NCBI RefSeq assembly: GCF_012222305.1
Contig: NZ_CP035730.1
Span: forward strand, 1,178,001 to 1,242,000
From: Sulfolobus sp. S-194
GTDB taxonomy: Archaea > Thermoproteota > Thermoprotei_A > Sulfolobales > Sulfolobaceae
DNA length: 64,000 nt
Direction of reading: 5' to 3'
Shown: one piece after another, positions 1 to 64,000 of the stretch
Numbering within the stretch: the first letter of the stretch is position 1
Layout: every line of letters starts with the position of its first letter
Made by a program: the position numbers and the translations under genes
The notes under the pieces: generated by a model
Told to the model about the DNA's origin: nothing
Databases searched by the model: none
Seen by the model: the letters and a program-made list of their open reading frames with translations, nothing else

Positions 1-2
1 AT

Positions 3-314
3 CTTGCGAATTCCCAAGAAGCAAGAAATGCAGTATTAGCGATTTTTGCACTAGTACTTTTAGCAATATATCCTATAGTACAGACGATGATAGCTGGAAT
101 AATTTTAGGTTCAATGATTTATATAGAGGGTGGGTCTGCAGCAGCAGGTATTGGGATCGCAACTATAACTAACACCGATAATATAGTCCAAGCAATTCTG
201 TGGCTTTTAAGCGCATTCGGTATGTCTATTAGCCTCGATACAATCGATTTGCTGTTCACTATTATTGCAGGGATAGGTTTGGGACTTTTTGTGGGAGGAA
301 TAGGCCTTTTATGA
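3..314 (+). CDS. Bacteriocin-like small hydrophobic protein, copy 1 (5' partial)
   Basis: The frame is open from base 3 to the TGA at 312-314, so the gene starts upstream of the window. The visible part is almost entirely hydrophobic and small-residue rich: a first segment (LAIFALVLLAIYP), then a Gly-rich turn, then an Ala/Ile/Gly-rich tail ending GGIGLL. It is homologous to the 109-aa protein at 35940-36269 on the minus strand: both have SQEARN or FQEARN, then LAIFALVLLAI and VQTMIA, with a more divergent tail. It is followed after 12 bases by the M48 peptidase and then the SpoIIM-like gene. Inference: a leader plus a hydrophobic mature peptide, as in circular bacteriocins such as AS-48 or circularin A, whose loci also carry a DUF95/SpoIIM gene. 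It could instead be a structural membrane subunit of the peptidase complex. No database match is claimed. Confidence 0.6.
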   Translation, partial: LANSQEARNAVLAIFALVLLAIYPIVQTMIAGIILGSMIYIEGGSAAAGIGIATITNTDNIVQAILWLLSAFGMSISLDTIDLLFTIIAGIGLGLFVGGIGLL

Positions 315-326
315 GGTATTACTGAG

Positions 327-1829
327 ATGGTAAACCCCGTAATAAGAGCTATTAGAAAGATGTTTTATTTTTTTATGTCCCTAATTCTTGCGGATATATT
401 ATTAGCTATAGTGACAGAAACAGCGGCTAAAGGAAACCCATATCTGTACCCCATTTTTACCAAAGTAACTTTAGCTCTATCAGAATTTCTTATAGGAGCA
501 ATAGTAGTTTCATTCGCTATTCTCTTTATTAAGTATCGTAAGATTATAGTACCTTCTGTGCGTGAGGTAGTTTACAATAAGCAAGAGGATATAATTTATC
601 AACCAGAATTAATATCATTGAAGACTCGCCTCATTACTATTTTCACTATTGCTTTATCAGCTTTCACAATGATATTACTAGGCCTAGCACCCTATACTCC
701 TAAGGGTTTCATTATCGATACTATTACCCCATTCATAATTTCAATCCTAATTAACGGACTCGTCTTCCCTAGAATTAAACCATTCAAATACATAAAACCA
801 GGAGAAATAAAAATAGTAACCATAAACACAAGAACGCCAGGAGCAACAGCAGAAGTACTAACACTCTCACACAACCCCTTCTCCAAAAGACTCATAATCA
901 TAAACAACACCCTACCCTCAAACATCATAAAAACCATAGAAGCACACGAAATAGAACACGCAAAAGAACATCACGCACTCATCAAATCCATCTTCAATAA
1001 CTTAAATTATTCCTTATTTTTTACAACAGTTGAACTAATTTCCATTTTTATCTTTGCGGAGGTTCATCCGCATCATGTTTCTTTTACTGTAAATGCTGGG
1101 TTTGTGGTTAAGGATTTGTTGTTTTTTGTGGGTTTGATATTTGTTTATTTGTTGTTTTTGAGGGTTGCTGAGTCTAGGGCTGATGCTGCGGCTTTTAGAG
1201 CCAGTGGTAGTGAGGCGTATAATCATATGATTACCTTGATTAGGATGTTTAGGGAGAATTCGAGGAGGGTTGATTTGAGGAGGGTTGAGGTTTTTCCTTT
1301 TTCGTTTAGGGTTAGTTCTTTTTTAGATAGGGTTGTGCATACGTCTTCTAGGGAGGCGTTGAGGACTGGTGATGCTTTGTCTTCTTTGGCTCAATGGGAG
1401 ATTCCAGCTGTTTTTGCGTTCTTTGGGTCTATAATAGAGGTTTTAAGGTTAAGTTCTGTGAATCTTGTTATTTTTGCTTTTCCATTATTTTTTGTTGGAA
1501 TGTTTGTTGTTATTGTTCTTGTTGGGTTGGTTTTTCTACCTTTGACGAGAAGTTATGGTGGGACGCAGAAGGGAAGGATGAACTTCTCTTTTCTTGTTTC
1601 TGGGTTGTACTTGATAACTGATGTTATTACGCTAACTGTAATTTATAACTTTTATCTTGCCTTACTAGTCCTAGTTTCGGGACTTGTCTTATCCTTCTTG
1701 ATTCAGAAATCTTTTCTTAGTGATATGAGGACTGCAGTAAAGACTTTTCTAATTACTTTCGCAGTCTATGAGACTATAAATGTTTCTCTTTTCCTTATCT
1801 TTTTAGGATCTCATCTCGGTGTTTTTTAA
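327..1829 (+). CDS. M48-family integral membrane zinc metallopeptidase, copy 1
   Basis: A 500-aa polytopic membrane protein. The zinc site is visible: HEIEH at residues 207-211, with a third ligand expected at E282 in ESRADAAAFRA, the usual M48 pattern (HExxH plus ExxxD). Membrane segments lie near residues 10-30, 50-68, 105-120 and 128-148, with more between 225 and 275 and from about 360 to the end. It sits between the small hydrophobic protein and the SpoIIM-like gene, overlapping the latter by one base, so the three probably form one transcript. Residues from about 332 to the end are identical to the copy at 34402-35928. Codon choice flips inside the gene, from A/C-ending (about 785-985) to G/T-ending (about 1050-1420). 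The likely job is processing of the upstream hydrophobic protein; this is inference from context. Confidence 0.8.
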   Translation: MVNPVIRAIRKMFYFFMSLILADILLAIVTETAAKGNPYLYPIFTKVTLALSEFLIGAIVVSFAILFIKYRKIIVPSVREVVYNKQEDIIYQPELISLKTRLITIFTIALSAFTMILLGLAPYTPKGFIIDTITPFIISILINGLVFPRIKPFKYIKPGEIKIVTINTRTPGATAEVLTLSHNPFSKRLIIINNTLPSNIIKTIEAHEIEHAKEHHALIKSIFNNLNYSLFFTTVELISIFIFAEVHPHHVSFTVNAGFVVKDLLFFVGLIFVYLLFLRVAESRADAAAFRASGSEAYNHMITLIRMFRENSRRVDLRRVEVFPFSFRVSSFLDRVVHTSSREALRTGDALSSLAQWEIPAVFAFFGSIIEVLRLSSVNLVIFAFPLFFVGMFVVIVLVGLVFLPLTRSYGGTQKGRMNFSFLVSGLYLITDVITLTVIYNFYLALLVLVSGLVLSFLIQKSFLSDMRTAVKTFLITFAVYETINVSLFLIFLGSHLGVF

Positions 1830-2021
1830 TGAATAAGGAAATACTTAAACTTTACTTGACTTTTTGGTCTGGCCTACTCTCTGGATGGGTAATTGATAAC
1901 TTTACAGGTTTTGATAAGCCAGAATTGATACATGAGCTTCCAATCCCCGATTACACTTTGCTAACTCACATCATCGAGGAAAACTTTATCTTTGCGCTAA
2001 TACTTTTCTTAATAGGTAATG
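1320..2021 (+). repeat. 702-bp inverted repeat, left arm
   Basis: Bases 1320-2021 appear identical to the reverse complement of 34210-34911: both ends align base for base, the lengths match exactly, and the encoded proteins are identical. The repeat covers the last third of the M48 peptidase gene and the first 64 codons of the SpoIIM-like gene. Flanking gene portions are homologous but clearly diverged, which points to gene conversion or a recent recombination rather than a simple recent duplication. Confidence 0.9.
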
Positions 2022-2287
2022 GGACTGCACAGAAAATAGTTGCGTTTGCTATATCTGAATTTTACGGCCAAATCGCATTTAAGTTTGGACTAATAGTTGG
2101 ATTAGTAGGTACAATACCTCATGGTTTAATAGAGCTTCTTGGTTTCAGCTTCATAGCCTATGCCGGGCAAAAATTCAAGGCTAAGACAAGCTTCTTTAGA
2201 CCATTATTGATAGGCTACGTAATGTTAACGATAGCTGCTCTCATAGAATCCACACTCTCTATTTATATTTTTCAACATGTAGTTTAA
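1829..2287 (+). CDS. SpoIIM/DUF95-like integral membrane protein, copy 1
   Basis: A 152-aa membrane protein whose ATG overlaps the stop of the M48 gene (TAATG), showing translational coupling. It has a segment FALILFLIGN and the SpoIIM/DUF95 signature GTIPHGLIELLG near residues 92-103, followed by FSFIAYAG; a last membrane helix precedes the C-terminus. DUF95 proteins are known in circular-bacteriocin loci (As-48C type), where they serve production or immunity, and in sporulation complexes in Firmicutes. Here the context of a hydrophobic small protein and membrane peptidase favours export, immunity or membrane-complex assembly. The copy at 34148-34402 is identical for 64 residues and then truncated, so this is the only complete one in the window. 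Confidence 0.75.
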   Translation: MNKEILKLYLTFWSGLLSGWVIDNFTGFDKPELIHELPIPDYTLLTHIIEENFIFALILFLIGNGTAQKIVAFAISEFYGQIAFKFGLIVGLVGTIPHGLIELLGFSFIAYAGQKFKAKTSFFRPLLIGYVMLTIAALIESTLSIYIFQHVV

Positions 2288-2338
2288 AGGAGGCAGTATA
2301 TAATACGCCCTCTTTCCATAAATAGTGGAGTCTGGACA

Positions 2339-2446
2339 TAGTGCCGTCATCGTGGTATTTATATTTCTATATTAAAATAAGGTTTACAATAACTTTATCT
2401 TAGTATCTTCTCTTCCTAGAGATTAACTCAATTAATGAAATTATCA
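2339..2446 (+). mobile_element. Family A MITE (degenerate right end)
   Basis: Begins with a variant of the family end (TAGTGCCGTCAT) and carries the shared interior (TTTATATTTCTATATT, then ACAATAACTTTATCTTAG). It resembles 36347-36474 and, in the reverse direction, 48808-48933, 56918-57045 and 63561-63687. The right inverted repeat is lost where the vapB remnant begins, so this copy has decayed or is truncated. It encodes nothing. Confidence 0.75.
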
Positions 2447-2460
2447 TTAACGTAAAGAGG

Positions 2461-2553
2461 ATGAGTGTGGACGATATCTATGGGATAGCGGGAAAAGAGA
2501 AAATTAATATTGAATAAATCGAAGAGGCACTAAGCTTTGAAGATAATGATTGA
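2461..2553 (+). pseudogene. vapB antitoxin remnant (C-terminal part)
   Basis: Reads SVDDIYGIAGKEKINIE, stop, IEEALSFEDND. This resembles the C-terminal tail of VapB-type antitoxins and overlaps the start of the vapC remnant, the usual vapBC arrangement. A TAA at 2515-2517 interrupts the frame and the N-terminal DNA-binding part is missing; a MITE lies where it should be. Non-functional. Confidence 0.55.
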
Positions 2554-2930
2554 CTCTAACGTGTTTATTTACGTATTATTTTCAGACCCGCTCTACGGTG
2601 AAAGAGCTAAAGAGTTACTTAAAGAAGCTGAAAATGAGGAAGCGTATTCCTCTACTCTCATAATTTCTTAAGTCCTAGCTCATCTAGAAAGGAGAAAGAA
2701 ACTTGAAGTTATCCCTATTTTTATTAATTATATTAAACAATATGGAATAAGTATCCTGGAAACTACGTTGGAAGATATGGTTGAGGCTCTCAGCTTATTA
2801 CAAAATTTAAAGCTAGATTACAAACTTTTGGACGACGCAATAATATTTGTCCAAATGAAGAAAGAAAAAAGATACTATTTACTCTAACGATAAGGACTTT
2901 GATGTACTTAAAGTTAGGAGGAAATTCTAG
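2537..2930 (+). pseudogene. vapC PIN-domain toxin pseudogene
   Basis: Translation from 2537 or 2546 gives IMIDSNVFIYVLFSDPLYG, the N-terminal PIN motif with the first catalytic aspartate (IDSN), then ERAKELL. An in-frame TAA at 2669-2671 interrupts it. The middle acidic motif survives (KLLDDAIIF), but a frameshift near 2865 is needed to reach the C-terminal motif (TIYSNDKDFDVLKVRR, ending at the TAG 2928-2930). PIN toxins cleave RNA. With two disabling changes and a broken antitoxin next to it, this module is dead. Confidence 0.75.
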
Positions 2931-3429
2931 TTTAAAACGGAAAGTTAAAAAGGAAGATGATCTAAAACAGCGCATTTATGAATCTCAAGGATTTCAATTA
3001 ATCTGTTCTTCAAGAGACTTAAAGGGATTAAGTCGGACTAATATAAGAACATATCTCAAACTCCTTATTATTTAAATCTGTTACTTTAGAACATACATTA
3101 TCTATATTAACTAGATAAATAAAGAATAAACATAGAATACAAATAAGAAAAGATTTTCTAGTGAAATTAAAGCCTCATTAATACTTTCACTCATCCTCAA
3201 GACATCGTATCTCTATACGTCTTTCTATCATATTATCTTTTCACTCACCGTATAACTTTAGGTTTTAGAGAATATAACCTTTATCGAACGACTAATTAAC
3301 AATGTTTCCTTAGCCGATAAGTATTGCACTTCACATTTAATAAAACCCATATAGGATCCTCAGATTACCCTTAAGCTATCTACCTAAAAATATATAAATT
3401 TATAATGGTGTAAGATATGGTGGTTCAAG
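2931..3429. other. Non-coding stretch
   Basis: No convincing gene. Frames are short and broken. The only recognisable element is the AT-rich TATA-like stretch near 3390-3402 (AAATATATAAATTTATA) about 30 bases ahead of the next ATG, probably its promoter. Confidence 0.5.
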
Positions 3430-3882
3430 ATGAGAGGAAGTGTAGTAGCCGTTTTACTTGTGGTTTCATTTTTAATAGGTGCCTTAGTTGGTTATTATTT
3501 AGGTTATTATATGAATTATCATATAAACAATTTTTCAGTACAATCTTCTGGATTACATCAATATACAGAAACCCTAGTGAATTATACGAGTATTAGTCAA
3601 CCAGCTGGACAGTATACTGAATATACTTTTACGTTAAACTATCCAGGTTATATTAAGGTTATAGTATATAGTTCAACAACGACTAAAACGTATATACAAA
3701 TAACAGGGTATTCAATACAAGGTATTAGTTACACTAGTGGGCAAGTAGATGTGGGTGACTCAGGTAACTTGAGTTATCCAGTTTTGCCGGGTTCAGTAAA
3801 AGTAGACATAGGTAACTATAATCTAATCAATGGAGCTACAGAGCAAATAGAAATAATTTACGTATATTATGCTTCTAGTTAA
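3430..3882 (+). CDS. Small membrane-anchored extracellular protein, unknown
   Basis: A 150-aa protein with an N-terminal hydrophobic anchor (residues 4-27, Gly-rich, LVGYYLGYYM), then an extracellular-type segment rich in Thr, Ser, Tyr and Asn with several N-glycosylation sequons and beta-rich composition. No enzyme motif is visible and I do not recognise the family. It stands alone: the upstream neighbours are toxin-antitoxin remnants and downstream is non-coding. A TATA-like stretch near 3390-3402 fits transcription starting shortly before the ATG. It could be a minor surface protein or a pilin-like protein, but no type III signal-peptide site is clear. Confidence 0.65.
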   Translation: MRGSVVAVLLVVSFLIGALVGYYLGYYMNYHINNFSVQSSGLHQYTETLVNYTSISQPAGQYTEYTFTLNYPGYIKVIVYSSTTTKTYIQITGYSIQGISYTSGQVDVGDSGNLSYPVLPGSVKVDIGNYNLINGATEQIEIIYVYYASS

Positions 3883-4220
3883 CCATAAAGGAATAAATAA
3901 TTTTAACTCCATTAGAATTATATAGATAAGAAAGTCAGTTATTACTTTATTATTTTTATTAAATTAATTCTTCTTAATTTCTTAAATAATAAATTTGTAA
4001 TAACCATGTAAACTCCTCATATATTGTATAATTTAGCATATTCTAGTGCACTTAGGTATGTTACATAACTTTAAAGGTGTCTATAATATCCATGAAAATT
4101 TATAATATAATATTTTCAATATGAATTTTAGTTCCAGAGTGATAATCAATCACTTGGTTTCCTAATCACTCTTCTTTCGTCATCATGTCTACGGTTAATA
4201 ATTTAGAAAATATTATTGTT

Positions 4221-4393
4221 TAGTATTTTACGTAAAAATCTTATATTAAAATAATTTTTAAATAAATACTATTTTATTGTATAATATTTCATCTAATAGT
4301 GATAAACTCCTCTCCTTGAGATGAAATATAGTATAAATATCTACGATATCTTTTGAGATGATTACTAATTGTCACGATTTTCCTATAAATGCT
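4221..4393 (+). mobile_element. Family B MITE
   Basis: Starts TAGTATTTTACGTAAAAATC and ends with GATTTTCCTATAAATGCTA, an imperfect inverted repeat of about 20 bp. The interior (ATATAGTATAAATATCTACGA) matches the copies at 33982-34150 (same orientation) and 20983-21157 and 23697-23872 (reverse orientation). It fills much of the gap 3883-4416, in which I see no gene. Confidence 0.75.
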
Positions 4394-4416
4394 AATCATT
4401 TTATATAACTTTAGCG

Positions 4417-5007
4417 CTAGGTTTTTTCTAGGATTACCCAAGCACTTAACCATCCCTTCCCCTTTTCCTTAACGAGAGTGAAAAGTGAGAAAAACTCTTC
4501 TGCACTGAGTGCTCTTGGATCTTTATTTACTCTTCCAAGTCTTATTGTTACGTATGCTTTTCCACCCTTTTTCAGTACTCTTTCTATGTCTTTTGCCAAC
4601 TCCTTATGTAAAACTGTACAACAAAGCACGTCCTTAGAAATTAAAAAGTCCACTGACTCTGTCTGTATTAGACTCAGATCTCTACTTACAATGGTCTTTA
4701 CATTCTTGATATCTAATTTTCTCAGTTTTTTCTCTAGATAAGAAATAGCTTTTGAGTCGGAATCAACAGCATATACGATACCCTTTTCTCCTACAAGCTT
4801 AGCCATAGGTATTGTGTAATATCCCGGACCAGAACCGTGATCAACTACAATCATGCCTTCTCCTATAAACTTTCTCAATAGAGAATAAGGGTTTTCAAAT
4901 AATCTACGTAGTGGTGAGGATAGGATAAAGGGAGGTATATGTCTATCCTTAACCTCCGTTTTAACCATAACTGAAATTTGCTCAAGAGCTAAAAATAGTT
5001 TTCCCAA
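4417..5007 (-). CDS. SAM-dependent class I methyltransferase
   Basis: A 196-aa Rossmann-fold methyltransferase. SAM motif I is VVDHGSGPGYYTIPMA (about residues 54-69), followed by the acidic strand end AVDSDSKAISYLE, and later LISKDVLCC and a motif III-like region VLKKGGKAYVTIRLG. The length is typical of small UbiE/Trm-like methyltransferases. The substrate cannot be told from the sequence. It has no operon partner; a second, unrelated-substrate methyltransferase (Pcm) lies 1.6 kb away. Downstream (plus side) is a decayed transposon end. Confidence 0.8.
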   Translation of the reverse strand: MGKLFLALEQISVMVKTEVKDRHIPPFILSSPLRRLFENPYSLLRKFIGEGMIVVDHGSGPGYYTIPMAKLVGEKGIVYAVDSDSKAISYLEKKLRKLDIKNVKTIVSRDLSLIQTESVDFLISKDVLCCTVLHKELAKDIERVLKKGGKAYVTIRLGRVNKDPRALSAEEFFSLFTLVKEKGKGWLSAWVILEKT

Positions 5008-5179
5008 AATGAATTATTAACGCGGAGTTTGTTTTTAGATTAACTCATGATTTATGATATTGAAAAGCATAGTATCTAGAAAATAATAGTTAATCAAAGC
5101 TCGAATTAAGATATGTCAATTAAGTATATATCCTCCACCTCATCCCTTTCGTCTCTACACTTTCATTTCACTCATTTTA

Positions 5180-5285
5180 TCTTCAATCATGATCGAGTGT
5201 AGGAACTTAGCCCTCAGTAGGTGGGTCATTGGACTCCTTAGAGCTCAACGGCACGGGGCTCACATCTCCAACCCTCCTTAACAAG
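5180..5285 (-). mobile_element. Probable TnpB-type transposon 3' remnant
   Basis: A short GC-rich island in AT-rich DNA. The minus strand reads LLRRVGDVSPVPLSSKESND in one frame, which resembles the C-terminal tails of Sulfolobales TnpB/OrfB proteins. In those elements the 3' end of the gene overlaps the guide RNA scaffold. A GAGCTC...GGGGCTC pairing near 5239-5259 would suit a structured RNA. No catalytic part remains. Confidence 0.4.
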
Positions 5286-5293
5286 TTTTTTAA

Positions 5294-5674
5294 CTATTCG
5301 TTTTTCCAATTTTCCGTTTTAATTCCTTGAATTCTATTAAAGTGCTTCACATTACCAGTGACTATTATACAGCCGTTAGAAATTGTAATAGAACTAATTA
5401 ACACGTCCTTTAAACCTATTACCTCTCCTTTATTTTCAAGCTCAGCTTCTAATTCTGCAGCATTCTTAGCCTCAGATACTGTAAATGGAAGTATTTCGAT
5501 GGATTGTAGAAACTCATCTAATTTCTGAACATCTTTATTATATTTAAAAGCACCGTAATATAATTCAAACGCATTTATTGAAGTAGTGACAAGTCTGCTA
5601 TTTCCCTTAACTTTCTCAATATATTTTATCGCCTTCTCTTTACCTCTCAAGAAGTCGATTAATATATTCGGTAT
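5294..5674 (-). pseudogene. vapC: vapC PIN-domain toxin, N-terminus frameshifted
   Basis: The frame runs open directly after the vapB stop. It reads IPNILIDFLRGKEKA and continues as a normal PIN protein: FELYYGAF with the middle acidic residue, GLKDVLISS, and IVTGNVKHFNRI. The expected start of a VapC is a Met, then DTNILIDFLRG. The Asp-Thr codons are present (GAT ACC) but one base out of frame with the rest, so the first catalytic aspartate is lost. The only in-frame start after vapB is a TTG at 5648-5650. Either one extra base has killed the toxin, or a shorter inactive protein is made. The antitoxin in front of it is intact. Confidence 0.65.
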
Positions 5675-5899
5675 CTAAACATCTGCATTCCATTTCTTCC
5701 ACATTTTATCTAGATCTTTAAACAGCTTATCAACTTCTTCATCGCTCATATTAGCCCAAATACCAGCGTAATCCATTATATTTCTTTTTTTACCATTCTT
5801 TACTAATCTTATAATAACGTCTGAAAAGCTTTCCCCCTCTCTCTTCTCACTTAGCAGCAGTTTATATGCTTCTTCTGAGATGGTAATTGTTTTTGCCAT
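5675..5899 (-). CDS. vapB: VapB-type antitoxin (DUF217 family)
   Basis: A 74-aa protein beginning MAKTITISEEAYKLLLSEK, then SFSDVIIRLVKNG, which is the DUF217/VapB N-terminal DNA-binding pattern, and ending in an acidic, Trp/Lys-rich tail (DEEVDKLFKDLDKMWKKW) that would mask the toxin. I chose the ATG at 5899 because the family begins here and because the upstream extension (to 5950) runs through operator-like repeats. It directly precedes the frameshifted vapC. It probably represses its own promoter. It may persist as a solo antitoxin that protects against related toxins. Confidence 0.75.
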   Translation of the reverse strand: MAKTITISEEAYKLLLSEKREGESFSDVIIRLVKNGKKRNIMDYAGIWANMSDEEVDKLFKDLDKMWKKWNADV

Positions 5900-5931
5900 G
5901 TTTAAACTTATGTTTAAATGATATTTAAACT
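5900..5931 (-). promoter_or_regulatory. Operator-like TTTAAA array before vapB
   Basis: Three TTTAAA palindromes start at 5901, 5913 and 5924, that is 12 and 11 bp apart, one helical turn each, immediately upstream of the vapB ATG. Such phased repeats suit cooperative binding of VapB dimers. They may also serve as the TATA box. Confidence 0.45.
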
Positions 5932-6081
5932 TAAATTGAAAACATGACAAAAATCTGGTGTTATCGTGTAAAAGTTAGAAGAGCCTAGATTCCATATAAT
6001 TGTGTCTTATTTTTCATAAAAACACTCGATATTACTCATCTTAACTGTGCTGACTTAACAATCATAGTTTAAGAAATTTGA

Positions 6082-6434
6082 TTATCTGTTTCTGATTACA
6101 TATCCCCTAATCTTTTTAACTATCTCATCACAACAATTTGAGTAATTTAAAATAAGTCCCCCCCTAATTTTATTCCTTATAACCTTGATTGCTACAGAAT
6201 CAGTTTTTTGTGAAATGTACAAATTCCTACTAAATATAGAGGATCTGAATGTATTACCCTAATGCTATGAACTTCTTCTACTGTATGTAATATTTGCTCG
6301 AGATCTTGTGTTTTAGAAAGCTTGTCCTTTCTACGACTATCATTACTCCCTTACAATCTAATAAGATATCTGCGTGCTTATAAAAATGTCCTTTGAAAGT
6401 GCTTGACTACCTACTATATAAAGTACGTTAAACA
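6082..6434 (-). pseudogene. Decayed gene of unknown function
   Basis: The minus strand shows protein-like pieces in shifting frames: NVLYIVGSQALSKDIF, then GVMIVVER, then LEQILHTVEEVHSIRVIHSD followed by PLYLVGICTFHKK, then after a stop VIRNKIRGGLILNYSNCCDE followed by IVKKIRGYVIRNR. At least two stops or frameshifts separate them. The family is not recognised. It looks like a gene in late decay between the vapBC pair and a MITE. Confidence 0.35.
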
Positions 6435-6450
6435 GATTTATACTCAGATT

Positions 6451-6623
6451 TTTAAGGAAATTCCCTTACCATAAAAACTCATAATATTTTCTCATGAACC
6501 AATAAATATTTTTAATTTGCTCCCTTACTTTTAACCCTTAATGAAAGGAAAAGTTCAGTTAATAAGAAATTACTTCTTATATGTTTTTAACGTAAAAATA
6601 TAACGATTTTCCTACAAGTGTTA
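6451..6623 (+). mobile_element. Family C MITE
   Basis: Shares over most of its length the sequence of 44025-44200 (for example TTTGCTCCCTTACTTTTAAC and AATAAGAAATTACTTCTTAT) and more distantly 42673-42856. The right part, GTTTTTAACGTAAAAATATA then ACGATTTTCCTACAAGTGTT, resembles the end of family B, so the two may be moved by the same transposase. No coding capacity. Confidence 0.7.
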
Positions 6624-6657
6624 ATCTGGGATTCCTTTATATAATATTGCTGTATTT

Positions 6658-7353
6658 TTAAGTTTTCTTTACTAAGTTATCTAATATTGATCTTATTTGT
6701 CTTTCTAACTTGTTGACCCTAAATTCAATATCGTCGTAATCATCATAAAAACCGTAAAGACCTCCTATTCTTCCAAACATAACCTCCTCTAGCTTCTCAA
6801 GCGATGGACTGTTTCCTTTCTTAATTACTTTATAAAGTTTCTGTACTCTCCCAATTCCTATAGGTAAAATCATTATTCCTCCATCTTTAAGCTGTTCGTA
6901 AGGTTTGCAAAGAAGCGTAGGAGCAGTAGCCCAAACAACTACTCTGTCATAGGGTTTTTCTTCTTCATATCCTAACGTTCCATCACTAAGCACAAGCTTT
7001 ATATTATGATAAGAAGAAAGGAGTTTAGAAGCGTAATTATACATTTTTGCGTTTATTTCCACGCTTACGACTTTATCAACAATTTCAGCAATTAGAGCAG
7101 TATAATATCCGATCCCAGTTCCTATTTCAAGGACCTTCTGTCCCTTATGAAGGTCTAACTCATCAAGCATATAAATTCCCAGGCTAAGAGCAGTAGTATT
7201 TATACCCGGTAGAATTGGTAGAGCTTCATTTACATGAGTATATGCATAATCCTTTAAGTTATCTGGAAGGAATAAAGACCTATCAACTTTGTTGAAAGCT
7301 TCAGCTAGCTCTTGGGTCTTAATATTTTTCAATATTTCCTCTTTTTCACTCAT
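6658..7353 (-). CDS. pcm: Protein-L-isoaspartate O-methyltransferase
   Basis: A 231-aa protein of the Pcm family, which uses SAM to methylate isoaspartyl residues so that damaged proteins can be repaired. Visible features: FLPDNLKDYAYTHVNEALPI (the Pcm substrate-side segment), the SAM motif VLEIGTGIGYYTALIAE near residues 75-91, the acidic residue in VVSVEINAK, the segment YDRVVVWATAP (the catalytic-loop region of the family) and LKDGGIMILPIG. The length is typical. It is transcribed away from the glucoamylase gene 72 bases upstream; the intergenic space must hold both promoters. Repair of isoaspartate fits life at high temperature. Confidence 0.9.
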   Translation of the reverse strand: MSEKEEILKNIKTQELAEAFNKVDRSLFLPDNLKDYAYTHVNEALPILPGINTTALSLGIYMLDELDLHKGQKVLEIGTGIGYYTALIAEIVDKVVSVEINAKMYNYASKLLSSYHNIKLVLSDGTLGYEEEKPYDRVVVWATAPTLLCKPYEQLKDGGIMILPIGIGRVQKLYKVIKKGNSPSLEKLEEVMFGRIGGLYGFYDDYDDIEFRVNKLERQIRSILDNLVKKT

Positions 7354-7424
7354 ATATTAACCGTTGTATTGTGAAAATAAAAATTTTAGGAAAGGTATTT
7401 ATTTTACAGACTAGAATTTTATAC

Positions 7425-9161
7425 ATGAAACTAGGTTTTATCTCAAATCAAATAACCTCTGCAATTATACAAGGTACTTCAATTGTTTGGTTTCCAGTTC
7501 CTAAGTTTGATTCTCCTTCAATATTTACTAAATTACTAGATGAAGATGGAGGAGAATTCTCTATAGTAATAAAAAATGATTCGCAAATTAAGCAATATTA
7601 TGAGCATCCCTTAGTATTGACTACAGAAGTTCATACTGAAAAAGGAATGATTAAAATCAGGGATTTACTACCGTTGGGAGAGACCGTAATAATAAGAAAG
7701 GTTGAGAGTGATGTTCCTTTTTCGGTAATTTTTAAACCATTCTTTAAGTATGCACTTTACAGACCTATAATACTGAAGGAAAGGTTCATTAACTCTAGGG
7801 GTAGGGATTGCGTAGCCTTTCTCTATAAATGGGATGGAAATGTAAAAAGAGAAGGACCTTTTACATGGAAGTTTTCTGAAGGAAAGGGGTTTTTAGTAGC
7901 TAACTACTCTACGGATGTGGAACATGGAGCCTTAAGTGAAAGAGGGAAGAGTTTAAGACTAGATTTTGAAAAGCCTTTCGATAAAACTATAAAATATTGG
8001 GAAAGTTTTGAAGTTAAGTCAAACATATATGAAGATCTTTACAAGGCCTCAGTCTTTGTTCTTTTAGGTTCAATTTACTCTCCATCTGGAGCATCAATTG
8101 CAGCACCAACAACTTCTCTACCCGAGGTTGTTAGAGGTTCAAGAAATTGGGATTATCGATTTGCCTGGATTAGAGATTCGTCAATCACAGCTGAGGCATT
8201 AATTAATGCAGGGTTTATTGTAGAAGCTAGAAGGATAATTAATTTCCTTTTATCATTAATTAATTTCACATCAAAACCTTTCTATTATCCTTTATATACT
8301 ATAGAAGGTACTATTCCTCCACCAGAAGTTAAATTAATGTGGCTCTCTGGATATAAGAACTCAAAACCCGTTAGAATAGGCAATGCTGCATCAAAGCAAA
8401 TACAACTTGATGTAGAGGGATTCTTTTTGAACGCACTTTATAAATATTTTGAGAGGACTCAGGATACTGTATATATAAAGGAAGTCTTTGATAAAGTTGA
8501 ATATATTGCAGATTGGGTCGCTGAGAATTGGTTATTAAAAGATTCTGGAATATGGGAGGACAGAGGAGAACCTAAACATTATACTCACTCTAAGATAATG
8601 ATGTGGGTAGCCTTAGATAGGGCTGGAAAACTCGCAGAGCATATAAGCAGAGAAGATAAATGGAGAGAAAGCAGAGAATCTCTGAGAAAATGGATTTTAG
8701 AAAATTGTGTAACGAACGGTTATTTTGCAAGATTTGCTGGAAGTGAAGATGTTGACTCGGCAATACTTTCTGCACCTCTATACGGTTTTGTGAACGAAAG
8801 AGATATACTGTTCTTGAATACTTTGTCTAAGATAGAGAAGGAACTTAAGGTCGGTAACTTCGTTAAGAGATATAAGACTGACTTTATGGGAGAGGCTAAA
8901 CATCCGTTTCTTTTAACCACATTATGGTTAGCTAGAGTCTATGTAAGGCTGGGAAGAATTGAAGAGGCAAAAAATATAATCTCTAGTATAGAAGAGATAG
9001 CGGGAAACTTAAAGCTTATAGGAGAACACGTAGATGTTGAGAAGAAGGAATTTACAGGTAATTTCCCTCAAGTCTTTGTGCATGCCGAGATTATTAACCT
9101 AATTAAGGAGATTGAAGATAAAGATAGTAAAGGAATAACATATTATAAGTCCAAAGATTAA
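7425..9161 (+). CDS. Glycoside hydrolase family 15 glucoamylase-like enzyme
   Basis: A GH15 protein: an N-terminal beta-sandwich domain (to about residue 200), then the (alpha/alpha)6 barrel. Motifs: SRNWDYRFAWIRDSS (about 236-250), the general acid at about E378 in IWEDRGEPKHYTHSK, and the second-glutamate region GNFPQVFVHAEII near the C-terminus. GH15 enzymes remove glucose from starch, glycogen or dextrins; some archaeal members are trehalases, so the substrate is open. There is no signal peptide, so it is probably cytoplasmic and acts on glycogen. I start at the ATG 7425 (MKLGFISNQITS), the family N-terminus, not at the TTG 7371: the AT-rich stretch near 7395-7405 would be the TATA box of a leaderless transcript. 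The length from here is 578 aa. Confidence 0.88.
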   Translation: MKLGFISNQITSAIIQGTSIVWFPVPKFDSPSIFTKLLDEDGGEFSIVIKNDSQIKQYYEHPLVLTTEVHTEKGMIKIRDLLPLGETVIIRKVESDVPFSVIFKPFFKYALYRPIILKERFINSRGRDCVAFLYKWDGNVKREGPFTWKFSEGKGFLVANYSTDVEHGALSERGKSLRLDFEKPFDKTIKYWESFEVKSNIYEDLYKASVFVLLGSIYSPSGASIAAPTTSLPEVVRGSRNWDYRFAWIRDSSITAEALINAGFIVEARRIINFLLSLINFTSKPFYYPLYTIEGTIPPPEVKLMWLSGYKNSKPVRIGNAASKQIQLDVEGFFLNALYKYFERTQDTVYIKEVFDKVEYIADWVAENWLLKDSGIWEDRGEPKHYTHSKIMMWVALDRAGKLAEHISREDKWRESRESLRKWILENCVTNGYFARFAGSEDVDSAILSAPLYGFVNERDILFLNTLSKIEKELKVGNFVKRYKTDFMGEAKHPFLLTTLWLARVYVRLGRIEEAKNIISSIEEIAGNLKLIGEHVDVEKKEFTGNFPQVFVHAEIINLIKEIEDKDSKGITYYKSKD

Positions 9162-9198
9162 GAACAAACCGTCAAAAATTTCTTGGCTTCGCATTTGA

Positions 9199-9577
9199 TT
9201 ATGAAAGCATCAATAACCTGAAATTTTCATATTCTCCTTTTATTTTTAGAAAATTTGTGTCTTTAGTTACAAGGGTTAAATCTCTATTAATAGCTTGAGC
9301 TGCAATTAATATGTCAAAAGATCCGATTAGCATTCCTATATCTCTCAATTTTTATAAATCTTTGAGACTATCACAGAATCTTTTAGGGTAATGCTCAAAA
9401 TTTTAAATGCTGATAAGAAATCTAATATTTTATTTTCATCAACTTTACCTAATAATATTTCATATATACATAATGAGCTTACATAGAAATCTTCAGCATT
9501 ATCTAGAACCTTTTCACTTTTTTATTTCCCTTTAAATATTCAATGATTGCCAGGCTTTCTAGCAATATCCTCATCAG
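9199..9577 (-). pseudogene. vapC PIN-domain toxin pseudogene
   Basis: The minus strand reads LAIIEYLKGNKKVEKVLDNA (with a frame break near the Lys-Val), then EDFYVSSLCIYEILLGKVDE with the PIN middle glutamate, then GSFDILIAAQAINRDLTLVT followed by KDTNFLKIKG, the C-terminal acidic motifs. The N-terminal aspartate region is missing or scrambled and at least two frame breaks and a stop occur. It follows a decayed vapB, so this is the second dead vapBC module in the window. Confidence 0.7.
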
Positions 9578-9759
9578 TTTTCTTTCTTGGTTAATTCTTC
9601 TGCCTTTTCCTCATTAAGAATCCCAAAATATTTTTAATTTTTTCTTCCTCACGCTTAATCATTCTTCTATCAGTTCTTCAATTACTTCACTAAAGCTTCT
9701 ATTACCTTTAATTTCAAGCAATTTCTTGAAACATCATCCCTTATCATTATTGTTTTCAT
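9578..9759 (-). pseudogene. vapB antitoxin pseudogene
   Basis: Starts MKTIMIRDDV at 9759, followed after a frame break by LLEIKGNRSFSEVIEELIEE, the DUF217-type antitoxin N-terminus; stops and shifts follow. A nearly perfect palindrome upstream (about 9761-9780, TATAGTGTATATATACTATA) looks like its old operator and TATA box. Confidence 0.6.
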
Positions 9760-9871
9760 ATATAGTGTATATATACTATAGGTAATAAGCCTATCACGAA
9801 GTTGCTAAAAAGAGAAAAGTCTAATAACTACTTTTTGATAAAAACCAAGATTAAAGAGGTTTTGTTCTTTA

Positions 9872-10531
9872 TCATTTCCTAATATCTTGAGTACATTGGA
9901 GAACTTTTCTCCAGTCTTTTTCATATGCCTCTGATAGCTTTATGAAATTAGGGTCTTCCGTGACTTTCTTAATAGCATTTACGTTTACATTATCAATAAT
10001 ACCCTTCTCTTTAAGTTCGAGGATCAAATACACTACGTTAATTTTAATGTGTATATTTAATGGCTGTTCAAGTAACTCAGTAAGATAATCTTTATCTGGT
10101 TTTTTAATCAATCCTATCTCCAGGAAGTTGGGGAGTAAGCTCCATGCACTTATTCTAGTTAAGGGATCTGATCTTAAGGATTTCTCAAAATATCGTATGT
10201 TTGACTTAAGTAAATCTAAGGATATTATTCCCTCTTTCCATAAATCATACGCTATCCACCAAGCATTTATATCTCCTTCTCTTAATGCTCTTGCCAGATT
10301 TTTCTCGTCGTATTCATTTTTATCTATTATATTTAGCTTTATTAACTGAGGTAGCATTTGCCATGCATGTAAAGCCACGTCTATGTCTTCATCCTCTAAT
10401 AACTCTAGAAAGTATTTCTTAAATGATTTAAGATCTATAGATTTGTATAATAAGTCTGCTTTTCTCCATCCGTCTAGTCTATCATATTTGTTATTTGAAG
10501 TTAGTAATTGTTCGTAGAACTTTTTGTCCAT
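9872..10531 (-). CDS. HEAT-repeat-like alpha-helical protein, unknown
   Basis: About 219 aa from the ATG at 10531 (an in-frame ATG lies 15 bases upstream). It is built of repeated helix pairs with a recurring pattern: WRKADLLYKS, HAWQMLPQLIKLNIIDK, NAWWIAYDLWKEGIISLD, ISAWSLLPNFLEIGLIKK, NVVYLILELKEKGIID. These look like HEAT/armadillo-type repeats of about 40 residues, suggesting a protein-binding scaffold. There is no enzyme motif and no membrane segment. It stands alone between a dead vapBC pair and the SOR gene, transcribed away from SOR. No function is assigned. Confidence 0.65.
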   Translation of the reverse strand: MDKKFYEQLLTSNNKYDRLDGWRKADLLYKSIDLKSFKKYFLELLEDEDIDVALHAWQMLPQLIKLNIIDKNEYDEKNLARALREGDINAWWIAYDLWKEGIISLDLLKSNIRYFEKSLRSDPLTRISAWSLLPNFLEIGLIKKPDKDYLTELLEQPLNIHIKINVVYLILELKEKGIIDNVNVNAIKKVTEDPNFIKLSEAYEKDWRKVLQCTQDIRK

Positions 10532-10710
10532 AAATAATATGTGCAACTATGGGCTAATATGTTTATCTATTAAATTTGAAATAAACTAACTCAACAAAAA
10601 AATATATTTATAAAATTCTGTAGATGAGGAAAATACTTACTTTAACAGAGTTAAATGAAAAAGAATAACGCGTTTATTAACTTTCAATCAAAATAATGTA
10701 ATGACAAAAT

Positions 10711-11646
10711 ATGCCAAAACCATATGTAGCAATAAACATGGTAGAAGTAAGAAACGATCCTAAAACGTTAGAACTTTTCGGAAAAGTAGGACCAAAAGTA
10801 TGCATGGTCACGGCAAGACATCCAGGGTTTGTAGGATTTCAAAATCATGTACAAATAGGAGTAGTTCCTCTAGGGACTAGATGGGGAGGTGCTAAAATGG
10901 AAATGAGCCAAGAAATGCATAGTATGATGCTAATGCAATATACCTTTTGGAAGAACTGGAAAGATCATGAGGAAATGCATAAACAGAACTGGGCTAATCT
11001 ATTTAGATTATGCCTACAATGTGCAGACCAGATGATTTGGGGACCTTATGAGCCTCTATATGAAATAGTCTACGCTAATATGCCTCTTAATACTGAAATG
11101 ACTGATTTCACAGTTATGGTAGGTAAGAAGTTTGCCGCTGGAGAAGCAGTATCTATTCCTCCAATTTCTCAGCCTTACGGAAAGAGAGTTGTTGCCTTCG
11201 GAGAGCATATAGTCAAAGAAGGGCTTGAGAATCAGTTTGAGGAGTATGCTATAAAAACTCTTGAAGCGTTTAGATCAGCTCCAGGATTCCTAGGTGGTAT
11301 GATACTTAAAGAGATTGGAGTATCACCTTTAGGAAGTTTACAACTAAATGCAAAAGGATTTCACCAAATATTAGAAACAGCTAACGGAATGGATGTACCA
11401 GAACCAGTAACAATTTATGAAGCTCCAGAATTCAGAAATAGACCCCAGAGGTATATTGTCCATACAGAATGGAGCGATACTAATGCACTCATGTTCGGTC
11501 TTGGGAGAGTACTAATATACCCTGAGGTAAGACAAATTCACGATAAAGTATTAGACACAGTAGTATATGGGCCTTACATAAGAGTATTGAATCCAATGAT
11601 GGAAGGAACATATTGGAGAGAGTACTTGAATGAATACCATCTATAA
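10711..11646 (+). CDS. sor: Sulfur oxygenase reductase
   Basis: SOR carries out oxygen-dependent disproportionation of elemental sulfur to sulfite, thiosulfate and sulfide in the cytoplasm, as a large hollow 24-mer. All key residues are visible: the mononuclear iron ligands H86, H90 and E114, the essential (persulfide) cysteine C31 and the second pair C101 and C104 (RLCLQCADQ). The protein has 311 aa, the family length. The sequence matches my memory of the Sulfurisphaera tokodaii enzyme more closely than the Acidianus one. It is monocistronic: a TATA-like stretch (TTTATTAAC) about 35-40 bases before the ATG and T-rich DNA after the stop. It identifies the host as a sulfur-oxidising thermoacidophile. 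Confidence 0.97.
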
Positions 11647-11890
11647 CCCTTTATTGGAACTATATAGTAAGTAATAAAAAACAATATAATATAATTTTTT
11701 TATTATTTAGTTAATTTATATTATAATAATTGATAAAATCTAATTTATTATAATACTATTGATTAAACTCTTTTGTGAATTTGTGAAGTGTTAAAATTAG
11801 TCGACTATATGATAATGTATGTAGATAAGATATTTATACCTCTAAAAAATTAATCTTGTAATTACATTAGTAAATAAAAAATAATTTACT

Positions 11891-13465
11891 TTAAATATAC
11901 CACGTTAGTTCTTCGGTATTCATTACAAATCTTATATAGGGCATCGAGTAGTACAGTAAATTAAGATTATGGGTTTGTAATCCGTAATTCATCATCATAT
12001 AACCAACAACAGATGGTCCATCGAAATAAGCTGCTGCATTTTCAAGTATTTGTGTCTCATTAACCATGTAAGAGTATATTGAATTTAATATTATGCCTTG
12101 ATCTGTCGAATTAAGTTGTTTTAAGAAGTAATCCCTAAATTGAATTGCCATCATTGCATAATAATTTGTAAAGAAGCCAAAGTCGTATATTACATTTGGA
12201 TTTCTATAGATTTGAATTAGTAAAGTGATGTTTCCATAATGGGAGTTAGCTACGCTATCTAAGTACTCTGCTGCGTATAAATCAGTTAAGAATGCGTTAT
12301 ATAACCCTTGATAAAATCCATAGGGTGTTATTGTTGGTCCTACATTAATTGATAAGCTTAAAGCAGCCCACGCATTTGCAAGTATTTGATCTGTTATATT
12401 TCCATGTGATAAATACGCCGCTTCTGCTGCTGTTTCAATTTTCCATAAATTACTTAAGGTACTTGCATTGTTAATTGCTTCTTGTACTTCTAAAGATAAG
12501 TTGTATCCAGGTTGATATAGGACTTGTATAGCTTCTACCGCGGGGTTAGGTAAGAAATAGAATGCCGTGTAATTTCCTTTATTTGCTAATTTCTGGGCTT
12601 CACCCCAATACTTTTGGGCTAATTGCTTAGCTGTTACATTAGTACTACTGTTATAAAGCTGTTGGTATATATGTTCTAGGTATATATAGCCAATACTGAA
12701 GTTTATTGGAAAATCTATGTAACCGGAAGGAGTTGGTAGTTTACTTCCAGTAATTATTTGATATATTTGAGGTATTGAAGAAACCGTGTAGAGTATTTCA
12801 TGGTGTTCTTTTGCAAATTGTAAAGCCATCTGATAGTTTTCACCTTCAGCTAATGCCATCATTTGAGGTACTACAAGATAGTAAATTCCTCCTTGGTAAA
12901 GTTGTACAATTCTTTGGTAAACTACACCGGTTGAATACATGTAACCTTCTAAACCAACATCACCTAAGAAGTACAACGATTTGTTTAATTCTGATTGTTG
13001 ATTTAACATTGAAGCTAAGTACATTACAGTTGCTGAATCTGTTTTCACTGCACCTGGTACATTAATACAATAGGGTGAGTTAATGTATAAGTAGTAATTG
13101 TATTCTGTCAATGGTTGGTAAGCTAACATAGAAGCAATTACTGCTGCACCTTTAGCACCAGCTAAATAACCATTTCCAGATAGGTATGGGTTTCCTATAA
13201 AAACTAAACCCTCTCCAGGTGTGACGTAAGCGTACTGAGCAGCAATAGTATGGTCTGGAAACACGGGATTAATTAGATAATCCTCACCATTACCCAAATT
13301 TGCTGGATCAGAAACCGGAGAAGAAACAACTTGCTCTACGGTTTTTATTACCGTGGAAGCAGTATTAGTGGCATTACCAGTTCCTGTTTTACCTACTATA
13401 TATCCGCTTATCCCTGCAACTATTATAAGTATAGTTAATATACCAATTAAAATATTTTTATTCAT
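11891..13465 (-). CDS. Secreted/membrane-anchored Lon-like (S16-fold) protein
   Basis: 524 aa with an N-terminal membrane anchor (residues 4-24) and an outside-facing body. Residues 80-200 resemble the Lon (S16) proteolytic fold as seen in secreted archaeal Lon-like proteins: [12 protein letters not shown], then [19 protein letters not shown], then [20 protein letters not shown] and IYYLVVPQ. The serine equivalent would be S144 (TDSAT). The catalytic lysine position appears to be R185 (YQRI), so activity is doubtful. The rest is helical, rich in Asn/Tyr and sequons. It is the last gene of a minus-strand operon (14588-15889, 13495-14562, this one), 29 bases after the membrane protein. Alternatives: a non-catalytic surface protein that kept the fold. 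Confidence 0.6.
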
Positions 13466-13494
13466 TTTTATCGTTTAAAGATGATTTAATTTGT

Positions 13495-14562
13495 TTAAAA
13501 AGTTTTACCCAAATCATGAATTGAGTTGAATGAACGTTTCCTTTTACTATAAACTAAGATTCCTATTAAAATAGATAAGATCAATGCACCTATTGCTTCA
13601 TAGAGTAGATATCCCTTTGATGTTGTAATAACATTATATTCACCGTAAATAAATAGGAATAAAGCTATGCCACCCAAAATCTTAATCTTTAATGAGTTAA
13701 AATATTTAAACACTGACAAGAATGACAGAAATAAGCTTACATAAAGTAGTGTCACTGAAGGGACTATGAGAGTATTGTAGAACAGGCTGTAGTTTAGATT
13801 ACCTATTCCAACCAGCGGAATAGAGGCAATTGCTAAATATTTCGTTATATTTTCTCTTTGTAAGCCAGAAAGTAAGTTTTTAATCATAAGGAATTCAGCC
13901 ATGATGAGACCGAAATTTCCTATAGCTTCTCCATAAATTGCTAAGCTAGATGGTGACAGAAATGAGCTATAGAATAACATAATACCACCTATGAGTACAG
14001 AATAGAGAATATAGTTAGAAAATCTCTTATCAGCCTTTATAAATGTTGATAAGGTAATGCAAACTATTATAACAGATGATGAAAGAATATCAAGGAACAG
14101 TGAAGGAATTGGGGGTGTTACACCCAATCTCAATTTCCAACCAAATGGTAATGTCAATGCAAACTGTGAAAATGCGATAATCGGGAAAATGTAATAAAAG
14201 TTTGTGAGTAATGCTACAACTATCATTATTTCTACAATTAGAGAGATTATGACAGCTGAAATCCCGTCTAAGTTAAGTACGTAGTAAGGTATGTATATTG
14301 CAGTGTAAATAGTGTAAGGATAGTAACTTCCTAGCCAACTTGCTAAGAACATATATCCTACAAGTGGATGAAAATCTTGTGCATAAGCATATAATCCCTT
14401 ATAATCCCATTTAATGTTTACAAGTAAATAAGTTAAATATGCTATAACAAAGACTAATAAAAACGTGGGTAGTGCCACATAAATAGAAAGATGAGTTGTT
14501 GCTAAAATTGCTGGTGCTATTGTCGAAAAAATTATAGAGAAAATTATAATTTCATTTTTCAT
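13495..14562 (-). CDS. Polytopic membrane protein, unknown
   Basis: A 355-aa protein with about ten predicted membrane helices and short loops, a positively charged C-terminus (YSKRKRSF) and no transporter signature I recognise. It is the middle gene of the operon, 25 bases after the oxidoreductase gene and 29 before the Lon-like gene, so the three are probably made together. Aromatic-rich stretches (YYPYTIYTAIYIPYY) lie between helices 2 and 3. It could be a lipid- or quinone-binding membrane partner of the oxidoreductase; that is only inference from the operon. Confidence 0.6.
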   Translation of the reverse strand: MKNEIIIFSIIFSTIAPAILATTHLSIYVALPTFLLVFVIAYLTYLLVNIKWDYKGLYAYAQDFHPLVGYMFLASWLGSYYPYTIYTAIYIPYYVLNLDGISAVIISLIVEIMIVVALLTNFYYIFPIIAFSQFALTLPFGWKLRLGVTPPIPSLFLDILSSSVIIVCITLSTFIKADKRFSNYILYSVLIGGIMLFYSSFLSPSSLAIYGEAIGNFGLIMAEFLMIKNLLSGLQRENITKYLAIASIPLVGIGNLNYSLFYNTLIVPSVTLLYVSLFLSFLSVFKYFNSLKIKILGGIALFLFIYGEYNVITTSKGYLLYEAIGALILSILIGILVYSKRKRSFNSIHDLGKTF

Positions 14563-14587
14563 GAGTATAAGTTAAGATAAAGTATTA

Positions 14588-15889
14588 TTAAGTGTTTTCC
14601 CGAATTAAATCCTCTAAAATTTTCATGGCAGCGTTTCTACCCGGAATTCCAGTTACTTGACCACCAGGATAAGTACCAGAGCCCGTAATATAAAGGTTCT
14701 TTATAGGAGTTTTATAACCCCAACCCTTTACTGGTCTATCATCGAACATAAATTCTGGAGTCATTGGCATATGATTCATATCACCAAAAGGTGCTAAATA
14801 CTCCTTCTCAAGTTTATCAGCTGTCAATAGGTCAATATGAATTACGCTTTCTTCTTTTATCTTAAAGAAATCCTTAATTTCCTCAATATTACCACCCATA
14901 CTAGTTATTACATGGCATCCTAACGAAGGATCAACAGCTGAGGGAATAGTAACTTCTCCAAAAGGTAAAGTGAAGAGAGAGTCGAGATGATTCTTCATAA
15001 AGTCTGGTACTTTAGGTGCTTCTTTTAGTAATAGGGTCCATCTTCTCCACCCTGGTACAAAATTCGGATGAGAAACCTTTATCATATCGTTAGTTAATTT
15101 ACTTAATAGTACAGGGCTTCCAGCATGAAGTATTATTTTACTTTGAATAACTTTACCCTCGTTAGTAACTACACCTTCAGCTTTCCCACTCTTTACTATA
15201 ATTTCTTCAACGCTGGTATTATACATAAAATCTACACCTAATTTCTTAGCGTTCTCTTCTAATACTTTTCCTACGCTTCCCATTCCGCCTTTGACAATTC
15301 TCCAATCTAAACTAAAATAGTAAGCCATTATATAAGCTGGCAAATTAAACATGAATGCATAAGCTAAAGCTTCATGAAACTTACTATCAAGATATTCAGA
15401 GAGAACTTTTCTAGTGGGTTCAAGGAATATTTCTAATTCAGTATTTTCAACTACTCTTCTGAAGTCGTCAATGGAAGGGGGTTTAGTAACGAAAAGAAAT
15501 TTTTCCTCAACAATTCTCTTCAGTTTGAAAACTAACCTATCTAACTCTTCATATTTATACTCTCCATGTTTTCTGAACTCTTCAACCCTTTTCTTTTCAT
15601 CCCTCCAAAGATATAATACCTCACCATCTTCTGTTAGAAATATGTCAGCAAAAGGGGAATCTACAACTGGAAAGTAAATTCCTAATTCTTCTTCAATCCT
15701 TTTAGGGAATAAGCCTAACACATACGAGGCTCTACTATATTTTAACCCTCTATAGTCTGCAGTATCAGCCATTCCGCCCGGTTTATTCCTAGCTTCTATT
15801 ACTAGGGCTTTCAAACCGTGTTTTGCTAAGTAATTTGCCGAAACTAAACCGTTATGCCCGGCACCTATGATGATAACATCATAGTTCAT
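14588..15889 (-). CDS. FAD-dependent phytoene-desaturase-like oxidoreductase (COG1233)
   Basis: 433 aa. The N-terminal dinucleotide-binding motif is VIIIGAGHNGLVSANYLAKH (residues 5-24), followed by VIEARNKPGGMADT, the pattern of the CrtI/COG1233 family. The C-terminus has the second FAD segment LYITGSGTYPGGQVTGIPG. Family members desaturate, isomerise or saturate isoprenoid chains or carotenoids. Here it opens an operon with a membrane protein and a secreted Lon-like protein, and no other carotenoid gene is near, so the substrate is open; an isoprenoid lipid or quinone is possible. The start at 15889 gives the family N-terminus directly. The promoter lies in the 77-base space shared with the divergent zincin gene. 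Confidence 0.82.
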   Translation of the reverse strand: MNYDVIIIGAGHNGLVSANYLAKHGLKALVIEARNKPGGMADTADYRGLKYSRASYVLGLFPKRIEEELGIYFPVVDSPFADIFLTEDGEVLYLWRDEKKRVEEFRKHGEYKYEELDRLVFKLKRIVEEKFLFVTKPPSIDDFRRVVENTELEIFLEPTRKVLSEYLDSKFHEALAYAFMFNLPAYIMAYYFSLDWRIVKGGMGSVGKVLEENAKKLGVDFMYNTSVEEIIVKSGKAEGVVTNEGKVIQSKIILHAGSPVLLSKLTNDMIKVSHPNFVPGWRRWTLLLKEAPKVPDFMKNHLDSLFTLPFGEVTIPSAVDPSLGCHVITSMGGNIEEIKDFFKIKEESVIHIDLLTADKLEKEYLAPFGDMNHMPMTPEFMFDDRPVKGWGYKTPIKNLYITGSGTYPGGQVTGIPGRNAAMKILEDLIRENT

Positions 15890-15966
15890 AAATCTTTAAT
15901 TGTGCATGAGGGTAAAATATTCAACTTAGAACAAAATATTTTAAGTGTGGAATACGAGATTCAATT

Positions 15967-16371
15967 ATGCCAATCCCGCTTATAACTATTGATATAGTGT
16001 TAGAGGATATAAAAGAAGAGTTAAAGAAGAGAGGTAAAAATGTCCCTAATGTTAGTGTATCCCTTGTTGATTATTTGCCAGATACAGTGTTGGCTTACGT
16101 AAAGGCTGGTGAGTATACAATTTACGTAAATAGGCAACAATATTTAAGGGCTAAGAGGGCAGGATATGAATATGAGTACTTATTTGTTATACTACTTCAT
16201 GAATACTTGCACCTAATTGGTATTGCTGATGAGAGAGAAGTAAGAAGAATTGATATGGAAATAGTTGAAGAAAAGTTCGGAAAAGAAAGTTTAGCTTATA
16301 AGCTTGCAATTGGATTAGCAGATCCTAGAGATATTAGGGAACCTGGATTAAGACCACACACCTACATCTAA
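15967..16371 (+). CDS. Small zincin-like metalloprotein (HEYLH)
   Basis: 134 aa with the zinc-binding motif H78-E-Y-L-H82 in VILLHEYLHLIGIADE; a glutamate or other ligand would follow in REVRRIDMEIVEEKFG. There are no membrane segments or signal peptide. The N-terminal half is a small alpha/beta region ending in the strand YTIYVNRQQY. Small stand-alone zincin domains of this type are common in archaea and their substrates are unknown. It starts 77 bases from the divergent oxidoreductase operon and overlaps the convergent MFS gene by four bases at its end. Confidence 0.65.
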   Translation: MPIPLITIDIVLEDIKEELKKRGKNVPNVSVSLVDYLPDTVLAYVKAGEYTIYVNRQQYLRAKRAGYEYEYLFVILLHEYLHLIGIADEREVRRIDMEIVEEKFGKESLAYKLAIGLADPRDIREPGLRPHTYI

Positions 16372-17675
16372 TCTATTTTTTCTAAACTAACATTGTTTGT
16401 ATCTAATCCTTTGAAGAACCAGAGTACTGTTGCTATCGCACCTATAACCCATAATGCCGTATTATACCAAATATATGTAGAGAGTCCTTGCAAATAACTT
16501 CCTAATACGTAAACTGAAATAGCGTAGGCCGTAACTGGGGCTAGTCTAATTAGTCCTATCATAAAGGCCCTTAGATTGTTTGGCATTAGAGTAGGTTCAT
16601 AAATTGTCCTAGTTGCCCACGCAAATTCACTGAATAACATATTAACGAAGAGTAAGATGTAAAAGCCTATGAGATTAAAGTTAGAAGTTAGTAGAATTAT
16701 TGGTATCATACTTAATGCTCCTCCAAGATAAGAGAATAGGGCAAAAATTCTAGTTTTAATTTTTGTTACTAATGCTCCAGCAATTAACCCAGCTATACTA
16801 GCACCTAGATTTGCTATAAATATGATAAAACTTGTAGTAGCACCAGAAAAGTAAAAGTCTGCAACAACGAAAGCCATTAGTCCATAAGTTAGATATTGTG
16901 AGATTCCAATTACTGCTAAAAATATATATCTAGCACCTAAGCTAAGTTTCTTATTTACCTCTTGCTCTTTCAGATCTTTAGTACTTCTTACTATTTTCTC
17001 CGCTTCTTTTTCTGCCCTAGCCAAATTCCCTTTTACTACTAACCATCTAACAGATTCTGGTAGTAACAGTCTGATAATAATTGCAGTAATTACTCCTATA
17101 AAGGCAACAACTGAAAGGGCTAGAAGTTGTATCGAAAAAGAGTTTGATGCACTATAAGTTACATAACCTATCAAAGCTGCAACCATAGCGCCAATATTAT
17201 CGAAGTTTGGCGCCAAAACCAACATAGCGTCTCTTTTATCTAAAGGCATCATCTCAGCAGTGTAAGATAACATTACTGGTACTTCTCCTTCAACACCTAA
17301 AACACCTAAAACTATTCCAGCTACTAAAAGGGCAATGTAAGGAAATTTAGCTAAGTTATTCACATTTAACCCAGAAAGTAGTGCAGCTAATGCGATAAGT
17401 AGTGTACCTAAGGAATATAAGGTCATTGTTATGAAAAATGTAGTTTTCCTCCCTAGTCTTCTATCTGAGAAGAAGGGTAATAGTAGATTACCAGCTATCG
17501 TAACAAATGTTGGTGTTAGAAGGAAAAATACATTGTTTATTGAGGGATATATTATTGGTGCTATTGATGATATAACTCCCCACATAAAGAAACCTATAGC
17601 AAGTGAAGCAAACATTAAGGAGTGAATACTTGTCCATTTAGCCTTATCTACCAATTCATGAATACTCTTCTCCAT
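16368..17675 (-). CDS. MFS transporter (sugar/metabolite porter type)
   Basis: 435 aa with twelve predicted membrane segments. The MFS loop 2-3 signature is visible as FFSDRRLGRKTTFF (about residues 68-81), and a positively charged cytoplasmic central loop follows helix 6 (LLLPESVRWLVVKGNLARAE, the PESPRWL-type motif of sugar and organic-acid porters). It probably moves a small organic molecule with protons, which suits an acidophile. The substrate cannot be inferred. It stands alone, converging with the zincin gene. Confidence 0.85.
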   Translation of the reverse strand: MEKSIHELVDKAKWTSIHSLMFASLAIGFFMWGVISSIAPIIYPSINNVFFLLTPTFVTIAGNLLLPFFSDRRLGRKTTFFITMTLYSLGTLLIALAALLSGLNVNNLAKFPYIALLVAGIVLGVLGVEGEVPVMLSYTAEMMPLDKRDAMLVLAPNFDNIGAMVAALIGYVTYSASNSFSIQLLALSVVAFIGVITAIIIRLLLPESVRWLVVKGNLARAEKEAEKIVRSTKDLKEQEVNKKLSLGARYIFLAVIGISQYLTYGLMAFVVADFYFSGATTSFIIFIANLGASIAGLIAGALVTKIKTRIFALFSYLGGALSMIPIILLTSNFNLIGFYILLFVNMLFSEFAWATRTIYEPTLMPNNLRAFMIGLIRLAPVTAYAISVYVLGSYLQGLSTYIWYNTALWVIGAIATVLWFFKGLDTNNVSLEKID

Positions 17676-17743
17676 GTGTAATATTGTATATTACTAACTT
17701 ATAAACTCACTTATATGAAATTCCAATGAAAAAAGATTTAAAT

Positions 17744-18361
17744 TCATTTTTCTATTTTATAACATTCTTCAATTTCTTTATTTTTAATATAAATATCACA
17801 ATCTTTAAAACCAAACCAGACCTTAATCTCACCTTCTTTTTCAGTTATAACAATAGTGCTTGGCTCATCAAAATTTTCCTTAATCCATAACGCATATCTA
17901 CCATCCAAACTATCTAAATGGGCAACAAATTTAATCACTCCAAGTTCTTCAATAACCTTCATAAAAAGCGAAAATCGCGAAACCCATTTCTCAAGTTGGC
18001 TTATTGCTCTATCTCTGAAATCTTTATCTAATGCAAGATACTTATAATAGAACAGCTTAGGATTTATTATGGCCTCTAACACACTGATATCTTCCATGAA
18101 GTATACTTTGAGATTATACTTTTGTAAAAAGTATCTGAAAGTAGAAAGCCTATTTAAAAGTTCTTCAACCTTAGAAGCTTCGGGCAAATTAAACTTCAGA
18201 GAAACATAACTTGGTTCTATTTCCTCACATTTTCCACTCTTACACCTAGTCAAAATAAGCTGTAAATCCTTTGTATATTCAAAAATATAATATTCGTCAG
18301 AAGGAGTAGGAGAATTACAAGGAATTAAATAATCTCCTTTAACACAGTATATGTATTTCAT
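17744..18361 (-). CDS. Hypothetical soluble protein
   Basis: 205 aa, no signal peptide, alpha/beta composition. Four cysteines lie in the first half (YCVKGDYLIPCNSP and RCKSGKCEE) and two near the end (CDIYIKNKEIEECYK), but they are not spaced like a classical zinc finger. I do not recognise the family. It has a clean ATG start at 18361 and downstream T-rich DNA. Its neighbours are unrelated. Confidence 0.55.
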   Translation of the reverse strand: MKYIYCVKGDYLIPCNSPTPSDEYYIFEYTKDLQLILTRCKSGKCEEIEPSYVSLKFNLPEASKVEELLNRLSTFRYFLQKYNLKVYFMEDISVLEAIINPKLFYYKYLALDKDFRDRAISQLEKWVSRFSLFMKVIEELGVIKFVAHLDSLDGRYALWIKENFDEPSTIVITEKEGEIKVWFGFKDCDIYIKNKEIEECYKIEK

Positions 18362-18698
18362 TTATATTTACTCTCACTACCCATTTATAACTTCTACCTA
18401 ACTAGGTGAGCATTGTGATTTGAATATAAATTTATGATCAAGAAAAATCTATATTAGATTAGTTTTGTATCTCTTCTGATATAAAAATTCACGAAGTAGC
18501 AATCTATTTTCACTTAATATTAAAATTTCAAATATTTGTGATCATTTCAATAGCTTTTGATATCAAAATTATAGGAGGACTATTAATAAGATCTGTGTAT
18601 TCTCTAGCTATAGTTTAATCCCTGAATAATAATTGTGTAACTCTCGCAGTCATTTAAGCATAATGTAAAAAAATAAGATCAAATAGACAAAAATTATT
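18362..18698. other. Non-coding stretch
   Basis: AT-rich, short broken frames, no recognisable repeat or RNA. It must carry the promoter of the gene ending at 17744 near its left edge. Confidence 0.4.
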
Positions 18699-19010
18699 TT
18701 ATGTTAATTTCTTCATTAATTCATAGAAATTCTCATATGGATGTATTGGTGTAACTTCCACAGTAACAGAATGCCCAAGTTCCTTCATTATAGGTAATGT
18801 CTCTAAAATCTCATCTAACTCTTCATGGGAGTTTACATCTATTATTGCAACTACTTCCCTCTTTCCGCTTACCTTATAAAGTCCCTTGATTTTACCAGCT
18901 TTCACTGCAGATAACGCAGCTTCAGCTTCTCTTTTCCATATTTCCATTAACTGCTTTTGAGATACATTCTCTGGTTGCTTAACCTTAAACCAAAGCAGAA
19001 ATAACATCAT
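18699..19010 (-). CDS. Muconolactone isomerase-like (ferredoxin-fold) protein
   Basis: 103 aa with the muconolactone delta-isomerase fold: an N-terminal strand MMLFLLWFKVKQPENVS, helices with EIWKREAEAALSAVKAGKIK, then GKREVVAIIDVNSHEELDEI and the C-terminal PIHPYENFYELM. In bacteria MIase acts in catechol degradation, but archaeal relatives have no known substrate and no other ring-cleavage gene is in the window. The ATG at 19010 or the next one (three bases on) may be used. Its neighbour 19077-19430 lies in the same direction 66 bases upstream and could be co-transcribed. Confidence 0.7.
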   Translation of the reverse strand: MMLFLLWFKVKQPENVSQKQLMEIWKREAEAALSAVKAGKIKGLYKVSGKREVVAIIDVNSHEELDEILETLPIMKELGHSVTVEVTPIHPYENFYELMKKLT

Positions 19011-19076
19011 ATAATAAGTAAGTTTAGTTACTTATAAACTAATTAGGTAATAGCTTTAATTTATTTATTTTCACAT

Positions 19077-19430
19077 TTAATGATATAATTTTCCTCTTTC
19101 TATACCATATAGTACTGAGAAATTTGACAATATACCTAAGGCTAATATAAAATGAATGAGTGTAAGTACTGGGTTTCCGAAATCTATGAAAAGATACCCA
19201 AATATACTTGCAATTATTATTAACCCTATATTACCCATTAATATCCTTTTCTCTAAAGCAACTTTTACTCTTACATAACCGTAAACTGCTATTACGAGCA
19301 AAATAGCCGCCAATAGTGCATGAAGACCTAACAATTGAGGTAATACACCATAGAAAACCATTACATTACCTATCAGCAGCTGTAATATTGCTACTCCAGC
19401 ACCAATTAACCATAGTTGACTGTTCCTCAA
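19077..19430 (-). CDS. Four-helix membrane protein (CtaA/heme-protein-like half)
   Basis: 117 aa with four hydrophobic helices. Two histidines sit inside helices (LLGLHALLAAI and LTLIHFILALG), an arrangement seen in heme-binding helix bundles of the CtaA/COX15 and related families, of which this is half the usual size. That similarity is suggestive only. It may form one transcript with the MIase-like gene downstream. Confidence 0.5.
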   Translation of the reverse strand: MRNSQLWLIGAGVAILQLLIGNVMVFYGVLPQLLGLHALLAAILLVIAVYGYVRVKVALEKRILMGNIGLIIIASIFGYLFIDFGNPVLTLIHFILALGILSNFSVLYGIERGKLYH

Positions 19431-19810
19431 AATACTATCACCTTATGTCCTCGTCCCTTGCTTGATGTGAAGAAAGCCAGTGGTAAAATGACTTTTAACA
19501 TTAGTATTTTATTGCTAACTTAGCTTAAAAAATTAGTTTATAAAAATTTCTCGGTATAGAAATTAATGTCTTTAGGAATGTTAATGAAATATCTAATTAA
19601 GAGGTGCTATATGCTAACACCTCTAACGAACTTGAGTTACAAACGTAGGAGGAAAAGGTTACTATATATTAATTAGACTAATTATATATCATAATACTCG
19701 AACTGAAAAGCTTAAGATAATAGCTCTAGGTTTGATAAAAATCGAAACTAAACACGCAAAACAATAAAGCTTTTTATTACCTTCTACCGAGTCACTAACA
19801 ATGGGTAGTT
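19431..19810. other. Non-coding stretch
   Basis: AT-rich with no open frame of note. No repeat family of this window is present. It separates the minus-strand pair from the HEPN remnant. Confidence 0.4.
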
Positions 19811-20168
19811 ATGATAACATAATAGGTTATTGAGAAGAGCAGAAAAGTTTAGGAAAGATGCTATTAATGCTTATAATGAGGGATATTACGACATATCTTG
19901 CTTTTATGCAGAGCAAGCAGTATAACTTAGAATTAAAGCTTATATACTAAGGAATCTCGGATTCATACCTAGAATTCATGAAATAAGAGAATTGCTTTCA
20001 ATTATATACGAATATACACAAGACGAAAGGATAATGGAATTTATAAGCGAAAATAGAAATTTGTTAAAGGAATTAGAAGAGGGATATACAGAGACTAGGT
20101 ATGGTTCTATAGATTATACTGAAGAAGATGCTAAGGAGTGTTTAAATATATATGGAGAAACTATTTAA
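19811..20168 (+). pseudogene. HEPN-domain toxin pseudogene
   Basis: The frame ending at the TAA 20166-20168 reads RLLRRAEKFRKDAINAYNEG and then YYDISCFYAEQAV, a typical HEPN N-terminus. It is interrupted by TAA at 19923-19925 where a glutamine codon is expected (AEQAV, stop, LRIKAYIL). The likely original ATG (19811) is out of frame, and a base change or deletion separates it from the body. The C-terminal part (ETRYGSIDYTEEDAKEC) is otherwise preserved. It lies six bases before the MNT nucleotidyltransferase gene, the classic HEPN/MNT order. Confidence 0.75.
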
Positions 20169-20174
20169 CTTAAT

Positions 20175-20561
20175 ATGAAACTAGAGCCATACATTGAATT
20201 TGTTAAGGAAAAGATGAATATCCTTTCTAATTTCCCCTTAATATCTCCAGAAATATATGAGGCTATTAAAAAGGCCCTTGATGAATATAATGTTAAATCT
20301 GAAATATACTTTTTCGGTTCGATAATAGAAGGAAAATTCACCGTAATGAGCGATATTGATGTTGCGATTTTGGTCGATAAAGTTCCAGAAAAGAGAAAAG
20401 AGATCGTTAGAAGAGTTTTTGAATCACTTGAAAATAAAGGATTACCTTGGTGGTTACCACTAGAAATTCACTTCTTTACTCCCTCAATGTTTGATGCATT
20501 TAAGAAAGGGGGTGCTAATTTCACTAAAGCTGAAGATTATATTAAAAAGAGAAGAAGTTAG
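20175..20561 (+). CDS. MNT-type minimal nucleotidyltransferase (antitoxin)
   Basis: 128 aa. The nucleotidyltransferase motif is YFFGSIIEGKFTVMSDIDVA (GS, then DxD), about residues 45-64. In HEPN/MNT modules this protein neutralises the HEPN ribonuclease, by AMPylation in studied cases. The usual arginine after GS (GSRARG) is replaced by isoleucine-isoleucine-glutamate, so activity may be weak. Its partner HEPN gene upstream is interrupted, so this is an antitoxin left without its own toxin. The ATG is six bases after the HEPN stop. Confidence 0.8.
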   Translation: MKLEPYIEFVKEKMNILSNFPLISPEIYEAIKKALDEYNVKSEIYFFGSIIEGKFTVMSDIDVAILVDKVPEKRKEIVRRVFESLENKGLPWWLPLEIHFFTPSMFDAFKKGGANFTKAEDYIKKRRS

Positions 20562-20640
20562 TGTTTTTACGATATGTTGTCCAAGATACAAATAATTGAA
20601 TAAATTTATATTTGAGTATAAATATAATATTCATAAAAAC

Positions 20641-20767
20641 ATAGTGCCGCCATTGAGCCATTTATATTTCTATATTAAAATAAGACATACAAGAACTTTA
20701 TCTTAGTACTTACTCTTTCTGAAGATAAACCCTAATTAATAAATTTATATACTAGTGACTACACTAT
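20641..20767 (+). mobile_element. Family A MITE
   Basis: Runs from ATAGTGCCGCCATT to ACTACACTAT, with the conserved interior TTTATATTTCTATATT and ACTTTATCTTAGTA. Same orientation as 36347-36474 and 2339-2446. No coding capacity. Confidence 0.8.
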
Positions 20768-20982
20768 GCAAAAATTGAACAACCATTACATACATACTAT
20801 ATAATTATACATTAAATTATATATAAAAGAGCTATATAAAATATGTAATAATATAATTAAAAGTAATTGCACAAGTTTGAAGCAAAACATCAAACCTCAC
20901 AACTAAACAAGGAACTATCACGCTCCCTCAACCCAACAAGTTCAAGGGAGAATAACCAAGACCTTCGTCCTTATCCTCGTTT
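20768..20982. other. Non-coding; possible transposase relic
   Basis: Mostly AT-rich, but 20867-20980 is A/C-rich like the 5' half of Sulfolobales transposase genes and reads KFEAKHQTSQLNKELSRSLN in one frame. It is too short to assign to an IS family. Confidence 0.25.
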
Positions 20983-21157
20983 AACATTTATCGGAAAATC
21001 CTTGCAATGAATAATTATTTCAAAAGATATTATGGATATTTATACTATATTTCATCTCAAAGAGAGTAAATTTATCAGTATTAGATGAAAATTTTATACA
21101 ATAAAATTGTATTTGTTTAAAAACTATTTCAACGTAGGATTTTTACTTAAAATGCTA
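20983..21157 (-). mobile_element. Family B MITE (left of the surface-protein gene)
   Basis: Begins AACATTTATCGGAAAATCC and ends GGATTTTTACTTAAAATGCTA. By eye it is about 90% identical to the copy at 23697-23872, which lies in the same orientation on the other side of the 771-aa surface-protein gene, so the gene is bracketed by direct repeats. Confidence 0.8.
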
Positions 21158-21203
21158 TAAAGAAACTTTATATATTAGGTTACTATATATAGTCTGAAAA
21201 CTT

Positions 21204-23519
21204 ATGAAAAATATAAAAAGTTTGGTAGTTCTGCTAGCACTTACTTTATTATTTCTCGAACTTACTATTAATTTACAAACCTCTTCTCAGACCTCAAACT
21301 ATACCATACCTATACCTTACCCCTTTAAGATAATAACCGTTGTCCCTTACGATAACGGCTTCCTCATAGCGGGTTACAGGATTACTGGAGTGTCTGGAAT
21401 ATCAATCCCCGGTTCTTCCTACAGCATCAACTTAACGGCTGATTTGAACGTAAGCCTTTATTACACAAATTTCTCTATTTATAGATTACTGTTCACTAAG
21501 GAATTAAACGATGTAATATATATAGGCAATTCCCCCTTCTACTCGTTTAATATTCAATTGCAACAGTTTAACTCAAGTGTAGGATTTTTATTAATGTGGC
21601 CATCACTGTATAACTTAAGTGGTACGTATACAGTGGCCGATAACGTCTGCGATTACTTAGTTAAAGGACTAAGTTTAACTAATCACTTCTATCAATCTAG
21701 AATAATGTATACTGTACATTTAACGAGTCCAACTCAAGTGCTTCAGTACGAACCACAAATCTTGCAGAACTCTGTGTTTTTTGCCTCTGAAACACAAATA
21801 GGGAATACCACATTCATTAGTTTGTCTTATTCACAATATTATAAAAATCGTTCGGTACTAATAGACGATGTTAGTGTAATCTCGGAAAACTACGGAGCTT
21901 CAGTGAACGAACTCGTTGGGATAACAAACGGTAATATAGTATATAACCTGACTTTATTAAACTCGTCTTCATCAGGACTAATACCTTCTAATATCACGGA
22001 CAACGTGCTATATGTCCTAGAAATCAGTTCTAGTGACTTAGTAATACCTTCGGGTTCTTCCCCCTCTTCTCAAGGCCTGGTAAATCAGATCTTCGAAGAT
22101 AATGTCACCTTAGTTAAGGTTTTGAAAGATGAAGTAAGCCCGGTGAACACGAGGCTAATTTACATCCCGCCAACACCAACTCCTCCTAATATTATATGCT
22201 TATTTGCCAACAATAACCTTTCTTACAACGCTTCTTATGTATACGCCGTTAACTACTCCTTTACTGCCACAGATAAGGGCTTTAAGTTAAACTCTGTATA
22301 TGCGGTGTCTGGAAACAATGAGGAATTCCCCTTACCTGTGATCCCCTCTTACGCCGTAAGTAGCGGTCCCTATACATATTTTTACGCATCAGTTAACGGA
22401 ACGGACTACGTTTACAGTATCAGAAATGGGGAAGCAAAAATCGTCTCTTCGGGTAGAAATATAACAGTCATAGGTAATATAGAGTTTGGCTACTTCCTCG
22501 ATATACTGTACCATAACGGTACTGATGAAGTAGTTTATAATGACGGTAGGACGCTTTATTATACCTACAGTTTCAGTCCTAACTTGACCTCCCCGAGCTC
22601 CCTTAATGTGTTTAGATCTGCTTATTCCGGATTAGTCTGCGATTACTATTCCTCTAACGACAGTGTAAAGGTCATACTTTTCTCCATCTCTGGTCTACCT
22701 TACTCAATAGTCTACTTAAGTGACAAAGCGGATAACGTTTTAAACGGTAGTACGATATATAGTTTTCAAGAAACAGAAGAGGGTTTGCAAATAACTGAAA
22801 TACCCATAATGCATAACGTGAAAGTGGAATTACCTAGCGGGTTCTCGTTAAAAGTTCTTCTCGAGTCATCTAACGGTATACCTTTAAGTGGTGTGATTTA
22901 CGTTAACGGGATGGAGATTAATGTGGGGACTAACGGTTATGTCCTCTCAGGATTACCGAGTGGTAGTCTGTCAATTACCGCCGAAGCTAATGGGTACTTG
23001 CCCAACTTAACAACAGTGAAGATAAGCTCTAACGGTACCTTGATCATATATTTAAAACCGATAACTTTCCAAATTTACTTAGGAGGGAGAGAAATAAACG
23101 GTACCCAGATATCACAAGGGGTCTTCACTTTCACGGCCGAAGAAGGACAGCAAATAAACATAATACTAGACGTAAATAATCTTACGGCATACCTCAATGG
23201 TACTCCCCTCTCGGTTAGTAGAACGGTGTTAGGATATGAGGTTAGCGTTAACCTCACAAAACCTGGAACTTATAACTTGACCCTAGCATACGATGACCCA
23301 GAGGTCACTTTTATAATCTCAGTAACACAACACGTAACTACCTTACCCCCCACTTCATCTACCACTACTCCCCAAACCAGAACTTCGATGAGCAGCTCAG
23401 TAATTGCTCCCACTCCTTCTACTTCCTCCTCAAGGTCTTTCCCTCTCCTCATGGTCTTTATAATCGTGGTAATCATTGCCATCATAGCCCTTGTAGCCAT
23501 GATTTTGCTGAGAAGATGA
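21204..23519 (+). CDS. Large cell-surface protein with C-terminal membrane anchor
   Basis: 771 aa: an N-terminal signal peptide or anchor (residues 6-24), a long beta-rich ectodomain with dozens of N-glycosylation sequons, a carboxypeptidase-regulatory-like beta-sandwich near residues 545-615 (LSGVIYVNGMEINVGTNGYV), a Ser/Thr/Pro stalk (PPTSSTTTPQTRTS) and a C-terminal membrane helix followed by RR. It therefore sits outside on the pseudoperiplasmic face. No enzyme motif is seen. Codon use is richer in G and C than that of most neighbours and the gene is bracketed by family B MITEs, both signs that it may have arrived by transfer. It could be an S-layer-associated or adhesion protein. Confidence 0.75.
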   Translation: MKNIKSLVVLLALTLLFLELTINLQTSSQTSNYTIPIPYPFKIITVVPYDNGFLIAGYRITGVSGISIPGSSYSINLTADLNVSLYYTNFSIYRLLFTKELNDVIYIGNSPFYSFNIQLQQFNSSVGFLLMWPSLYNLSGTYTVADNVCDYLVKGLSLTNHFYQSRIMYTVHLTSPTQVLQYEPQILQNSVFFASETQIGNTTFISLSYSQYYKNRSVLIDDVSVISENYGASVNELVGITNGNIVYNLTLLNSSSSGLIPSNITDNVLYVLEISSSDLVIPSGSSPSSQGLVNQIFEDNVTLVKVLKDEVSPVNTRLIYIPPTPTPPNIICLFANNNLSYNASYVYAVNYSFTATDKGFKLNSVYAVSGNNEEFPLPVIPSYAVSSGPYTYFYASVNGTDYVYSIRNGEAKIVSSGRNITVIGNIEFGYFLDILYHNGTDEVVYNDGRTLYYTYSFSPNLTSPSSLNVFRSAYSGLVCDYYSSNDSVKVILFSISGLPYSIVYLSDKADNVLNGSTIYSFQETEEGLQITEIPIMHNVKVELPSGFSLKVLLESSNGIPLSGVIYVNGMEINVGTNGYVLSGLPSGSLSITAEANGYLPNLTTVKISSNGTLIIYLKPITFQIYLGGREINGTQISQGVFTFTAEEGQQINIILDVNNLTAYLNGTPLSVSRTVLGYEVSVNLTKPGTYNLTLAYDDPEVTFIISVTQHVTTLPPTSSTTTPQTRTSMSSSVIAPTPSTSSSRSFPLLMVFIIVVIIAIIALVAMILLRR

Positions 23520-23579
23520 TAAGGAGGAAGATAATATTTTAAAGTTAAAAATTACTTTTTTCGAAATTTTCTTAATTAT

Positions 23580-23696
23580 ACGAGTGTGTCCTATATAGGT
23601 GTTTCTAAGATCCTGTTTTTAGGAGCTACTGGAATAAAAACTTTTCCTTGAAAATCGAGTAGCACTTGTCGGTAGACCCCAAAATCATTTTACAAA
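23580..23696. mobile_element. Insertion-sequence end fragments
   Basis: Two relics. GTGTCCTATATAGG (about 23586-23599) is the reverse complement of the stretch at the right edge of the IS110-like element (58254-58268). CGGTAGACCCCAAAATCATT (from 23670) repeats the left end of the ISH3-like element at 44201. The second fragment abuts the family B MITE. Neither has coding sequence left. Confidence 0.5.
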
Positions 23697-23872
23697 TAGC
23701 GTTTATCGGAAAATCCTTGTAGTGAATAATTATTCCAAAAGATATCATAGATATTTATACTATATTTCATCTTAAAGAGAACAAATTTATCAGTATTAGA
23801 TGAAAATTTTATACAATAGAATCGTATTTATTTAAAAACCATTTCAACGTAAGATTTTTACATAAAATGCTA
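23697..23872 (-). mobile_element. Family B MITE (right of the surface-protein gene)
   Basis: Runs from TAGCGTTTATCGGAAAATCC to GATTTTTACATAAAATGCTA, an imperfect terminal inverted repeat. It pairs with 20983-21157 as a direct repeat. From 23873 to 24230 no real gene is seen; the open frame at 23890-24123 lacks protein-like features. Confidence 0.8.
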
Positions 23873-24336
23873 ACATTTCTTTAGCTTCTTTGTATGCTAA
23901 ACGCAAAATACAATATATCATTCCTTTATGGAGAACTACTTTACAAAGAGAAGCAATGCACTCAGCACACCCTGAACTAACCATTATTTCACCTTTCACT
24001 CAATTAGTGGTTTACGAGTTGACCTTTCATATTATAATCAATCATAATCCTCATACACCTATACATGCTTGTATTACTGTCTCTCACTACGATATGATGA
24101 ATTTCATTGAATATAGCCTTTAACGCAAATCCAAGAAATATTGTAAATTGAAAGTGAAATTATGAATACTTATACAAAAAACACAACATACATAATATCA
24201 TTTATTTATAAACTAGAAATCTAAAAAATAAAGGGGGTCTGAAATTTCTGTAGATCTATTTTCCGATTACAATAATGACTTTATAAATAATAAGGCTAAT
24301 CCAATCATAAACGATGCCCATAATAAAAAAGACCCG

Positions 24337-27300
24337 GTGGAGTGTTACGTTATAGGCCCACCGCAAGCTGGGAAAACTCGGTTCCAAGACTACTTAAAGG
24401 ATAAGTGTATCAGCATTAAAGAGCAAATACTAGGATATACGAAAACTACTATACCACAAACTCAAGGAGCAAGCTTATTAGACTCGCTAGTCAGAGTATT
24501 TTATGCCCTATTTCCCCGAATTAAAGGCTTTCTTGAGAGTGAGAAAAAGGACCTAAATAAACTCACAAATTTCAGCAAGCACGAACTAGAACTAATAGGA
24601 GATTACCTTAAGCAACTGAAAAGAGTTCCGAAGGGTATGATGGATTACCTTGACGAATTGGGAGAAAACCACGCCATAATAGTCTACCACATACCTTGGG
24701 ATGTAAAAGAAAACCAAAACCAAGACGTTAACGAAGTCATAAAGATGATTACGATGTACTTCAACAAAGAACACGGATATTCACAGATTAAGTGGTTAGG
24801 CAAGGAATACATTCCACCTGGACTGATAAGTGAGGTAATTAGAAGGGCTAGGGAGGAGCGTTGTAGTAATATTAAGGATTGCAACGCTGTAAGGGAGTTC
24901 GTCAAAAGCCAAGCCAAAGCCTATCATGAGATCCTAAAAATATTGGTGGGTGAGAGGGATCTGGAATATGAGGGCGTATTGGGCTTAAGTATCATTAAGT
25001 CCAAAGATTCGGTTCATGAGTTTTTAAGTAATTTGATAGGGACGGTAATTCTGGCAGTTACGCCGATTATAGTCTCCGTAATCGCATCAGCTATAGTCTT
25101 AACAATGTTCCAGATGCTAGCAGAGGAGCGTAAGGAAGGAATTACGAACAAAGTTATAAGGTTGAAGGAGAATTGGGAAAAGTTAAGTGAAACACTGAAG
25201 GAGATAATAGCATGGAAGGTTGCTATACAGTTCGGTGTGGATCCCAAGGACGTTAAGGATGCGATCAATTACATAACGGGCTTAGACATTGATAAGATTA
25301 AGAGTTCACTCAAAGGACTTGAGAAAAAAATTGAGCTCATCGAACAACAGCTTAAGGACTTTAAGATTTATAAGCTTAAAGATATAGAAGATGGTTTATT
25401 ATACGCTAACGTTAAGCTAGTTGATAATTATCTAAGTATAATCTCAGAGACTTACGATGAGGTAAAGGTTAGTATCGTGGAAACCGGGAAATTTGATGAG
25501 TATTCAAAGAAGTTAATCGAGGAGTTAAGAAAGGGTTTAGTAGTAATTAAGGGTCCTAAGGGTGTAGGTAAGTCCACTTTAGCGGTTTATATAATTTGGA
25601 ACTTGTTAAAGGACGAGTACGGCGGTGTTATCAAGGTATACGATCTCGCTGACAGTAACTCCAAAGATAAACTCGAAAACTTTCTGGAAGTATACAAAAG
25701 GAATTATCTCAAATATTTCGGCAAACTTATTATACTCTATGATCCTTTATCCACAGAAGTCTATAAATCACCTAGCGTCAGGGCTAATGTAAGCAGAGTT
25801 AATGATACTGTTAAACAGCTAATCGATCTTGTAAATAATTTAACCGAGTATAACATGTCAATGCTCATTGTAATACCAGAAGATTTGTACAACACGATAG
25901 ATCCGAACGTTAAGGAGAGGCTAGAGACTAATATAGTCAATGTTAATTTAGACGACCTGGCTTTCCTCTCGGAAATAATTAGAAGTTACGCGGGGAAAAA
26001 CGTGGACAAAATAAATAGCGTGGAGGACTTAGCGAGGGAGGTGGCTAAGTACAAAGATGGATATGCTCTGATAGCCAGGCTAGTGGGAGAATGGATAAGA
26101 TGGAAGGGAGATAGGATAGACTTTATAGTAGAACAAGCTAGGAAATTCAGTGATAAGAGTGCCTTAAGCTTCATCACTAGTTACGTCGAAGATATGTTAG
26201 GTTTAATAGCTAGGAGTGACGCTACCAAGAAGAAATTACTAAAAGCCTATGGATCTATTCAAGAACTCAGAATAAAGTATGGTGTAGGTATGGGAGAATA
26301 CTGGATTCCACCAGAGCTATTAAGTCACATGATGCAGTTAGTGGGAATTAATGATGATATGATAGACTTTAACTATAAATGGTTAGCGTTAATTCATGAG
26401 GATCTAATAGAAGAAGCTATAAGAGAAGTAGTAGTGCCAGATGAGAATAGTGTAAGAAGATTATTATCTAAACTATATGAGAGGATTATACACGGGGATG
26501 AAAACAGTGAAAAGTTATTTAAAGAGAGTTGCTGGCACAAATTTGCTTTAATATTGGGTAGTGCTCTGACACACCAACCATTAGAAAAGATTAGTAAGGT
26601 TTTTCCCAGAATCGACTCTGATAAGACTTGCGATATAGATAACTATCTACTAGTAAATGATAGGCTTACAAGCTTTACGACAGAACTAATGGACAAAATA
26701 ATCACTAATGGAAATATCTCTGAGTTATTCGGCAATAAGTATAAAGACATGATCAATGAAATCAGAACACTCCTTGAACGATGGAAGGATCAAGAGGCTG
26801 AACTTTGGGAGAGAGTGTACGCCCTTGGCCTTTCAATTCTTATAGCTAAGGTTTCTGAAAAGAAGAAAATAGAGAAGGAGGATGCTGAAATCACGTTAAG
26901 GGCTGCTTCCTATGCCACGAGAGTAATACTTAGAGATGCTATGAAGACTCTAAATCTCTTAAAGCCTTTAAGTAAAATATCACCGGGATCATGGATTCCT
27001 TTCATAAGTTATGGTGTGATGATTCTTCCCGTGGAGCAATACCCCGATCTAGGCGAGTGGGAGTGGAAAAGTTTAGAGGAATTGAGCAAAGATATCAGAG
27101 ATGACTGGGAAATAGCGCACTTAATTCGTGCATATGCGGGACTAGTTAAATCATATGACGACGCTGTGTGTAAGGCCTTTATGCTGCTAGATAAGATCAA
27201 AGATCATAGTATGAAGACTATAGCGATGGTTTACCTATACAACTACTCCATTTATTATGGTCTTTCACCGTGCAATAAAGGAGATTGGGAAAAGATGCTT

Positions 27301-28323
27301 AACGATCTAAAAAAGGACTTAGAGAAGATAAGCTGTAATCAAATAAATAAAGAAATTAAGAATTTTCTAAGATATATATCTTTTTCAGAACCCGAAAAAG
27401 TTTGTGAACAATACTTGAGGGAAGCTAATCAATCTTTAATCTTCGACTTAGCTATTCTACAATTTAACTCGGGTAATTTCAATAAAGCCAGTAGACTCTT
27501 AGAGGAAATAGTGAAATCTACTAATCAACAAAAGGATTGGAGTAGTTACATACCAATTAAATCTTATCTTATTCGGTCAAAAGTATTGAGATCTAAGAAC
27601 TTAGATGAGTTAATTAATTCCTCAAAAGAGTTCAAGGATTTATTAGAAGAATCGCGGAAATATTTTAAGCCAACTGGTGCATATTTGAATAATGAATCAC
27701 GCGTTTTAGCAGAGTACTTGGTTCATTTAAGCATTACAAATAATAGGGAGGAGATTGAGAGGTCAATGAGAGAATATGGTTGGTTATTTGACTACTTACC
27801 ATCTACTCATTATACTTGGATCAAACTTTTTCTAAACTGGTTAAACATTGTTAAGGACATGCCCAGTGCTAAAGAAATATTAGGGGTTTTGGATCTAGAT
27901 GATACCTTTAAGCCAGCATTAAAGAAAATATTAAATGTTAGTGTTGAGTCTGATAACGAATGTAATAATTCTGAGCTCAGTAACTATGCATGTTCTGCTG
28001 TTGAGGGGGATATAAAAGGATTTGAAGATTTAGTAAGTGCAGTTAAACGAGAATCTGATTTTGTAGATAAAATCGCAAATTACAATCCTAAGGCGTTTAT
28101 ACAAGCCATTTCGTGTAAAAATATCAAGTGTTACTTAATATTAGTGTTAAATGCCTTGGTTAATGACGATTATGAAACTGTTAAGGCAATTACAGAGACT
28201 GTAGGGTTAAGATTTAGCGGTACAATTGTTGAACTTTTTAGAGAACTGGGTGAGGCTATTGATAAGAAGAATGAGGCGGAGATTAAATTAGGTCTGGCTA
28301 AACTTTATTACCTTCATATGTGA
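24337..28323 (+). CDS. Large membrane-anchored two-P-loop NTPase (STAND-like)
   Basis: 1328 aa from the GTG at 24337. Order: first P-loop GPPQAGKT (7-14) in a small GTPase-like domain; a hydrophobic span (about 228-258) predicted to cross the membrane; a coiled-coil region with KIELIEQQLKDFKIYKLKDI; a second P-loop GPKGVGKST (406-414) with a Walker B-like strand LIILYDP (about 464-470); then a long helical C-terminal half resembling TPR/HEAT arrays (FDLAILQFNSGNFNKASRLL). This layout, sensor repeats behind a STAND-type NTPase, is common in defence and signalling proteins. The frame stays open upstream to 24232 without ATG, GTG or TTG, yet a strong GGGGGT ribosome-binding site lies at 24233-24238, five bases before an in-frame ATT (24244). 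Translation may start there. It converges with the 622-aa gene. Confidence 0.7.
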   Translation: MECYVIGPPQAGKTRFQDYLKDKCISIKEQILGYTKTTIPQTQGASLLDSLVRVFYALFPRIKGFLESEKKDLNKLTNFSKHELELIGDYLKQLKRVPKGMMDYLDELGENHAIIVYHIPWDVKENQNQDVNEVIKMITMYFNKEHGYSQIKWLGKEYIPPGLISEVIRRAREERCSNIKDCNAVREFVKSQAKAYHEILKILVGERDLEYEGVLGLSIIKSKDSVHEFLSNLIGTVILAVTPIIVSVIASAIVLTMFQMLAEERKEGITNKVIRLKENWEKLSETLKEIIAWKVAIQFGVDPKDVKDAINYITGLDIDKIKSSLKGLEKKIELIEQQLKDFKIYKLKDIEDGLLYANVKLVDNYLSIISETYDEVKVSIVETGKFDEYSKKLIEELRKGLVVIKGPKGVGKSTLAVYIIWNLLKDEYGGVIKVYDLADSNSKDKLENFLEVYKRNYLKYFGKLIILYDPLSTEVYKSPSVRANVSRVNDTVKQLIDLVNNLTEYNMSMLIVIPEDLYNTIDPNVKERLETNIVNVNLDDLAFLSEIIRSYAGKNVDKINSVEDLAREVAKYKDGYALIARLVGEWIRWKGDRIDFIVEQARKFSDKSALSFITSYVEDMLGLIARSDATKKKLLKAYGSIQELRIKYGVGMGEYWIPPELLSHMMQLVGINDDMIDFNYKWLALIHEDLIEEAIREVVVPDENSVRRLLSKLYERIIHGDENSEKLFKESCWHKFALILGSALTHQPLEKISKVFPRIDSDKTCDIDNYLLVNDRLTSFTTELMDKIITNGNISELFGNKYKDMINEIRTLLERWKDQEAELWERVYALGLSILIAKVSEKKKIEKEDAEITLRAASYATRVILRDAMKTLNLLKPLSKISPGSWIPFISYGVMILPVEQYPDLGEWEWKSLEELSKDIRDDWEIAHLIRAYAGLVKSYDDAVCKAFMLLDKIKDHSMKTIAMVYLYNYSIYYGLSPCNKGDWEKMLNDLKKDLEKISCNQINKEIKNFLRYISFSEPEKVCEQYLREANQSLIFDLAILQFNSGNFNKASRLLEEIVKSTNQQKDWSSYIPIKSYLIRSKVLRSKNLDELINSSKEFKDLLEESRKYFKPTGAYLNNESRVLAEYLVHLSITNNREEIERSMREYGWLFDYLPSTHYTWIKLFLNWLNIVKDMPSAKEILGVLDLDDTFKPALKKILNVSVESDNECNNSELSNYACSAVEGDIKGFEDLVSAVKRESDFVDKIANYNPKAFIQAISCKNIKCYLILVLNALVNDDYETVKAITETVGLRFSGTIVELFRELGEAIDKKNEAEIKLGLAKLYYLHM

Positions 28324-28737
28324 TTTTTTGTAGCTCTTTTAAAACAATGACAAAATTAAGCTAAGGAATAGATTAGTTAGCTTATAAAATTATAAATGCT
28401 ATACTTTACGGTGAGTTTCTCCCGGTGGTATTTCATAAGATTCTATTGGGCTTTACTCGATATCATACTAGAATGACATTTTGCGTAAAATCCTAGGGTT
28501 AGATAGTTTTTAAAAGAATTATATTCAAGATCATAATATTTTTATATTAAAACTGTTAGTACGATTATTTATCTTAGAATAAGTCAAAATATTTATTAAG
28601 GTAAATATTCAAAGGAATTATCGGGTGCAACTATTTTTCAATAAATGTTACCAGAAATTGAAACTATAAATTATATATCATCATAATGAACTTAATTGGT
28701 GAACTATCGCTAGTCAAAATAATTTGAATTCCTTAAT
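28324..28737. other. Non-coding space between convergent genes
   Basis: AT-rich, no frame of note. A short piece near 28480 (TTTTGCGTAAAATCCTAGGG) resembles a decayed MITE end. Expected to hold the terminators of both flanking genes; T-rich tracts occur on both sides. Confidence 0.3.
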
Positions 28738-30606
28738 TTAATTATTAAGACTCAAAGAAATCAACATCTTCCACAATTTCCGTAATCGATTCCGTATATT
28801 CTGCCAATACATTCTAAGGATAGGCCCTATACCAATTACAAAGAGTGTAACAGCTGCGGAAATAGTTAATTGCTCATTATGGGTATCTGAGAATATCAAG
28901 ATCGGAACAGCAATAATACCTAAGACTTCGCCAATAACTATAAGACTATTCTTCTTACCTTCTGTATCAGTGATCTTATTCTCCTTGACAGTATCGATTT
29001 TCTCTTTGAGTGCTTGGTACTCAGCAGTCGTGCCAGCGATATCCCTCAATCTCCTGAAGTATGACTTGAAATATGGGGCGAAGTCCAGATCATAGATCTC
29101 TAAGAGTTCCTTTACCAATTCATTCTCACTCTCCATCAAAGATTCTCCTCCCTCTTGTTCTATAGCATTGTAAGCCGAATGAATGGCAGCCTTCAACATA
29201 GATATGGCGTTTATCATGTAATAATCGAAGGTCCATGAGTGGACTATACTAAAACCTTTACTTTCTCTCAGTAGTTCATATTTCTCTATATTCATTATAG
29301 AAAAAAGATCGTTAAGATACCATAGGAAACTAAGGAAGCCCGCATTATATCCCACTACATAGTCTGGTTTGAAAAAGAAGTCTTTTCCACCTCTCATTAT
29401 CTTCCCTATCACTCCACTGAGCTGTTCAAACCAACTCTCTGGGGGTTTATACCCTAAGTTCAGTCCACGTAGTACTTCGTCATCCGTTATTAAAGTACTT
29501 TTGTTACCATATTCCGCTATCTGCACGTTCCTGAAGCCAAAAGACTCTACTGTTTCAACTACGAGATCCCATTGTTTTATCTTTAGTTTCTTATCGACTT
29601 TCTTATTACGCGATAGTGCTTCGAATATGAATTCTAATGCATAAAAATATAGATCTCTTAGCTTTATATATTTATCTTTCTCATTAAGGCCTAGGAAGGA
29701 TCGTAAGGGATCACTTAACTCTCCCTCGGTTGTAAAGTCAGGTACTCTTGGAACCCTTTCGAAATCTATCTTGCCTCCATCCCTCATGAGATTCTCAGGA
29801 TAATCACCCACTTCAGGTATTTCTGGAATCAATAGTAGGCTGAGAGAGAAAGTCTGCATAATCCTGCCCCTCTCGTCTTCGATGAACTGTACTACGGGGA
29901 TCAGATAGTATTTTCCCCCAAAGCCTCCAAACTCTTCATCCTTCTTATTTTTGTTGGATTTTTCTTGATTCTGAGGTTCAACATATCTTTCGTATTCAGT
30001 GGTAAACCTACTCGTAGGCAGTACTACTAGGAGGATTCTGGAGGCTAGGTCATAGGAGAATAGGAGACGTGCCCTTCTCTTTAGGAGAACCGCAGTATTG
30101 TACATAACCTTGAGCTCCTTCCTATAATTTGGTGCATCTGTTGGAACTACTAGAAGAACTCCGTCCCAATCTCGAGGATTCTCCTCTATATTAGACAGTT
30201 TAAACACAACTTCAAAAGGCCCGCCTTCTCCCCCTTGTTGGTGCGGGCTAAATAAGAACTCTTTAAGGTTGTATAACCAGTATCTACGGATAGCGTAGGA
30301 AGAGGCACGGTGTATAATATCGTAGTTGTTAGTATTCACATTATCCGGCATATTTTCCGGTCTCCCAATTTTTTCCAATAATCCTACGATTGTAGTTACC
30401 TCAAATTTGTCATCAGCATTCTTTGACTTCTTTGACTTAAGGTAAGTATCTATTTGTTTCTTCAAGTAATCGTAACTATCTTGCCTTTTGTCCCTTTCCA
30501 AAAACTCAACCTTCTCCGCATACTCTCTGTTCAGCCTTATTGCACTAGTCAGTGTGATCAAGAACCTTAGTCCGTAATATGATTTGCAAGGAGGATTTTC
30601 CTCCAT
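28738..30606 (-). CDS. Unknown 622-aa protein with C-terminal membrane hairpin
   Basis: 622 aa, mostly soluble, with no recognised domain. The last 70 residues contain two hydrophobic helices (about 553-571 and 581-598) separated by a short polar loop (DTHNEQ), preceded by a charged helical, coiled-coil-like stretch (YQALKEKIDTVKENK) and followed by a basic tail (RNRLRKLWK). A CorA-like or effector-like design with a large cytosolic body and a membrane hairpin is suggested by shape only; the GMN motif of CorA is absent. A Gly-rich, charged low-complexity loop (EEFGGFGGKYY) lies near residue 230. Its G/C-richer codon use resembles the NTPase it converges with, so the two may have arrived together. 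Confidence 0.6.
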   Translation of the reverse strand: MEENPPCKSYYGLRFLITLTSAIRLNREYAEKVEFLERDKRQDSYDYLKKQIDTYLKSKKSKNADDKFEVTTIVGLLEKIGRPENMPDNVNTNNYDIIHRASSYAIRRYWLYNLKEFLFSPHQQGGEGGPFEVVFKLSNIEENPRDWDGVLLVVPTDAPNYRKELKVMYNTAVLLKRRARLLFSYDLASRILLVVLPTSRFTTEYERYVEPQNQEKSNKNKKDEEFGGFGGKYYLIPVVQFIEDERGRIMQTFSLSLLLIPEIPEVGDYPENLMRDGGKIDFERVPRVPDFTTEGELSDPLRSFLGLNEKDKYIKLRDLYFYALEFIFEALSRNKKVDKKLKIKQWDLVVETVESFGFRNVQIAEYGNKSTLITDDEVLRGLNLGYKPPESWFEQLSGVIGKIMRGGKDFFFKPDYVVGYNAGFLSFLWYLNDLFSIMNIEKYELLRESKGFSIVHSWTFDYYMINAISMLKAAIHSAYNAIEQEGGESLMESENELVKELLEIYDLDFAPYFKSYFRRLRDIAGTTAEYQALKEKIDTVKENKITDTEGKKNSLIVIGEVLGIIAVPILIFSDTHNEQLTISAAVTLFVIGIGPILRMYWQNIRNRLRKLWKMLISLSLNN

Positions 30607-31309
30607 GAATTGAAATCTACCATTTTGAATATAAATACTTGTCTAAAATTCTACATCTGTCTACACGACGCTTTATCTCGGCTAAGAAAGACTAACTTAG
30701 ACCGTAGAGCATTTAGGATGATTCGGGCATCCTTTGCAAATTAGATAGTCTTTTCTATTTTATACTAATTCTATATAGCGATTAGCGGTAATATCTGGTA
30801 CTTATTGTAAAACAAGAAAGGAAGGTCTAAGGTCCACCAGTTGTAGGTAATGGAGGTTTAAGTGATCTCACCAATTCCACGGTATGACTCTCCATGTGTG
30901 TTACTCACTGGAGAAAATATCCTTCATTTTCTTTAATTTAAGTTAAAACGCAATTACAATAGAAATCCGAATTACCCATACGTTATGTGCCACGCCGTTG
31001 TTTTATGGTGTATTAGAAATTCAATTTTTAAGTTGATTTGAAATGGAGACAACATTGATATTTATAATAATAATGATAAATCTCTTTATCGAGTAAGGTT
31101 TGAATAAAGTTTAAAAGCAAGTGTTTTCATACATTATATTTTGTTGAGGGGATTCTAGATTCCTTAAAAATATCGACTGTGTAGCCTTAATTATTTTTAA
31201 TCGTTTTGCAATAAACATGATTGAAATATGTTTCTATGTTTATAATTATAAATAACGTAGAGTAATACTTAAATTCTCATATTGAGAGGTACTGTTTGGT
31301 GAAATCAAA
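30607..31309. other. Non-coding stretch of about 700 bases
   Basis: No convincing gene on either strand and none of the repeat families. Base composition is less AT-rich at 30660-31000 than usual for intergenic DNA here, so an unrecognised decayed gene or RNA is possible. The right end holds the promoter of the 83-aa gene. Confidence 0.35.
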
Positions 31310-31561
31310 ATGGATAAATTATTTATTAATACAATAAATAGAATCTCAAATGGAAAAAGGGTAGATTTAACTAACGGGCTTATGGGCAAATATATCAATT
31401 ATCTGATAGTAGACATACTTTATGGAGATGAAGTAGGAGATAAGTGTCATGGTCATACGGTAATAAAAAATGTTGTATACAACGGAAGTAAATTGGAGGC
31501 TAAAGGATGGAGATATAGAGGAAGAGGAAATGGAGGCTGGCTAGATGAAACATTTTACTAG
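31310..31561 (+). CDS. Small soluble protein coupled to the surface-protein gene
   Basis: 83 aa, basic, no signal peptide or membrane helix. It has a CHGH motif (GDKCHGHTVIKNV) that could bind metal, and a Gly/Arg-rich C-terminus (RYRGRGNGGWLDE). The family is not recognised. Its end overlaps the start of the 748-aa gene by 17 bases, so the two are likely co-translated. The AT-rich DNA upstream (31240-31290) and a clean ATG support it as real. Confidence 0.5.
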   Translation: MDKLFINTINRISNGKRVDLTNGLMGKYINYLIVDILYGDEVGDKCHGHTVIKNVVYNGSKLEAKGWRYRGRGNGGWLDETFY

Positions 31562-33791
31562 ACTCATAATTACAATATTTATAATTCCCTTATTTATAAT
31601 TGCGTTACCTATCCTCCCCTTTATTTTAGTTTCACCTTACCATAATGTCCTAGGGTATTCAGGGACCGGGAGTTGGGATCAGTACCAGGGTGATTGCTAT
31701 CATGACGGCTTCTCCAGCTATCCCGGACCAGTAACTCCAGGGATCTTGTGGAGCGCCATAGCAGCAGGTGACTTAGGAATTGTAGCGGCAGAAGGTTTAG
31801 TAATAACGTCTGGAGCCCATTTCGCGGCCTATGCTTTCTCCTTTAATAATGGGGCATTAGTACACAAGTATTCTGTAAGCACTGGCTTAGGTAAATCTTT
31901 AGCTAGTTTTCCTACTATAGCTGGTACTACTTTAATTATGCCCGGCATTTATTACTCAGATTTAGGCTTTGGGCCTCCTATTAATGAGCTTCAATTCGTA
32001 AATATATATCAAAATGGTACACTTAGTACGCACATTCTCAATGCTTTTGATGTAGCCTCAACATGTGAGTTAATGATATCCAACTTAATTTATCTTTCTC
32101 AGCAAAACAATAAAGAAATATATTATTTCTCCATTAGTTCTGAAACATTAGCGGGTGATATCTGCCTAAATTCGCCTGTGGCAGCTAACCCAGTTTTCGG
32201 CGATGGCTTAGTGTTTGTGCCGCTCTATAACGGAAGCGTAGTAGCATTTAATTATGGTTACAATACGTCAACTTGGGAGTTGAACTTGGGTAGTCCAGCC
32301 TCATCTTCTCCATCTTACGGCGGTGGTAGCTTCTACGTTGTAACTTCTAACAACTTACTCTATTCAATTTCACCTAAAGGAAGCATCAACTGGTTTTATA
32401 ATCTAGGGTCACAAGGTTTAACTCCAGCTGTGGGACTGGGTAAAGTGTTTGTAGGGACTATTAGCGGGGAACTTTACGCTTTTACCACACAAGGAAACGT
32501 AGTATGGGAAGTTAATACGAGTTCTCCAATAACTACTCCTCCGGTGATAGCGTCTAACGGAGTAGTTTATGTTGGCACTTCTGACGGCGAGATATATGCC
32601 TTTAACACTTCTGACGGAAGGGAGATATGGAGCTGGACTCTACCTAACCAAGTCTCATCTTTAGCCCTTTATGACGGAAACCTATATGCAATAACAAGTG
32701 CGGGACAACTATATGCATTTGCTAATGAACAAAAAGTGATCTTTATAGAGACCGGTTTACCTAGTGGAACCTTATGGAGCGTTTCAGTCAACAACAAGAC
32801 TGAAATCTCTACCAATAATACCATTGTCTTTGATCTACCAAACGGGATCTTTAACTACACAGTCCATAAGATTAATGGATATAGTTCAAACGTGAGTTTT
32901 GGAATTCTAGAGGTTGAGGGGCAAAACTTGAGGGTTGAGATAGGGTTTTCTCCAGGATGGTCTCCAGCTTCACCTCCCTTAGACGTTAGAGCTGCTGGGC
33001 AAGCAAACTCCATATTAATATCGTGGAGTCCTCCCCAATACGACGGGGCACCAGCAGGTTTCGTAGGAAACGCGATTAGTTATTATTACATCTATAGGGG
33101 GACTAGCCCAGGCAACTTAACGTTCTATGCTAGAGTTCCAGGAAACACGACCTATATGGTAGATTATGCGGTAAGTGATGGTACAGTGTACTATTACGCG
33201 GTGGCTGCGGTTAATGAGGCTGGCGTAGGTAGTCTCTCACAAGTAGTATCGGCTACTCCTCTACTTATATCAGTCCCCTCACCTCCGAGGAACCTCACAA
33301 TAAATGTTGGATATAACTTCATAGTTTTAAAATGGGATCCGCCAGCTACTACTGGAGGCTCACCAATAACCTATTACATAATATACGGTGGGACTTCAAA
33401 AAATCAACTGCAAGAGTTAGCAGCTCTGCCCCCCAATGAAACATACTACGTAGATTACCAAGTCCAACCAGGTACAGCTTACTATTTCCAGGTAGTAGCA
33501 GCCAACTCAGAGGGTGATAGTTCACCATCTAACCTTGTGGCAGGCACAACAACCACTAACGGTGAACCTGGTCCTATAGCAAGGTTTCACTATAATTATC
33601 TAGATCCGAATAATCCAAATGTAGTACAAAATCTTGTTGGGTTAATAACTATGATTGCTACTGTTGCAATACTTCCTCCGACTTTTCTTTGGATAAAAAG
33701 TGATATAGGTATGAAAAAAGCTTTTATGCTCGCGATCGCTATAATTGCAGTCTGCCTTGTTGTAGTGTTATTTATACCATATGTACTATGA
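31545..33791 (+). CDS. PQQ-propeller / Fn3 surface protein
   Basis: 748 aa. After an N-terminal signal or anchor (residues 6-30), residues 40-395 form a PQQ-like beta-propeller with repeated blades (FVGTISGELYAFTTQGNVVW, YVGTSDGEIYAFNTSDGREI). Then comes a domain of the archaeal ETGLPSGTLWSVSVNN type (about 400-470), two fibronectin type III domains (SPPLDVRAAGQANSILISWS and SPPRNLTINVGYNFIVLKWD at their starts), and two C-terminal hydrophobic helices. It is outside the cell and probably structural or adhesive; the propeller could bind a ligand. No quinoprotein catalytic residues were identified. It starts inside the end of the 83-aa gene. Confidence 0.75.
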   Translation: MKHFTRLIITIFIIPLFIIALPILPFILVSPYHNVLGYSGTGSWDQYQGDCYHDGFSSYPGPVTPGILWSAIAAGDLGIVAAEGLVITSGAHFAAYAFSFNNGALVHKYSVSTGLGKSLASFPTIAGTTLIMPGIYYSDLGFGPPINELQFVNIYQNGTLSTHILNAFDVASTCELMISNLIYLSQQNNKEIYYFSISSETLAGDICLNSPVAANPVFGDGLVFVPLYNGSVVAFNYGYNTSTWELNLGSPASSSPSYGGGSFYVVTSNNLLYSISPKGSINWFYNLGSQGLTPAVGLGKVFVGTISGELYAFTTQGNVVWEVNTSSPITTPPVIASNGVVYVGTSDGEIYAFNTSDGREIWSWTLPNQVSSLALYDGNLYAITSAGQLYAFANEQKVIFIETGLPSGTLWSVSVNNKTEISTNNTIVFDLPNGIFNYTVHKINGYSSNVSFGILEVEGQNLRVEIGFSPGWSPASPPLDVRAAGQANSILISWSPPQYDGAPAGFVGNAISYYYIYRGTSPGNLTFYARVPGNTTYMVDYAVSDGTVYYYAVAAVNEAGVGSLSQVVSATPLLISVPSPPRNLTINVGYNFIVLKWDPPATTGGSPITYYIIYGGTSKNQLQELAALPPNETYYVDYQVQPGTAYYFQVVAANSEGDSSPSNLVAGTTTTNGEPGPIARFHYNYLDPNNPNVVQNLVGLITMIATVAILPPTFLWIKSDIGMKKAFMLAIAIIAVCLVVVLFIPYVL

Positions 33792-33981
33792 TTTCTGCTG
33801 CGTTTGCCTTAATTATTTTTACTATATCCGTAATTATTTCTGCTATGTTTACCATATGAAACTGTTCAAGGTATAATAGTATAAAAAGACATTAGTATTG
33901 ATAGACAAAATAAACTCTCCAGTTTACTGAATAAAAATCCTTAATTTAAATTTATTGTTAATAAATAGGAAAATTATCGAT
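33792..33981. other. Non-coding space after the surface protein
   Basis: AT-rich, with near-duplicate phrases (TTTGCCTTAATTATTTTTAC and ATATCCGTAATTATTTCTGC). No gene. It leads into a family B MITE. Confidence 0.3.
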
Positions 33982-34150
33982 TAGCATTTTACGTAAAAAT
34001 CTTACGTTAAAATATTTTTTAAATAATCCGGTTTTATAGTATAAGTTTTTCGTCTACTACGATGAACTCTCTTTGCTAGAAAAAAAGTATAAATATCTAC
34101 ACTATCTTTTAAAATAAACATTAGCTGAGACGATTTTCCGATAAATACTA
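33982..34150 (+). mobile_element. Family B MITE abutting the truncated SpoIIM gene
   Basis: Starts TAGCATTTTACGTAAAAATC and ends GATTTTCCGATAAATACTA. Its right edge touches the stop codon of the truncated SpoIIM-like copy (34148), so the element may be linked to the loss of the gene's 3' half. Confidence 0.8.
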
Positions 34151-34402
34151 TTGTGATTTATATTCTTCTAGAAATTTAATAATATCAGTTAGATAGTATG
34201 TTTTCATGTCATTACCTATTAAGAAAAGTATTAGCGCAAAGATAAAGTTTTCCTCGATGATGTGAGTTAGCAAAGTGTAATCGGGGATTGGAAGCTCATG
34301 TATCAATTCTGGCTTATCAAAACCTGTAAAGTTATCAATTACCCATCCAGAGAGTAGGCCAGACCAAAAAGTCAAGTAAAGTTTAAGTATTTCCTTATTC
34401 AT
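34148..34402 (-). pseudogene. SpoIIM/DUF95-like protein, copy 2, truncated
   Basis: The first 64 residues are identical to the intact copy at 1829-2287 (to LFLIGN). The last 20 residues are unrelated (DMKTYYLTDIIKFLEEYKSQ), and the conserved IPHGLIE region is absent. The break lies exactly at the inner end of the 702-bp inverted repeat (34210). It is still an open frame of 84 aa, translationally coupled to the M48 gene by a one-base overlap, so a shortened two-helix protein may be made. Probably non-functional as a DUF95 protein. Confidence 0.75.
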
Positions 34403-34911
34403 TAAAAAACACCGAGATGAGATCCTAAAAAGATAAGGAAAAGAGAAACATTTATAGTCTCATAGACTGCGAAAGTAATTAGAAAAGTCTTTACTGCAGT
34501 CCTCATATCACTAAGAAAAGATTTCTGAATCAAGAAGGATAAGACAAGTCCCGAAACTAGGACTAGTAAGGCAAGATAAAAGTTATAAATTACAGTTAGC
34601 GTAATAACATCAGTTATCAAGTACAACCCAGAAACAAGAAAAGAGAAGTTCATCCTTCCCTTCTGCGTCCCACCATAACTTCTCGTCAAAGGTAGAAAAA
34701 CCAACCCAACAAGAACAATAACAACAAACATTCCAACAAAAAATAATGGAAAAGCAAAAATAACAAGATTCACAGAACTTAACCTTAAAACCTCTATTAT
34801 AGACCCAAAGAACGCAAAAACAGCTGGAATCTCCCATTGAGCCAAAGAAGACAAAGCATCACCAGTCCTCAACGCCTCCCTAGAAGACGTATGCACAACC
34901 CTATCTAAAAA
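34210..34911 (-). repeat. 702-bp inverted repeat, right arm
   Basis: Reverse complement of 1320-2021, with no difference found where checked. The two arms lie 32 kb apart in opposite orientation, so recombination between them would invert everything between. Confidence 0.9.
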
Positions 34912-35928
34912 GGACGAAATCATGTGTGAAAAGGGAAATATCTCAACGGGTTTAACATCTTTTTTTAGATCCTTAAACATTTTAGTCAAGGTAGCTACGT
35001 GATCATATGCGTCCTTACCAACAGCCCTAAAAGCTGCAGCATCAGCCCTAGACTCAGTAACCCTTAGTAATAATAAATAGATAAGAATTAAACTTATTAA
35101 GAGTAACCCATCTTTAGCCACAAATGCAGGATTTATAGTAAAGGAAAAATGATGCGGATATAACTCTACTAATAAATAGATAAGAGTTAATTCAATTGAC
35201 GTTATTATTAAGGACCAATTTAAATAATAGAAAATAGAACGTATAAGTATGTGATGTTCTCTAACATGCTCCATTTCATGAGCTTTTATAGTTTCCACGA
35301 TATTAGGGGGTAAAATACTACTTAAGATTACAAGTCTTTTAGAGAAAGAATTACGTGAAAACGTTAATACTTCAGATGCTACAGCTGGTGCGTTTGAGTA
35401 TATAGTTACTACTTTTATCTCTCCAGGTTTTATATCTCTAAACGGCTTAATCCTAGGAAACACAAGCCCATTAACTAGGATTGAAATTAGGAATGGAACA
35501 AGTGTATCAATAACAAATCCTGTAGGAGTATAAGGTGCAAGATAATGTATGTGGTATAATCCTAATTGTAACATCAAGAGAGTCGACAAAGGAATAACAA
35601 AAACAGTAGTAACACGGGTCTTTAGTGATATTGCTTCAGGTTGATAAATTATATCTTCTCGCTTACTATAAACTACTTCACGAATAGAAAATACAAAATT
35701 TTTACGATGCTTAATAAAGAAAAACATAAATGAGGCTATTGATACTACTATAAGAAATATTGACAGAGCTAAACCCAATTTAGTAAAAAGGGAGTACAGA
35801 TATGGATTTCCTTTAGCTAATGTCTGTCTCATTATAAGTAACAATATAGCTGAAGGAACTACTAATAGAATTAATAGTGTTAAAAAATAACTTATCTTTC
35901 TAGCGTCCCTCTTTATGGGATCACTCAT
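34402..35928 (-). CDS. M48-family integral membrane zinc metallopeptidase, copy 2
   Basis: 508 aa with the zinc motif HEMEH at residues 217-221 and a third ligand expected at E292 in ESRADAAAFRA. Overall plan as in copy 1: two N-terminal membrane helices, a cytosolic or loop segment with YSKREDIIYQPEAISL, two more helices, the catalytic domain, and further helices. The N-terminal two thirds differ clearly from copy 1, while the last third is identical because of the 702-bp repeat. It follows the small hydrophobic gene (ends at 35940) by 11 bases. Likely role: maturation of that small protein; the downstream SpoIIM gene is truncated here. Confidence 0.8.
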   Translation of the reverse strand: MSDPIKRDARKISYFLTLLILLVVPSAILLLIMRQTLAKGNPYLYSLFTKLGLALSIFLIVVSIASFMFFFIKHRKNFVFSIREVVYSKREDIIYQPEAISLKTRVTTVFVIPLSTLLMLQLGLYHIHYLAPYTPTGFVIDTLVPFLISILVNGLVFPRIKPFRDIKPGEIKVVTIYSNAPAVASEVLTFSRNSFSKRLVILSSILPPNIVETIKAHEMEHVREHHILIRSIFYYLNWSLIITSIELTLIYLLVELYPHHFSFTINPAFVAKDGLLLISLILIYLLLLRVTESRADAAAFRAVGKDAYDHVATLTKMFKDLKKDVKPVEIFPFSHMISSFLDRVVHTSSREALRTGDALSSLAQWEIPAVFAFFGSIIEVLRLSSVNLVIFAFPLFFVGMFVVIVLVGLVFLPLTRSYGGTQKGRMNFSFLVSGLYLITDVITLTVIYNFYLALLVLVSGLVLSFLIQKSFLSDMRTAVKTFLITFAVYETINVSLFLIFLGSHLGVF

Positions 35929-35939
35929 TGCATGTTACC

Positions 35940-36269
35940 TCAAGCGAGACCCAGTCCGCCTGCTACGGCTACTAAGCCTGCTAGTACAATAGCTGTTGCT
36001 ACAGTGCTAACACTAACAGTTATGCCAAGCCATGATAATAAAGTCACTACTGCACCTGCGATCGTACCAGAGTTGGCAATCAATCCGAATCCAATTCCAC
36101 TTATTACTCCTCCATCTGCTGCATATAGCATTGAGCCCATAAGTAGTGCAGCTATCATCGTCTGTACTGCAGGAAATATTGCTAAAAGTACTAGCGCAAA
36201 AATCGCTAATACTACGTTTCTTGCTTCTTGGAAATTCACAAGATCTATTTTAATCTTTTTGGCCTTCAA
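35940..36269 (-). CDS. Bacteriocin-like small hydrophobic protein, copy 2
   Basis: 109 aa. A short basic N-terminus (MKAKKIKIDL) is followed by a membrane segment (VVLAIFALVLLAIFPAV), a second segment with MGSMLYAADGG, and a very hydrophobic Gly/Ala/Val/Ile tail of about 58 residues ending AVAGGLGLA with almost no charge. Copy 1 (3-314) keeps the N-terminal segment but differs through the tail. Size, hydrophobicity, small-residue content and neighbours (membrane peptidase and DUF95 gene) match circular-bacteriocin precursors, in which a leader is removed and the ends of the mature peptide are joined. It is inference; a subunit of a membrane complex is the alternative. AT-rich DNA upstream (36285-36330) should hold the promoter. 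Confidence 0.6.
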   Translation of the reverse strand: MKAKKIKIDLVNFQEARNVVLAIFALVLLAIFPAVQTMIAALLMGSMLYAADGGVISGIGFGLIANSGTIAGAVVTLLSWLGITVSVSTVATAIVLAGLVAVAGGLGLA

Positions 36270-36346
36270 TTAGTTATTACCTGTAATATCTTTGTAGATT
36301 CTTATATTAATTTTTAACTATAAATAATGTTAAAATCAGAGTGGAC

Positions 36347-36474
36347 ATAGTGTCGTCATTAAGCTATTTATATTTCTATGTTAAGATAAAAAGTGTACAA
36401 TAACTTTATCTTAGCATCTTCTCTTCTAGAGATTAGCCTAAATTAATGAAATTATATACAAATGACGACACTAT
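36347..36474 (+). mobile_element. Family A MITE, complete
   Basis: Perfect 14-bp ends: ATAGTGTCGTCATT at 36347 and AATGACGACACTAT at 36461-36474; 128 bp in all. It abuts the end of the truncated ISH3-like transposase (36475), so it probably landed in, or replaced, that element's 3' end. Confidence 0.9.
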
Positions 36475-37350
36475 AGACATACTCAAATCAGGAAATAAAA
36501 GAATTAATAATAATCTAAACTCCTCTCTCCTAACCTTCTCCTTACCGTATACAAGAAGCCTAAACTTAACCTGCTCGTCCCTCCTATGCCTCTTACTATA
36601 TGTAATCTCCGTCAAACCCCTTATACACCCTTACATCCCCAACTGGGACTGCTATCACATACTTAAACTGTGAAATGAAATTGAGCACATCAACAGTATA
36701 GAAACCAGCGTCAAGAGTTATCAACCTTATCTTGAATCCCATTGCCATTACTTGCTCCACAAGAACCTTCACTATCTCGTCCTTAGTCATACCGTTCACT
36801 TGCGGAATAAAGGCAAGTAAAAGTACTTTCCCCTTATACTTGGTTGTTGCGTAGTTCCACGAGTTTCCTTTTTCAGAGCTCCCTTTCACTGGTCTCCCGT
36901 ACCAGGTCTTGGTTGTCCAGTCTATTGAAATGTCTATTTACTCCCTTTAATAATTCTAGGGATATTTTCCTTTGCTCTTTCCAAGAGTTTTTTAATTACT
37001 TTCATCCTTTGTTTCTCTATGTAATTCCTCACGGTTTGTGAGGATAGGTCATATGCTCTGGACTTGCTCTCTACAGAATCGTTACACAAGCACGCGGAGA
37101 CAAGAGTTTTTGCCACTTCTTCTGCTTTTTTTCCTTAAAGTCTAGCATGGAAAGTAATATCCTATTTGTTATTGGTGAGGGATAACCGGTGTTACTATCT
37201 TTCTTCCTAACATGGTAATACACTGTTTCCCCTCACCTTAAACCTTTCTCCAATTTGTTGAACTCCTTATATTGTTATAAATCCTGTTTATTTTCTAAAA
37301 ATTAATATTACCTTATCGGAATTTTTTTGTAGAACAATTTTGGGTCTACC
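36475..37350 (-). pseudogene. ISH3-like insertion sequence, truncated, transposase decayed
   Basis: The outer end at 37350 carries the inverted repeat (minus strand GGTAGACCCAAAATTGTTCT), matching 44202. The minus strand encodes transposase pieces in different frames: AYDLSSQTVRNYIEKQRMKV, then GNSWNYATTKYKGKVLLLAF, then LITLDAGFYTVDVLNFISQF with the second DDE aspartate, and a C-terminal YGKEKVRREEFRLLLILLF. Stops and shifts break it, and the other end is missing at the MITE border. It is a different variant from the copy at 44202-45349. Confidence 0.75.
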
Positions 37351-37379
37351 GTGAAGGGCGAGGCTTGTCGTTCATTTTA

Positions 37380-37706
37380 TCACTTTTTAGTTGTAAGAGC
37401 TAAAATGCCTGCAATTAGTAGAAGTATAAACGGTATTATGCCGAGAAATCCAAATGGCAAAGAAAATATTGAGGCTAAAATTAGAAGAATTCCGGCAACC
37501 ATTCTATCATTTATTAATGAACCGATAATGCCTAATATAAAGGCGGGGATAAACATAAAGAAGAATGGAAATCCCATCATCATAAAACCATATCCCATCA
37601 TCCCTCCCATCATGTAAGGTCTATTAAAAAAGAACATGAATGCTGGTACTATAAAAACTAGTAATAATATTGATCCTACAAGTCCTAAAATCTGATAATT
37701 TTCCAT
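37380..37706 (-). CDS. Met-rich small membrane protein, cupredoxin partner
   Basis: 108 aa with four membrane segments. A methionine cluster (YMMGGMMGYGFMMMG) lies between helices 1 and 2, of the kind that binds copper(I). It follows the cupredoxin gene by only three bases on the same strand and shares its MMGG repeats, so both probably act in one copper or electron-transfer unit. No known family is recognised. Confidence 0.65.
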   Translation of the reverse strand: MENYQILGLVGSILLLVFIVPAFMFFFNRPYMMGGMMGYGFMMMGFPFFFMFIPAFILGIIGSLINDRMVAGILLILASIFSLPFGFLGIIPFILLLIAGILALTTKK

Positions 37707-37709
37707 TTT

Positions 37710-38462
37710 CTACACCACTATTATTTTTCCGTACATTCCCATTTCAGCGTGTCCTGGATATTCACATAAATAATAGTAAGTTCCAGGTTGATAAAATGTA
37801 GTAGTAAAACTGAACTCATAAGCCTGACCAGAGTTATAATTAGCTGGAGGTAATAAGGGAGACATTCCCAATACATTCATTCTTATATACATCATAACAT
37901 AATATGGATAAGGAGGAGAAACTGGAGTTATTGCAACATTGTGATAATCACCGGCATCAAGATTTATTAACACAAAACGGACTGAAGCACCAGAAGGTAT
38001 TATTAATGTGGGATTTATTAAACCATAAATTACGAAAACATTATGTTGAGCATAAGAAGGAGGAGTATAACCAGTTAGGTTTATAGCTCTTTTATGTCCC
38101 ATTGATAAAATAACTATTGTAATATCTTTTGATGTAAAGATTATACTATCGTTATTAGGAAATACCTTTGCGTATGAAGGAACATTTCTCATCATAGATA
38201 TTGCTTGAGATATAGGTACTGTACTTTCATACATCACTTCATATCCGCCATAATAACCCATCATGTGATACGCTCCTCCACCTCCCATCATCCCTCCACC
38301 CATCATTCCACCATAATATCCCATATTCTGTAATTGTTGATTATAGTAGTTTGCAGAGTATTGTTGATATTGCTGCGGTAGATAAACCATGTAGTAAGCA
38401 TATGAAATTACTCCAGCAACCACAACAGCTAAGACAATTAATATTATAAATAACCGATTCAT
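37710..38462 (-). CDS. Sulfocyanin-like blue copper protein (cupredoxin)
   Basis: 250 aa: an N-terminal membrane anchor (4-26), a Met/Gly/Tyr-rich linker (NMGYYGGMMGGGMMGGGG), then a cupredoxin domain. Type 1 copper ligands: the histidine in AGDYHNVAI, C233, H238 and M243 (or M241) in LCEYPGHAEMGMYG. Anchored on the outer face, such proteins pass electrons to terminal oxidases in Sulfolobales (sulfocyanin of the SoxM-type complex) or in iron/sulfur oxidation. No oxidase gene is adjacent here; the only partner is the Met-rich membrane protein. The long Met-rich linker is unusual and could bind extra copper. Clear ATG at 38462. Confidence 0.82.
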   Translation of the reverse strand: MNRLFIILIVLAVVVAGVISYAYYMVYLPQQYQQYSANYYNQQLQNMGYYGGMMGGGMMGGGGAYHMMGYYGGYEVMYESTVPISQAISMMRNVPSYAKVFPNNDSIIFTSKDITIVILSMGHKRAINLTGYTPPSYAQHNVFVIYGLINPTLIIPSGASVRFVLINLDAGDYHNVAITPVSPPYPYYVMMYIRMNVLGMSPLLPPANYNSGQAYEFSFTTTFYQPGTYYYLCEYPGHAEMGMYGKIIVV

Positions 38463-38622
38463 AATACTACTTTTTATCTTTATAATATTTAAATCTACCT
38501 ATAAACTTTTATTAAAATATATGATTTTTAATTAAATATCTTTTAAAGATAAAAACTAATAATAGACACTATATGTTAATTAAATTCTTTTGTTTATTTA
38601 AATTATTATTTTTTCTATGACA

Positions 38623-39747
38623 TTATTTTATTCCTATTTTCTCTCTCACCTTATTATACAACTCCTGTGTAATCTCCTCTACTTTTTTCTCATCTATTAT
38701 GTACTCCGCAATCTTACTCCTTATCTTATCTTTAGTTTTAGCGTCAACCCTAAAGTACGCTATATGATCATCATTAAGGTACATATGTACGTAAAATCTA
38801 TCTCTTTTTCTTTTTACATTCACACTAAAGTTATATGCTTTCCTCTCAATTATTTGATCGTTAACCGTCATATTAATGAATTTATCTAGCGCACTGTTTG
38901 ACAATACTGCCGGTATTATAGTCATCTCCAAAATAAACTTATCCCTAATTATCTTAGGCACGTTCTTTATTATCTCCTCTTGGATATCATTAAGAACGTA
39001 TAATTGATTAGAATTTAGATGAATTATTCCCATTTCAGATATTTTCTGATTTATCTTTTCTGCTAAATCCTTAAAAACAGGCAAAAGTTTGGTAGTAATT
39101 AGTTTATCAATCTCACTTCTAAAATACTTAAATGCTAAAGGGTACTCTTTTTCATCTATACCCTCATATATCCTTTCCTCAATTTCCTTTAACTGCCTCT
39201 TAGCCTCCTCAATCTTATGAGTCTCTAAATGATAGGGGTATTCGTATTTCCTTAATGTAACACCACATTTTTCACATTTAACCTCACTTAATTCTTCCGG
39301 CTTATTCTTTCTTAAGAAGTCCTCAGCCACCTTAACTAGGTATTTAATATAATCATTTATCCATGAAGATACGTTATCAATGCACTCAACTAATTTATCC
39401 TTATCACACTCAAGCTCCAGATTATAATCTACCGGTATTGTAGCTGAGTAAAAGAATATGCTCGCCTTACTATAATTCATTGTAGCCTCTACTATTGCAT
39501 CATATCCTTCATCTTCTTCTATTATGTGTTCAACAATTGGTGGAGGAAAGTTAACTATATCTAAGTAAACTGCTAATGAGTTTCCAAAGTCAGTATCCAA
39601 ATCATCCTCCAAAATTGTAGCAGTACCCCATTCATACTCCTTCATATAACATTTAGCGGGGACGTAATAAGGTACTTCATGAAATCTTCCGAACGTATCA
39701 TAATATTCCTCTTTAGTACACACAATCTCTTCAAAGTCCTTTAGCAT
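38623..39747 (-). CDS. Zinc-finger protein of unknown function
   Basis: 374 aa, highly charged and mostly helical. A C2H2-like zinc finger is visible: CEKCGVTLRKYEYPYHLETH (about residues 159-178, C-x2-C...H-x3-H). It is followed by a coiled-coil helix (KIEEAKRQLKEIEERIYEG) and a C-terminal alpha/beta region ending VEEITQELYNKVREKIG. No membrane segment. The function is unknown; the single finger within a helical protein could bind nucleic acid or a partner. Unlike its neighbours it has no signal peptide. Such proteins are frequent in Sulfolobales plasmid- or virus-derived regions, but no direct sign of that is seen. Confidence 0.6.
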   Translation of the reverse strand: MLKDFEEIVCTKEEYYDTFGRFHEVPYYVPAKCYMKEYEWGTATILEDDLDTDFGNSLAVYLDIVNFPPPIVEHIIEEDEGYDAIVEATMNYSKASIFFYSATIPVDYNLELECDKDKLVECIDNVSSWINDYIKYLVKVAEDFLRKNKPEELSEVKCEKCGVTLRKYEYPYHLETHKIEEAKRQLKEIEERIYEGIDEKEYPLAFKYFRSEIDKLITTKLLPVFKDLAEKINQKISEMGIIHLNSNQLYVLNDIQEEIIKNVPKIIRDKFILEMTIIPAVLSNSALDKFINMTVNDQIIERKAYNFSVNVKRKRDRFYVHMYLNDDHIAYFRVDAKTKDKIRSKIAEYIIDEKKVEEITQELYNKVREKIGIK

Positions 39748-39953
39748 ATTAATAAAATAACCATATGAAATTTTTTAGTTTTCTTCTTATTTGTTGGGTC
39801 TTCATTTTTCTTAGCTGTTAGGTTCGTCAATCTTTGCTGAAATCAAGCGTTGATTAAAAAGTAAAACCTATCGTTAGCTCTGATAAAAATCAACCAACCC
39901 ATAAGTAGTAATATGAATAATATTTAAATAGAACTTACTACTTTTTTTCTCCT

Positions 39954-42585
39954 ATGAGATTGGCTAACATATTGTTTTTAGTAATGTTAATTCTTCCATT
40001 ATTTTCTTTTTTTTACCTCAGCCATATCTTCATATAGCCAAGTACAACTAGCTCCTAACTACTATTTCTATATTAGTGAAAATGTCACACAAGGAGAAGG
40101 AATTGATGTAATTTTTTATGCATCATCACCAATAACGTTCATGATCATGACTCCTTCACAATTTTATCAATTCAGTCAAACAAGTCTATCCCAATCAATG
40201 TATTCAACAACTACTAGTTCCCTTGATAGATTCTTTCCTCTTACAAATGGACAATATTATATAATTTTCTATAATAATATCAGTAATAACCCTGTTACAT
40301 TAAATTATTATATTCTAACAAGGCCCTTGCCTACTGGTATAGCTGATTATGGTCTTAAGGTTAACAACGGTGTTATTAGTCCTTATATAGAGAAGATTAA
40401 AAGTGTAATAGGTGCTATTAATATTAACAAATTGTTGGCGTATAATTCAACACCACCAGCCGGTATAAGCCCATACCTTGCATCAATTCAGTTAAATGTA
40501 GTTCTTCAAGTCAATACAATAAGTGGTTCTCAACAGCTTTGGTTACAGAATGTTATACAAATTTATACCAATAATGATTCATATAGATTTGTAGATAATA
40601 TATGGAATTTCACCAGTATTCTCTCAATTTTATCTAATAGCAATGTGAAGGGTAATGGAGCAGTTTACGTTACTAATGACGGAAACGATTATTACGTATA
40701 TAGTACAAATTTCTCTACACTGTTAATACCCTCTTTAAAATACTTGATCATAAATACATCATACACTTCCCAAGGTCCTATGATATCTTTCGGGTATATG
40801 AACCAGAGCGGTTTACCCATATGGTACGATAATGTTAGTATATTAATACCTAATACTTTATCAGCGTATATCCTAGTAGATGGTTATAACTTCACTGAAA
40901 GTGGACTCGCTTATGATGCAGAGTTAATATTAGGTGGCGGAGGTAACGGTGAGTTTACATTCTTTAATGAATCAAACGTGGAATTAGCTATGATTTATCA
41001 GTATTTAAATGGAACATTAGCACCTCCTAAATTCCTCTTCCCCTTCGGCCTCGATACTGAGGAATCCGCAGATAACTTATATACTATTTCATATAATGGC
41101 GTTTATTTAGTAAGTAGTGGTTATCAAGTTATAAATAACTTAAATGAAAACTTATCGCAGTTGAAATTTAACGTTGTTAATTATACTAAAGCTACAGACC
41201 AAAATTTCCCTTACATATTTGCCATAAACGTCTCTGGAGGAGTTTTGCCATATAAGTTAAACGTTACAGTCAGCAATAGCAGTGGAAGCGAGTTATCTGG
41301 ATACACTTACGTCCTATTCCCCTCTGTATCAACATATTATTTACCCTTAAGTCCACTTTCTCCAGGGAATTATAGTGTTAAAATAAAACTTACTGATTTT
41401 AATGGGAATTCTAAATTTTACGAATTCCGACTTACAATAAACCCGCCCTTAAGAGTAAAAATACTTAATGTAACTGATTATACAGATCTTGAATTACCAT
41501 ACTTTAACTTTACCTCAATAATAAACGGAGGTACTAAACCATATAACATCACTATTACAATATCTAATAACACTGGGATATTATCGGAAACCTATAAAAT
41601 CATAAATAATACTTCAATAGAACACTACGTAGTAGACATGAAGGGTTATAGTATAGGGGAGTACACGATTCAAATAAAAGTAATAGATTATGCTGGTAGT
41701 GTAAATATTTCAAAATACGATTTCATTATTAACCCCAATCCTTATATTTCTGCATTAAGTTATCTCAATAAAACAGATAAGGGGTTAGCTGATGTAATCA
41801 AGGCAATAGGAGAAGGAGGATCAGGAAACCTTACATATTATTGGTATGTCAATAACTCTTTAGTAAGCAATGGAATTGGGGACGAATTTTTCAATTTCAC
41901 TCCTTCTAACATAGGCGAATACAATATCACTGTTATGATAAAAGATTCTCTAGGGATATCGTCAGCAAAGAGTGTTATCATAAAGGTTAACCCAGATCCA
42001 GGAGCCGAGTTGTCAGTACCTAAAACTACTATAGATTCTGGAGCCGAGTTTATAGTTAACGCTACAGTATCTCAAGGAACACCGCCCTACTATATTTATT
42101 GGTATGTTAACGGAAGTTATGTAGGTAATGGATCAGTTAAGGAATTGGATTTGAACAATATAGGAAACTATGTAATAACGGTAATAGTGAGAGATTCCGC
42201 AGGTTATATAATAAATATAAGTAGATCAGTGTCGATAGTCCCAACTCCTTCATTAAGTGTTAATGATCAAACTCAAGGAAACTTTATTCAGTATAATACA
42301 TCAATTACATTATCAGCTTCAGTTAATGGTGGAACTAATCCGTATTATCTTATCTTCTTAAACGGTAAACTTGTAGGTAATTACTCTTCAACAACCCAGC
42401 TACAACTCAGGTTACAAAATGGTGTAAATAATATTACTATATTTGCTAAAGATTCATGGGGTAAAACTGCTGTGAAAACGTTAATAATTAACTCTGGGTA
42501 TAATTACTTAAACATAGGAATTATTGTAAGTGTAATCTTAATAATAGTTATAATTATTGCAATAATATTTATTAGAAGAAAATAA
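39954..42585 (+). CDS. Thermopsin-family acid protease with Ig-like repeats (frameshift at the signal peptide)
   Basis: A thermopsin (peptidase family A5) ectodomain: IADYGLKVNNG, YLASIQLNVVLQVNT, LWLQNVIQIYTNNDSYRFVD, the Gly-rich AELILGGGGNGEFTF, then FPFGLDTEESADNLY, all typical of the family. It is followed by four to five Ig/PKD-like domains (TYYWYVNNSLVSNG, PPYYIYWYVNGSYVGNG) and a C-terminal membrane helix. It should be an extracellular protease active in acid. The signal peptide MRLANILFLVMLILPLFSFF starts at the ATG 39954, in another frame; a run of eight T (40007-40014) joins the two frames by a +1 shift. The body frame has no start before 40141. Either sequencing error, slippage or a disabling mutation. 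A TATA-like TATTTAAAT lies at about 39921-39929. Confidence 0.85.
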
Positions 42586-42672
42586 TTTTTAATAACTTCT
42601 ATTCTCTGTAGTATAGATAGATTTTATAATTTAATAATATATTCTTAGTAAATGCGAAGAGAAAATGAGTAG

Positions 42673-42856
42673 TAGCTTAAGGAAATTATCTTAATATAAA
42701 AAGTCATAATATTGTCTCATGAAATAATAAATACTTTGAATTTACTCCCTTACTTTATTTCACTTGCTGGAAAGAGATTTTCAATTATAAGAAAGGAATC
42801 TTCCTCATATGTTTTTAACGTAACGTAAAAATGTAACGATTTTCTTATAAGTGCTA
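42673..42856 (+). mobile_element. Family C MITE (left of HEPN/MNT)
   Basis: Runs from TAGCTTAAGGAAATTATC to TTTTCTTATAAGTGCTA, an imperfect inverted repeat. Shares CTCCCTTACTTTATTTCAC and GTTTTTAACGTAACGTAAAA with the other two copies. With 44025-44200 it brackets the HEPN/MNT pair as a direct repeat. Confidence 0.65.
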
Positions 42857-42997
42857 TAAGTAAATTACATTAGAAAAAACTGTTTTTATAAATACTATAA
42901 GATTTTTACAAATATTTTTCAAATTTCATGACTGTTTGAGAACTCCCCAATAATTAATATAATTACTATGTTTTGTAAAAATGTTTCATAAAAAATG

Positions 42998-43429
42998 CTA
43001 ATAGCCTTCTCTAACCCATCCATCTTTAATTTTCTTAAGTCCCCTAACTCTTTCAAGAACTTTTCTCTTATTATCTTCATAAATGTTAAGTTTATCGCAG
43101 AGTAACTTACCTTCATAAAAAGCGTCAATAACAATTGTATTGAACTCACGTATTTTATCTTCCAGTTTCTCCTTCTTAACGAAGTGAATTTCTATTGCAT
43201 CAGTTGGTGGGAATTTTGGCATTTCTTCACCTACAATCAAAAGATCATAATCACTGTAAATTTTATAATCTCCTCTAGCTCTAGAACCGAAGAGTATTAC
43301 CATATAATCTCTTTCACATAAATAGGAAACGTATTCTTTGAATTGATTCTCCTCCTTTTTGTATATTTCTAATAAATCAGAAAATAGAGAGGATTGTTTC
43401 CATGCATCTGACACACTTCTCACCCTCAC
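42998..43429 (-). CDS. MNT-type nucleotidyltransferase antitoxin
   Basis: Up to 143 aa. The full MNT signature is present: ILFGSRARGDYKIYSDYDLL (GSxxRG and DxD). It is the antitoxin partner that modifies or inhibits the HEPN ribonuclease encoded just before it. The GTG at 43429 gives a 53-base overlap with the HEPN gene; other GTG codons within the next 15 bases would shorten it slightly. Compared with the MNT gene at 20175 it has the intact arginine after GS, so this module looks active. Confidence 0.82.
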   Translation of the reverse strand: MRVRSVSDAWKQSSLFSDLLEIYKKEENQFKEYVSYLCERDYMVILFGSRARGDYKIYSDYDLLIVGEEMPKFPPTDAIEIHFVKKEKLEDKIREFNTIVIDAFYEGKLLCDKLNIYEDNKRKVLERVRGLKKIKDGWVREGY

Positions 43430-43733
43430 TTCTATCCAGATCTATTATTTCTTCTTCCGGATACCTAGAGCCTAAATACATAAGGGAGAGATAATTAGCA
43501 CAATCAAGTATTTTATCATTTAATTGGAAATTTTTAATTTTTGCTACCTCCTCCAATAGTCTCTTTATTGAATGTGTATAAATTATTCCTCCAGTGGTTT
43601 GGACTAAGATACCTTTTAATCGCAGCTCTACAGCCATGACGGCATGAAAACAAGCTTCAGGATAATAACCTTTATCGAGAAGAAGATAAGCTACCTCTTT
43701 ATCTTTATCACTTTTTTCGAACCACTTTGCCAC
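43377..43733 (-). CDS. HEPN-domain toxin
   Basis: 118 aa helical HEPN protein: KDKEVAYLLLDKGYYPEACF and HAVMAVELRLKGILV (first two helices), YTHSIKRLLEEVAK, then LSLMYLGSRYPEEEI, the conserved arginine region of HEPN/MNT toxins. It would act as an RNase kept in check by the MNT protein encoded downstream with overlapping ends. ATG start at 43733. Intact, in contrast to the HEPN remnant at 19811-20168. Confidence 0.8.
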   Translation of the reverse strand: MAKWFEKSDKDKEVAYLLLDKGYYPEACFHAVMAVELRLKGILVQTTGGIIYTHSIKRLLEEVAKIKNFQLNDKILDCANYLSLMYLGSRYPEEEIIDLDRSEGEKCVRCMETILSIF

Positions 43734-44024
43734 AATATTTTATCTGAGTGAACAATTAAAACTCTAATTGCAGATATACTAGTGAAGCAAGACATGCTAG
43801 TTTAGGACGGTATCATGATGCGTTTAGATATGCAGTATTTATATTTTTAGGTAGAATAGCAGTAACTTTCATTACACTTAGATAACATGTTCTCTGATAT
43901 AAAGTGTACTTTTGTGGAATCTGTTAGGGCTAAAAATTTTGCTGTGTAGGCGGTTGAGGCTAAGCTCAGGTTTACGCATAGATGATTCACTTTACTAATT
44001 CTGTAGTCGGTATAGCTCTAGTAG
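43734..44024. other. Non-coding, decayed fragments
   Basis: Short protein-like pieces without a usable frame, for example ESVRAKNFAV, stop, AVEAKLRFTH near 43918-43980. It could be the end of another HEPN-like or transposase gene; not assignable. Confidence 0.3.
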
Positions 44025-44200
44025 TAGTTTAAGAAAATTCCCCTGCCATAAAAAGTGATAATATTTTCTCATTAGCTAATAAATATTTTTAATTTGCTCC
44101 CTTACTTTTAACCCTTAATGAAAAGAAAAGTTCAGTTAATAAGAAATTACTTCTTATATGTTTCTAACATAACGTAAAAATATAACGATTTTTCCGATAC
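44025..44200 (+). mobile_element. Family C MITE, right end interrupted by the IS
   Basis: Nearly identical to 6451-6623 over the middle. The last bases (AACGATTTTTCCGATAC) stop where the ISH3-like inverted repeat begins (44201-44202), so the IS inserted at or into the MITE end. Confidence 0.75.
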
Positions 44201-44201
44201 C

Positions 44202-45349
44202 GGTAGACCCAAAATCATTTTACAAAAATTATCTCAGCGAATTACTTAAATGATAATAGAAAATTTAGAAACTAATAGTAAAAATTTAAGGTTGGGAGAG
44301 CTTGTATTACTAATGGGAGATGCAACTTGATAGCACCGAGCCCTCCCAACCAAGTCAAAAATAAATTATCTTCCATCTTGAACTTCAAAGGAAGAAAAGC
44401 AGAACAAGTAAAACAAGTAATAATCTCAGCAGCAATAACAAAAGACTCAATAAAAAACAAGACAAAAAAGCACAACGGCAAACAGCAAGAAACTACTTAC
44501 AAGAACAAACAGCAATAGACAAGATGACAGAGAAAATAAAAAACTCTCAATAAAAAAACTAAAAAAACGAATTAAAAACCACAGACCAATAAAAATTTCA
44601 ATAGACTGGACATCAATAGAATACTACGGGAAACCAGTAGAAGGAATAGGAGGATCAAAACAAGGCTACGCATGGAACTACGCAACTGCAACAACACAAA
44701 TCAACGGAAAAACCCTAGTACTAGCCCTAACACGCATAACCAAAGGAATGAGTAAAGCAGATATTGTCAAGACCTTGATTGAGCAAGTCTTGGCCTTGGG
44801 CGTTAGTAACGCTTGATGCAGGTTTTTACTCAGTTGACGTGTTAAAGTACTTGTCTCAATTTAAGTTTGTGGTTGCTGTACCCGTGGGTGACGTTAAGGT
44901 TCACCACGATTTTGATGGTATATATAGGACGAGGAGTAAGGGGAAGGATAGGGTTGCTTTTAGGTTAATCATCATAGGGTAAGGGATGGCAAGAGGGAGT
45001 ATTTTGCTAAGGGGACTAATCTTGATTTGCCCAAATACAAGGTTGTTAGGTTGTATAATGAGGTTAGGACTCCTATTGAGACTTCTTATAGGATGGTTAA
45101 ATCTTTCTTGATTTTCACGTCTTCTAGGAGTTGGGTTTTTCGCTTGTTCGTCTTCGTTCTGGCTATACTTATTTACATGTTGTTCATGTTTGTTAAGGGG
45201 AAGATGTCTAGGGAAGACTTTCGTTTATTCTTAATTCTGTTATTTTTATTTGATAATATTAATTATTTTTACGAATATTCATTTAATGCTCTAAAATCAC
45301 TTTTTAATACATTAGACTTATTTTCAAGGGGGTGATTTTGGGGTCTACC
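44202..45349 (+). mobile_element. ISH3-like insertion sequence, both ends present, transposase broken
   Basis: Inverted ends GGTAGACCCAAAATCATTTT at 44202 and its complement ending GGTCTACC at 45349; 1148 bp. The plus strand encodes an N-terminal helical part (IAPSPPNQVKNKLSSILNF), then ISIDWTSIEYYGKPVEG with the first DDE aspartate, LDAGFYSVDVLKYLSQFKF with the second, and YNEVRTPIETSYRMVKSF with the final glutamate. Several frameshifts (after 44518, near 44808, near 44982) break the gene, so the copy is not autonomous. The assignment to the ISH3/ISC1359-ISC1439 type is from motif spacing and memory. Confidence 0.75.
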
Positions 45350-45562
45350 GAACTTGAGGAGTGTGGAGGAGTTTCTCCGGTTCGTTGAAATTCGTTTAGG
45401 GGGTGCTCTTGGTTTGATGAAAATCTTTAAGCTGCGTTAAAGTAGAACAACTGCTATTAATTATATTATAGCATGATAATAAAGTTATACTAATCTTTCA
45501 CAATTATTCTTATAAAGCTAAGTTAAATCCCCTAGCTAAAGTTACTAGGATATCCTTCCTCA
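45350..45562 (+). other. Relic after the IS, no gene
   Basis: Bases 45350-45440 read NLRSVEEFLRFVEIRLGGAL and then GLMKIFKLR to a stop, with the G/T-rich codon style of the 3' halves of transposase genes; probably the end of another IS. The rest is AT-rich and empty. Confidence 0.3.
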
Positions 45563-45655
45563 TCGTATCGTCATTTGTATTAATTTAAGGAAAACCACTA
45601 TAGAGAGCAAATACTAAATTGAGGTCTTGTATACTTTATTTAAACATAGAAAAGT
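45563..45655 (-). mobile_element. Family A MITE, degenerate
   Basis: Carries CGTATCGTCATTTGTATTAA and TTGTATACTTTATTTAAACA, matching 48808-48933, but with internal deletions and no right inverted end. The orientation is opposite to the copy at 36347. Confidence 0.6.
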
Positions 45656-45775
45656 TTTAGTTAGCTGATGAAATTATGGTTATATTCATAAAATTTCTTA
45701 GAAATCTCAGGTAAAAGTTATAGCTATGTTAAACTATTAAAGGTTTACACAAAGATAATATCATTTTATATACTA

Positions 45776-46795
45776 TCATTGATAATAGCCTAGGCTTTCA
45801 GCCGCCGCTCTAAATAACCCTTGAAGATAGCCTATTGCATGAATCCTACCTAATATTGAATATCCTGGTACAGATAATTGCATTGTATCTCCTAATAGTG
45901 TAGGAGTATGGTCTACTCTAAAGGGTCCATAAAACCCGTGCTTTATATATTCCCTCATTTCCTCAAACTGCCTTGTAACACCCTCATCAATAAATACTTC
46001 CTCAAATTTACCTTTGTTCCCTTTAACCTCCCTAAAGTGAACAAAGAATATCCTACCCTTCTCCAAAAAGTGCCTAACTACAGATATTAGATCATCAGTC
46101 ATTAGTGAAAAAATTGAATGGTCAAATGTTATTCCGTTGTATTCGCTCGGAAATTCCTCTATCAGTTTATCAAATGCCTCTACACTATTCATTATCCTAG
46201 CAACTCCCCTGATTTCATCTAGAGGTGGATCATCTGGGTGAATTGCCAATTTTACGTCAGAATCCTCAGCTATTGGGAGTATGAAGTTAAGGAATTCCCT
46301 CAAATTCTTCCAGAGTGTAGCCTTATCAATTTTACCCAGCTTTGGAGGAGGTGCGTCTTTTAAATCATCCTCATCAAAACCTGACACTAATGCTCCACCC
46401 CTACCCGCTAGAGCTGTCTTTGTTCTAAGCCAACCGTCCGGAATCCAATTATAACACCATATCGGAATCCTTAACTTCCCCATATTCTCAATTAACTTAG
46501 CTACATTTTCTAACTGTTCTTCCTTACCCGGTAAACCGTATATTATTTTATCCATTGGTGGATTATCCTCAATGACAGTTAGTTTAAACCCTGACTCTTC
46601 TATCATTCTTTTATAGTTAGATAATGAAGCGTAATCCCAAGGGTTATCTACTCTCCACTGTCTCCAGTCTGGATACCATCTAGGTAGTATTCCAGTAGCT
46701 TCATCAACCCCTATTTGTTTTAAAATACCCCAGAACGGCGTAGGAGAACTTTCTACTAATATTTCTGCTATACGGATCTTAGGAACTTTATCCAT
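45776..46795 (-). CDS. uxuA: Mannonate dehydratase family (UxuA-like)
   Basis: 339 aa TIM-barrel protein of the UxuA family, which dehydrates D-mannonate to 2-keto-3-deoxygluconate in hexuronate breakdown. Seen: the family N-terminal region with MRVAEILV-like KIRIAEILVES, IPIWCYNWIPDGWLRT, the metal-binding segment AIHPDDPPL, ITFDHSIFSL, and FFVHFREVKG. Catalytic and metal residues of these segments are kept. It faces away from the MBL-fold hydrolase gene across 144 bases. In this neighbourhood of sugar-acid genes it likely feeds acids from hexuronates or hexonates into central metabolism, though the exact acid is uncertain. Confidence 0.85.
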   Translation of the reverse strand: MDKVPKIRIAEILVESSPTPFWGILKQIGVDEATGILPRWYPDWRQWRVDNPWDYASLSNYKRMIEESGFKLTVIEDNPPMDKIIYGLPGKEEQLENVAKLIENMGKLRIPIWCYNWIPDGWLRTKTALAGRGGALVSGFDEDDLKDAPPPKLGKIDKATLWKNLREFLNFILPIAEDSDVKLAIHPDDPPLDEIRGVARIMNSVEAFDKLIEEFPSEYNGITFDHSIFSLMTDDLISVVRHFLEKGRIFFVHFREVKGNKGKFEEVFIDEGVTRQFEEMREYIKHGFYGPFRVDHTPTLLGDTMQLSVPGYSILGRIHAIGYLQGLFRAAAESLGYYQ

Positions 46796-46912
46796 ATCAT
46801 ATACTAAGCCTACTAGATAATTAGTTTTATCTCTTACTTATACAAGCAGATTGGCATAATCTAATCTACACAATTATTATTTCTAAATTGTCAATATTAT
46901 ATGACATTTTCT

Positions 46913-46937
46913 AACATGTAAAAGTATTAATATTTAA
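46913..46937 (+). promoter_or_regulatory. ARA-box-like promoter of the MBL-fold gene
   Basis: AACATGTA at 46913-46920 resembles the Sulfolobales arabinose/xylose-response ARA box (AACATGTT). It lies four bases before a TATA-like TATTAATATTTAA (46925-46937), the spacing expected for an activator site next to the promoter. It would link the gene to pentose induction. Confidence 0.5.
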
Positions 46938-46960
46938 TTTTGAGCGAAAAAAGAGTAATT

Positions 46961-47872
46961 ATGATTGAGATAAAGGAGGTAGATAAAGGAGTTAAATTAA
47001 TAGCAACTGAGTATCATGACGTAGATCTTAATATGCTATATGTTGAGAAAGGTAATTATCTTTTAGACACCTCTACCTCAATACAAATTAAACAGATAAT
47101 AGATAAGTTAGGGCTAATACCTAAGAACGCAGTCATTTCACATGCTCATTTAGATCATGCAGGAGGTTCAGGATATTTAGCTGGACAGGGAGTTAACGTA
47201 ATTGCTCATAAAATAAGTGCATCACTTTTGTCTGATCAGTATAATGGTATTTATAGTTTCTTTCCTAAGAGATATATAAAATGGATTGGAGAAGAGGAAA
47301 GCCTAAAATTTATAAATCTAATTAAGGAAGAATTAGGAGAACCCAAGATTATTAGTACGGAATTACCAAGTTCTTCAATTAAGTGCTTTGAGGCTTTTGG
47401 TCACGTAGCTGGAGCTATAATATGCGAAGTTAACGGTATATTTTTTACGGGTGACGAAATCCAAGGCAGTGGCATAAAAGGTAGAGCAGAAACCGATTCT
47501 ATACCTCAAATCTCCTCTATAAACGATTATCTGTTAACTGTATACAAATTAATTAAAATGAAGCCAGAAATTATTATACCGGCTCACAACTATCTTCCAG
47601 CTAATAAGAGAATCATAGACGGTTCAGATGTGGAAAGGTTCTTATATACTTCCTTAGAATCAGTATTAAAACTGTTAGTTATAGCCGAATCCATCCTTGA
47701 TAAGCCTTCTACTTTAGGGGAGTTTGCTCAAAGGTTATTAAATGAATACGGAATAAAGCGTAAGATTTATCCCCAAGCGTTAATTACAGCGGAAGCAATA
47801 ATTAAATACTTTGGCAAAAGAATTATAAAAACAAAAGAAGGTGAAGCAATTTTATATTCAATAACAAAATAA
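46961..47872 (+). CDS. Metallo-beta-lactamase-fold hydrolase
   Basis: 303 aa from the ATG 46961. I prefer it over the TTG 46940 because the TATA box at 46925-46937 would place transcription start near 46955, giving a leaderless mRNA. The MBL zinc motif H61-x-H63-x-D65-H66 is in ISHAHLDHAGG, with further ligands in FGHVAGAIICEV, FFTGDEIQGSG and IIPAHNYLP. Such hydrolases open lactones, thioesters or phosphodiesters. Given its ARA-box-like promoter and pentose-pathway neighbours, a sugar-lactone hydrolase is a reasonable guess, but nothing in the sequence proves the substrate. Confidence 0.8.
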   Translation: MIEIKEVDKGVKLIATEYHDVDLNMLYVEKGNYLLDTSTSIQIKQIIDKLGLIPKNAVISHAHLDHAGGSGYLAGQGVNVIAHKISASLLSDQYNGIYSFFPKRYIKWIGEEESLKFINLIKEELGEPKIISTELPSSSIKCFEAFGHVAGAIICEVNGIFFTGDEIQGSGIKGRAETDSIPQISSINDYLLTVYKLIKMKPEIIIPAHNYLPANKRIIDGSDVERFLYTSLESVLKLLVIAESILDKPSTLGEFAQRLLNEYGIKRKIYPQALITAEAIIKYFGKRIIKTKEGEAILYSITK

Positions 47873-49433
47873 ATTTATCTTCTGCTAGTAACTTCATGTA
47901 TGATATGACTTAAAAATGATAGTTTAAAATTTTTTAGTACATTAACGTATTTTCTTCTTTATCTTATAATTTTATTAATTAGAATATATTTTATAAAGTA
48001 GATACATAAAAATGAATTTTAATTTAAGAGATAAAGTAGTGAGGGTAACTAAAGAGCCTTAAGGTCTAGGTAAATTCTCTTTTGTAATAAAGGACTAATA
48101 TAATTCAGAGGCTATTAAAACGAGTAAAGTAAGGAAATTGACTGGATATTTTTTGTATGGCATTGATAAATGATTTTTCCATTACTGCTTTCTAAGAAAA
48201 AGAGTACAATATAATTCAGGTAATAAATGCGCGTTATCTAATAAAATCCGATAAAACCTTAAAAATGAGTAAAATATTATTATGTTACTTAATACTTAAT
48301 ATATTTTCTGAGATTTTAAAGTACAAGGTCTTCTCCTAACATTTGCAAGGTTTCTGTGTAATTTTAAGGATTGCTGTTTTCCTTTAAACTATAACTAGAT
48401 ATAATTTAAAAAACAGTTATATCTATAAAACCATGCAAAAAGTTACTTTGTATTAGGGAAAAACTTGACCTTTAAGGTATTAGGACGATAGACGATTATT
48501 TGGATTTTATAATTAATATCATTAATAATTAGATAAAAAATAAAAAGGAACTATTATAATTCGATATATATTTGATAATAAATTAATATTTATCATGATA
48601 TATCTAAACAGTTTGTGTTTAAATTACGTAATAATTCAATCTCTTTATAAAGATAAAAATTTAATTAGAAGTAGTAACCTTTAAATAACTATACAAAATT
48701 TCGTACTGATATTACATTTAATGCAAAATTTATTAAAAAATAAGTTAAGTATTAAATTAACCCATTATAACTTTAATAATCTATTCATAAAGGTATAGAG
48801 TGTATTAATAGTGTCGTCATTTGTATATAATTTCATTAATTGAGTTGATCTCTAGCGAGAGATAACGCTAAGATAAAGTTATTGTATACTTTATTTTAAC
48901 ATAGAAATATAAATAGCTTAATGACGACACTATCAGTGTGGACTACAATTTCATTTATTTGAAATTTATTCAAAATTACCTTAAATTATTCTTCCTTTGA
49001 GCACTTTTATTATACAATAAAAGTTCAGATAGGATTAAAATCATAATAACCTTAAATTATCTACAAACAGAACTAATCATGAACTGAAACTAAATTTATA
49101 CCTTATATAATTTATACTAAATCAACAAAATTGTAACCCACACCTGAAGATTTGATGATAAAATACTATATTTGTTTTGTTTTATAAGATAAAATACTAA
49201 TCTAAGAGCTAATAAAACCTCTGTGAGAATATATTTGATTATTTTTGATTATTAAAAAAGTATCAATTCTCATGTCTCATTAAGCCATAAATTATATTAA
49301 GTAGTTGTCTATATAAAGTATAGGCATACAATATGAGTTTTCATAATGTCATGCGAAATAAAACAAAAAATTTATGGTTATGTGAAATCTCCATATTCAA
49401 TCTCGATTTCATACATATAAATAAATATTCTTT
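47873..49433. other. Long non-coding region (1.56 kb)
   Basis: Very AT-rich. The only clear element is the family A MITE at 48808-48933. Around 48012-48170 a decayed frame begins NFNLRDKVVRVTKEP, which faintly resembles the start of an SDR, then stops. Otherwise I see nothing. Confidence 0.5.
48808..48933 (-). mobile_element. Family A MITE, complete
   Basis: Ends ATAGTGTCGTCATT and AATGACGACACTAT are perfect inverted repeats; 126 bp. The interior, AAGATAAAGTTATTGTATAC, is shared by all copies. Reverse orientation relative to 36347-36474. No coding capacity. Confidence 0.9.
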
Positions 49434-49856
49434 TTAGCTCTTCATTAGTTCTACTACATCATATTCCAGCACCATACTATTATCTTGTTTTTTTCCTAAG
49501 CAATGAATTGTAACTATTAAATTTCCAGATTTACTCTTACTCTCCCTACTATCTATTATTTCGCATTCAGACCATATTGTATCTCCTACGAAAACTGGAG
49601 ACTTAAACTTAACATTATTTATTCCTAGTAATGCTATTATATCTTCAATTATTTTATGTTGAGCTAGCAAACCTTGAAGAATAGAAAGGATTAAGAAACC
49701 ATGCGCAACTCTTTTACCAAATATTGAATTTTTTGCATAAATATCATCCAAATGTGCCGGATGCAAATCACCTGTTAGACCTGCAAATAATATAATATCG
49801 GTATCAGTGATGGTCCTTCTTTTAGTAGTAAACTTATACCCTACCTTATATTCCAC
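49434..49856 (-). CDS. MaoC-like (R)-specific enoyl-CoA hydratase
   Basis: 140 aa hotdog-fold protein with the MaoC hydratase motif: FAGLTGDLHPAHLDDIYAKN (catalytic Asp and His) and FGKRVAHGFLILSIL. It adds water to an enoyl-CoA or acts on related branched acids. It is the last gene of a minus-strand operon with the CaiB/BaiF CoA-transferase (stop and start one base apart) and the SDR, so the three form one pathway: activate an acid to its CoA ester, hydrate it, oxidise the hydroxyl group. The start at 49856 fits the family. Confidence 0.85.
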   Translation of the reverse strand: MEYKVGYKFTTKRRTITDTDIILFAGLTGDLHPAHLDDIYAKNSIFGKRVAHGFLILSILQGLLAQHKIIEDIIALLGINNVKFKSPVFVGDTIWSECEIIDSRESKSKSGNLIVTIHCLGKKQDNSMVLEYDVVELMKS

Positions 49857-49857
49857 T

Positions 49858-51033
49858 TTAAATCACGTCTTCTCTTTTTAGTTTCTCTATCTCATCTTTA
49901 GATAAGCCAAGTAATTCACGATACACTTCTTCATTATGATAGCCTTTAGGTAGTCCAGGCCATTTAATTACTCCAGGGGTTTCGCTCATCTTGAAAGGTG
50001 AGCCAGGTACAATTATTTTATTCCCATTAAGTAAAAACTCTACAAACATATTTCTATCTTTAACATGAGGATCCTCAAATTGCTCTTTTAATTCCCTAAC
50101 AGGAGCTGCAGCACCACCACAATCTATCACAAGTTTCACTATTTCATCCTTAGTTAAATTTTTGAAGTAATCTTGAACTATTTTATTTATTTCATCTCTA
50201 TAAGCAATCCTATCTGCAATAGTCTTATATTTAGGATTATTAATTAGGTCTTCTCTTCCCATTTTTTTAGCTAAATTCCTCCATGCCTCATCCGTGGGAA
50301 TTATCACATATACATAACCATCCTTAGCCTTATATAGATATTCTGGAGAAAACACTAAACTTGTAGGACCAACTCTAGGATGATGACCTAAAAATAGGTA
50401 AGTTAAGGACTGCATTGAAAGTGTTAAAGATACGTCATACATACTCATATCTATGAACTGACCTTTTCCAGTTTTATCCCTATATATTAACGCTGCTAAA
50501 ACGGCAATAACTGCATAAGCTGCTGTAACGAAATCCAATAACGCCATACCGGCTCTAGTGGGTCTATCTGGATATCCTGTAGAATCCATTAATCCACTTA
50601 ACGCTTGAACTATAGGATCAAAAGCTGGTAAGTCCTTATATGGACTATTATATCCATATCCAGTTGAAGAAACCAAAATTATTCTAGGATTAATCTTTAC
50701 CAAATCTTTGTATCCTATTTTTAATTTCTCTAAAGTTTCCGGTCTAAAATTACTGATTACAATATCACTCTTCGTTATTAATTGTAAAAATAATTCTCTT
50801 CCTTTATCTGTTTTTAGATTTAATGTTATGAACTTTTTATTTACATTATAATAAATTGAATGTAAACTATCACCATTAATGAAAGGTGGTGAATTTCGCA
50901 TTGGGTCGCCCCATGGTGGCTCAATCTTTATCACTTCAGCTCCTAGTTCTGCTAATAATCTGCCTATATAAGGTCCGTTAAGATATAATCCCAGCTCTAA
51001 GACTCTAATGCCATCAAGAGCTCCTTTTTGCAT
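49858..51033 (-). CDS. CaiB/BaiF family (class III) CoA-transferase
   Basis: 391 aa. The class III CoA-transferase pattern is clear: GIRVLELGLYLNGPYIGRLL, AELGAEVIKIEPPWGDPMR, FITLNLKTDKGRELFLQL, NFRPETLEKLKIGY, then YDVSLTLSMQSL where the catalytic aspartate (YD) lies, and the C-terminal VPGSPFKMSETPG. The enzyme moves CoA between a donor ester and a carboxylic acid. Its partners are a MaoC hydratase (downstream, one base apart) and an SDR (upstream, five bases apart). The acid substrate is unknown; a sugar-derived or branched dicarboxylic acid would fit the neighbourhood. Confidence 0.88.
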   Translation of the reverse strand: MQKGALDGIRVLELGLYLNGPYIGRLLAELGAEVIKIEPPWGDPMRNSPPFINGDSLHSIYYNVNKKFITLNLKTDKGRELFLQLITKSDIVISNFRPETLEKLKIGYKDLVKINPRIILVSSTGYGYNSPYKDLPAFDPIVQALSGLMDSTGYPDRPTRAGMALLDFVTAAYAVIAVLAALIYRDKTGKGQFIDMSMYDVSLTLSMQSLTYLFLGHHPRVGPTSLVFSPEYLYKAKDGYVYVIIPTDEAWRNLAKKMGREDLINNPKYKTIADRIAYRDEINKIVQDYFKNLTKDEIVKLVIDCGGAAAPVRELKEQFEDPHVKDRNMFVEFLLNGNKIIVPGSPFKMSETPGVIKWPGLPKGYHNEEVYRELLGLSKDEIEKLKREDVI

Positions 51034-51038
51034 TTAAA

Positions 51039-51809
51039 TCACCTTATTAAGTATCCTCCATCTACTACCACCAACGATCCTGTTACAAATGATGCTAAAT
51101 CTGAGGCGAGAAAGGCTATAACAGATGCTACTTCTTCAGGTTTACCCCATCTACCTAAGAGAACTACTTGCTTAATCCACTGTTCCCACTTTTCTTTTTC
51201 TGGGCCTCTAGTCCTCACCCAATTAATAGGAGTATCAATTGGTCCAGGTATCACAGCGTTTACACGTATATTATATTTAGCCAAAACTCTAGCTAAAGAT
51301 ATGGTAATAGCATGAACTCCACCTTTGCTAGCAGCATAACATAATAAATTATCTTCGCCTCTCTCAGCTGTAACTGAACCAACGTTTATAATACTCGCAT
51401 TTTGAGATTTTTTAAAAAGTGGCAAGGCATATTTTGTTAGAAAAATTACAGGGAAAAGATTAACCCTAATAACTCTTTCGCAATCTTCATATGTTAATTC
51501 TTCAAAGTATTTCCATTCTGCAACACCAGCATTATTAACCAAAACGTCTAATTTACCATATTTTTCATTAACATAATCTATCGCTTTTTTTAAATCCTCT
51601 ATTTTACCAACATCTGCGTTAAAATTAGTAAAATCTAGTCCTTTACTTCTTAATTCATCCTCTAATTCCTTACCCCATTCATTATTTATATCGGCTCCAA
51701 TAACACTTGCATTAAGCTTGGCGAATACCTCAACAGTTGACCTTCCTATTCCAGAAGAAGAGCCAGTTACTAAAACAACTTTACCTTTAAAATCCATCAT
51801 ATAACTCAT
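51039..51809 (-). CDS. SDR-family dehydrogenase
   Basis: 256 aa classical SDR: cofactor motif VVLVTGSSSGIGRS (residues 11-24), NNAGVAEW, catalytic Ser/Tyr/Lys in INVGSVTAERGEDNLLCYAA and SKGG, and the C-terminal SFVTGSLVVVDGG. The acidic residue ending the second strand (GADIN) suggests NAD rather than NADP. It begins the operon with the CoA-transferase and hydratase, and is transcribed away from the sugar-transport operon across about 100 bases, so one control region may serve both. It may oxidise a hydroxyacyl-CoA made by the MaoC hydratase, or a sugar. Confidence 0.85.
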   Translation of the reverse strand: MSYMMDFKGKVVLVTGSSSGIGRSTVEVFAKLNASVIGADINNEWGKELEDELRSKGLDFTNFNADVGKIEDLKKAIDYVNEKYGKLDVLVNNAGVAEWKYFEELTYEDCERVIRVNLFPVIFLTKYALPLFKKSQNASIINVGSVTAERGEDNLLCYAASKGGVHAITISLARVLAKYNIRVNAVIPGPIDTPINWVRTRGPEKEKWEQWIKQVVLLGRWGKPEEVASVIAFLASDLASFVTGSLVVVDGGYLIR

Positions 51810-51850
51810 GTTCTTCTTATTGGAATGTTAAAAATTTATAATGTTACTCA

Positions 51851-51880
51851 TACATGTAAGGATCAGATTTTATATATTAA
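51851..51880 (+). promoter_or_regulatory. Possible ARA-box variant and TATA of the sugar transporter operon
   Basis: TACATGTA at 51851-51858 differs from the ARA box AACATGTT at its two ends but keeps the ACATGT core. It lies about 11 bases before the TATA-like TTTATATATTA (51869-51879). The ATG used (51909) follows about 30 bases on. Confidence 0.4.
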
Positions 51881-51908
51881 TTTGGAAAGTATCTCATTTA
51901 GTGAGAAC

Positions 51909-52940
51909 ATGGTAAATAAAGATAGACGTAATTTTATCATAGGAATGGCTGGTTTAGGTGCATTAGCTGCTGCAGGTTGGGGAGTAGCTGGTTGGTCATT
52001 GACACGCCCGGTTAAAGTTGTCAAATCTATAGCTCAACCTACTTTTGGGCAAGGAATTAAAATAATATTTAATGGTCATTGGGGTCCTGAGAATGTATTC
52101 GGAAATGTAGTTGAAAAAGGATTTTACGACGCATGTAACCTAATAGGAACAGAGTGCACGATGTACAGACCAGCTAATGGTTCTAGTGATGTATCAGAAA
52201 TAATATCAAACCTACAGACTGCAATTAGTCAGCATCCAGATGTATTAATTGCTACTGATATATACACAAGCGTTCAGCCTTATTTACATCAGGCGTCACA
52301 AGAAGGAATCATTGTAATATTAGTTAACGTAGATGCTCCGACAGAAACAGACTTCGAATATACTGGTGCTATAGCATATATAGGTCAAGATTTGGTCAAA
52401 GCAGGGTATACTCAAGCTCAAGCATTGAGCAATTATTTCCCATCTGGCAGTCATGTAGTAGTAATAAATGAAGGACCTGGTCAAGTATGGGCCGAACAGA
52501 GAGATGAGGGTATAAAAGAATTTCTTAAGCAATACGGTTGTACTTGGGATGTAATAGAGTCAAGCTTTGACTTATCTCAAGTTGAATCACAAATAACCGC
52601 GTATTTAGAGGCCCATCCAGACACTAAAGCTATACTTAGTAATGGATATGGAGGAGCTGTTGTTATGGATGTATTTCCTAAATTAGGTATTTCGCCCGGT
52701 CAGATGCCTGTAGCTACATTTGATATAACTCCTCAAGTATTAAATGCAATACTAGCTGGATATGTTACATTAACTATTGATCAACAGCCTTACCTACAAG
52801 GATTTTTACCAGTAATTCAAGGCGCACTAGTGAAAAAATATGACTTTAGTGGCTGGAATGTTAATACGGGTAATTATGTAATAACTAAACAGATAGCAGA
52901 AGAAGTGGAACCCTTAGTTAAGGAAGGAGTATTCTATTAA
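51909..52940 (+). CDS. xylF: Sugar-binding protein of CUT2 ABC transporter (XylF-like)
   Basis: 343 aa. The start at 51909 gives MVNKDRRNFIIGMAGLGALA, a twin-arginine (Tat-type) signal with RR then a hydrophobic Ala/Gly core, and no classical lipobox. The mature part is a periplasmic-binding-protein type I domain: KIIFNGHWGPENVFGNVVEK, DACNLIGTECTMYRP, TDIYTSVQPYLHQASQEG, LSNGYGGAVVMDVFPKLGI, as in ribose/xylose-binding proteins. It captures a pentose or similar sugar outside the membrane. It is followed after seven bases by the permease and then the ATPase. A CUT2 pentose transporter XylFGH is known from S. acidocaldarius; gene order and the adjacent pathway support the same role here. Confidence 0.85.
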   Translation: MVNKDRRNFIIGMAGLGALAAAGWGVAGWSLTRPVKVVKSIAQPTFGQGIKIIFNGHWGPENVFGNVVEKGFYDACNLIGTECTMYRPANGSSDVSEIISNLQTAISQHPDVLIATDIYTSVQPYLHQASQEGIIVILVNVDAPTETDFEYTGAIAYIGQDLVKAGYTQAQALSNYFPSGSHVVVINEGPGQVWAEQRDEGIKEFLKQYGCTWDVIESSFDLSQVESQITAYLEAHPDTKAILSNGYGGAVVMDVFPKLGISPGQMPVATFDITPQVLNAILAGYVTLTIDQQPYLQGFLPVIQGALVKKYDFSGWNVNTGNYVITKQIAEEVEPLVKEGVFY

Positions 52941-52947
52941 TATTCAG

Positions 52948-53955
52948 GTGAAATTCATGGAAAATAAAAAGCGAACTTATCTTTTTAAAATAATATCTAA
53001 CAAAGAATTTGCATCAATTTTCACTCTTTTAGTATTATGGATATTATTCTATATATTAAACCCATCTTTTTTAAGCCTGAATAACCTTAGTGTATTATTT
53101 ACTGTAATACCTATATATGGTATAACTGTATTGGGAGTTACCATACTGATGATAGCAGGAGAGTTTGACTTATCAGTGGCTGCTACTTTTGCATTAGTCC
53201 CTTTAGTAATTCAGGCATTAACGGCTGATGGTTTAACTGCACCAGTAGCAATTATTATAGGGTTACTTTTTGCTGCCTTTATAGGCTTTCTAAACGGAAT
53301 AATAACTCTAAAGAGTGGAATTCCGTCTTTCATAGTTACTCTGGGGACGCTTTTTGTATGGCTAGGTATAGCTCTTCAAATATCTGGAGGGCAACCCCAT
53401 CCCTTTATATTACCTTCAATCACTACAAGAATTTTATCTGGTAATATTGCCTTTAATGGATTAATTAACTCACAATTAATATGGCTTATAATATTTGGAG
53501 TATTATTTTACTTAATGTTGGAGAGACATAAATGGGGTAATTGGATATATGCTACTGGTGGTAATAAAGATGCAGCGAGAGCTATGGGGATTAAAGTAGA
53601 TTATGTAAAGTTAGGATTATTTATATTATGTGCAGTTTTGGCTGGATTCTCAGGAATAATGGAAAGTAGTTTGTATGGTCAAGTAATAGCTAATCAAGGA
53701 GGGAATTTGGAATTAGATGCAATAGCTGCTGCAGTAATAGGAGGTACCTCACTATTTGGAGGTGAAGGTAGCATTTTAGGAGGTATAATAGGAACTATCA
53801 TAATATGGAGCATAGAAAACGGCTTAATATTAGCTGGAGTATCATCATATGTGTATGAGACTTTAATTGGTGCCCTAATAATAGTAGTAGTAATAGTCCA
53901 TAGATATACTAAGAAAATAGCCAAAAATATTAGACTAGGTGAGTTAAATGAGTGA
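52948..53955 (+). CDS. xylH: CUT2 sugar ABC transporter permease (XylH-like)
   Basis: 335 aa with about ten membrane helices, of the RbsC/XylH type: VTILMIAGEFDLSVAATFAL (the conserved GxxDLSVG-like segment), FLNGIITLKSGIPSFIVTLG, YATGGNKDAARAMGIKVDYV, and GNLELDAIAAAVIGGTSLFG, the cytoplasmic coupling region. It forms the channel for the sugar delivered by XylF, powered by XylG. Seven bases after xylF; its end overlaps the start of xylG by eight bases, so the three are co-translated. Two ATG codons (52948 and 52957) are possible starts. Confidence 0.9.
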   Translation: MKFMENKKRTYLFKIISNKEFASIFTLLVLWILFYILNPSFLSLNNLSVLFTVIPIYGITVLGVTILMIAGEFDLSVAATFALVPLVIQALTADGLTAPVAIIIGLLFAAFIGFLNGIITLKSGIPSFIVTLGTLFVWLGIALQISGGQPHPFILPSITTRILSGNIAFNGLINSQLIWLIIFGVLFYLMLERHKWGNWIYATGGNKDAARAMGIKVDYVKLGLFILCAVLAGFSGIMESSLYGQVIANQGGNLELDAIAAAVIGGTSLFGGEGSILGGIIGTIIIWSIENGLILAGVSSYVYETLIGALIIVVVIVHRYTKKIAKNIRLGELNE

Positions 53956-54688
53956 GAAAACTATACCAGTAGTAAAAATGATTGATATTCATAAATGGTT
54001 TGGTAATTTGCATGCATTAAGAGGTGTTGATTTAGAAATAAATAAAGGAGAAGTAATAGGACTTGTGGGCGATAACGGTGCTGGAAAATCTACTTTAATG
54101 AAGATCTTAGCAGGATATCATAAACCAGATAGGGGAGAGATATACGTGGAAGGAACGAAGGTTGAATTTAATTCTCCTCATGAGGCTAGGGACATTGGAA
54201 TAGAGATGATGTATCAAGATCTAAGTCTTATAAATAGTATGAATATTATAAGAAATTTCTTTTTAGGTAGAGAAATAACTGGTAAATTCGGTTTTTTAAA
54301 ATTTAACAAGATGAAAGAAGAGGCGAGAAGTGCTATAAGCGATATAGGATTAAAAATTCCAAATTTAGATTTAAGGGCTGATGAACTCTCTGGAGGACAA
54401 AGACAAGGATTGGCCTTTGCTAGAGCGTATTATTTCAAGAAAAAAGTCTTAATACTGGATGAACCTACTAATAATTTGTCAGTTAAAGAAACAAATAAGG
54501 TATTAAGTTTCATTAGATCATTAAAAGAATTAAATATATCAGTAATTTTCGTTACTCATAATTTATTCCACGTCCACGAAGCATCTGATAGAATAGTAGT
54601 AATTTCCAGAGGTAGAAAAATAGGCGACTTTCTAAAATCAGAGATCTCTGTCACCGAATTAGCATCATTAATAACACACGGAAGCTAG
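53948..54688 (+). CDS. xylG: CUT2 sugar ABC transporter ATPase (XylG-like)
   Basis: 246 aa, a single ABC domain: Walker A GDNGAGKST (about 42-50), signature LSGGQRQG, Walker B KVLILDEPTNNLS and the switch histidine in VIFVTHN. Bacterial RbsA/XylG proteins have two ABC domains in tandem; this one has one, the arrangement also seen in other archaea and some CUT2 systems, so it must act as a homodimer. It starts inside the end of the permease gene. The regulator gene follows 98 bases later in the same direction. Confidence 0.9.
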   Translation: MSEKTIPVVKMIDIHKWFGNLHALRGVDLEINKGEVIGLVGDNGAGKSTLMKILAGYHKPDRGEIYVEGTKVEFNSPHEARDIGIEMMYQDLSLINSMNIIRNFFLGREITGKFGFLKFNKMKEEARSAISDIGLKIPNLDLRADELSGGQRQGLAFARAYYFKKKVLILDEPTNNLSVKETNKVLSFIRSLKELNISVIFVTHNLFHVHEASDRIVVISRGRKIGDFLKSEISVTELASLITHGS

Positions 54689-54786
54689 CTTTGTCTTTTT
54701 AATACTTATTATATATTTTTATATCTCTCATTTGTTAAGTTAGCTATAATAAGATTTAAATTCATAAAAAAATAAAATATATACGT

Positions 54787-55521
54787 ATGCGAGTTATAAG
54801 AGAAATATACGATGATGACGATTACGCATTGGTTTATCTAAGGCTAAGACATGAAGGCTGTTGGTCAGGGCTCACAGAATATAACAACTTCATAGCTACT
54901 ACTTTAACTGCAAAGCCTAATAGGGAAAAGAAATTCATAATTGCCTATGACGAAGTTAAATTGAATAATAATTATGACATAAAGAACTTCTTAAAGGATT
55001 TGAAGAAAAGTGATAGAGTAAAAGAAATCTATAATATAAATAAAATAAATACTAGTAGAGAAATATATAGAATATTACTGAAAGAGAGCTATGAAAGTAT
55101 GGTCAGGGGAATATTAGATAATTATACGATTTTTGACGTTAAGGATATAATAGTAAAAGGGGAAGAGAGATTGGTACTAATTATACCTATTTCGGAAGTT
55201 ATTGAATTAAAGAAAGATATGGAAAGTATAGGTAAGGTACTAAAAATTACTTATAATAAGATTAGGTTAAATGACGTATTCTTAAGTATATTTTCCCTGT
55301 CTAAGAGGGAGAAGGAGTCCATGAAGCTAGCATATTTATACGGTTTTTATGAAATGCCAAAAAAGATAACATTAGATGAACTAGCTAAGATACTGAGAGT
55401 CTCAAAGCCTACTGTTGAGGAGTATATAAGACGTGCTGAAAGAAAGATAATTAAGTCATTTTCATATCAGTTATATTATTACGATATGTTATTAGAAGAC
55501 TTACTATTAGAGGACTTATAA
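54787..55521 (+). CDS. HTH transcriptional regulator, probable activator of the pentose genes
   Basis: 244 aa. The C-terminal 70 residues carry a bacterio-opsin-activator-like HTH: LSKREKESMKLAYLYGFYEM, ITLDELAKILRVSKPTVEEY and IRRAERKIIKS. The N-terminal part is a mixed alpha/beta domain that could sense an effector (RLRHEGCWSGLTEYN near residue 20). It lies just after the transporter operon. In S. acidocaldarius the activator of the arabinose/xylose regulon (XylR) also sits near xylFGH, and ARA-box-like sites are found in this window, so this is probably its counterpart. It ends in an acidic Leu-rich repeat (LLEDLLLEDL). Confidence 0.72.
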   Translation: MRVIREIYDDDDYALVYLRLRHEGCWSGLTEYNNFIATTLTAKPNREKKFIIAYDEVKLNNNYDIKNFLKDLKKSDRVKEIYNINKINTSREIYRILLKESYESMVRGILDNYTIFDVKDIIVKGEERLVLIIPISEVIELKKDMESIGKVLKITYNKIRLNDVFLSIFSLSKREKESMKLAYLYGFYEMPKKITLDELAKILRVSKPTVEEYIRRAERKIIKSFSYQLYYYDMLLEDLLLEDL

Positions 55522-55575
55522 GTATAATATCCAATAAGATAAATATTCATGGAAATAGAATTAATAATAGCTATA

Positions 55576-56709
55576 TTATTTCCTTGCACAACAAGAAGTG
55601 TTTAGATTAAGTAAATCCTTTATAGTTTCATCTTTACTGATCTTCCCCGTTAAAAAATTCACTAAAACTTTACCAGACTCTTCATGAAACTTTATAAAAC
55701 CGGGAAAGTTTGGCCTCACATAAGATAAGCTAATAGTGTATATTGTATTAATATAAGAATTTCTTGTAATCTTGTTTGCCTCTTCATCAATCCATATTCT
55801 AATGTCAGCTGGTTGACCATAATGCTTCCAATACATTTTCTGCGTATTAAAGTCATAAAACCACTTTATAAATTCTATTGTTTCTTCTATGTATTTATTC
55901 TTAATACTTACTGCTAATCCAGCACCACCTAAAGTAGAACCATAAGGTATTTCAGTAAAAGAGGGAATGTTTATATAGTTTATTACGTTTTTCCTATACT
56001 TATCCCTTGAATAATTATAATATCCGTAAGTTAAGGGTATATAGCATATCTCATTCTCCTCAGCCATATAATCAAGAAGTTTTATGGGATCTGACTTTAA
56101 ACATAAGTCACCGCATTTATCTGAGATATTCTTCATAATATCTAATATTGTGTAAATTTTCTTTAAATTATATTGATCTAATCTAATAAAAAAAGGATCT
56201 AAGAAGTAATTTACGCACATAGTTATGAAAGAAGAATGTGCATGAATAGGTGATAGTGGCATACCTACTTTACATTTAAGCTTAATTACCTGTTTCCATG
56301 TTTTAGGAATCTTTAGATTAAATTCCTTAAATATATCTTCTCTATATGCTGAAACCTGCGTTGCCGCATCAATCGGAAGTGCCCATAAATGACCATTATA
56401 TAAATAACTTTCATAAGTTTTACCTACGCTAATTCTTTGGATGAATTCGAGATCTTTCTTGGATAAAATCTCGTCAATGGGAATGTAATTATTACTCTCT
56501 GCAATATCTCCTACTGAAGGATAATCAACTACTACTAAATCATAGTATTTAGCTAGTTTATCTGGAGGATATACCGTAAAATCATATAAGGATCTTTTAT
56601 CCCACTGTATGTGTATATCTTTATATTTTTCAGAATATCTTTCGGATATATATACTATGCTATCATATCCTCTAGGATCGTCCCAACTGATTCCGTACAA
56701 TTTTATCAT
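55576..56709 (-). CDS. Solute-binding-protein-fold protein without signal peptide
   Basis: 377 aa with the fold of extracellular solute-binding proteins (family 1): MIKLYGISWDDPRGYDSIVY, VVVDYPSVGDIAES, YLYNGHLWALPIDAATQVSA, YREDIFKEFNLKIPKTWKQV, STLGGAGLAVSIKNKYIEET and FIKWFYDFNTQKMYW. No signal peptide or lipoprotein site is present: the first residues already form strand one, so it seems cytoplasmic. No permease or ATPase of its own class is near. It converges with the regulator gene 54 bases away. It could be an intracellular sensor or a sugar-handling protein. A conserved-looking inverted repeat (56804-56867) lies upstream. Confidence 0.7.
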   Translation of the reverse strand: MIKLYGISWDDPRGYDSIVYISERYSEKYKDIHIQWDKRSLYDFTVYPPDKLAKYYDLVVVDYPSVGDIAESNNYIPIDEILSKKDLEFIQRISVGKTYESYLYNGHLWALPIDAATQVSAYREDIFKEFNLKIPKTWKQVIKLKCKVGMPLSPIHAHSSFITMCVNYFLDPFFIRLDQYNLKKIYTILDIMKNISDKCGDLCLKSDPIKLLDYMAEENEICYIPLTYGYYNYSRDKYRKNVINYINIPSFTEIPYGSTLGGAGLAVSIKNKYIEETIEFIKWFYDFNTQKMYWKHYGQPADIRIWIDEEANKITRNSYINTIYTISLSYVRPNFPGFIKFHEESGKVLVNFLTGKISKDETIKDLLNLNTSCCARK

Positions 56710-56803
56710 TTTTAAGCTAATATAATTTTAAGAACATATAAATACAGTAACCCATACAAGTTTGGCTATATAAATTTAAATAAATTATGCTTGCTCGTGA
56801 TAC

Positions 56804-56867
56804 AAAGGCCAGGTTAAAATTAAGATGTATAATATTTTTAGATTATAGCTTAGATGACCTGGCCTTT
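56804..56867 (-). promoter_or_regulatory. Perfect 11-bp inverted repeat, 42 bp apart
   Basis: AAAGGCCAGGT (56804-56814) and ACCTGGCCTTT (56857-56867) are perfect complements, 95-158 bases upstream of the solute-binding-like gene. These GC-rich arms stand out in AT-rich DNA. A TATA-like TATATAAATTTAAATAA lies just outside at about 56768-56784. They could be regulator sites or the stem of an RNA. Confidence 0.45.
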
Positions 56868-56917
56868 AAAGTCTAAGAAAGCATAAATACAATAGGTCAA
56901 TTTTAACGAGTGTGTTG

Positions 56918-57045
56918 ATAGTATGTCGTCATTTGTATATAAATTCAATAACTAAACTGATCTCTAGTGCGAGAAGAAACTAAGATAAAGTTATTGTACG
57001 CCTTGTTTAAATATAGAAATTTAAGTAGCACAATAACAACACTAT
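56918..57045 (-). mobile_element. Family A MITE
   Basis: Ends ATAGTATGTCGTCATT and AATAACAACACTAT; interior AAGATAAAGTTATTGTACGC. Slightly diverged from the perfect copies. It directly abuts the left end of the IS110-like element. Confidence 0.8.
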
Positions 57046-57057
57046 GGCTGGCTGTGA

Positions 57058-57129
57058 AGCCCCTAGAACGATCTAACAAGAGGGGACAAAACCCCGAGTA
57101 GGAGTTTGTAACCAAATACTCTAGGAGCT
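57058..57129 (+). ncRNA. Structured left end of the IS110-like element (bridge-RNA candidate)
   Basis: Outer stem AGCCCCTAGA (57058-57067) with TCTAGGAGCT (57120-57129), one mismatch; inner hairpin GGGG (57082-57085), loop ACAAAA, CCCC (57092-57095). It lies just ahead of the transposase. IS110-family elements are known to encode a bridge RNA in the non-coding end next to the recombinase gene, so this is where it is expected. Expression is not shown. Confidence 0.5.
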
Positions 57130-57133
57130 GAAT

Positions 57134-58273
57134 ATGGTTAATATTATACTAAAGAAAACAAGATATTATGAGAGAAAAAATATCTTGAGAAACGAGAAAT
57201 ATTCAACCATGGAATTAAACGTTACCAACAAGGCCTTTACAATTGACACAAAACAAACTAACAGTAACAAAGGGAGAACTAGTAGTAAAACAGGGCAAAT
57301 TGACAGTATACATCAAGGAAGTATTCGAGTACAATAATGAGGGAATAGAAGTTCTTGGGAGAATAAGACAACGGGAGTATACTACTTCCACCTACACGAA
57401 AAACTAACGGAAAAGGGCTACAAGGTAACAGAAATACTTGAAGACCGACAAACTTGACGCACAAAGACTAGCACACATGACTGGAGTAATCAAGGGATCA
57501 TACTAACGGGAGAAATAAATAGAACTAACGAGATAAAGCCTAGTAGAGAAAATAACACAAGCGAAGAACGAGATAAAGAAAATACTAGAAAGCACGGTAT
57601 ACAAGATACAACCATTCGATAAGAGGGGGAGACAATTGGTGGAGAAGCTATCTAGAGGAGTTAAGCAAGAAGAGTTGAAGGAGAAGTTAGGGAGAAGTTT
57701 GAATGATGCTGAGAAGCTAGCGTTGAGGCAACTGTTAGAATTGTTGAATTGGAGAGTATACTTAAGGAGGTTGAGGATATGATACTATCCAAGATTCCTC
57801 AACCTATGATTGAGTTATCCAGGATTCCTAGGATTAATTAGTGCTGCAACCATTTACGCTGAGTTCGGTGATGTTTCCCTCTAGTTCTAAGGCTGCTTAT
57901 GCTAGCTTTGCAGAGTGGTGAGAGCGAGTCTCACTCTGGTATGATTAGGGGTAATAAGTATTTGCGTAGGGCTTTTTTCTTGGTTGCTAGGGTTGCTAGG
58001 AAGTCTGAACGTTTTAAGGAGTATTACGATAGGCTTGTCTCCAGGTGGAAGAGTGCTACTAAGGCTACTTGTGCTCTTGGTGGGAAGCTTGCTTGTATTT
58101 GTTATCACGTTATAAAGGATGGTGTTTACAAGTGCATAGCCAAGAAGAGTTTTAGGGTTCCTAAAGCTAAGCAAGTTGATGTCAAGGACTTCGATGTGGG
58201 AGACGCACTGGACTCGTTATCCCCTTAGGTTTGCTAGAGACGTTAGCATGTGGTGCCTATATAGGACACATTC
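57134..58273 (+). pseudogene. IS110-family transposase, frameshifted
   Basis: N-terminal pieces include TGVYYFHLHEKLTEKGYKVT and LDAQRLAHMTGVIKGSY, as in the DEDD domain of IS110 recombinases. The C-terminal Transposase_20 domain is better kept: GLISAATIYAEFGDVS, then SGESESHSGMIRGNKYLRRA with the serine region, then FFLVARVARKSERFKEYYDR. Stops and frameshifts near 57337, 57465, 57840 and 57890 break it. The first half is A-rich, the second G/T-rich. Right edge about 58268 (GCCTATATAGGACACATT), a motif also found at 23586. Not active. Confidence 0.78.
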
Positions 58274-58367
58274 ATTTTAACTTCGACAGGCTATTTATGT
58301 AAAAAATAAATATAACTCCTAACAAATTTGGTTATAGATTTAAATTAACGAGTAAGTAAATTATTTT

Positions 58368-59129
58368 ATGTCAAGCAAAGTAGATGTGTTAGATTTTCTT
58401 TCGTATTTTTTAGATTCATTTGATTTTTTTGATTTTACTATGCCACTTACTCATGACGCAATATCATGGCCTACACACCCTGCAATAAAAATAAATAAAT
58501 TTAGATCTGTTGATAGAGATCTTTATGATGCTCATGAAATTTATATGACATCCCAAGATTACACTCACTTCGATGCTCCATCCCACATGATTAAGAACGG
58601 TAAAACCATAGATAAGTATGAACCAGGTAGATTTATATTATCAGCAGCTATTCTTAATTTGTCTACAACAAATAGCAAAGAGATTACTCAAGATGATCTT
58701 ACTCCATTCGAGGACATAATTAGAAAAACTAACGCCGTAATCCTCTATACAAATTTCAAAAAAGAGCCAAAAGAGTTTAAATATGATTGGAAGTATTTAG
58801 GTGTTTCTGGATCTAAATATCTTTCACAATTCAGTAATTTAAAATTAGTAGCAATAGATTCGCCAAGTATAGCAGGCTGGTCCGGCGATGTACTTGCTTA
58901 TCCACATATAATAACTGTAAAAGAAGCTATTGAGATCCATTTATATCTCCTAGAGAAAGACATTCTTATCCTAGAAGGTCTGACTAATGTAGAGAAAGCC
59001 GTTAAAAATGAAAAATATGTAGACGGAATTCTTATTGCGTTACCACTAAACATAATTGGGATAGATGGAGGACCGTGTAGAGTAATATTTCTTAAACCAA
59101 AGAGAGAATTGACTGAGACTAAATTATGA
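58368..59129 (+). CDS. Cyclase-family metal hydrolase (kynurenine-formamidase-like)
   Basis: 253 aa. The metal site of the cyclase/formamidase family (PF04199) is seen as SQDYTHFDAPSHM, and the N-terminal FDFTMPLTHDAISWPTHPAI is its usual start; LVAIDSPSIAGWSG follows in the middle. Known members hydrolyse formylkynurenine, isatin or other amides and lactones. Here it lies among sugar-acid genes and could open a lactone, but that is inference. A short AT-rich promoter lies at 58310-58350. The first ATG at 58368 gives 19 extra residues before the family start; an ATG at 58440 (MPLTH) is too late to include the conserved strand. Confidence 0.78.
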   Translation: MSSKVDVLDFLSYFLDSFDFFDFTMPLTHDAISWPTHPAIKINKFRSVDRDLYDAHEIYMTSQDYTHFDAPSHMIKNGKTIDKYEPGRFILSAAILNLSTTNSKEITQDDLTPFEDIIRKTNAVILYTNFKKEPKEFKYDWKYLGVSGSKYLSQFSNLKLVAIDSPSIAGWSGDVLAYPHIITVKEAIEIHLYLLEKDILILEGLTNVEKAVKNEKYVDGILIALPLNIIGIDGGPCRVIFLKPKRELTETKL

Positions 59130-59705
59130 TTTTTGATTTATTTAGACATAAATATTCTACATACTTATATAACTATCTCAGTTAGTCATTTTTAAACGAG
59201 AAATATAACAGTCTTTCGATCTTACTCTCATAGAAGCATAATTTATATTCTTATATTTTTATAATAAAATTCTTTATCTTGAAATTGTAGCTTATTAAGC
59301 AGTTATATCTTTTTGAAGGAGCAATTCAAGTTACCTTTTCGGAATTCATTTTATTTAGAAACCATGAAACAAATTAATTAAACCTTACTAATAAATTAAG
59401 TAGAGGAACAATAATAATAACATTGAATATTACACTACCAAGATGAATTATTACAATTTGTAATGAAATCTTGAATCACCCTTTTTGAAGATACTAAAAC
59501 GAGCTATAAAATTCTCTATTGAGGACTAAAATCTTAATTAGATGATATTTATAAAAATAATTTATTTTTAGATTTGCAAAAATAATCTTATAGAATATTA
59601 CACTAATTAAAAATTCGACAATTATTCTTGCATTATGTTTCTCGTAAAAATGGATTAAACATTAAAAACCTAAAATTAAATCAGAATTTGTTTGAATCGA
59701 AAAAA
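59130..59705. other. Non-coding stretch
   Basis: AT-rich with no gene, repeat family or RNA that I can recognise. It separates two convergent genes. Confidence 0.4.
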
Positions 59706-61142
59706 TCACCATCCTTCATAAATAGTCTTTTCTCTAGTATAAAACTCCAGAGCCTCTTCTCCCATCTCTTTCCATGTGGTTGCTCCAGAATTCTTAAATC
59801 CTCCAAATGGTGCTTGTAATTCTAGGCCTATAGTGGGTTTATTTACTTTTATTACACCCGCTTCTACCCTACTAATAAATTCATTTATAGCTCTAACATC
59901 TGTTGCAACTATTCCAGCTGTATGTCCGTAATCTACAGCATTAACTAGCCTTATGGCCTCGTCTAAATCTTTAGCTTCAGTTACACTTAAAACTGGACCG
60001 AATATCTCCTCCTTAAATAGTCTCATATCTAGAGTAACATTTTCAAAAATTGTCGGTTCTAAGAAATATCCTCTCTCACTCAAAATATTACCACCATAAA
60101 TTAATTTTGCTCCAGCACTTTTACCATATTCTATGTATTGTAAATCTTTATCAAACTGCGACTTGTCAACAACTGGTCCCATATCTACATCCTCAGTCCC
60201 TGGCCCAACTTTCCACCTCTTTACTCTTTCTAATAATTTATGTCTAAATTCCTCATAAACGGCCTTGTGTACAATTAGCCTACTTGTAGCAGTACATGAC
60301 TGCCCAGTTAAGCTAAATGCACCCCTTACTGCTAGTTCTGTAGCTAAATTAAGATCTGCACTTTTATCTACGTAAAGTGCGTTTTTACCTCCTAGTTCCA
60401 ATTGAATTCTGGTCATTCTATTTTTAGAACCAATCAGCCTATAAATTCTCTGACCAATTTCCGTAGATCCAGTAAATGAGACTGCTGTGATGTTATCATC
60501 TGATACTATTAAATCCCCAATTTCACTTCCTTTTCCTACTACTAAATTAACTACGCCCTCTGGTAAAGCAGCTCTTGATAAAATATCTAACAATTTTGCT
60601 ACCATTAATGGTGTTTTACTAGCAGGTTTAAGTACTACTGTATTTCCTGATGCTAATGCTGGGGCTATTTTCCAAATTGGAATTGATAAAGGAAAATTCC
60701 AAGGTGTAATTGCTGCAACAACACCTAAGGGTTCCTTTACTGTAAATATCCTAGTATTCATATCTGCTGATGGTAATGTTTTTCCACTTATTTTAAATGC
60801 CAGTGCACCATAAAATTTTAACAGATTATAACTTCTTATAACTTCAAACATACTATCTTTTAATGTCTTTCCTTCTTCTAGAGTCATTAACAAAGCAAAT
60901 TCTTGAGCTTCTTGTTCCATTAATTCCCCAGCTTTAAGCAGTATTGCCCCACGTTTAGGTCCAGGTAATTTTGCCCATTCCTCAAACTTACTCATGGCCT
61001 TTTCTATACTCGCCTTAACATCATCTTTTGTATATATTTTAATTTTTGCTAAAACATGGCTACTATCAGCTGGATCTATGTCTAAATATTCTTCTCCATT
61101 ACCCTTTATCCACTTGTCCGCTAATTCTTGGTAAGATTTCAT
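59706..61142 (-). CDS. Alpha-ketoglutarate semialdehyde (2,5-dioxopentanoate) dehydrogenase
   Basis: 478 aa aldehyde dehydrogenase: ITPWNFPLSIPIWKIAPALA (NAD(P) site), VSFTGSTEIGQRIY, LELGGKNALYVD (general base Glu), and the catalytic Cys C283 in SLTGQSCTATSR. It oxidises 2,5-dioxopentanoate to 2-oxoglutarate, the last step of the oxidative (Weimberg) pentose pathway. This specific call comes from its divergent neighbour, the 2-keto-3-deoxyarabinonate dehydratase, the same pair known in Saccharolobus solfataricus, and from the shared ARA box between them. Other aldehydes cannot be excluded from sequence alone. Confidence 0.88.
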   Translation of the reverse strand: MKSYQELADKWIKGNGEEYLDIDPADSSHVLAKIKIYTKDDVKASIEKAMSKFEEWAKLPGPKRGAILLKAGELMEQEAQEFALLMTLEEGKTLKDSMFEVIRSYNLLKFYGALAFKISGKTLPSADMNTRIFTVKEPLGVVAAITPWNFPLSIPIWKIAPALASGNTVVLKPASKTPLMVAKLLDILSRAALPEGVVNLVVGKGSEIGDLIVSDDNITAVSFTGSTEIGQRIYRLIGSKNRMTRIQLELGGKNALYVDKSADLNLATELAVRGAFSLTGQSCTATSRLIVHKAVYEEFRHKLLERVKRWKVGPGTEDVDMGPVVDKSQFDKDLQYIEYGKSAGAKLIYGGNILSERGYFLEPTIFENVTLDMRLFKEEIFGPVLSVTEAKDLDEAIRLVNAVDYGHTAGIVATDVRAINEFISRVEAGVIKVNKPTIGLELQAPFGGFKNSGATTWKEMGEEALEFYTREKTIYEGW

Positions 61143-61181
61143 AAAATAAAACCTTAGTATTAGTTTTTATTTTAATATGTT

Positions 61182-61206
61182 AACATGTTTGATACCGGAT
61201 TTATTA
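61182..61206. promoter_or_regulatory. Bidirectional ARA-box promoter
   Basis: A perfect AACATGTT (61182-61189) lies between the divergent dehydrogenase (starts 61142) and dehydratase (starts 61229). On the plus side it is followed by TTTATTAA (61199-61206) and on the minus side by ATTAAAATAAAAA, both TATA-like. One activator site could therefore drive both genes. Confidence 0.7.
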
Positions 61207-61228
61207 ACTATCACAAAGGAAATTTATA

Positions 61229-62116
61229 ATGATGAAAATATTTAGAGTGATAAGAAGGGGGTATTATATATGTTATGGTATAGTAGGTAACCAAGTAATA
61301 AGACTTGATGAAGATCCTATAAGAGCATTAATAAGATATTACGAGAATAGGGAGATATTGGGAGATAAGGTCAATGGACTCGATTATCAAATGCTGTTGA
61401 GTAAATTTGAAATTAATGGTATGAAAATAACAAAGCCATTAGATCCACCAGAAGTCTGGGGATCTGGAATTACGTATGAAATTGCAAGAGACAGATATTC
61501 AGCTGAAGGTAACATAGCTCAAATAGCAGATAAGACAATATATGAAGCTGTTTATGATGATGAAAGACCGGAAATATTCTTTAAGGGTAATGCTAATAGA
61601 TGTGTAGGTCACGGTGAGGCTATAGTAATAAGAAGCGATTCGGAATGGACTGTACCTGAACCAGAATTAGCAGTAGTTCTTGATTCTAATGGAAAAATTT
61701 TAGGCTATACTATAATGGATGATGTTTCTGCAAGAGATATTGAGGCCAAAAATCCGTTATACTTACCTCAATCAAAGATATATATTGGTTGCTGTGCATT
61801 CGGTCCTTTCATAGCCAGTCCAGATGAGGTAGAGAACCCATATAACTTAGATATTATTTTAAAGATTTATAGAGATAATATGATAGTCTGTGAAAGTACT
61901 ACCAGTACAAGGAAAATGAGAAGAAAAATAGAAGAACAGATTAAATATCTAACTAGAGATAATTCAATCCCAGATGGTACAATACTAACTACTGGAACCG
62001 GAATAGCGCTATCAAAAGATAAAGGATTAAAACATGGGGATGTAGTAGAAATAAGTATATCTAAACTAGGAACACTTATTACCCCAGTTTTGAGGAGAGA
62101 TAATATCAAAAGCTAA
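61229..62116 (+). CDS. kdaD: 2-keto-3-deoxyarabinonate dehydratase (FAH family)
   Basis: 295 aa. FAH-superfamily fold with metal-binding acidic residues in SEWTVPEPELAVVLD and MDDVSARDIEAKNPLYLPQS, GCCAFGPFIAS, and TTGTGIALSKDKGLKHGDVV. It closely resembles the S. solfataricus enzyme as I remember it; it dehydrates 2-keto-3-deoxyarabinonate to 2,5-dioxopentanoate, the substrate of the neighbouring dehydrogenase. AAAGGA lies nine bases before the ATG, and an ARA box precedes it. Two adjacent ATG codons exist (61229 and 61232). It places oxidative pentose degradation firmly in this window. Confidence 0.9.
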   Translation: MMKIFRVIRRGYYICYGIVGNQVIRLDEDPIRALIRYYENREILGDKVNGLDYQMLLSKFEINGMKITKPLDPPEVWGSGITYEIARDRYSAEGNIAQIADKTIYEAVYDDERPEIFFKGNANRCVGHGEAIVIRSDSEWTVPEPELAVVLDSNGKILGYTIMDDVSARDIEAKNPLYLPQSKIYIGCCAFGPFIASPDEVENPYNLDIILKIYRDNMIVCESTTSTRKMRRKIEEQIKYLTRDNSIPDGTILTTGTGIALSKDKGLKHGDVVEISISKLGTLITPVLRRDNIKS

Positions 62117-62467
62117 TTTTTAACTCTTCGTATTTAATATATGATTTAATATATGCACAAATACTATCTGAGACATATCTAACATACAAATTAAATTAAA
62201 GCTTCATAAAGGTTTTTCTTAATAATCTTAAAATTATAAGCTAGATTGCTAATTAGAAACTGTTATCAATAAGACAATTATATAAGTATTTTTAACGAAT
62301 AGAATAAGAATTAAGTTACTAATAATTCTAGTACTATAGAAGATCAATCATTGAAATCATATTTAAAATTAAAGATCTATAAGAACATTGATATGATTTA
62401 AGCAGATTATACTTGCATCCATATAAGTTAATAATAGTTGAAATTTAAAATTATAAATAATAAAATC
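62117..62467. other. Non-coding stretch
   Basis: Very AT-rich, no gene or known repeat. It separates the dehydratase from the convergent aldose dehydrogenase. Confidence 0.4.
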
Positions 62468-63232
62468 TTATCTATTTTTAGGACTACTAATTGGTATTAG
62501 GGTCGTTAAACCTCCATCAATAGTTATACATGTTCCGTTTATAAAAGATGCTAGGTCTGAAGATAGAAAAGCTACTAAATATCCTATCTCTTCTGGGTTA
62601 CCAACTCTTTGCATAGGATACATTGCTCCCCACTCCTTAATTTTATCTTCTATATGTTCTTTTCCTACTTCTTGTTCTGCAGCCCATTCTAATAATGGAG
62701 TTCTAATGGATCCTGGACAAACAGCTACTGCTCTAATAACAGGTGCGTAATCTACTGCTATGCTTCTAGTTAAACCTAGTACTGCATGTTTACTAGTCCC
62801 ATATGCTGCCACTCTTTTCTGAACAGCAAGTGATTGAACAGAGGCTATATTAATTATTACTCCTTTACCCTGCTTTAACATATGAGGTATAGTATATTTT
62901 GACATTAAGAAAACACCTTTAACATTGATATTCATTATCCTATCCCATTCATATTCATCAACCTCATGTACTGCACCATAACTCTCAATTCCAGCATTAT
63001 TAACTAAAATATCTATCTTACCATATTTAGATATTACATAATTTATTCCATTAATTACCTGATCCTTTTTAGATACATCTACTTTAAAGAAATCTATGTC
63101 GTAAGTTGGTTCTTTTATGTCAAAACCTATTACATTAACACCCTCTTGCTTTAATATATTTACTATTCCCTTACCTATACCTTGAGAACTTCCAGTAACT
63201 ATTGCTACTTTATTCCTTAAACCTAAATCCAT
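62468..63232 (-). CDS. SDR aldose (aldohexose/pentose) dehydrogenase, AldT-like
   Basis: 254 aa from the ATG 63232 (the upstream ATG 63256 adds eight hydrophobic residues over the promoter). Classical SDR: VAIVTGSSQGIGKG, VLVNNAGIESYGAV, catalytic IASVQSLAVQKRVAAYGTSK and INGTCITIDGGL. The stretches NNAGIESYG, AVDYAPVIRAVAVCPGSIRT and ITIDGGLTTLIPISSP strongly recall the aldohexose dehydrogenase AldT of Thermoplasma acidophilum. It would oxidise a free sugar to its lactone with NAD(P), step one of the Weimberg-type pathway whose later enzymes lie next to it. Sugar preference is unknown. Confidence 0.82.
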   Translation of the reverse strand: MDLGLRNKVAIVTGSSQGIGKGIVNILKQEGVNVIGFDIKEPTYDIDFFKVDVSKKDQVINGINYVISKYGKIDILVNNAGIESYGAVHEVDEYEWDRIMNINVKGVFLMSKYTIPHMLKQGKGVIINIASVQSLAVQKRVAAYGTSKHAVLGLTRSIAVDYAPVIRAVAVCPGSIRTPLLEWAAEQEVGKEHIEDKIKEWGAMYPMQRVGNPEEIGYLVAFLSSDLASFINGTCITIDGGLTTLIPISSPKNR

Positions 63233-63256
63233 AATATAAATAATGAAAAATAACAT

Positions 63257-63560
63257 TAAAAAACTAAATTATAACCAATAGTAATTATCTACATTTTCAT
63301 TTATTATCAGTCGATCTTTGAGCAAATATATATTGAATAAATGAACGTAGAAATATTATAGTTTTTGGTATATAAATTTTATATTATATCGTAAATTGTA
63401 TATAATAATATCAACTTAATGCTTTCTCTATATAAGAATTAACTAACTGATGAACATGTAAATAAATATCGACATTATGGAGTATGCAGATGGTGATATG
63501 CATAGCGTACACAAGTAGTTTGTGATGTACGCAATTTTATTAAAGATTTTGAGTATGTCG
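63257..63560. other. Intergenic region with an orphan ARA-box-like site
   Basis: Very AT-rich. AACATGTA (63453-63460) directly followed by AATAAATATC resembles an ARA-box promoter pointing right, but no gene follows; a family A MITE starts at 63561. Read leftwards, TACATGTTC is followed by a TATA-like CTTATATAG (63427-63435), which would point at the aldose dehydrogenase. Confidence 0.4.
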
Positions 63561-63687
63561 ATAATGTCCTCATTTGTATATAATTTCATTAATTGAGGCT
63601 GATCTCTATGTAGAGAAGATACTAAGATAAAGTTATTGTATACCCTATTTTAATATAGAAATATAAATAGCATATTGAAGACACTAT
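63561..63687 (-). mobile_element. Family A MITE
   Basis: Ends ATAATGTCCTCATT and ATTGAAGACACTAT; interior AAGATAAAGTTATTGTATAC. Same orientation as 48808-48933. It lies downstream of the ARA-box-like site. Confidence 0.85.
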
Positions 63688-63840
63688 GTACACATTCAAC
63701 GCTAAGAAGAAAATCTATTAGAATATATAAAATATAACCTTATTAGATTTAGAAAAAGAAAAATTTGTAATATAATGAGAATATATTATTAACCCATTTA
63801 ATGATCAATGAAAATAAAAAAATACTTCTTCAATTATCTT

Positions 63841-64000
63841 TTAGCTTTTACACTTATACTCTTCTAATACACCCTCTCTTAACGTAAATCCTAATCCAGG
63901 CCTATCTGGAGTAACTAAATGGCCATTATCTATTTCAATTTGCTCCTTGAATATCTTATCTCTAAGGTCGTTATGTCTTAAGTGCATCTCAATCCATTCA
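63841..64000 (-). CDS. Enolase-superfamily aldonate dehydratase (C-terminal part only)
   Basis: 53 codons up to the TAA at 63841-63843; the rest lies beyond the window. It reads WIEMHLRHNDLRDKIFKEQ, IEIDNGHLVTPDRPGLGF and TLREGVLEEYKCKS. The PDRPGLGFTL motif near the C-terminus is typical of mandelate-racemase/muconate-lactonizing-type sugar-acid dehydratases. In this cluster a D-arabinonate or xylonate dehydratase is expected, which would make 2-keto-3-deoxyarabinonate or -xylonate for the dehydratase at 61229. The active-site lysine and metal ligands are not in view. Confidence 0.75.
   Translation of the reverse strand, partial: EWIEMHLRHNDLRDKIFKEQIEIDNGHLVTPDRPGLGFTLREGVLEEYKCKS

Follow-up and report, generated by a model that had tools for sequence, protein, structure and literature searches.

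The window (the whole 64-kb stretch of Sulfolobus DNA that was analysed) contains two copies of an operon in which genes for a small protein, an M48 peptidase, and a SpoIIM/DUF95 protein follow each other in this order. In copy 1, on the forward strand, the genes encode a class-1 small hydrophobic precursor-like protein (3..314), an M48-family membrane metallopeptidase of 500 amino acid residues (327..1829), and a SpoIIM/DUF95 membrane protein of 152 residues (1829..2287). The 5′ end of the small gene is cut by the window edge. In the flanking genome, the gene starts with a TTG codon 25 nt upstream of the window and encodes 112 residues at full length (L003:5976-6314; L003 corresponds to genome positions 1172001-1182000), so that position 3, where the first-pass annotation had placed the start, is a mere window edge. 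The M48 gene starts 12 bases past the stop codon of the small gene, and its own stop codon overlaps the ATG of the SpoIIM gene (TAATG).

Copy 2 occupies positions 34148-36269 and is inverted relative to copy 1. It encodes a class-1 small hydrophobic precursor-like protein of 109 residues (35940..36269), an M48-family membrane metallopeptidase of 508 residues (34402..35928), and a SpoIIM/DUF95 protein truncated to 84 residues (34148..34402), all on the reverse strand. The three-gene operon, its second copy, and the truncation of the second DUF95 gene had been recognized in the first-pass annotation and were all found as described. Recurrence of the entire triad elsewhere, in other genomes, shows that the gene arrangement is more than a chance association. 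Transposase-like ORF fragments adjoin copy 2 (36433-37223, reverse strand).

The two copies share an inverted repeat of 738 nt with 98% overall identity, one arm of which covers the C-terminal part of the M48 gene and the N-terminal part of the SpoIIM gene in copy 1 (1284..2021, forward strand), the partner arm lying in copy 2 (34210..34947, reverse strand). Over positions ~1355-2015, identity to copy 2 is 100% and drops off abruptly at the edges; outside the identical tract, residues 1–320 of the two M48 proteins are 60% identical. The copy-2 SpoIIM gene breaks at the end of the identical tract, its related sequence stopping exactly at position 34210. This sequence pattern probably reflects recent gene conversion or recombination between the inverted copies. 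Since ~1355-2015 is identical to copy 2, the copies cannot be counted as separate evidence throughout, and copy 2 was rejected as independent support within the tract. The 64-kb region also contains many short repeats. A dispersed repeat family of ~90–110 nt, present in both orientations (2336-2442, 20639-20745, 36347-36453, 48846-48933, 56958-57045, and 63600-63687), is likely a miniature transposable element.

M48 and SpoIIM proteins and their distribution

The M48 proteins of copies 1 and 2 matched Pfam PF01435 with 23.1 and 22.6 bits, respectively, above the cut-off of 20.3. The copy-1 gene encodes the HExxH motif at positions 945-959 and the ExxxD motif at positions 1170-1184 (both on the forward strand), and the zinc-site residues H207, E208, H211, E282, and D286 were invariant among 12 M48 relatives, as was a C-terminal set including H338, R342, G348, D349, E358, and P360. 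These results confirm the earlier assignment of the protein to M48, and the invariance of both motifs among the relatives suggests that catalysis is required in these operons. Searches with the M48 protein against plasmid, phage, and viral-contig sets gave no match, and no match was confirmed in scans of named genomes.

The SpoIIM/DUF95 assignment was partly sustained. The copy-1 protein scored 20.6 bits, below the Pfam gathering score of 26.9, and was assigned by alignment with SpoIIM proteins of triad relatives that exceed the cut-off (57.9 and 36.6 bits, and 31 bits in G030). SpoIIM is frameshifted in L014 and L017, and it is broken in copy 2, in G027 (L014), and in G017. At these loci, the genes for the small protein and M48 remain open; SpoIIM may therefore be dispensable or supplied in trans. 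A DUF95 gene beside a hydrophobic precursor had been taken as the layout of circular bacteriocin loci. DUF95 does adjoin the small protein and M48 genes in all class-1 loci, but SpoIIM as such was found in 144 of 200 Thermoproteota genomes, so that DUF95 alone is weak evidence, weaker than had been assumed.

The triad was found in five of 31 same-family genomes, belonging to three of 11 genera. The class-1 small protein, the M48 protein, and the SpoIIM subfamily occurred in the same five genomes only, a strict co-occurrence that counts strong-score SpoIIM subfamily matches, weaker matches elsewhere being longer proteins of 335–347 residues. The order of the small protein, M48, and SpoIIM genes was constant in L012, L013, L014, L016, and L017. 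Decayed copies were found in G017 and G027, the latter carrying an additional broken triad (L015) and two operon remnants besides (L079 and L080). A search of the wider phylum with the M48 profile gave matches in 16 of 398 genomes, and two genomes of family f31 carried the full triad with unrelated small proteins (L040 and L046). L039 resembles a triad but has a sequence gap.

In genus g101, a lone M48 protein of the same subfamily was found in a different conserved setting (L044, L045, L047, L048, and L049), adjoining conserved genes that resemble those for TrkA-type and MscS-like proteins, and it possibly has a different, housekeeping role. Another lone M48 relative (L042:4165-5601) lies downstream of a MacB-like permease gene, with neither SpoIIM nor a small hydrophobic gene.

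Small proteins and related operon classes

The small proteins consist of ~103–113 residues and share a pattern of a conserved N-terminal segment, a fast-changing middle, and a conserved C-terminus. Between the two copies of the window genome (G000), identity is 85% over the first 40 residues and 38% over the remainder. The small protein had been described as charge-free. This was incorrect for copy 1, which has four acidic and no basic residues after residue 35; copy 2 has one acidic and no basic residue in this region. The putative class-1 cores have GRAVY values of 1.3–1.6 and net charges of -1 to -5. Structure prediction gave an all-helical model of low confidence (mean pLDDT 52.5, pTM 0.29), too poor for a fold search or for judging whether the core forms a compact saposin-like bundle.

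In a syntenic ortholog pair (G029/G030), dN/dS was 2.35, 0.57, and 0.12 for the small-protein core, M48, and SpoIIM, respectively, the value of 2.35 coming from a single close pair in which synonymous changes are few (small-protein core dS only 0.03). Replacement versus silent counts in this pair differed between the small protein and SpoIIM (P=3.6e-4), and the comparison of the small protein with M48 was not significant (P=0.31). Ten of the 16 replacements in the small protein fall in residues 58–74. Sequence comparison thus revealed the conserved leader followed by a diversified core that characterizes leader-guided precursors. This supports the view that the small proteins behave like precursors, as expected of secreted conflict peptides.

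No circular-bacteriocin family in Pfam and NCBIfam was matched by any of the class-1, class-2, and class-3 small proteins scanned, and no similarity of the small proteins to any known toxin family was found. PADLOC gave no match, and the matches in PHROGs were all weak and concerned families of unknown function. A pilin-like origin, raised by a weak PilA2 match (E=0.17), was rejected: the small protein has no pilin signal motif, and its C-terminus is hydrophobic.

Directly upstream of the window (L003 and L081), two other classes of operon follow the same logic. Class-2 small proteins are encoded at L003:5073-5474 (reverse strand), L003:2028-2333 (forward strand), and L078:6858-7181 (reverse strand), and two more were found in G029 (L012), one of them with a premature stop codon. 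Two class-2 genes beside the window share 175 identical nucleotides, from -34 to +141 nt, and this identity ends abruptly at codon 47; beyond +141 nt, it drops to background, and the cores are 33% identical in protein sequence. In the class-2 pair of G029, near-identity likewise extends from -181 to about codon 46, where it breaks off. Within a genome, class-2 cores are 25–33% identical, and their C-terminus (DPxTxxVFLGLxxTA) is conserved. The class-2 partners are a membrane protein without HExxH (358–420 residues in the listed ORFs), a protein of 137–140 residues, and a DUF1614-like protein.

The class-3 operon (L081:9081-10903, reverse strand) consists of a small protein gene (10547-10903) and genes for membrane proteins of 350 and 142 residues (9493-10557 and 9081-9509, respectively), with a DUF1614-like gene nearby in the opposite direction. 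The same layout with different cores was found in G029 (L082:8013-9696, reverse strand). The ~140-residue partner is common to classes 3 and 2 (40% identity, E=1e-19). Gene order and layout had raised the suspicion that the class-2 protein of 394 residues is an M48 homologue; this was unsupported by profile-profile comparison, and its structural model (pLDDT 43) was unusable. No homology to SpoIIM was detected for the class-2 protein of 139 residues. The class-2 partners thus lack detectable M48 homology, so that a peptidase may not be general across the classes. The DUF1614-like protein had a sub-threshold Pfam match (19.3 versus 23.9 bits), and its GGxxxxD pattern, considered as that of an aspartyl intramembrane protease, found no support in the PDB.

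Function of the operons and comparison with known systems

The operon is conserved, the catalytic residues of its peptidase are intact, its small proteins show a marked evolutionary contrast between leader and core, and its distribution is patchy, with decayed copies. With moderate confidence, we interpret these loci as accessory operons that produce hydrophobic peptides guided by a leader. The peptides are most likely toxins, either secreted or active on membranes, directed against related archaea. From these features, we infer that the small protein would be made as a precursor, in which the charged N-terminal segment and the first membrane helix (~residues 1–33 to 46) would serve as the constant recognition part. 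The membrane M48 peptidase would cleave this precursor, and SpoIIM/DUF95 would help in export, maturation, or self-protection. The remainder, about 55–87 residues that are mostly hydrophobic and carry hardly any basic charge, would be the active and rapidly diversifying part, which may be secreted to act on and kill competing archaea. New specificities could arise by point changes under diversifying selection and also by recombination in which promoter and leader are retained and the core is exchanged.

This reading as toxin precursors is supported by the identical leaders and unrelated cores of class 2, by the same layout in class 3, and by the GRAVY and charge of the class-1 cores, which are near those of the circular bacteriocins of group ii (about 1.0 for GRAVY and -2 to +2 for charge; PMC6131525). 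It is weakened by the absence in the triad of similarity to known toxins, of a dedicated transporter, and of a separate immunity gene. M48 genes have been reported near a few bacterial clusters for head-to-tail cyclised peptides (PMC8659200), and no enzyme is assigned to the steps that cleave the leader and close the ring in circular bacteriocins (PMC10028692, PMC8659200); in agreement with the former, M48 is a possible candidate leader peptidase here. The broader claim, that these loci represent the first archaeal family of leader-guided, possibly cyclised membrane-active peptides, with their own leader peptidase, specificities that diversify through recombination precisely where leader and core meet, and three parallel operon classes, appears doubtful at present.

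The first-pass annotation had proposed a circular-bacteriocin-like system. Four features are listed for circular bacteriocin clusters: in addition to the precursor and DUF95, these are an ABC transporter and a small cationic protein for immunity (PMC6131525). SpoIIM has been called class-defining (PMC13289728; PMC6131525). Only DUF95 among the four was clearly found here. Inspection of ORFs in L003, L012-L014, L016, L017, L040, and L046 revealed no conserved ABC transporter gene adjoining the triad, and inspection of the neighbourhoods revealed no fourth conserved small ORF for a cationic immunity protein, the triads consisting of three genes only. What stands of the proposal is an operon of a precursor-like small protein, an intact M48 gene, and SpoIIM; because the HMM search gave no family match and the ABC transporter and immunity genes were missing, its formal placement among the circular bacteriocins is unsupported. 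By analogy, the operon may still function in the manner of a circular bacteriocin or of another hydrophobic one. A true archaeal circular bacteriocin, in which the core is joined head to tail and SpoIIM contributes to ring closure or export, the role proposed in AS-48/circularin loci, is unlikely, even though SpoIIM is present, M48 genes lie near some bacterial clusters, core length and hydrophobicity are near those of group ii members, and the class-2 core is conserved at both ends and variable in the middle. Features are missing, as described above, and SpoIIM is common across the phylum where such loci are absent. Moreover, metallopeptidases form no acyl-enzyme, so that ligation would need another activity.

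The patchy, multi-copy, and decaying distribution and the protease adjoining a hydrophobic small protein would also suit a cell-intrinsic conflict module for abortive infection or addiction, in which M48 frees a membrane-damaging peptide upon infection or operon loss. However, neither a PADLOC match nor an association with plasmids or viruses was found, and a constant leader with a variable core is more typical of exported peptides, which makes such a module quite improbable. Leader, protease, and diversified core also constitute the logic of bacterial pheromone systems, and the leader/core contrast observed here could belong to a peptide that serves in signalling or kin recognition and not as a toxin; given hydrophobic cores of 55–87 residues, long for a signal, and operons without a sensor gene, we consider this very improbable. 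The membrane-stress alternative raised in the earlier annotation, which we take as a membrane quality-control complex where an HtpX-like M48 peptidase has the small protein as its adaptor or substrate, draws on the lone M48 proteins beside housekeeping-looking genes in g101. It fits poorly with a triad that is absent from 26 of 31 same-family genomes, has decayed copies, and changes fastest in the small-protein core, and it is the least probable of these alternatives.

Compared with known systems, the putative leader-guided toxins resemble the group ii circular bacteriocins gassericin A, acidocin B, and butyrivibriocin AR10 in their long precursor leader and in the low charge of their hydrophobic putative core, the bulk properties being near and the sequence not. 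Like circular bacteriocin clusters, the triads have SpoIIM/DUF95 alongside, but they are archaeal, lack sequence match, ABC transporter, and small cationic immunity protein, and have M48 as a fixed member of the operon, whereas it is rare in those clusters. The SpoIIM/DUF95 proteins of arCOG01996 in archaeal 'dark matter' islands likewise occur in variable membrane-protein clusters with a suggested role in defence; those islands have been described in Archaeoglobi, Pyrococci, and methanogens and contain other partners, M48 not being mentioned (PMC4158269). HtpX/Ste24-type M48 peptidases are also membrane metallopeptidases with HExxH and ExxxD, but the operon M48 proteins form a distinct subfamily with the invariant C-terminal set and an operon-linked precursor. 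A 2019 mBio survey of archaeal antimicrobial peptides (Makarova et al.) may already list these families. With only three genes and a metallopeptidase of its own, the archaeal operon would be a tractable system for studying leader cleavage by M48 and the role of DUF95. If our interpretation is correct, it adds a class of peptide weapons to Sulfolobales, where sulfolobicins are the described peptide toxins. The Sulfolobus sulfolobicins SulA/SulB share with the present peptides an archaeal origin within Sulfolobales and the expectation of membrane association and a narrow target range, and they are set apart by their described size, being proteins of 20–22 kDa (PMC5733018), whereas the small proteins here have little more than a hundred residues and are accompanied by M48 and SpoIIM.

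Follow-up and report, generated by a model that had tools for sequence, protein, structure and literature searches.

The window, a 64,000-nucleotide stretch of the Sulfolobus sp. S-194 genome, contains the remnant of an IS110-group insertion sequence that abuts a MITE and carries a broken recombinase gene. As the earlier note had described, a nested stem and a GGGG/CCCC hairpin, the letters of which were found in place, lie between the MITE, which ends at 57045/57046, and the recombinase remnant that follows it, and the recombinase frame is indeed broken several times. The start of the gene was placed by homology to intact relatives. Its last open frame (57872–58225) scores 26.8 bits with PF02371 (cut-off 21.3), the only one of the two recombinase domains that the remnant keeps.

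Table 1. Features at the junction of the MITE and the IS110-group remnant (window coordinates).
Feature	Position	Strand	Remarks
MITE, ends GATAGTATGTCGTCATT...AACACTAT	56915..57045	.	abuts the shortened IS110 element
IS110-group insertion sequence remnant	57046..58258	+	lacks the left ~130 bp; last two letters are the core CT, 58257-58258
GGCTGGCTGTG, putative surviving 3' strand of the target-binding-loop stem	57046..57056	+	
Putative donor-binding loop of a bridge RNA	57058..57129	+	fold and stem kept in relatives
5' stem strand, AGCCCCTAGA	57058-57067	+	
Hairpin	57082-57095	+	GGGG 57082-57085, CCCC 57092-57095
Putative right donor guide, GTAGGAG	57098..57104	+	complementary to left-end CTCCTAC of relatives
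3' stem strand, TCTAGGAGCT	57120-57129	+	
Broken IS110 recombinase gene	57209..58228	+	three-frame reading; stop 58226-58228
Non-coding right end, GTTTGCTAGAG..AGCATGTGGTGC, and core CT	58229..58258	+	conserved in relatives

A homology search that included the MITE gave mostly MITE copies and was rerun without it. Blastn comparison with intact relatives then showed homology from 57046 to 58256–58265 in nearly all full-length copies. The start of the homology coincides exactly with the end of the MITE, and the relatives run about 130 bp further left to the terminus CTCCTACGGGG; the stem thus does not mark the left end of the element, where the earlier note had placed it. Intact copies are about 1.49 kb long, with a non-coding left leader of about 290 nt before the ATG and about 30 nt after the stop codon. 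The recombinase of one of them (L116) matches both PF01548 (67.6 bits) and PF02371 (73.5 bits) above the cut-offs, and an unbroken 385-residue frame is present in 15 of the 16 copies fetched from genome G155. The DEDD and Transposase_20 domains of L116, together with the long left and short right non-coding ends, are those of the IS110 group. CT is found at both ends of the copies, and the uninterrupted homologues of two insertion sites (L209 and L210) have a single CT/CCT, with no longer target duplication; at the left junction in the window, the CT core is lost. Leaders of intact copies, such as L136 (upstream of 461 and before the ATG), have two GTATTA(C/T) boxes, each with an A/T-rich stretch behind it, one ahead of the bridge RNA and one ahead of the recombinase start; they are possibly paired promoters. 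ISC1491 of S. solfataricus would, by its name and length, fit an IS110-family element of about 1.49 kb; a literature search returned nothing on it.

The MITE belongs to an abundant family with 40 further matches in the window's genome. Flanking repeats of 8–9 bp occur at several of the listed copies; the window copy has no target-site duplication. This suggests a deletion at its right end, and the arrival of the copy probably came with, or was followed by, a deletion or a rearrangement. The window element is dead, its left terminus and target loop having been lost at the MITE junction and its recombinase being broken. Just left of the MITE, an inverted repeat, CAAAGGCCAGGT...ACCTGGCCTTT (56783–56876), is possibly another small element.

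The two strands of the window stem pair with a C/A mismatch in one of ten pairs, and relatives have TCTAGGGGCT as the 3' strand. On its own, the segment 57058–57129 folds at −20.0 kcal/mol (z −2.38), with 4 of 200 shuffles equally good, and the wider span 57046–57138 is unremarkable (z −1.25, 21 of 200 shuffles equally good). As a single sequence, the window stem is only mildly beyond chance, and the case is carried by conservation.

The leaders of the relatives contain two loops. The first has the layout AAGCC-arm-GGGG...CCCC-arm-GGCT and holds guides of 8 nt, which correspond to the left and right flanks of the copy that carries them. The second, AGCCCCTAGA-...-GGGG...CCCC-GA-GTAGGAG-...-TCTAGGGGCT, is homologous to the window stem. 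The strand at 57046–57056 is all that the window retains of the stem of the first loop: its partner in relatives, CATAAGCC, lies upstream, and the window has neither this 5' strand nor the target guides.

The agreement between the arms of the first loop and the DNA flanking each copy was assessed by permutation. The left arm matched its own left flank at a mean of 6.13 of 8 positions over 30 distinct rows, against 4.56 after permutation (0 of 5000 permutations), and at 5.89 against 4.50 with one row per guide (n = 18; 0 of 5000). The right arm was complementary to its own right flank at 3.81 of 6 positions over 26 rows, against 1.81 permuted (0 of 5000), and at 3.94 against 1.92 with one row per guide (n = 18; 0 of 5000). 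Compared with random CCT flanks, the right arms reached a sum of 71, the null mean being 30.3 and the highest of 20000 draws 55. These values were obtained with corrected anchors for the left ends and loop arms; with earlier, wrong anchors the left test was weak (35 and 1163 of 5000). W, L123, L149, L160, L167, L168 and L169, which have no usable left end, loop or flank, had been left out of the test beforehand. Examples of guides are CTACAAGG against CCTTGTAG in G155, CATATAGG against CCTATATG in L136 and, in L122, TAGAAAAC, which is identical to the copy's own left flank. The fit to the own site is poor on one or both sides in L146, L154, L155, L158 and L159.

Two groups of copies have unusual flanks. 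In one genome, the left flanks of L153, L154 and L156 are much alike, their right flanks differ and so, in part, do their guides, as though the target sites had been recombined. L148, L149 and L151 have 18 bp (ATTAAGAAAAAGACTATA) in common beyond the right core and then diverge, the common segment being either a repeated target or an extended end.

The donor guide in the second loop is complementary to the copy's own left end over 7–8 nt in 14 of 15 representatives, the exception being L158. Changes on the two sides are linked: GTGGGAG occurs with CTCCCAC in L142, L143 and L145, and GTGGAAG with CTTCCAC in L165. IS621, as described in PMC11208160, has a left donor guide that agrees with the right end beside the core. 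For such a match to the right-end sequence beside the core, nothing above shuffles was found in 14 of the 15 representatives; L132 alone has a 7-nt right-end match, CATGTGG (44 of 1000 shuffles). A pairing of TCTAACAA in the donor loop with TTGTTAGA in the right end is not claimed here: as scored, its 6-nt part did not exceed chance (217–370 of 1000), and copies that carry a 6-nt deletion have lost the pairing. The left donor half may be read differently or by the protein.

The two-loop structure is also reflected in the pattern of base changes. An alignment not fitted to the structure has pairing bases in 91.4% of cells and changes on both sides in 5 of 21 pairs, as many being reached in 1 of 500 shuffles. 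With 60 matches aligned to the two-loop model, both sides change in 13 of the 21 pairs (0 of 500 shuffles), a count that rests on an alignment fitted to that same model. RNAalifold, run unaided on alignment A1, predicted only a 4-bp hairpin. Comparison of the fold with shuffles gave z −5.76 and −4.12 for two intact copies and −3.44 for the distant L132. At gathering scores, no Rfam family matched the window, and none matched the loci of six relatives up to an E-value of 1, which is neutral for the bridge-RNA reading. The test that the earlier note had proposed, in which left ends are compared and examined for covariation and for agreement of the loops with target and donor DNA, was passed except for the left donor guide, which had a match in L132 alone, and the conserved structure among copies, on which the note had made its reading depend, is present.

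Among the 197 genomes of the order, 10, counting that of the window, have relatives of the 118-residue C-terminal piece. In the window's genome, the piece matches only itself and no intact copy of the family was found; the earlier note had thought intact relatives possible elsewhere in this genome, and they occur in other Sulfolobaceae genomes instead. The first 214 bases from 57047 have matches in 11 of the 197 genomes, two of which lie outside the family and have short matches only. The two-loop model has matches in 12 of 31 Sulfolobaceae genomes and, under stricter filters, in 6 of 398 genomes of a phylum sample, all six in the window's family. The element family was not found among the plasmids and phages searched, nor in viral contigs searched with an exact 18-mer, and a search of genome contigs for related loci returned one distant bacterial locus only. 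A different IS110 family is represented in the window's genome by L002 and L006, with open frames of 418 and 362 residues, and L136–L139, L145 and L154, from other genomes, are inserted in DNA closely resembling the left end and gene start of that family.

Taken as a guide RNA, the structure at 57058–57129 is very likely the donor-binding loop of a bridge RNA that an IS110-group element of the Sulfolobaceae encodes in its left non-coding region. The basis for this is homology, the anatomy of the elements, guides that agree with their own flanks, a donor guide that agrees with the left end, and CT at the junctions. Because the second loop of the relatives is homologous to the window stem and its guide is complementary to their own left end, the window stem would be the donor-binding half; the target half is lost, so it could not work as it stands. 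The bridge RNA that the earlier note had proposed here thus gains support from guide–target and guide–donor agreement across the relatives, and the window holds the 3' half of it only. In an intact RNA, the arms of the target loop would match the left flank in the same sense and the right flank as reverse complement around the CT core, and the donor-binding loop would follow, its 3' arm pairing with the element's own left end. Once transcribed, the RNA would be bound by the recombinase, which would use it to join the CT junction of the circular element to a matching CT site by recombination.

The stems could instead belong to the leader of the transposase mRNA and control translation or transcription, with no guide RNA involved. 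They do lie 5' of the start codon that homology places at 57209, and GGGG/CCCC hairpins with a strong stem would suit an attenuator, but arms that track the flanking DNA or the left end of their own copy are not expected of a control leader, and the non-autonomous copies described below keep the structure without a gene behind it, which makes this account highly improbable. Hardly credible at all is the idea that the hairpins arose by chance in a decaying insertion-sequence remnant and never had a function. It would agree with the wider window sequence folding no better than shuffles and with a copy that is plainly dead, yet the same two-loop structure recurs in relatives across those 12 family genomes, and the intact copies fold far below their shuffles, at the z values given above. 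For the family this explanation is already refuted, and it holds only in that the window copy no longer functions. We therefore keep to the bridge-RNA reading, by which, as judged by comparison, an RNA of a known kind has lost one half in the window and no longer functions, and the family around it is archaeal.

Ten copies (L144, L156, L166, L209, L210, L211, L216, L217, L221 and L223) consist of the left end, the bridge RNA and the right end in 337–347 bp, with no transposase. They occupy nine sites (L221 and L223 being at one) in six genomes and have one internal tail in common, which points to a single origin as probable. L165, L167, L168, L212 and L213, among others, in which no right end was found by pattern, were not counted as solo copies, nor were L219, which is without a left end, and L215, which has recombinase sequence between the bridge RNA and the right end.

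Such copies might be inert deletion remnants that form no mobile family. In line with this, L165, L167, L168, L212 and L213 have no recognizable standard tail or right end, and the right arms of the solo copies taken alone agree only weakly with their own sites by permutation (3762 of 20000), many sites beginning with CCTCTT. L217 fits its own site poorly. Against this stands the internal tail that the ten copies have in common although they lie at nine different sites in six genomes. The left arms also agree with their own sites (nine distinct rows; 57 of 20000 permutations), as do both arms together (230 of 20000), and the right arms exceed random CCT flanks (0 of 20000). Moreover, the joined flanks of L209 and L210 correspond to uninterrupted homologous sites with a single CT/CCT, that is, to precise empty sites. 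We consider the remnant explanation unlikely. With both ends kept, no transposase, common ancestry and different sites, the solo copies look like bridge-RNA-only non-autonomous elements. Elements of this derived family of about 340 bp most likely move, or have moved, in trans with their own guides. On balance we favour the view that these Sulfolobaceae elements are guide-RNA parasites with a borrowed recombinase and their own evolving target guides, which sometimes land in IS110 recombinase genes; L144 and L211 are within such recombinase sequence or next to it. Guides supplied in trans by elements of this family could also give the autonomous elements new targets.

The window's genome also carries L168, a bridge RNA that is old and decayed and has a tail similar to that of the solo copies. 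Its surroundings resemble those of L167 in genome G078, so the two are probably a single ancestral insertion.

The inferred RNA resembles that of IS621, as characterized in PMC11208160, in belonging to an IS110-group recombinase, in its position in the left end, in having target and donor loops and in the CT core. The left target guide has the sense of the left target, and the right target and right donor guides are complementary to the right target and right donor. Unlike IS621 as presented there, the family is archaeal, has a scaffold without an Rfam match and yielded no clear left donor guide. The ISfinder predictions that supplement that paper may include these elements. The archaeal leaders also show no 5' stem-loop before the target loop. 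In IS621, a 5' stem-loop precedes that loop. For seekRNAs of IS1111 and IS110 elements, experiments showed that the DEDD transposase is led to its target by an RNA from the non-coding region, which in an IS110-type element lies upstream (PMC11187229); here, a guide RNA from such an upstream region is likewise proposed, by comparison only. Among Sulfolobus MITEs, SM3A and SMN1 are small non-autonomous elements that need the transposases of ISC1058 and ISC1733 in trans (PMC3718332). The solo copies are likewise small and non-autonomous, but have IS110-type ends and a guide RNA; SMN1 was rejected as their known form, since by the account in PMC3718332 it depends on ISC1733. In a literature search that reached few subscription papers and preprints, neither archaeal bridge RNAs of this family nor elements made up of a bridge RNA alone were found to be reported.

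The family offers a comparative test, in heat-growing archaea, of the RNA-guided recombination known from bacterial IS621, with the natural reprogramming of guides visible copy by copy, and the G155 copies with an unbroken 385-residue frame would lend themselves directly to thermostable biochemistry. Should the recombinase-free copies prove mobile, the guide RNA would be separable from the recombinase in nature, like a MITE from its transposase, and the choice of target could evolve apart from the enzyme.
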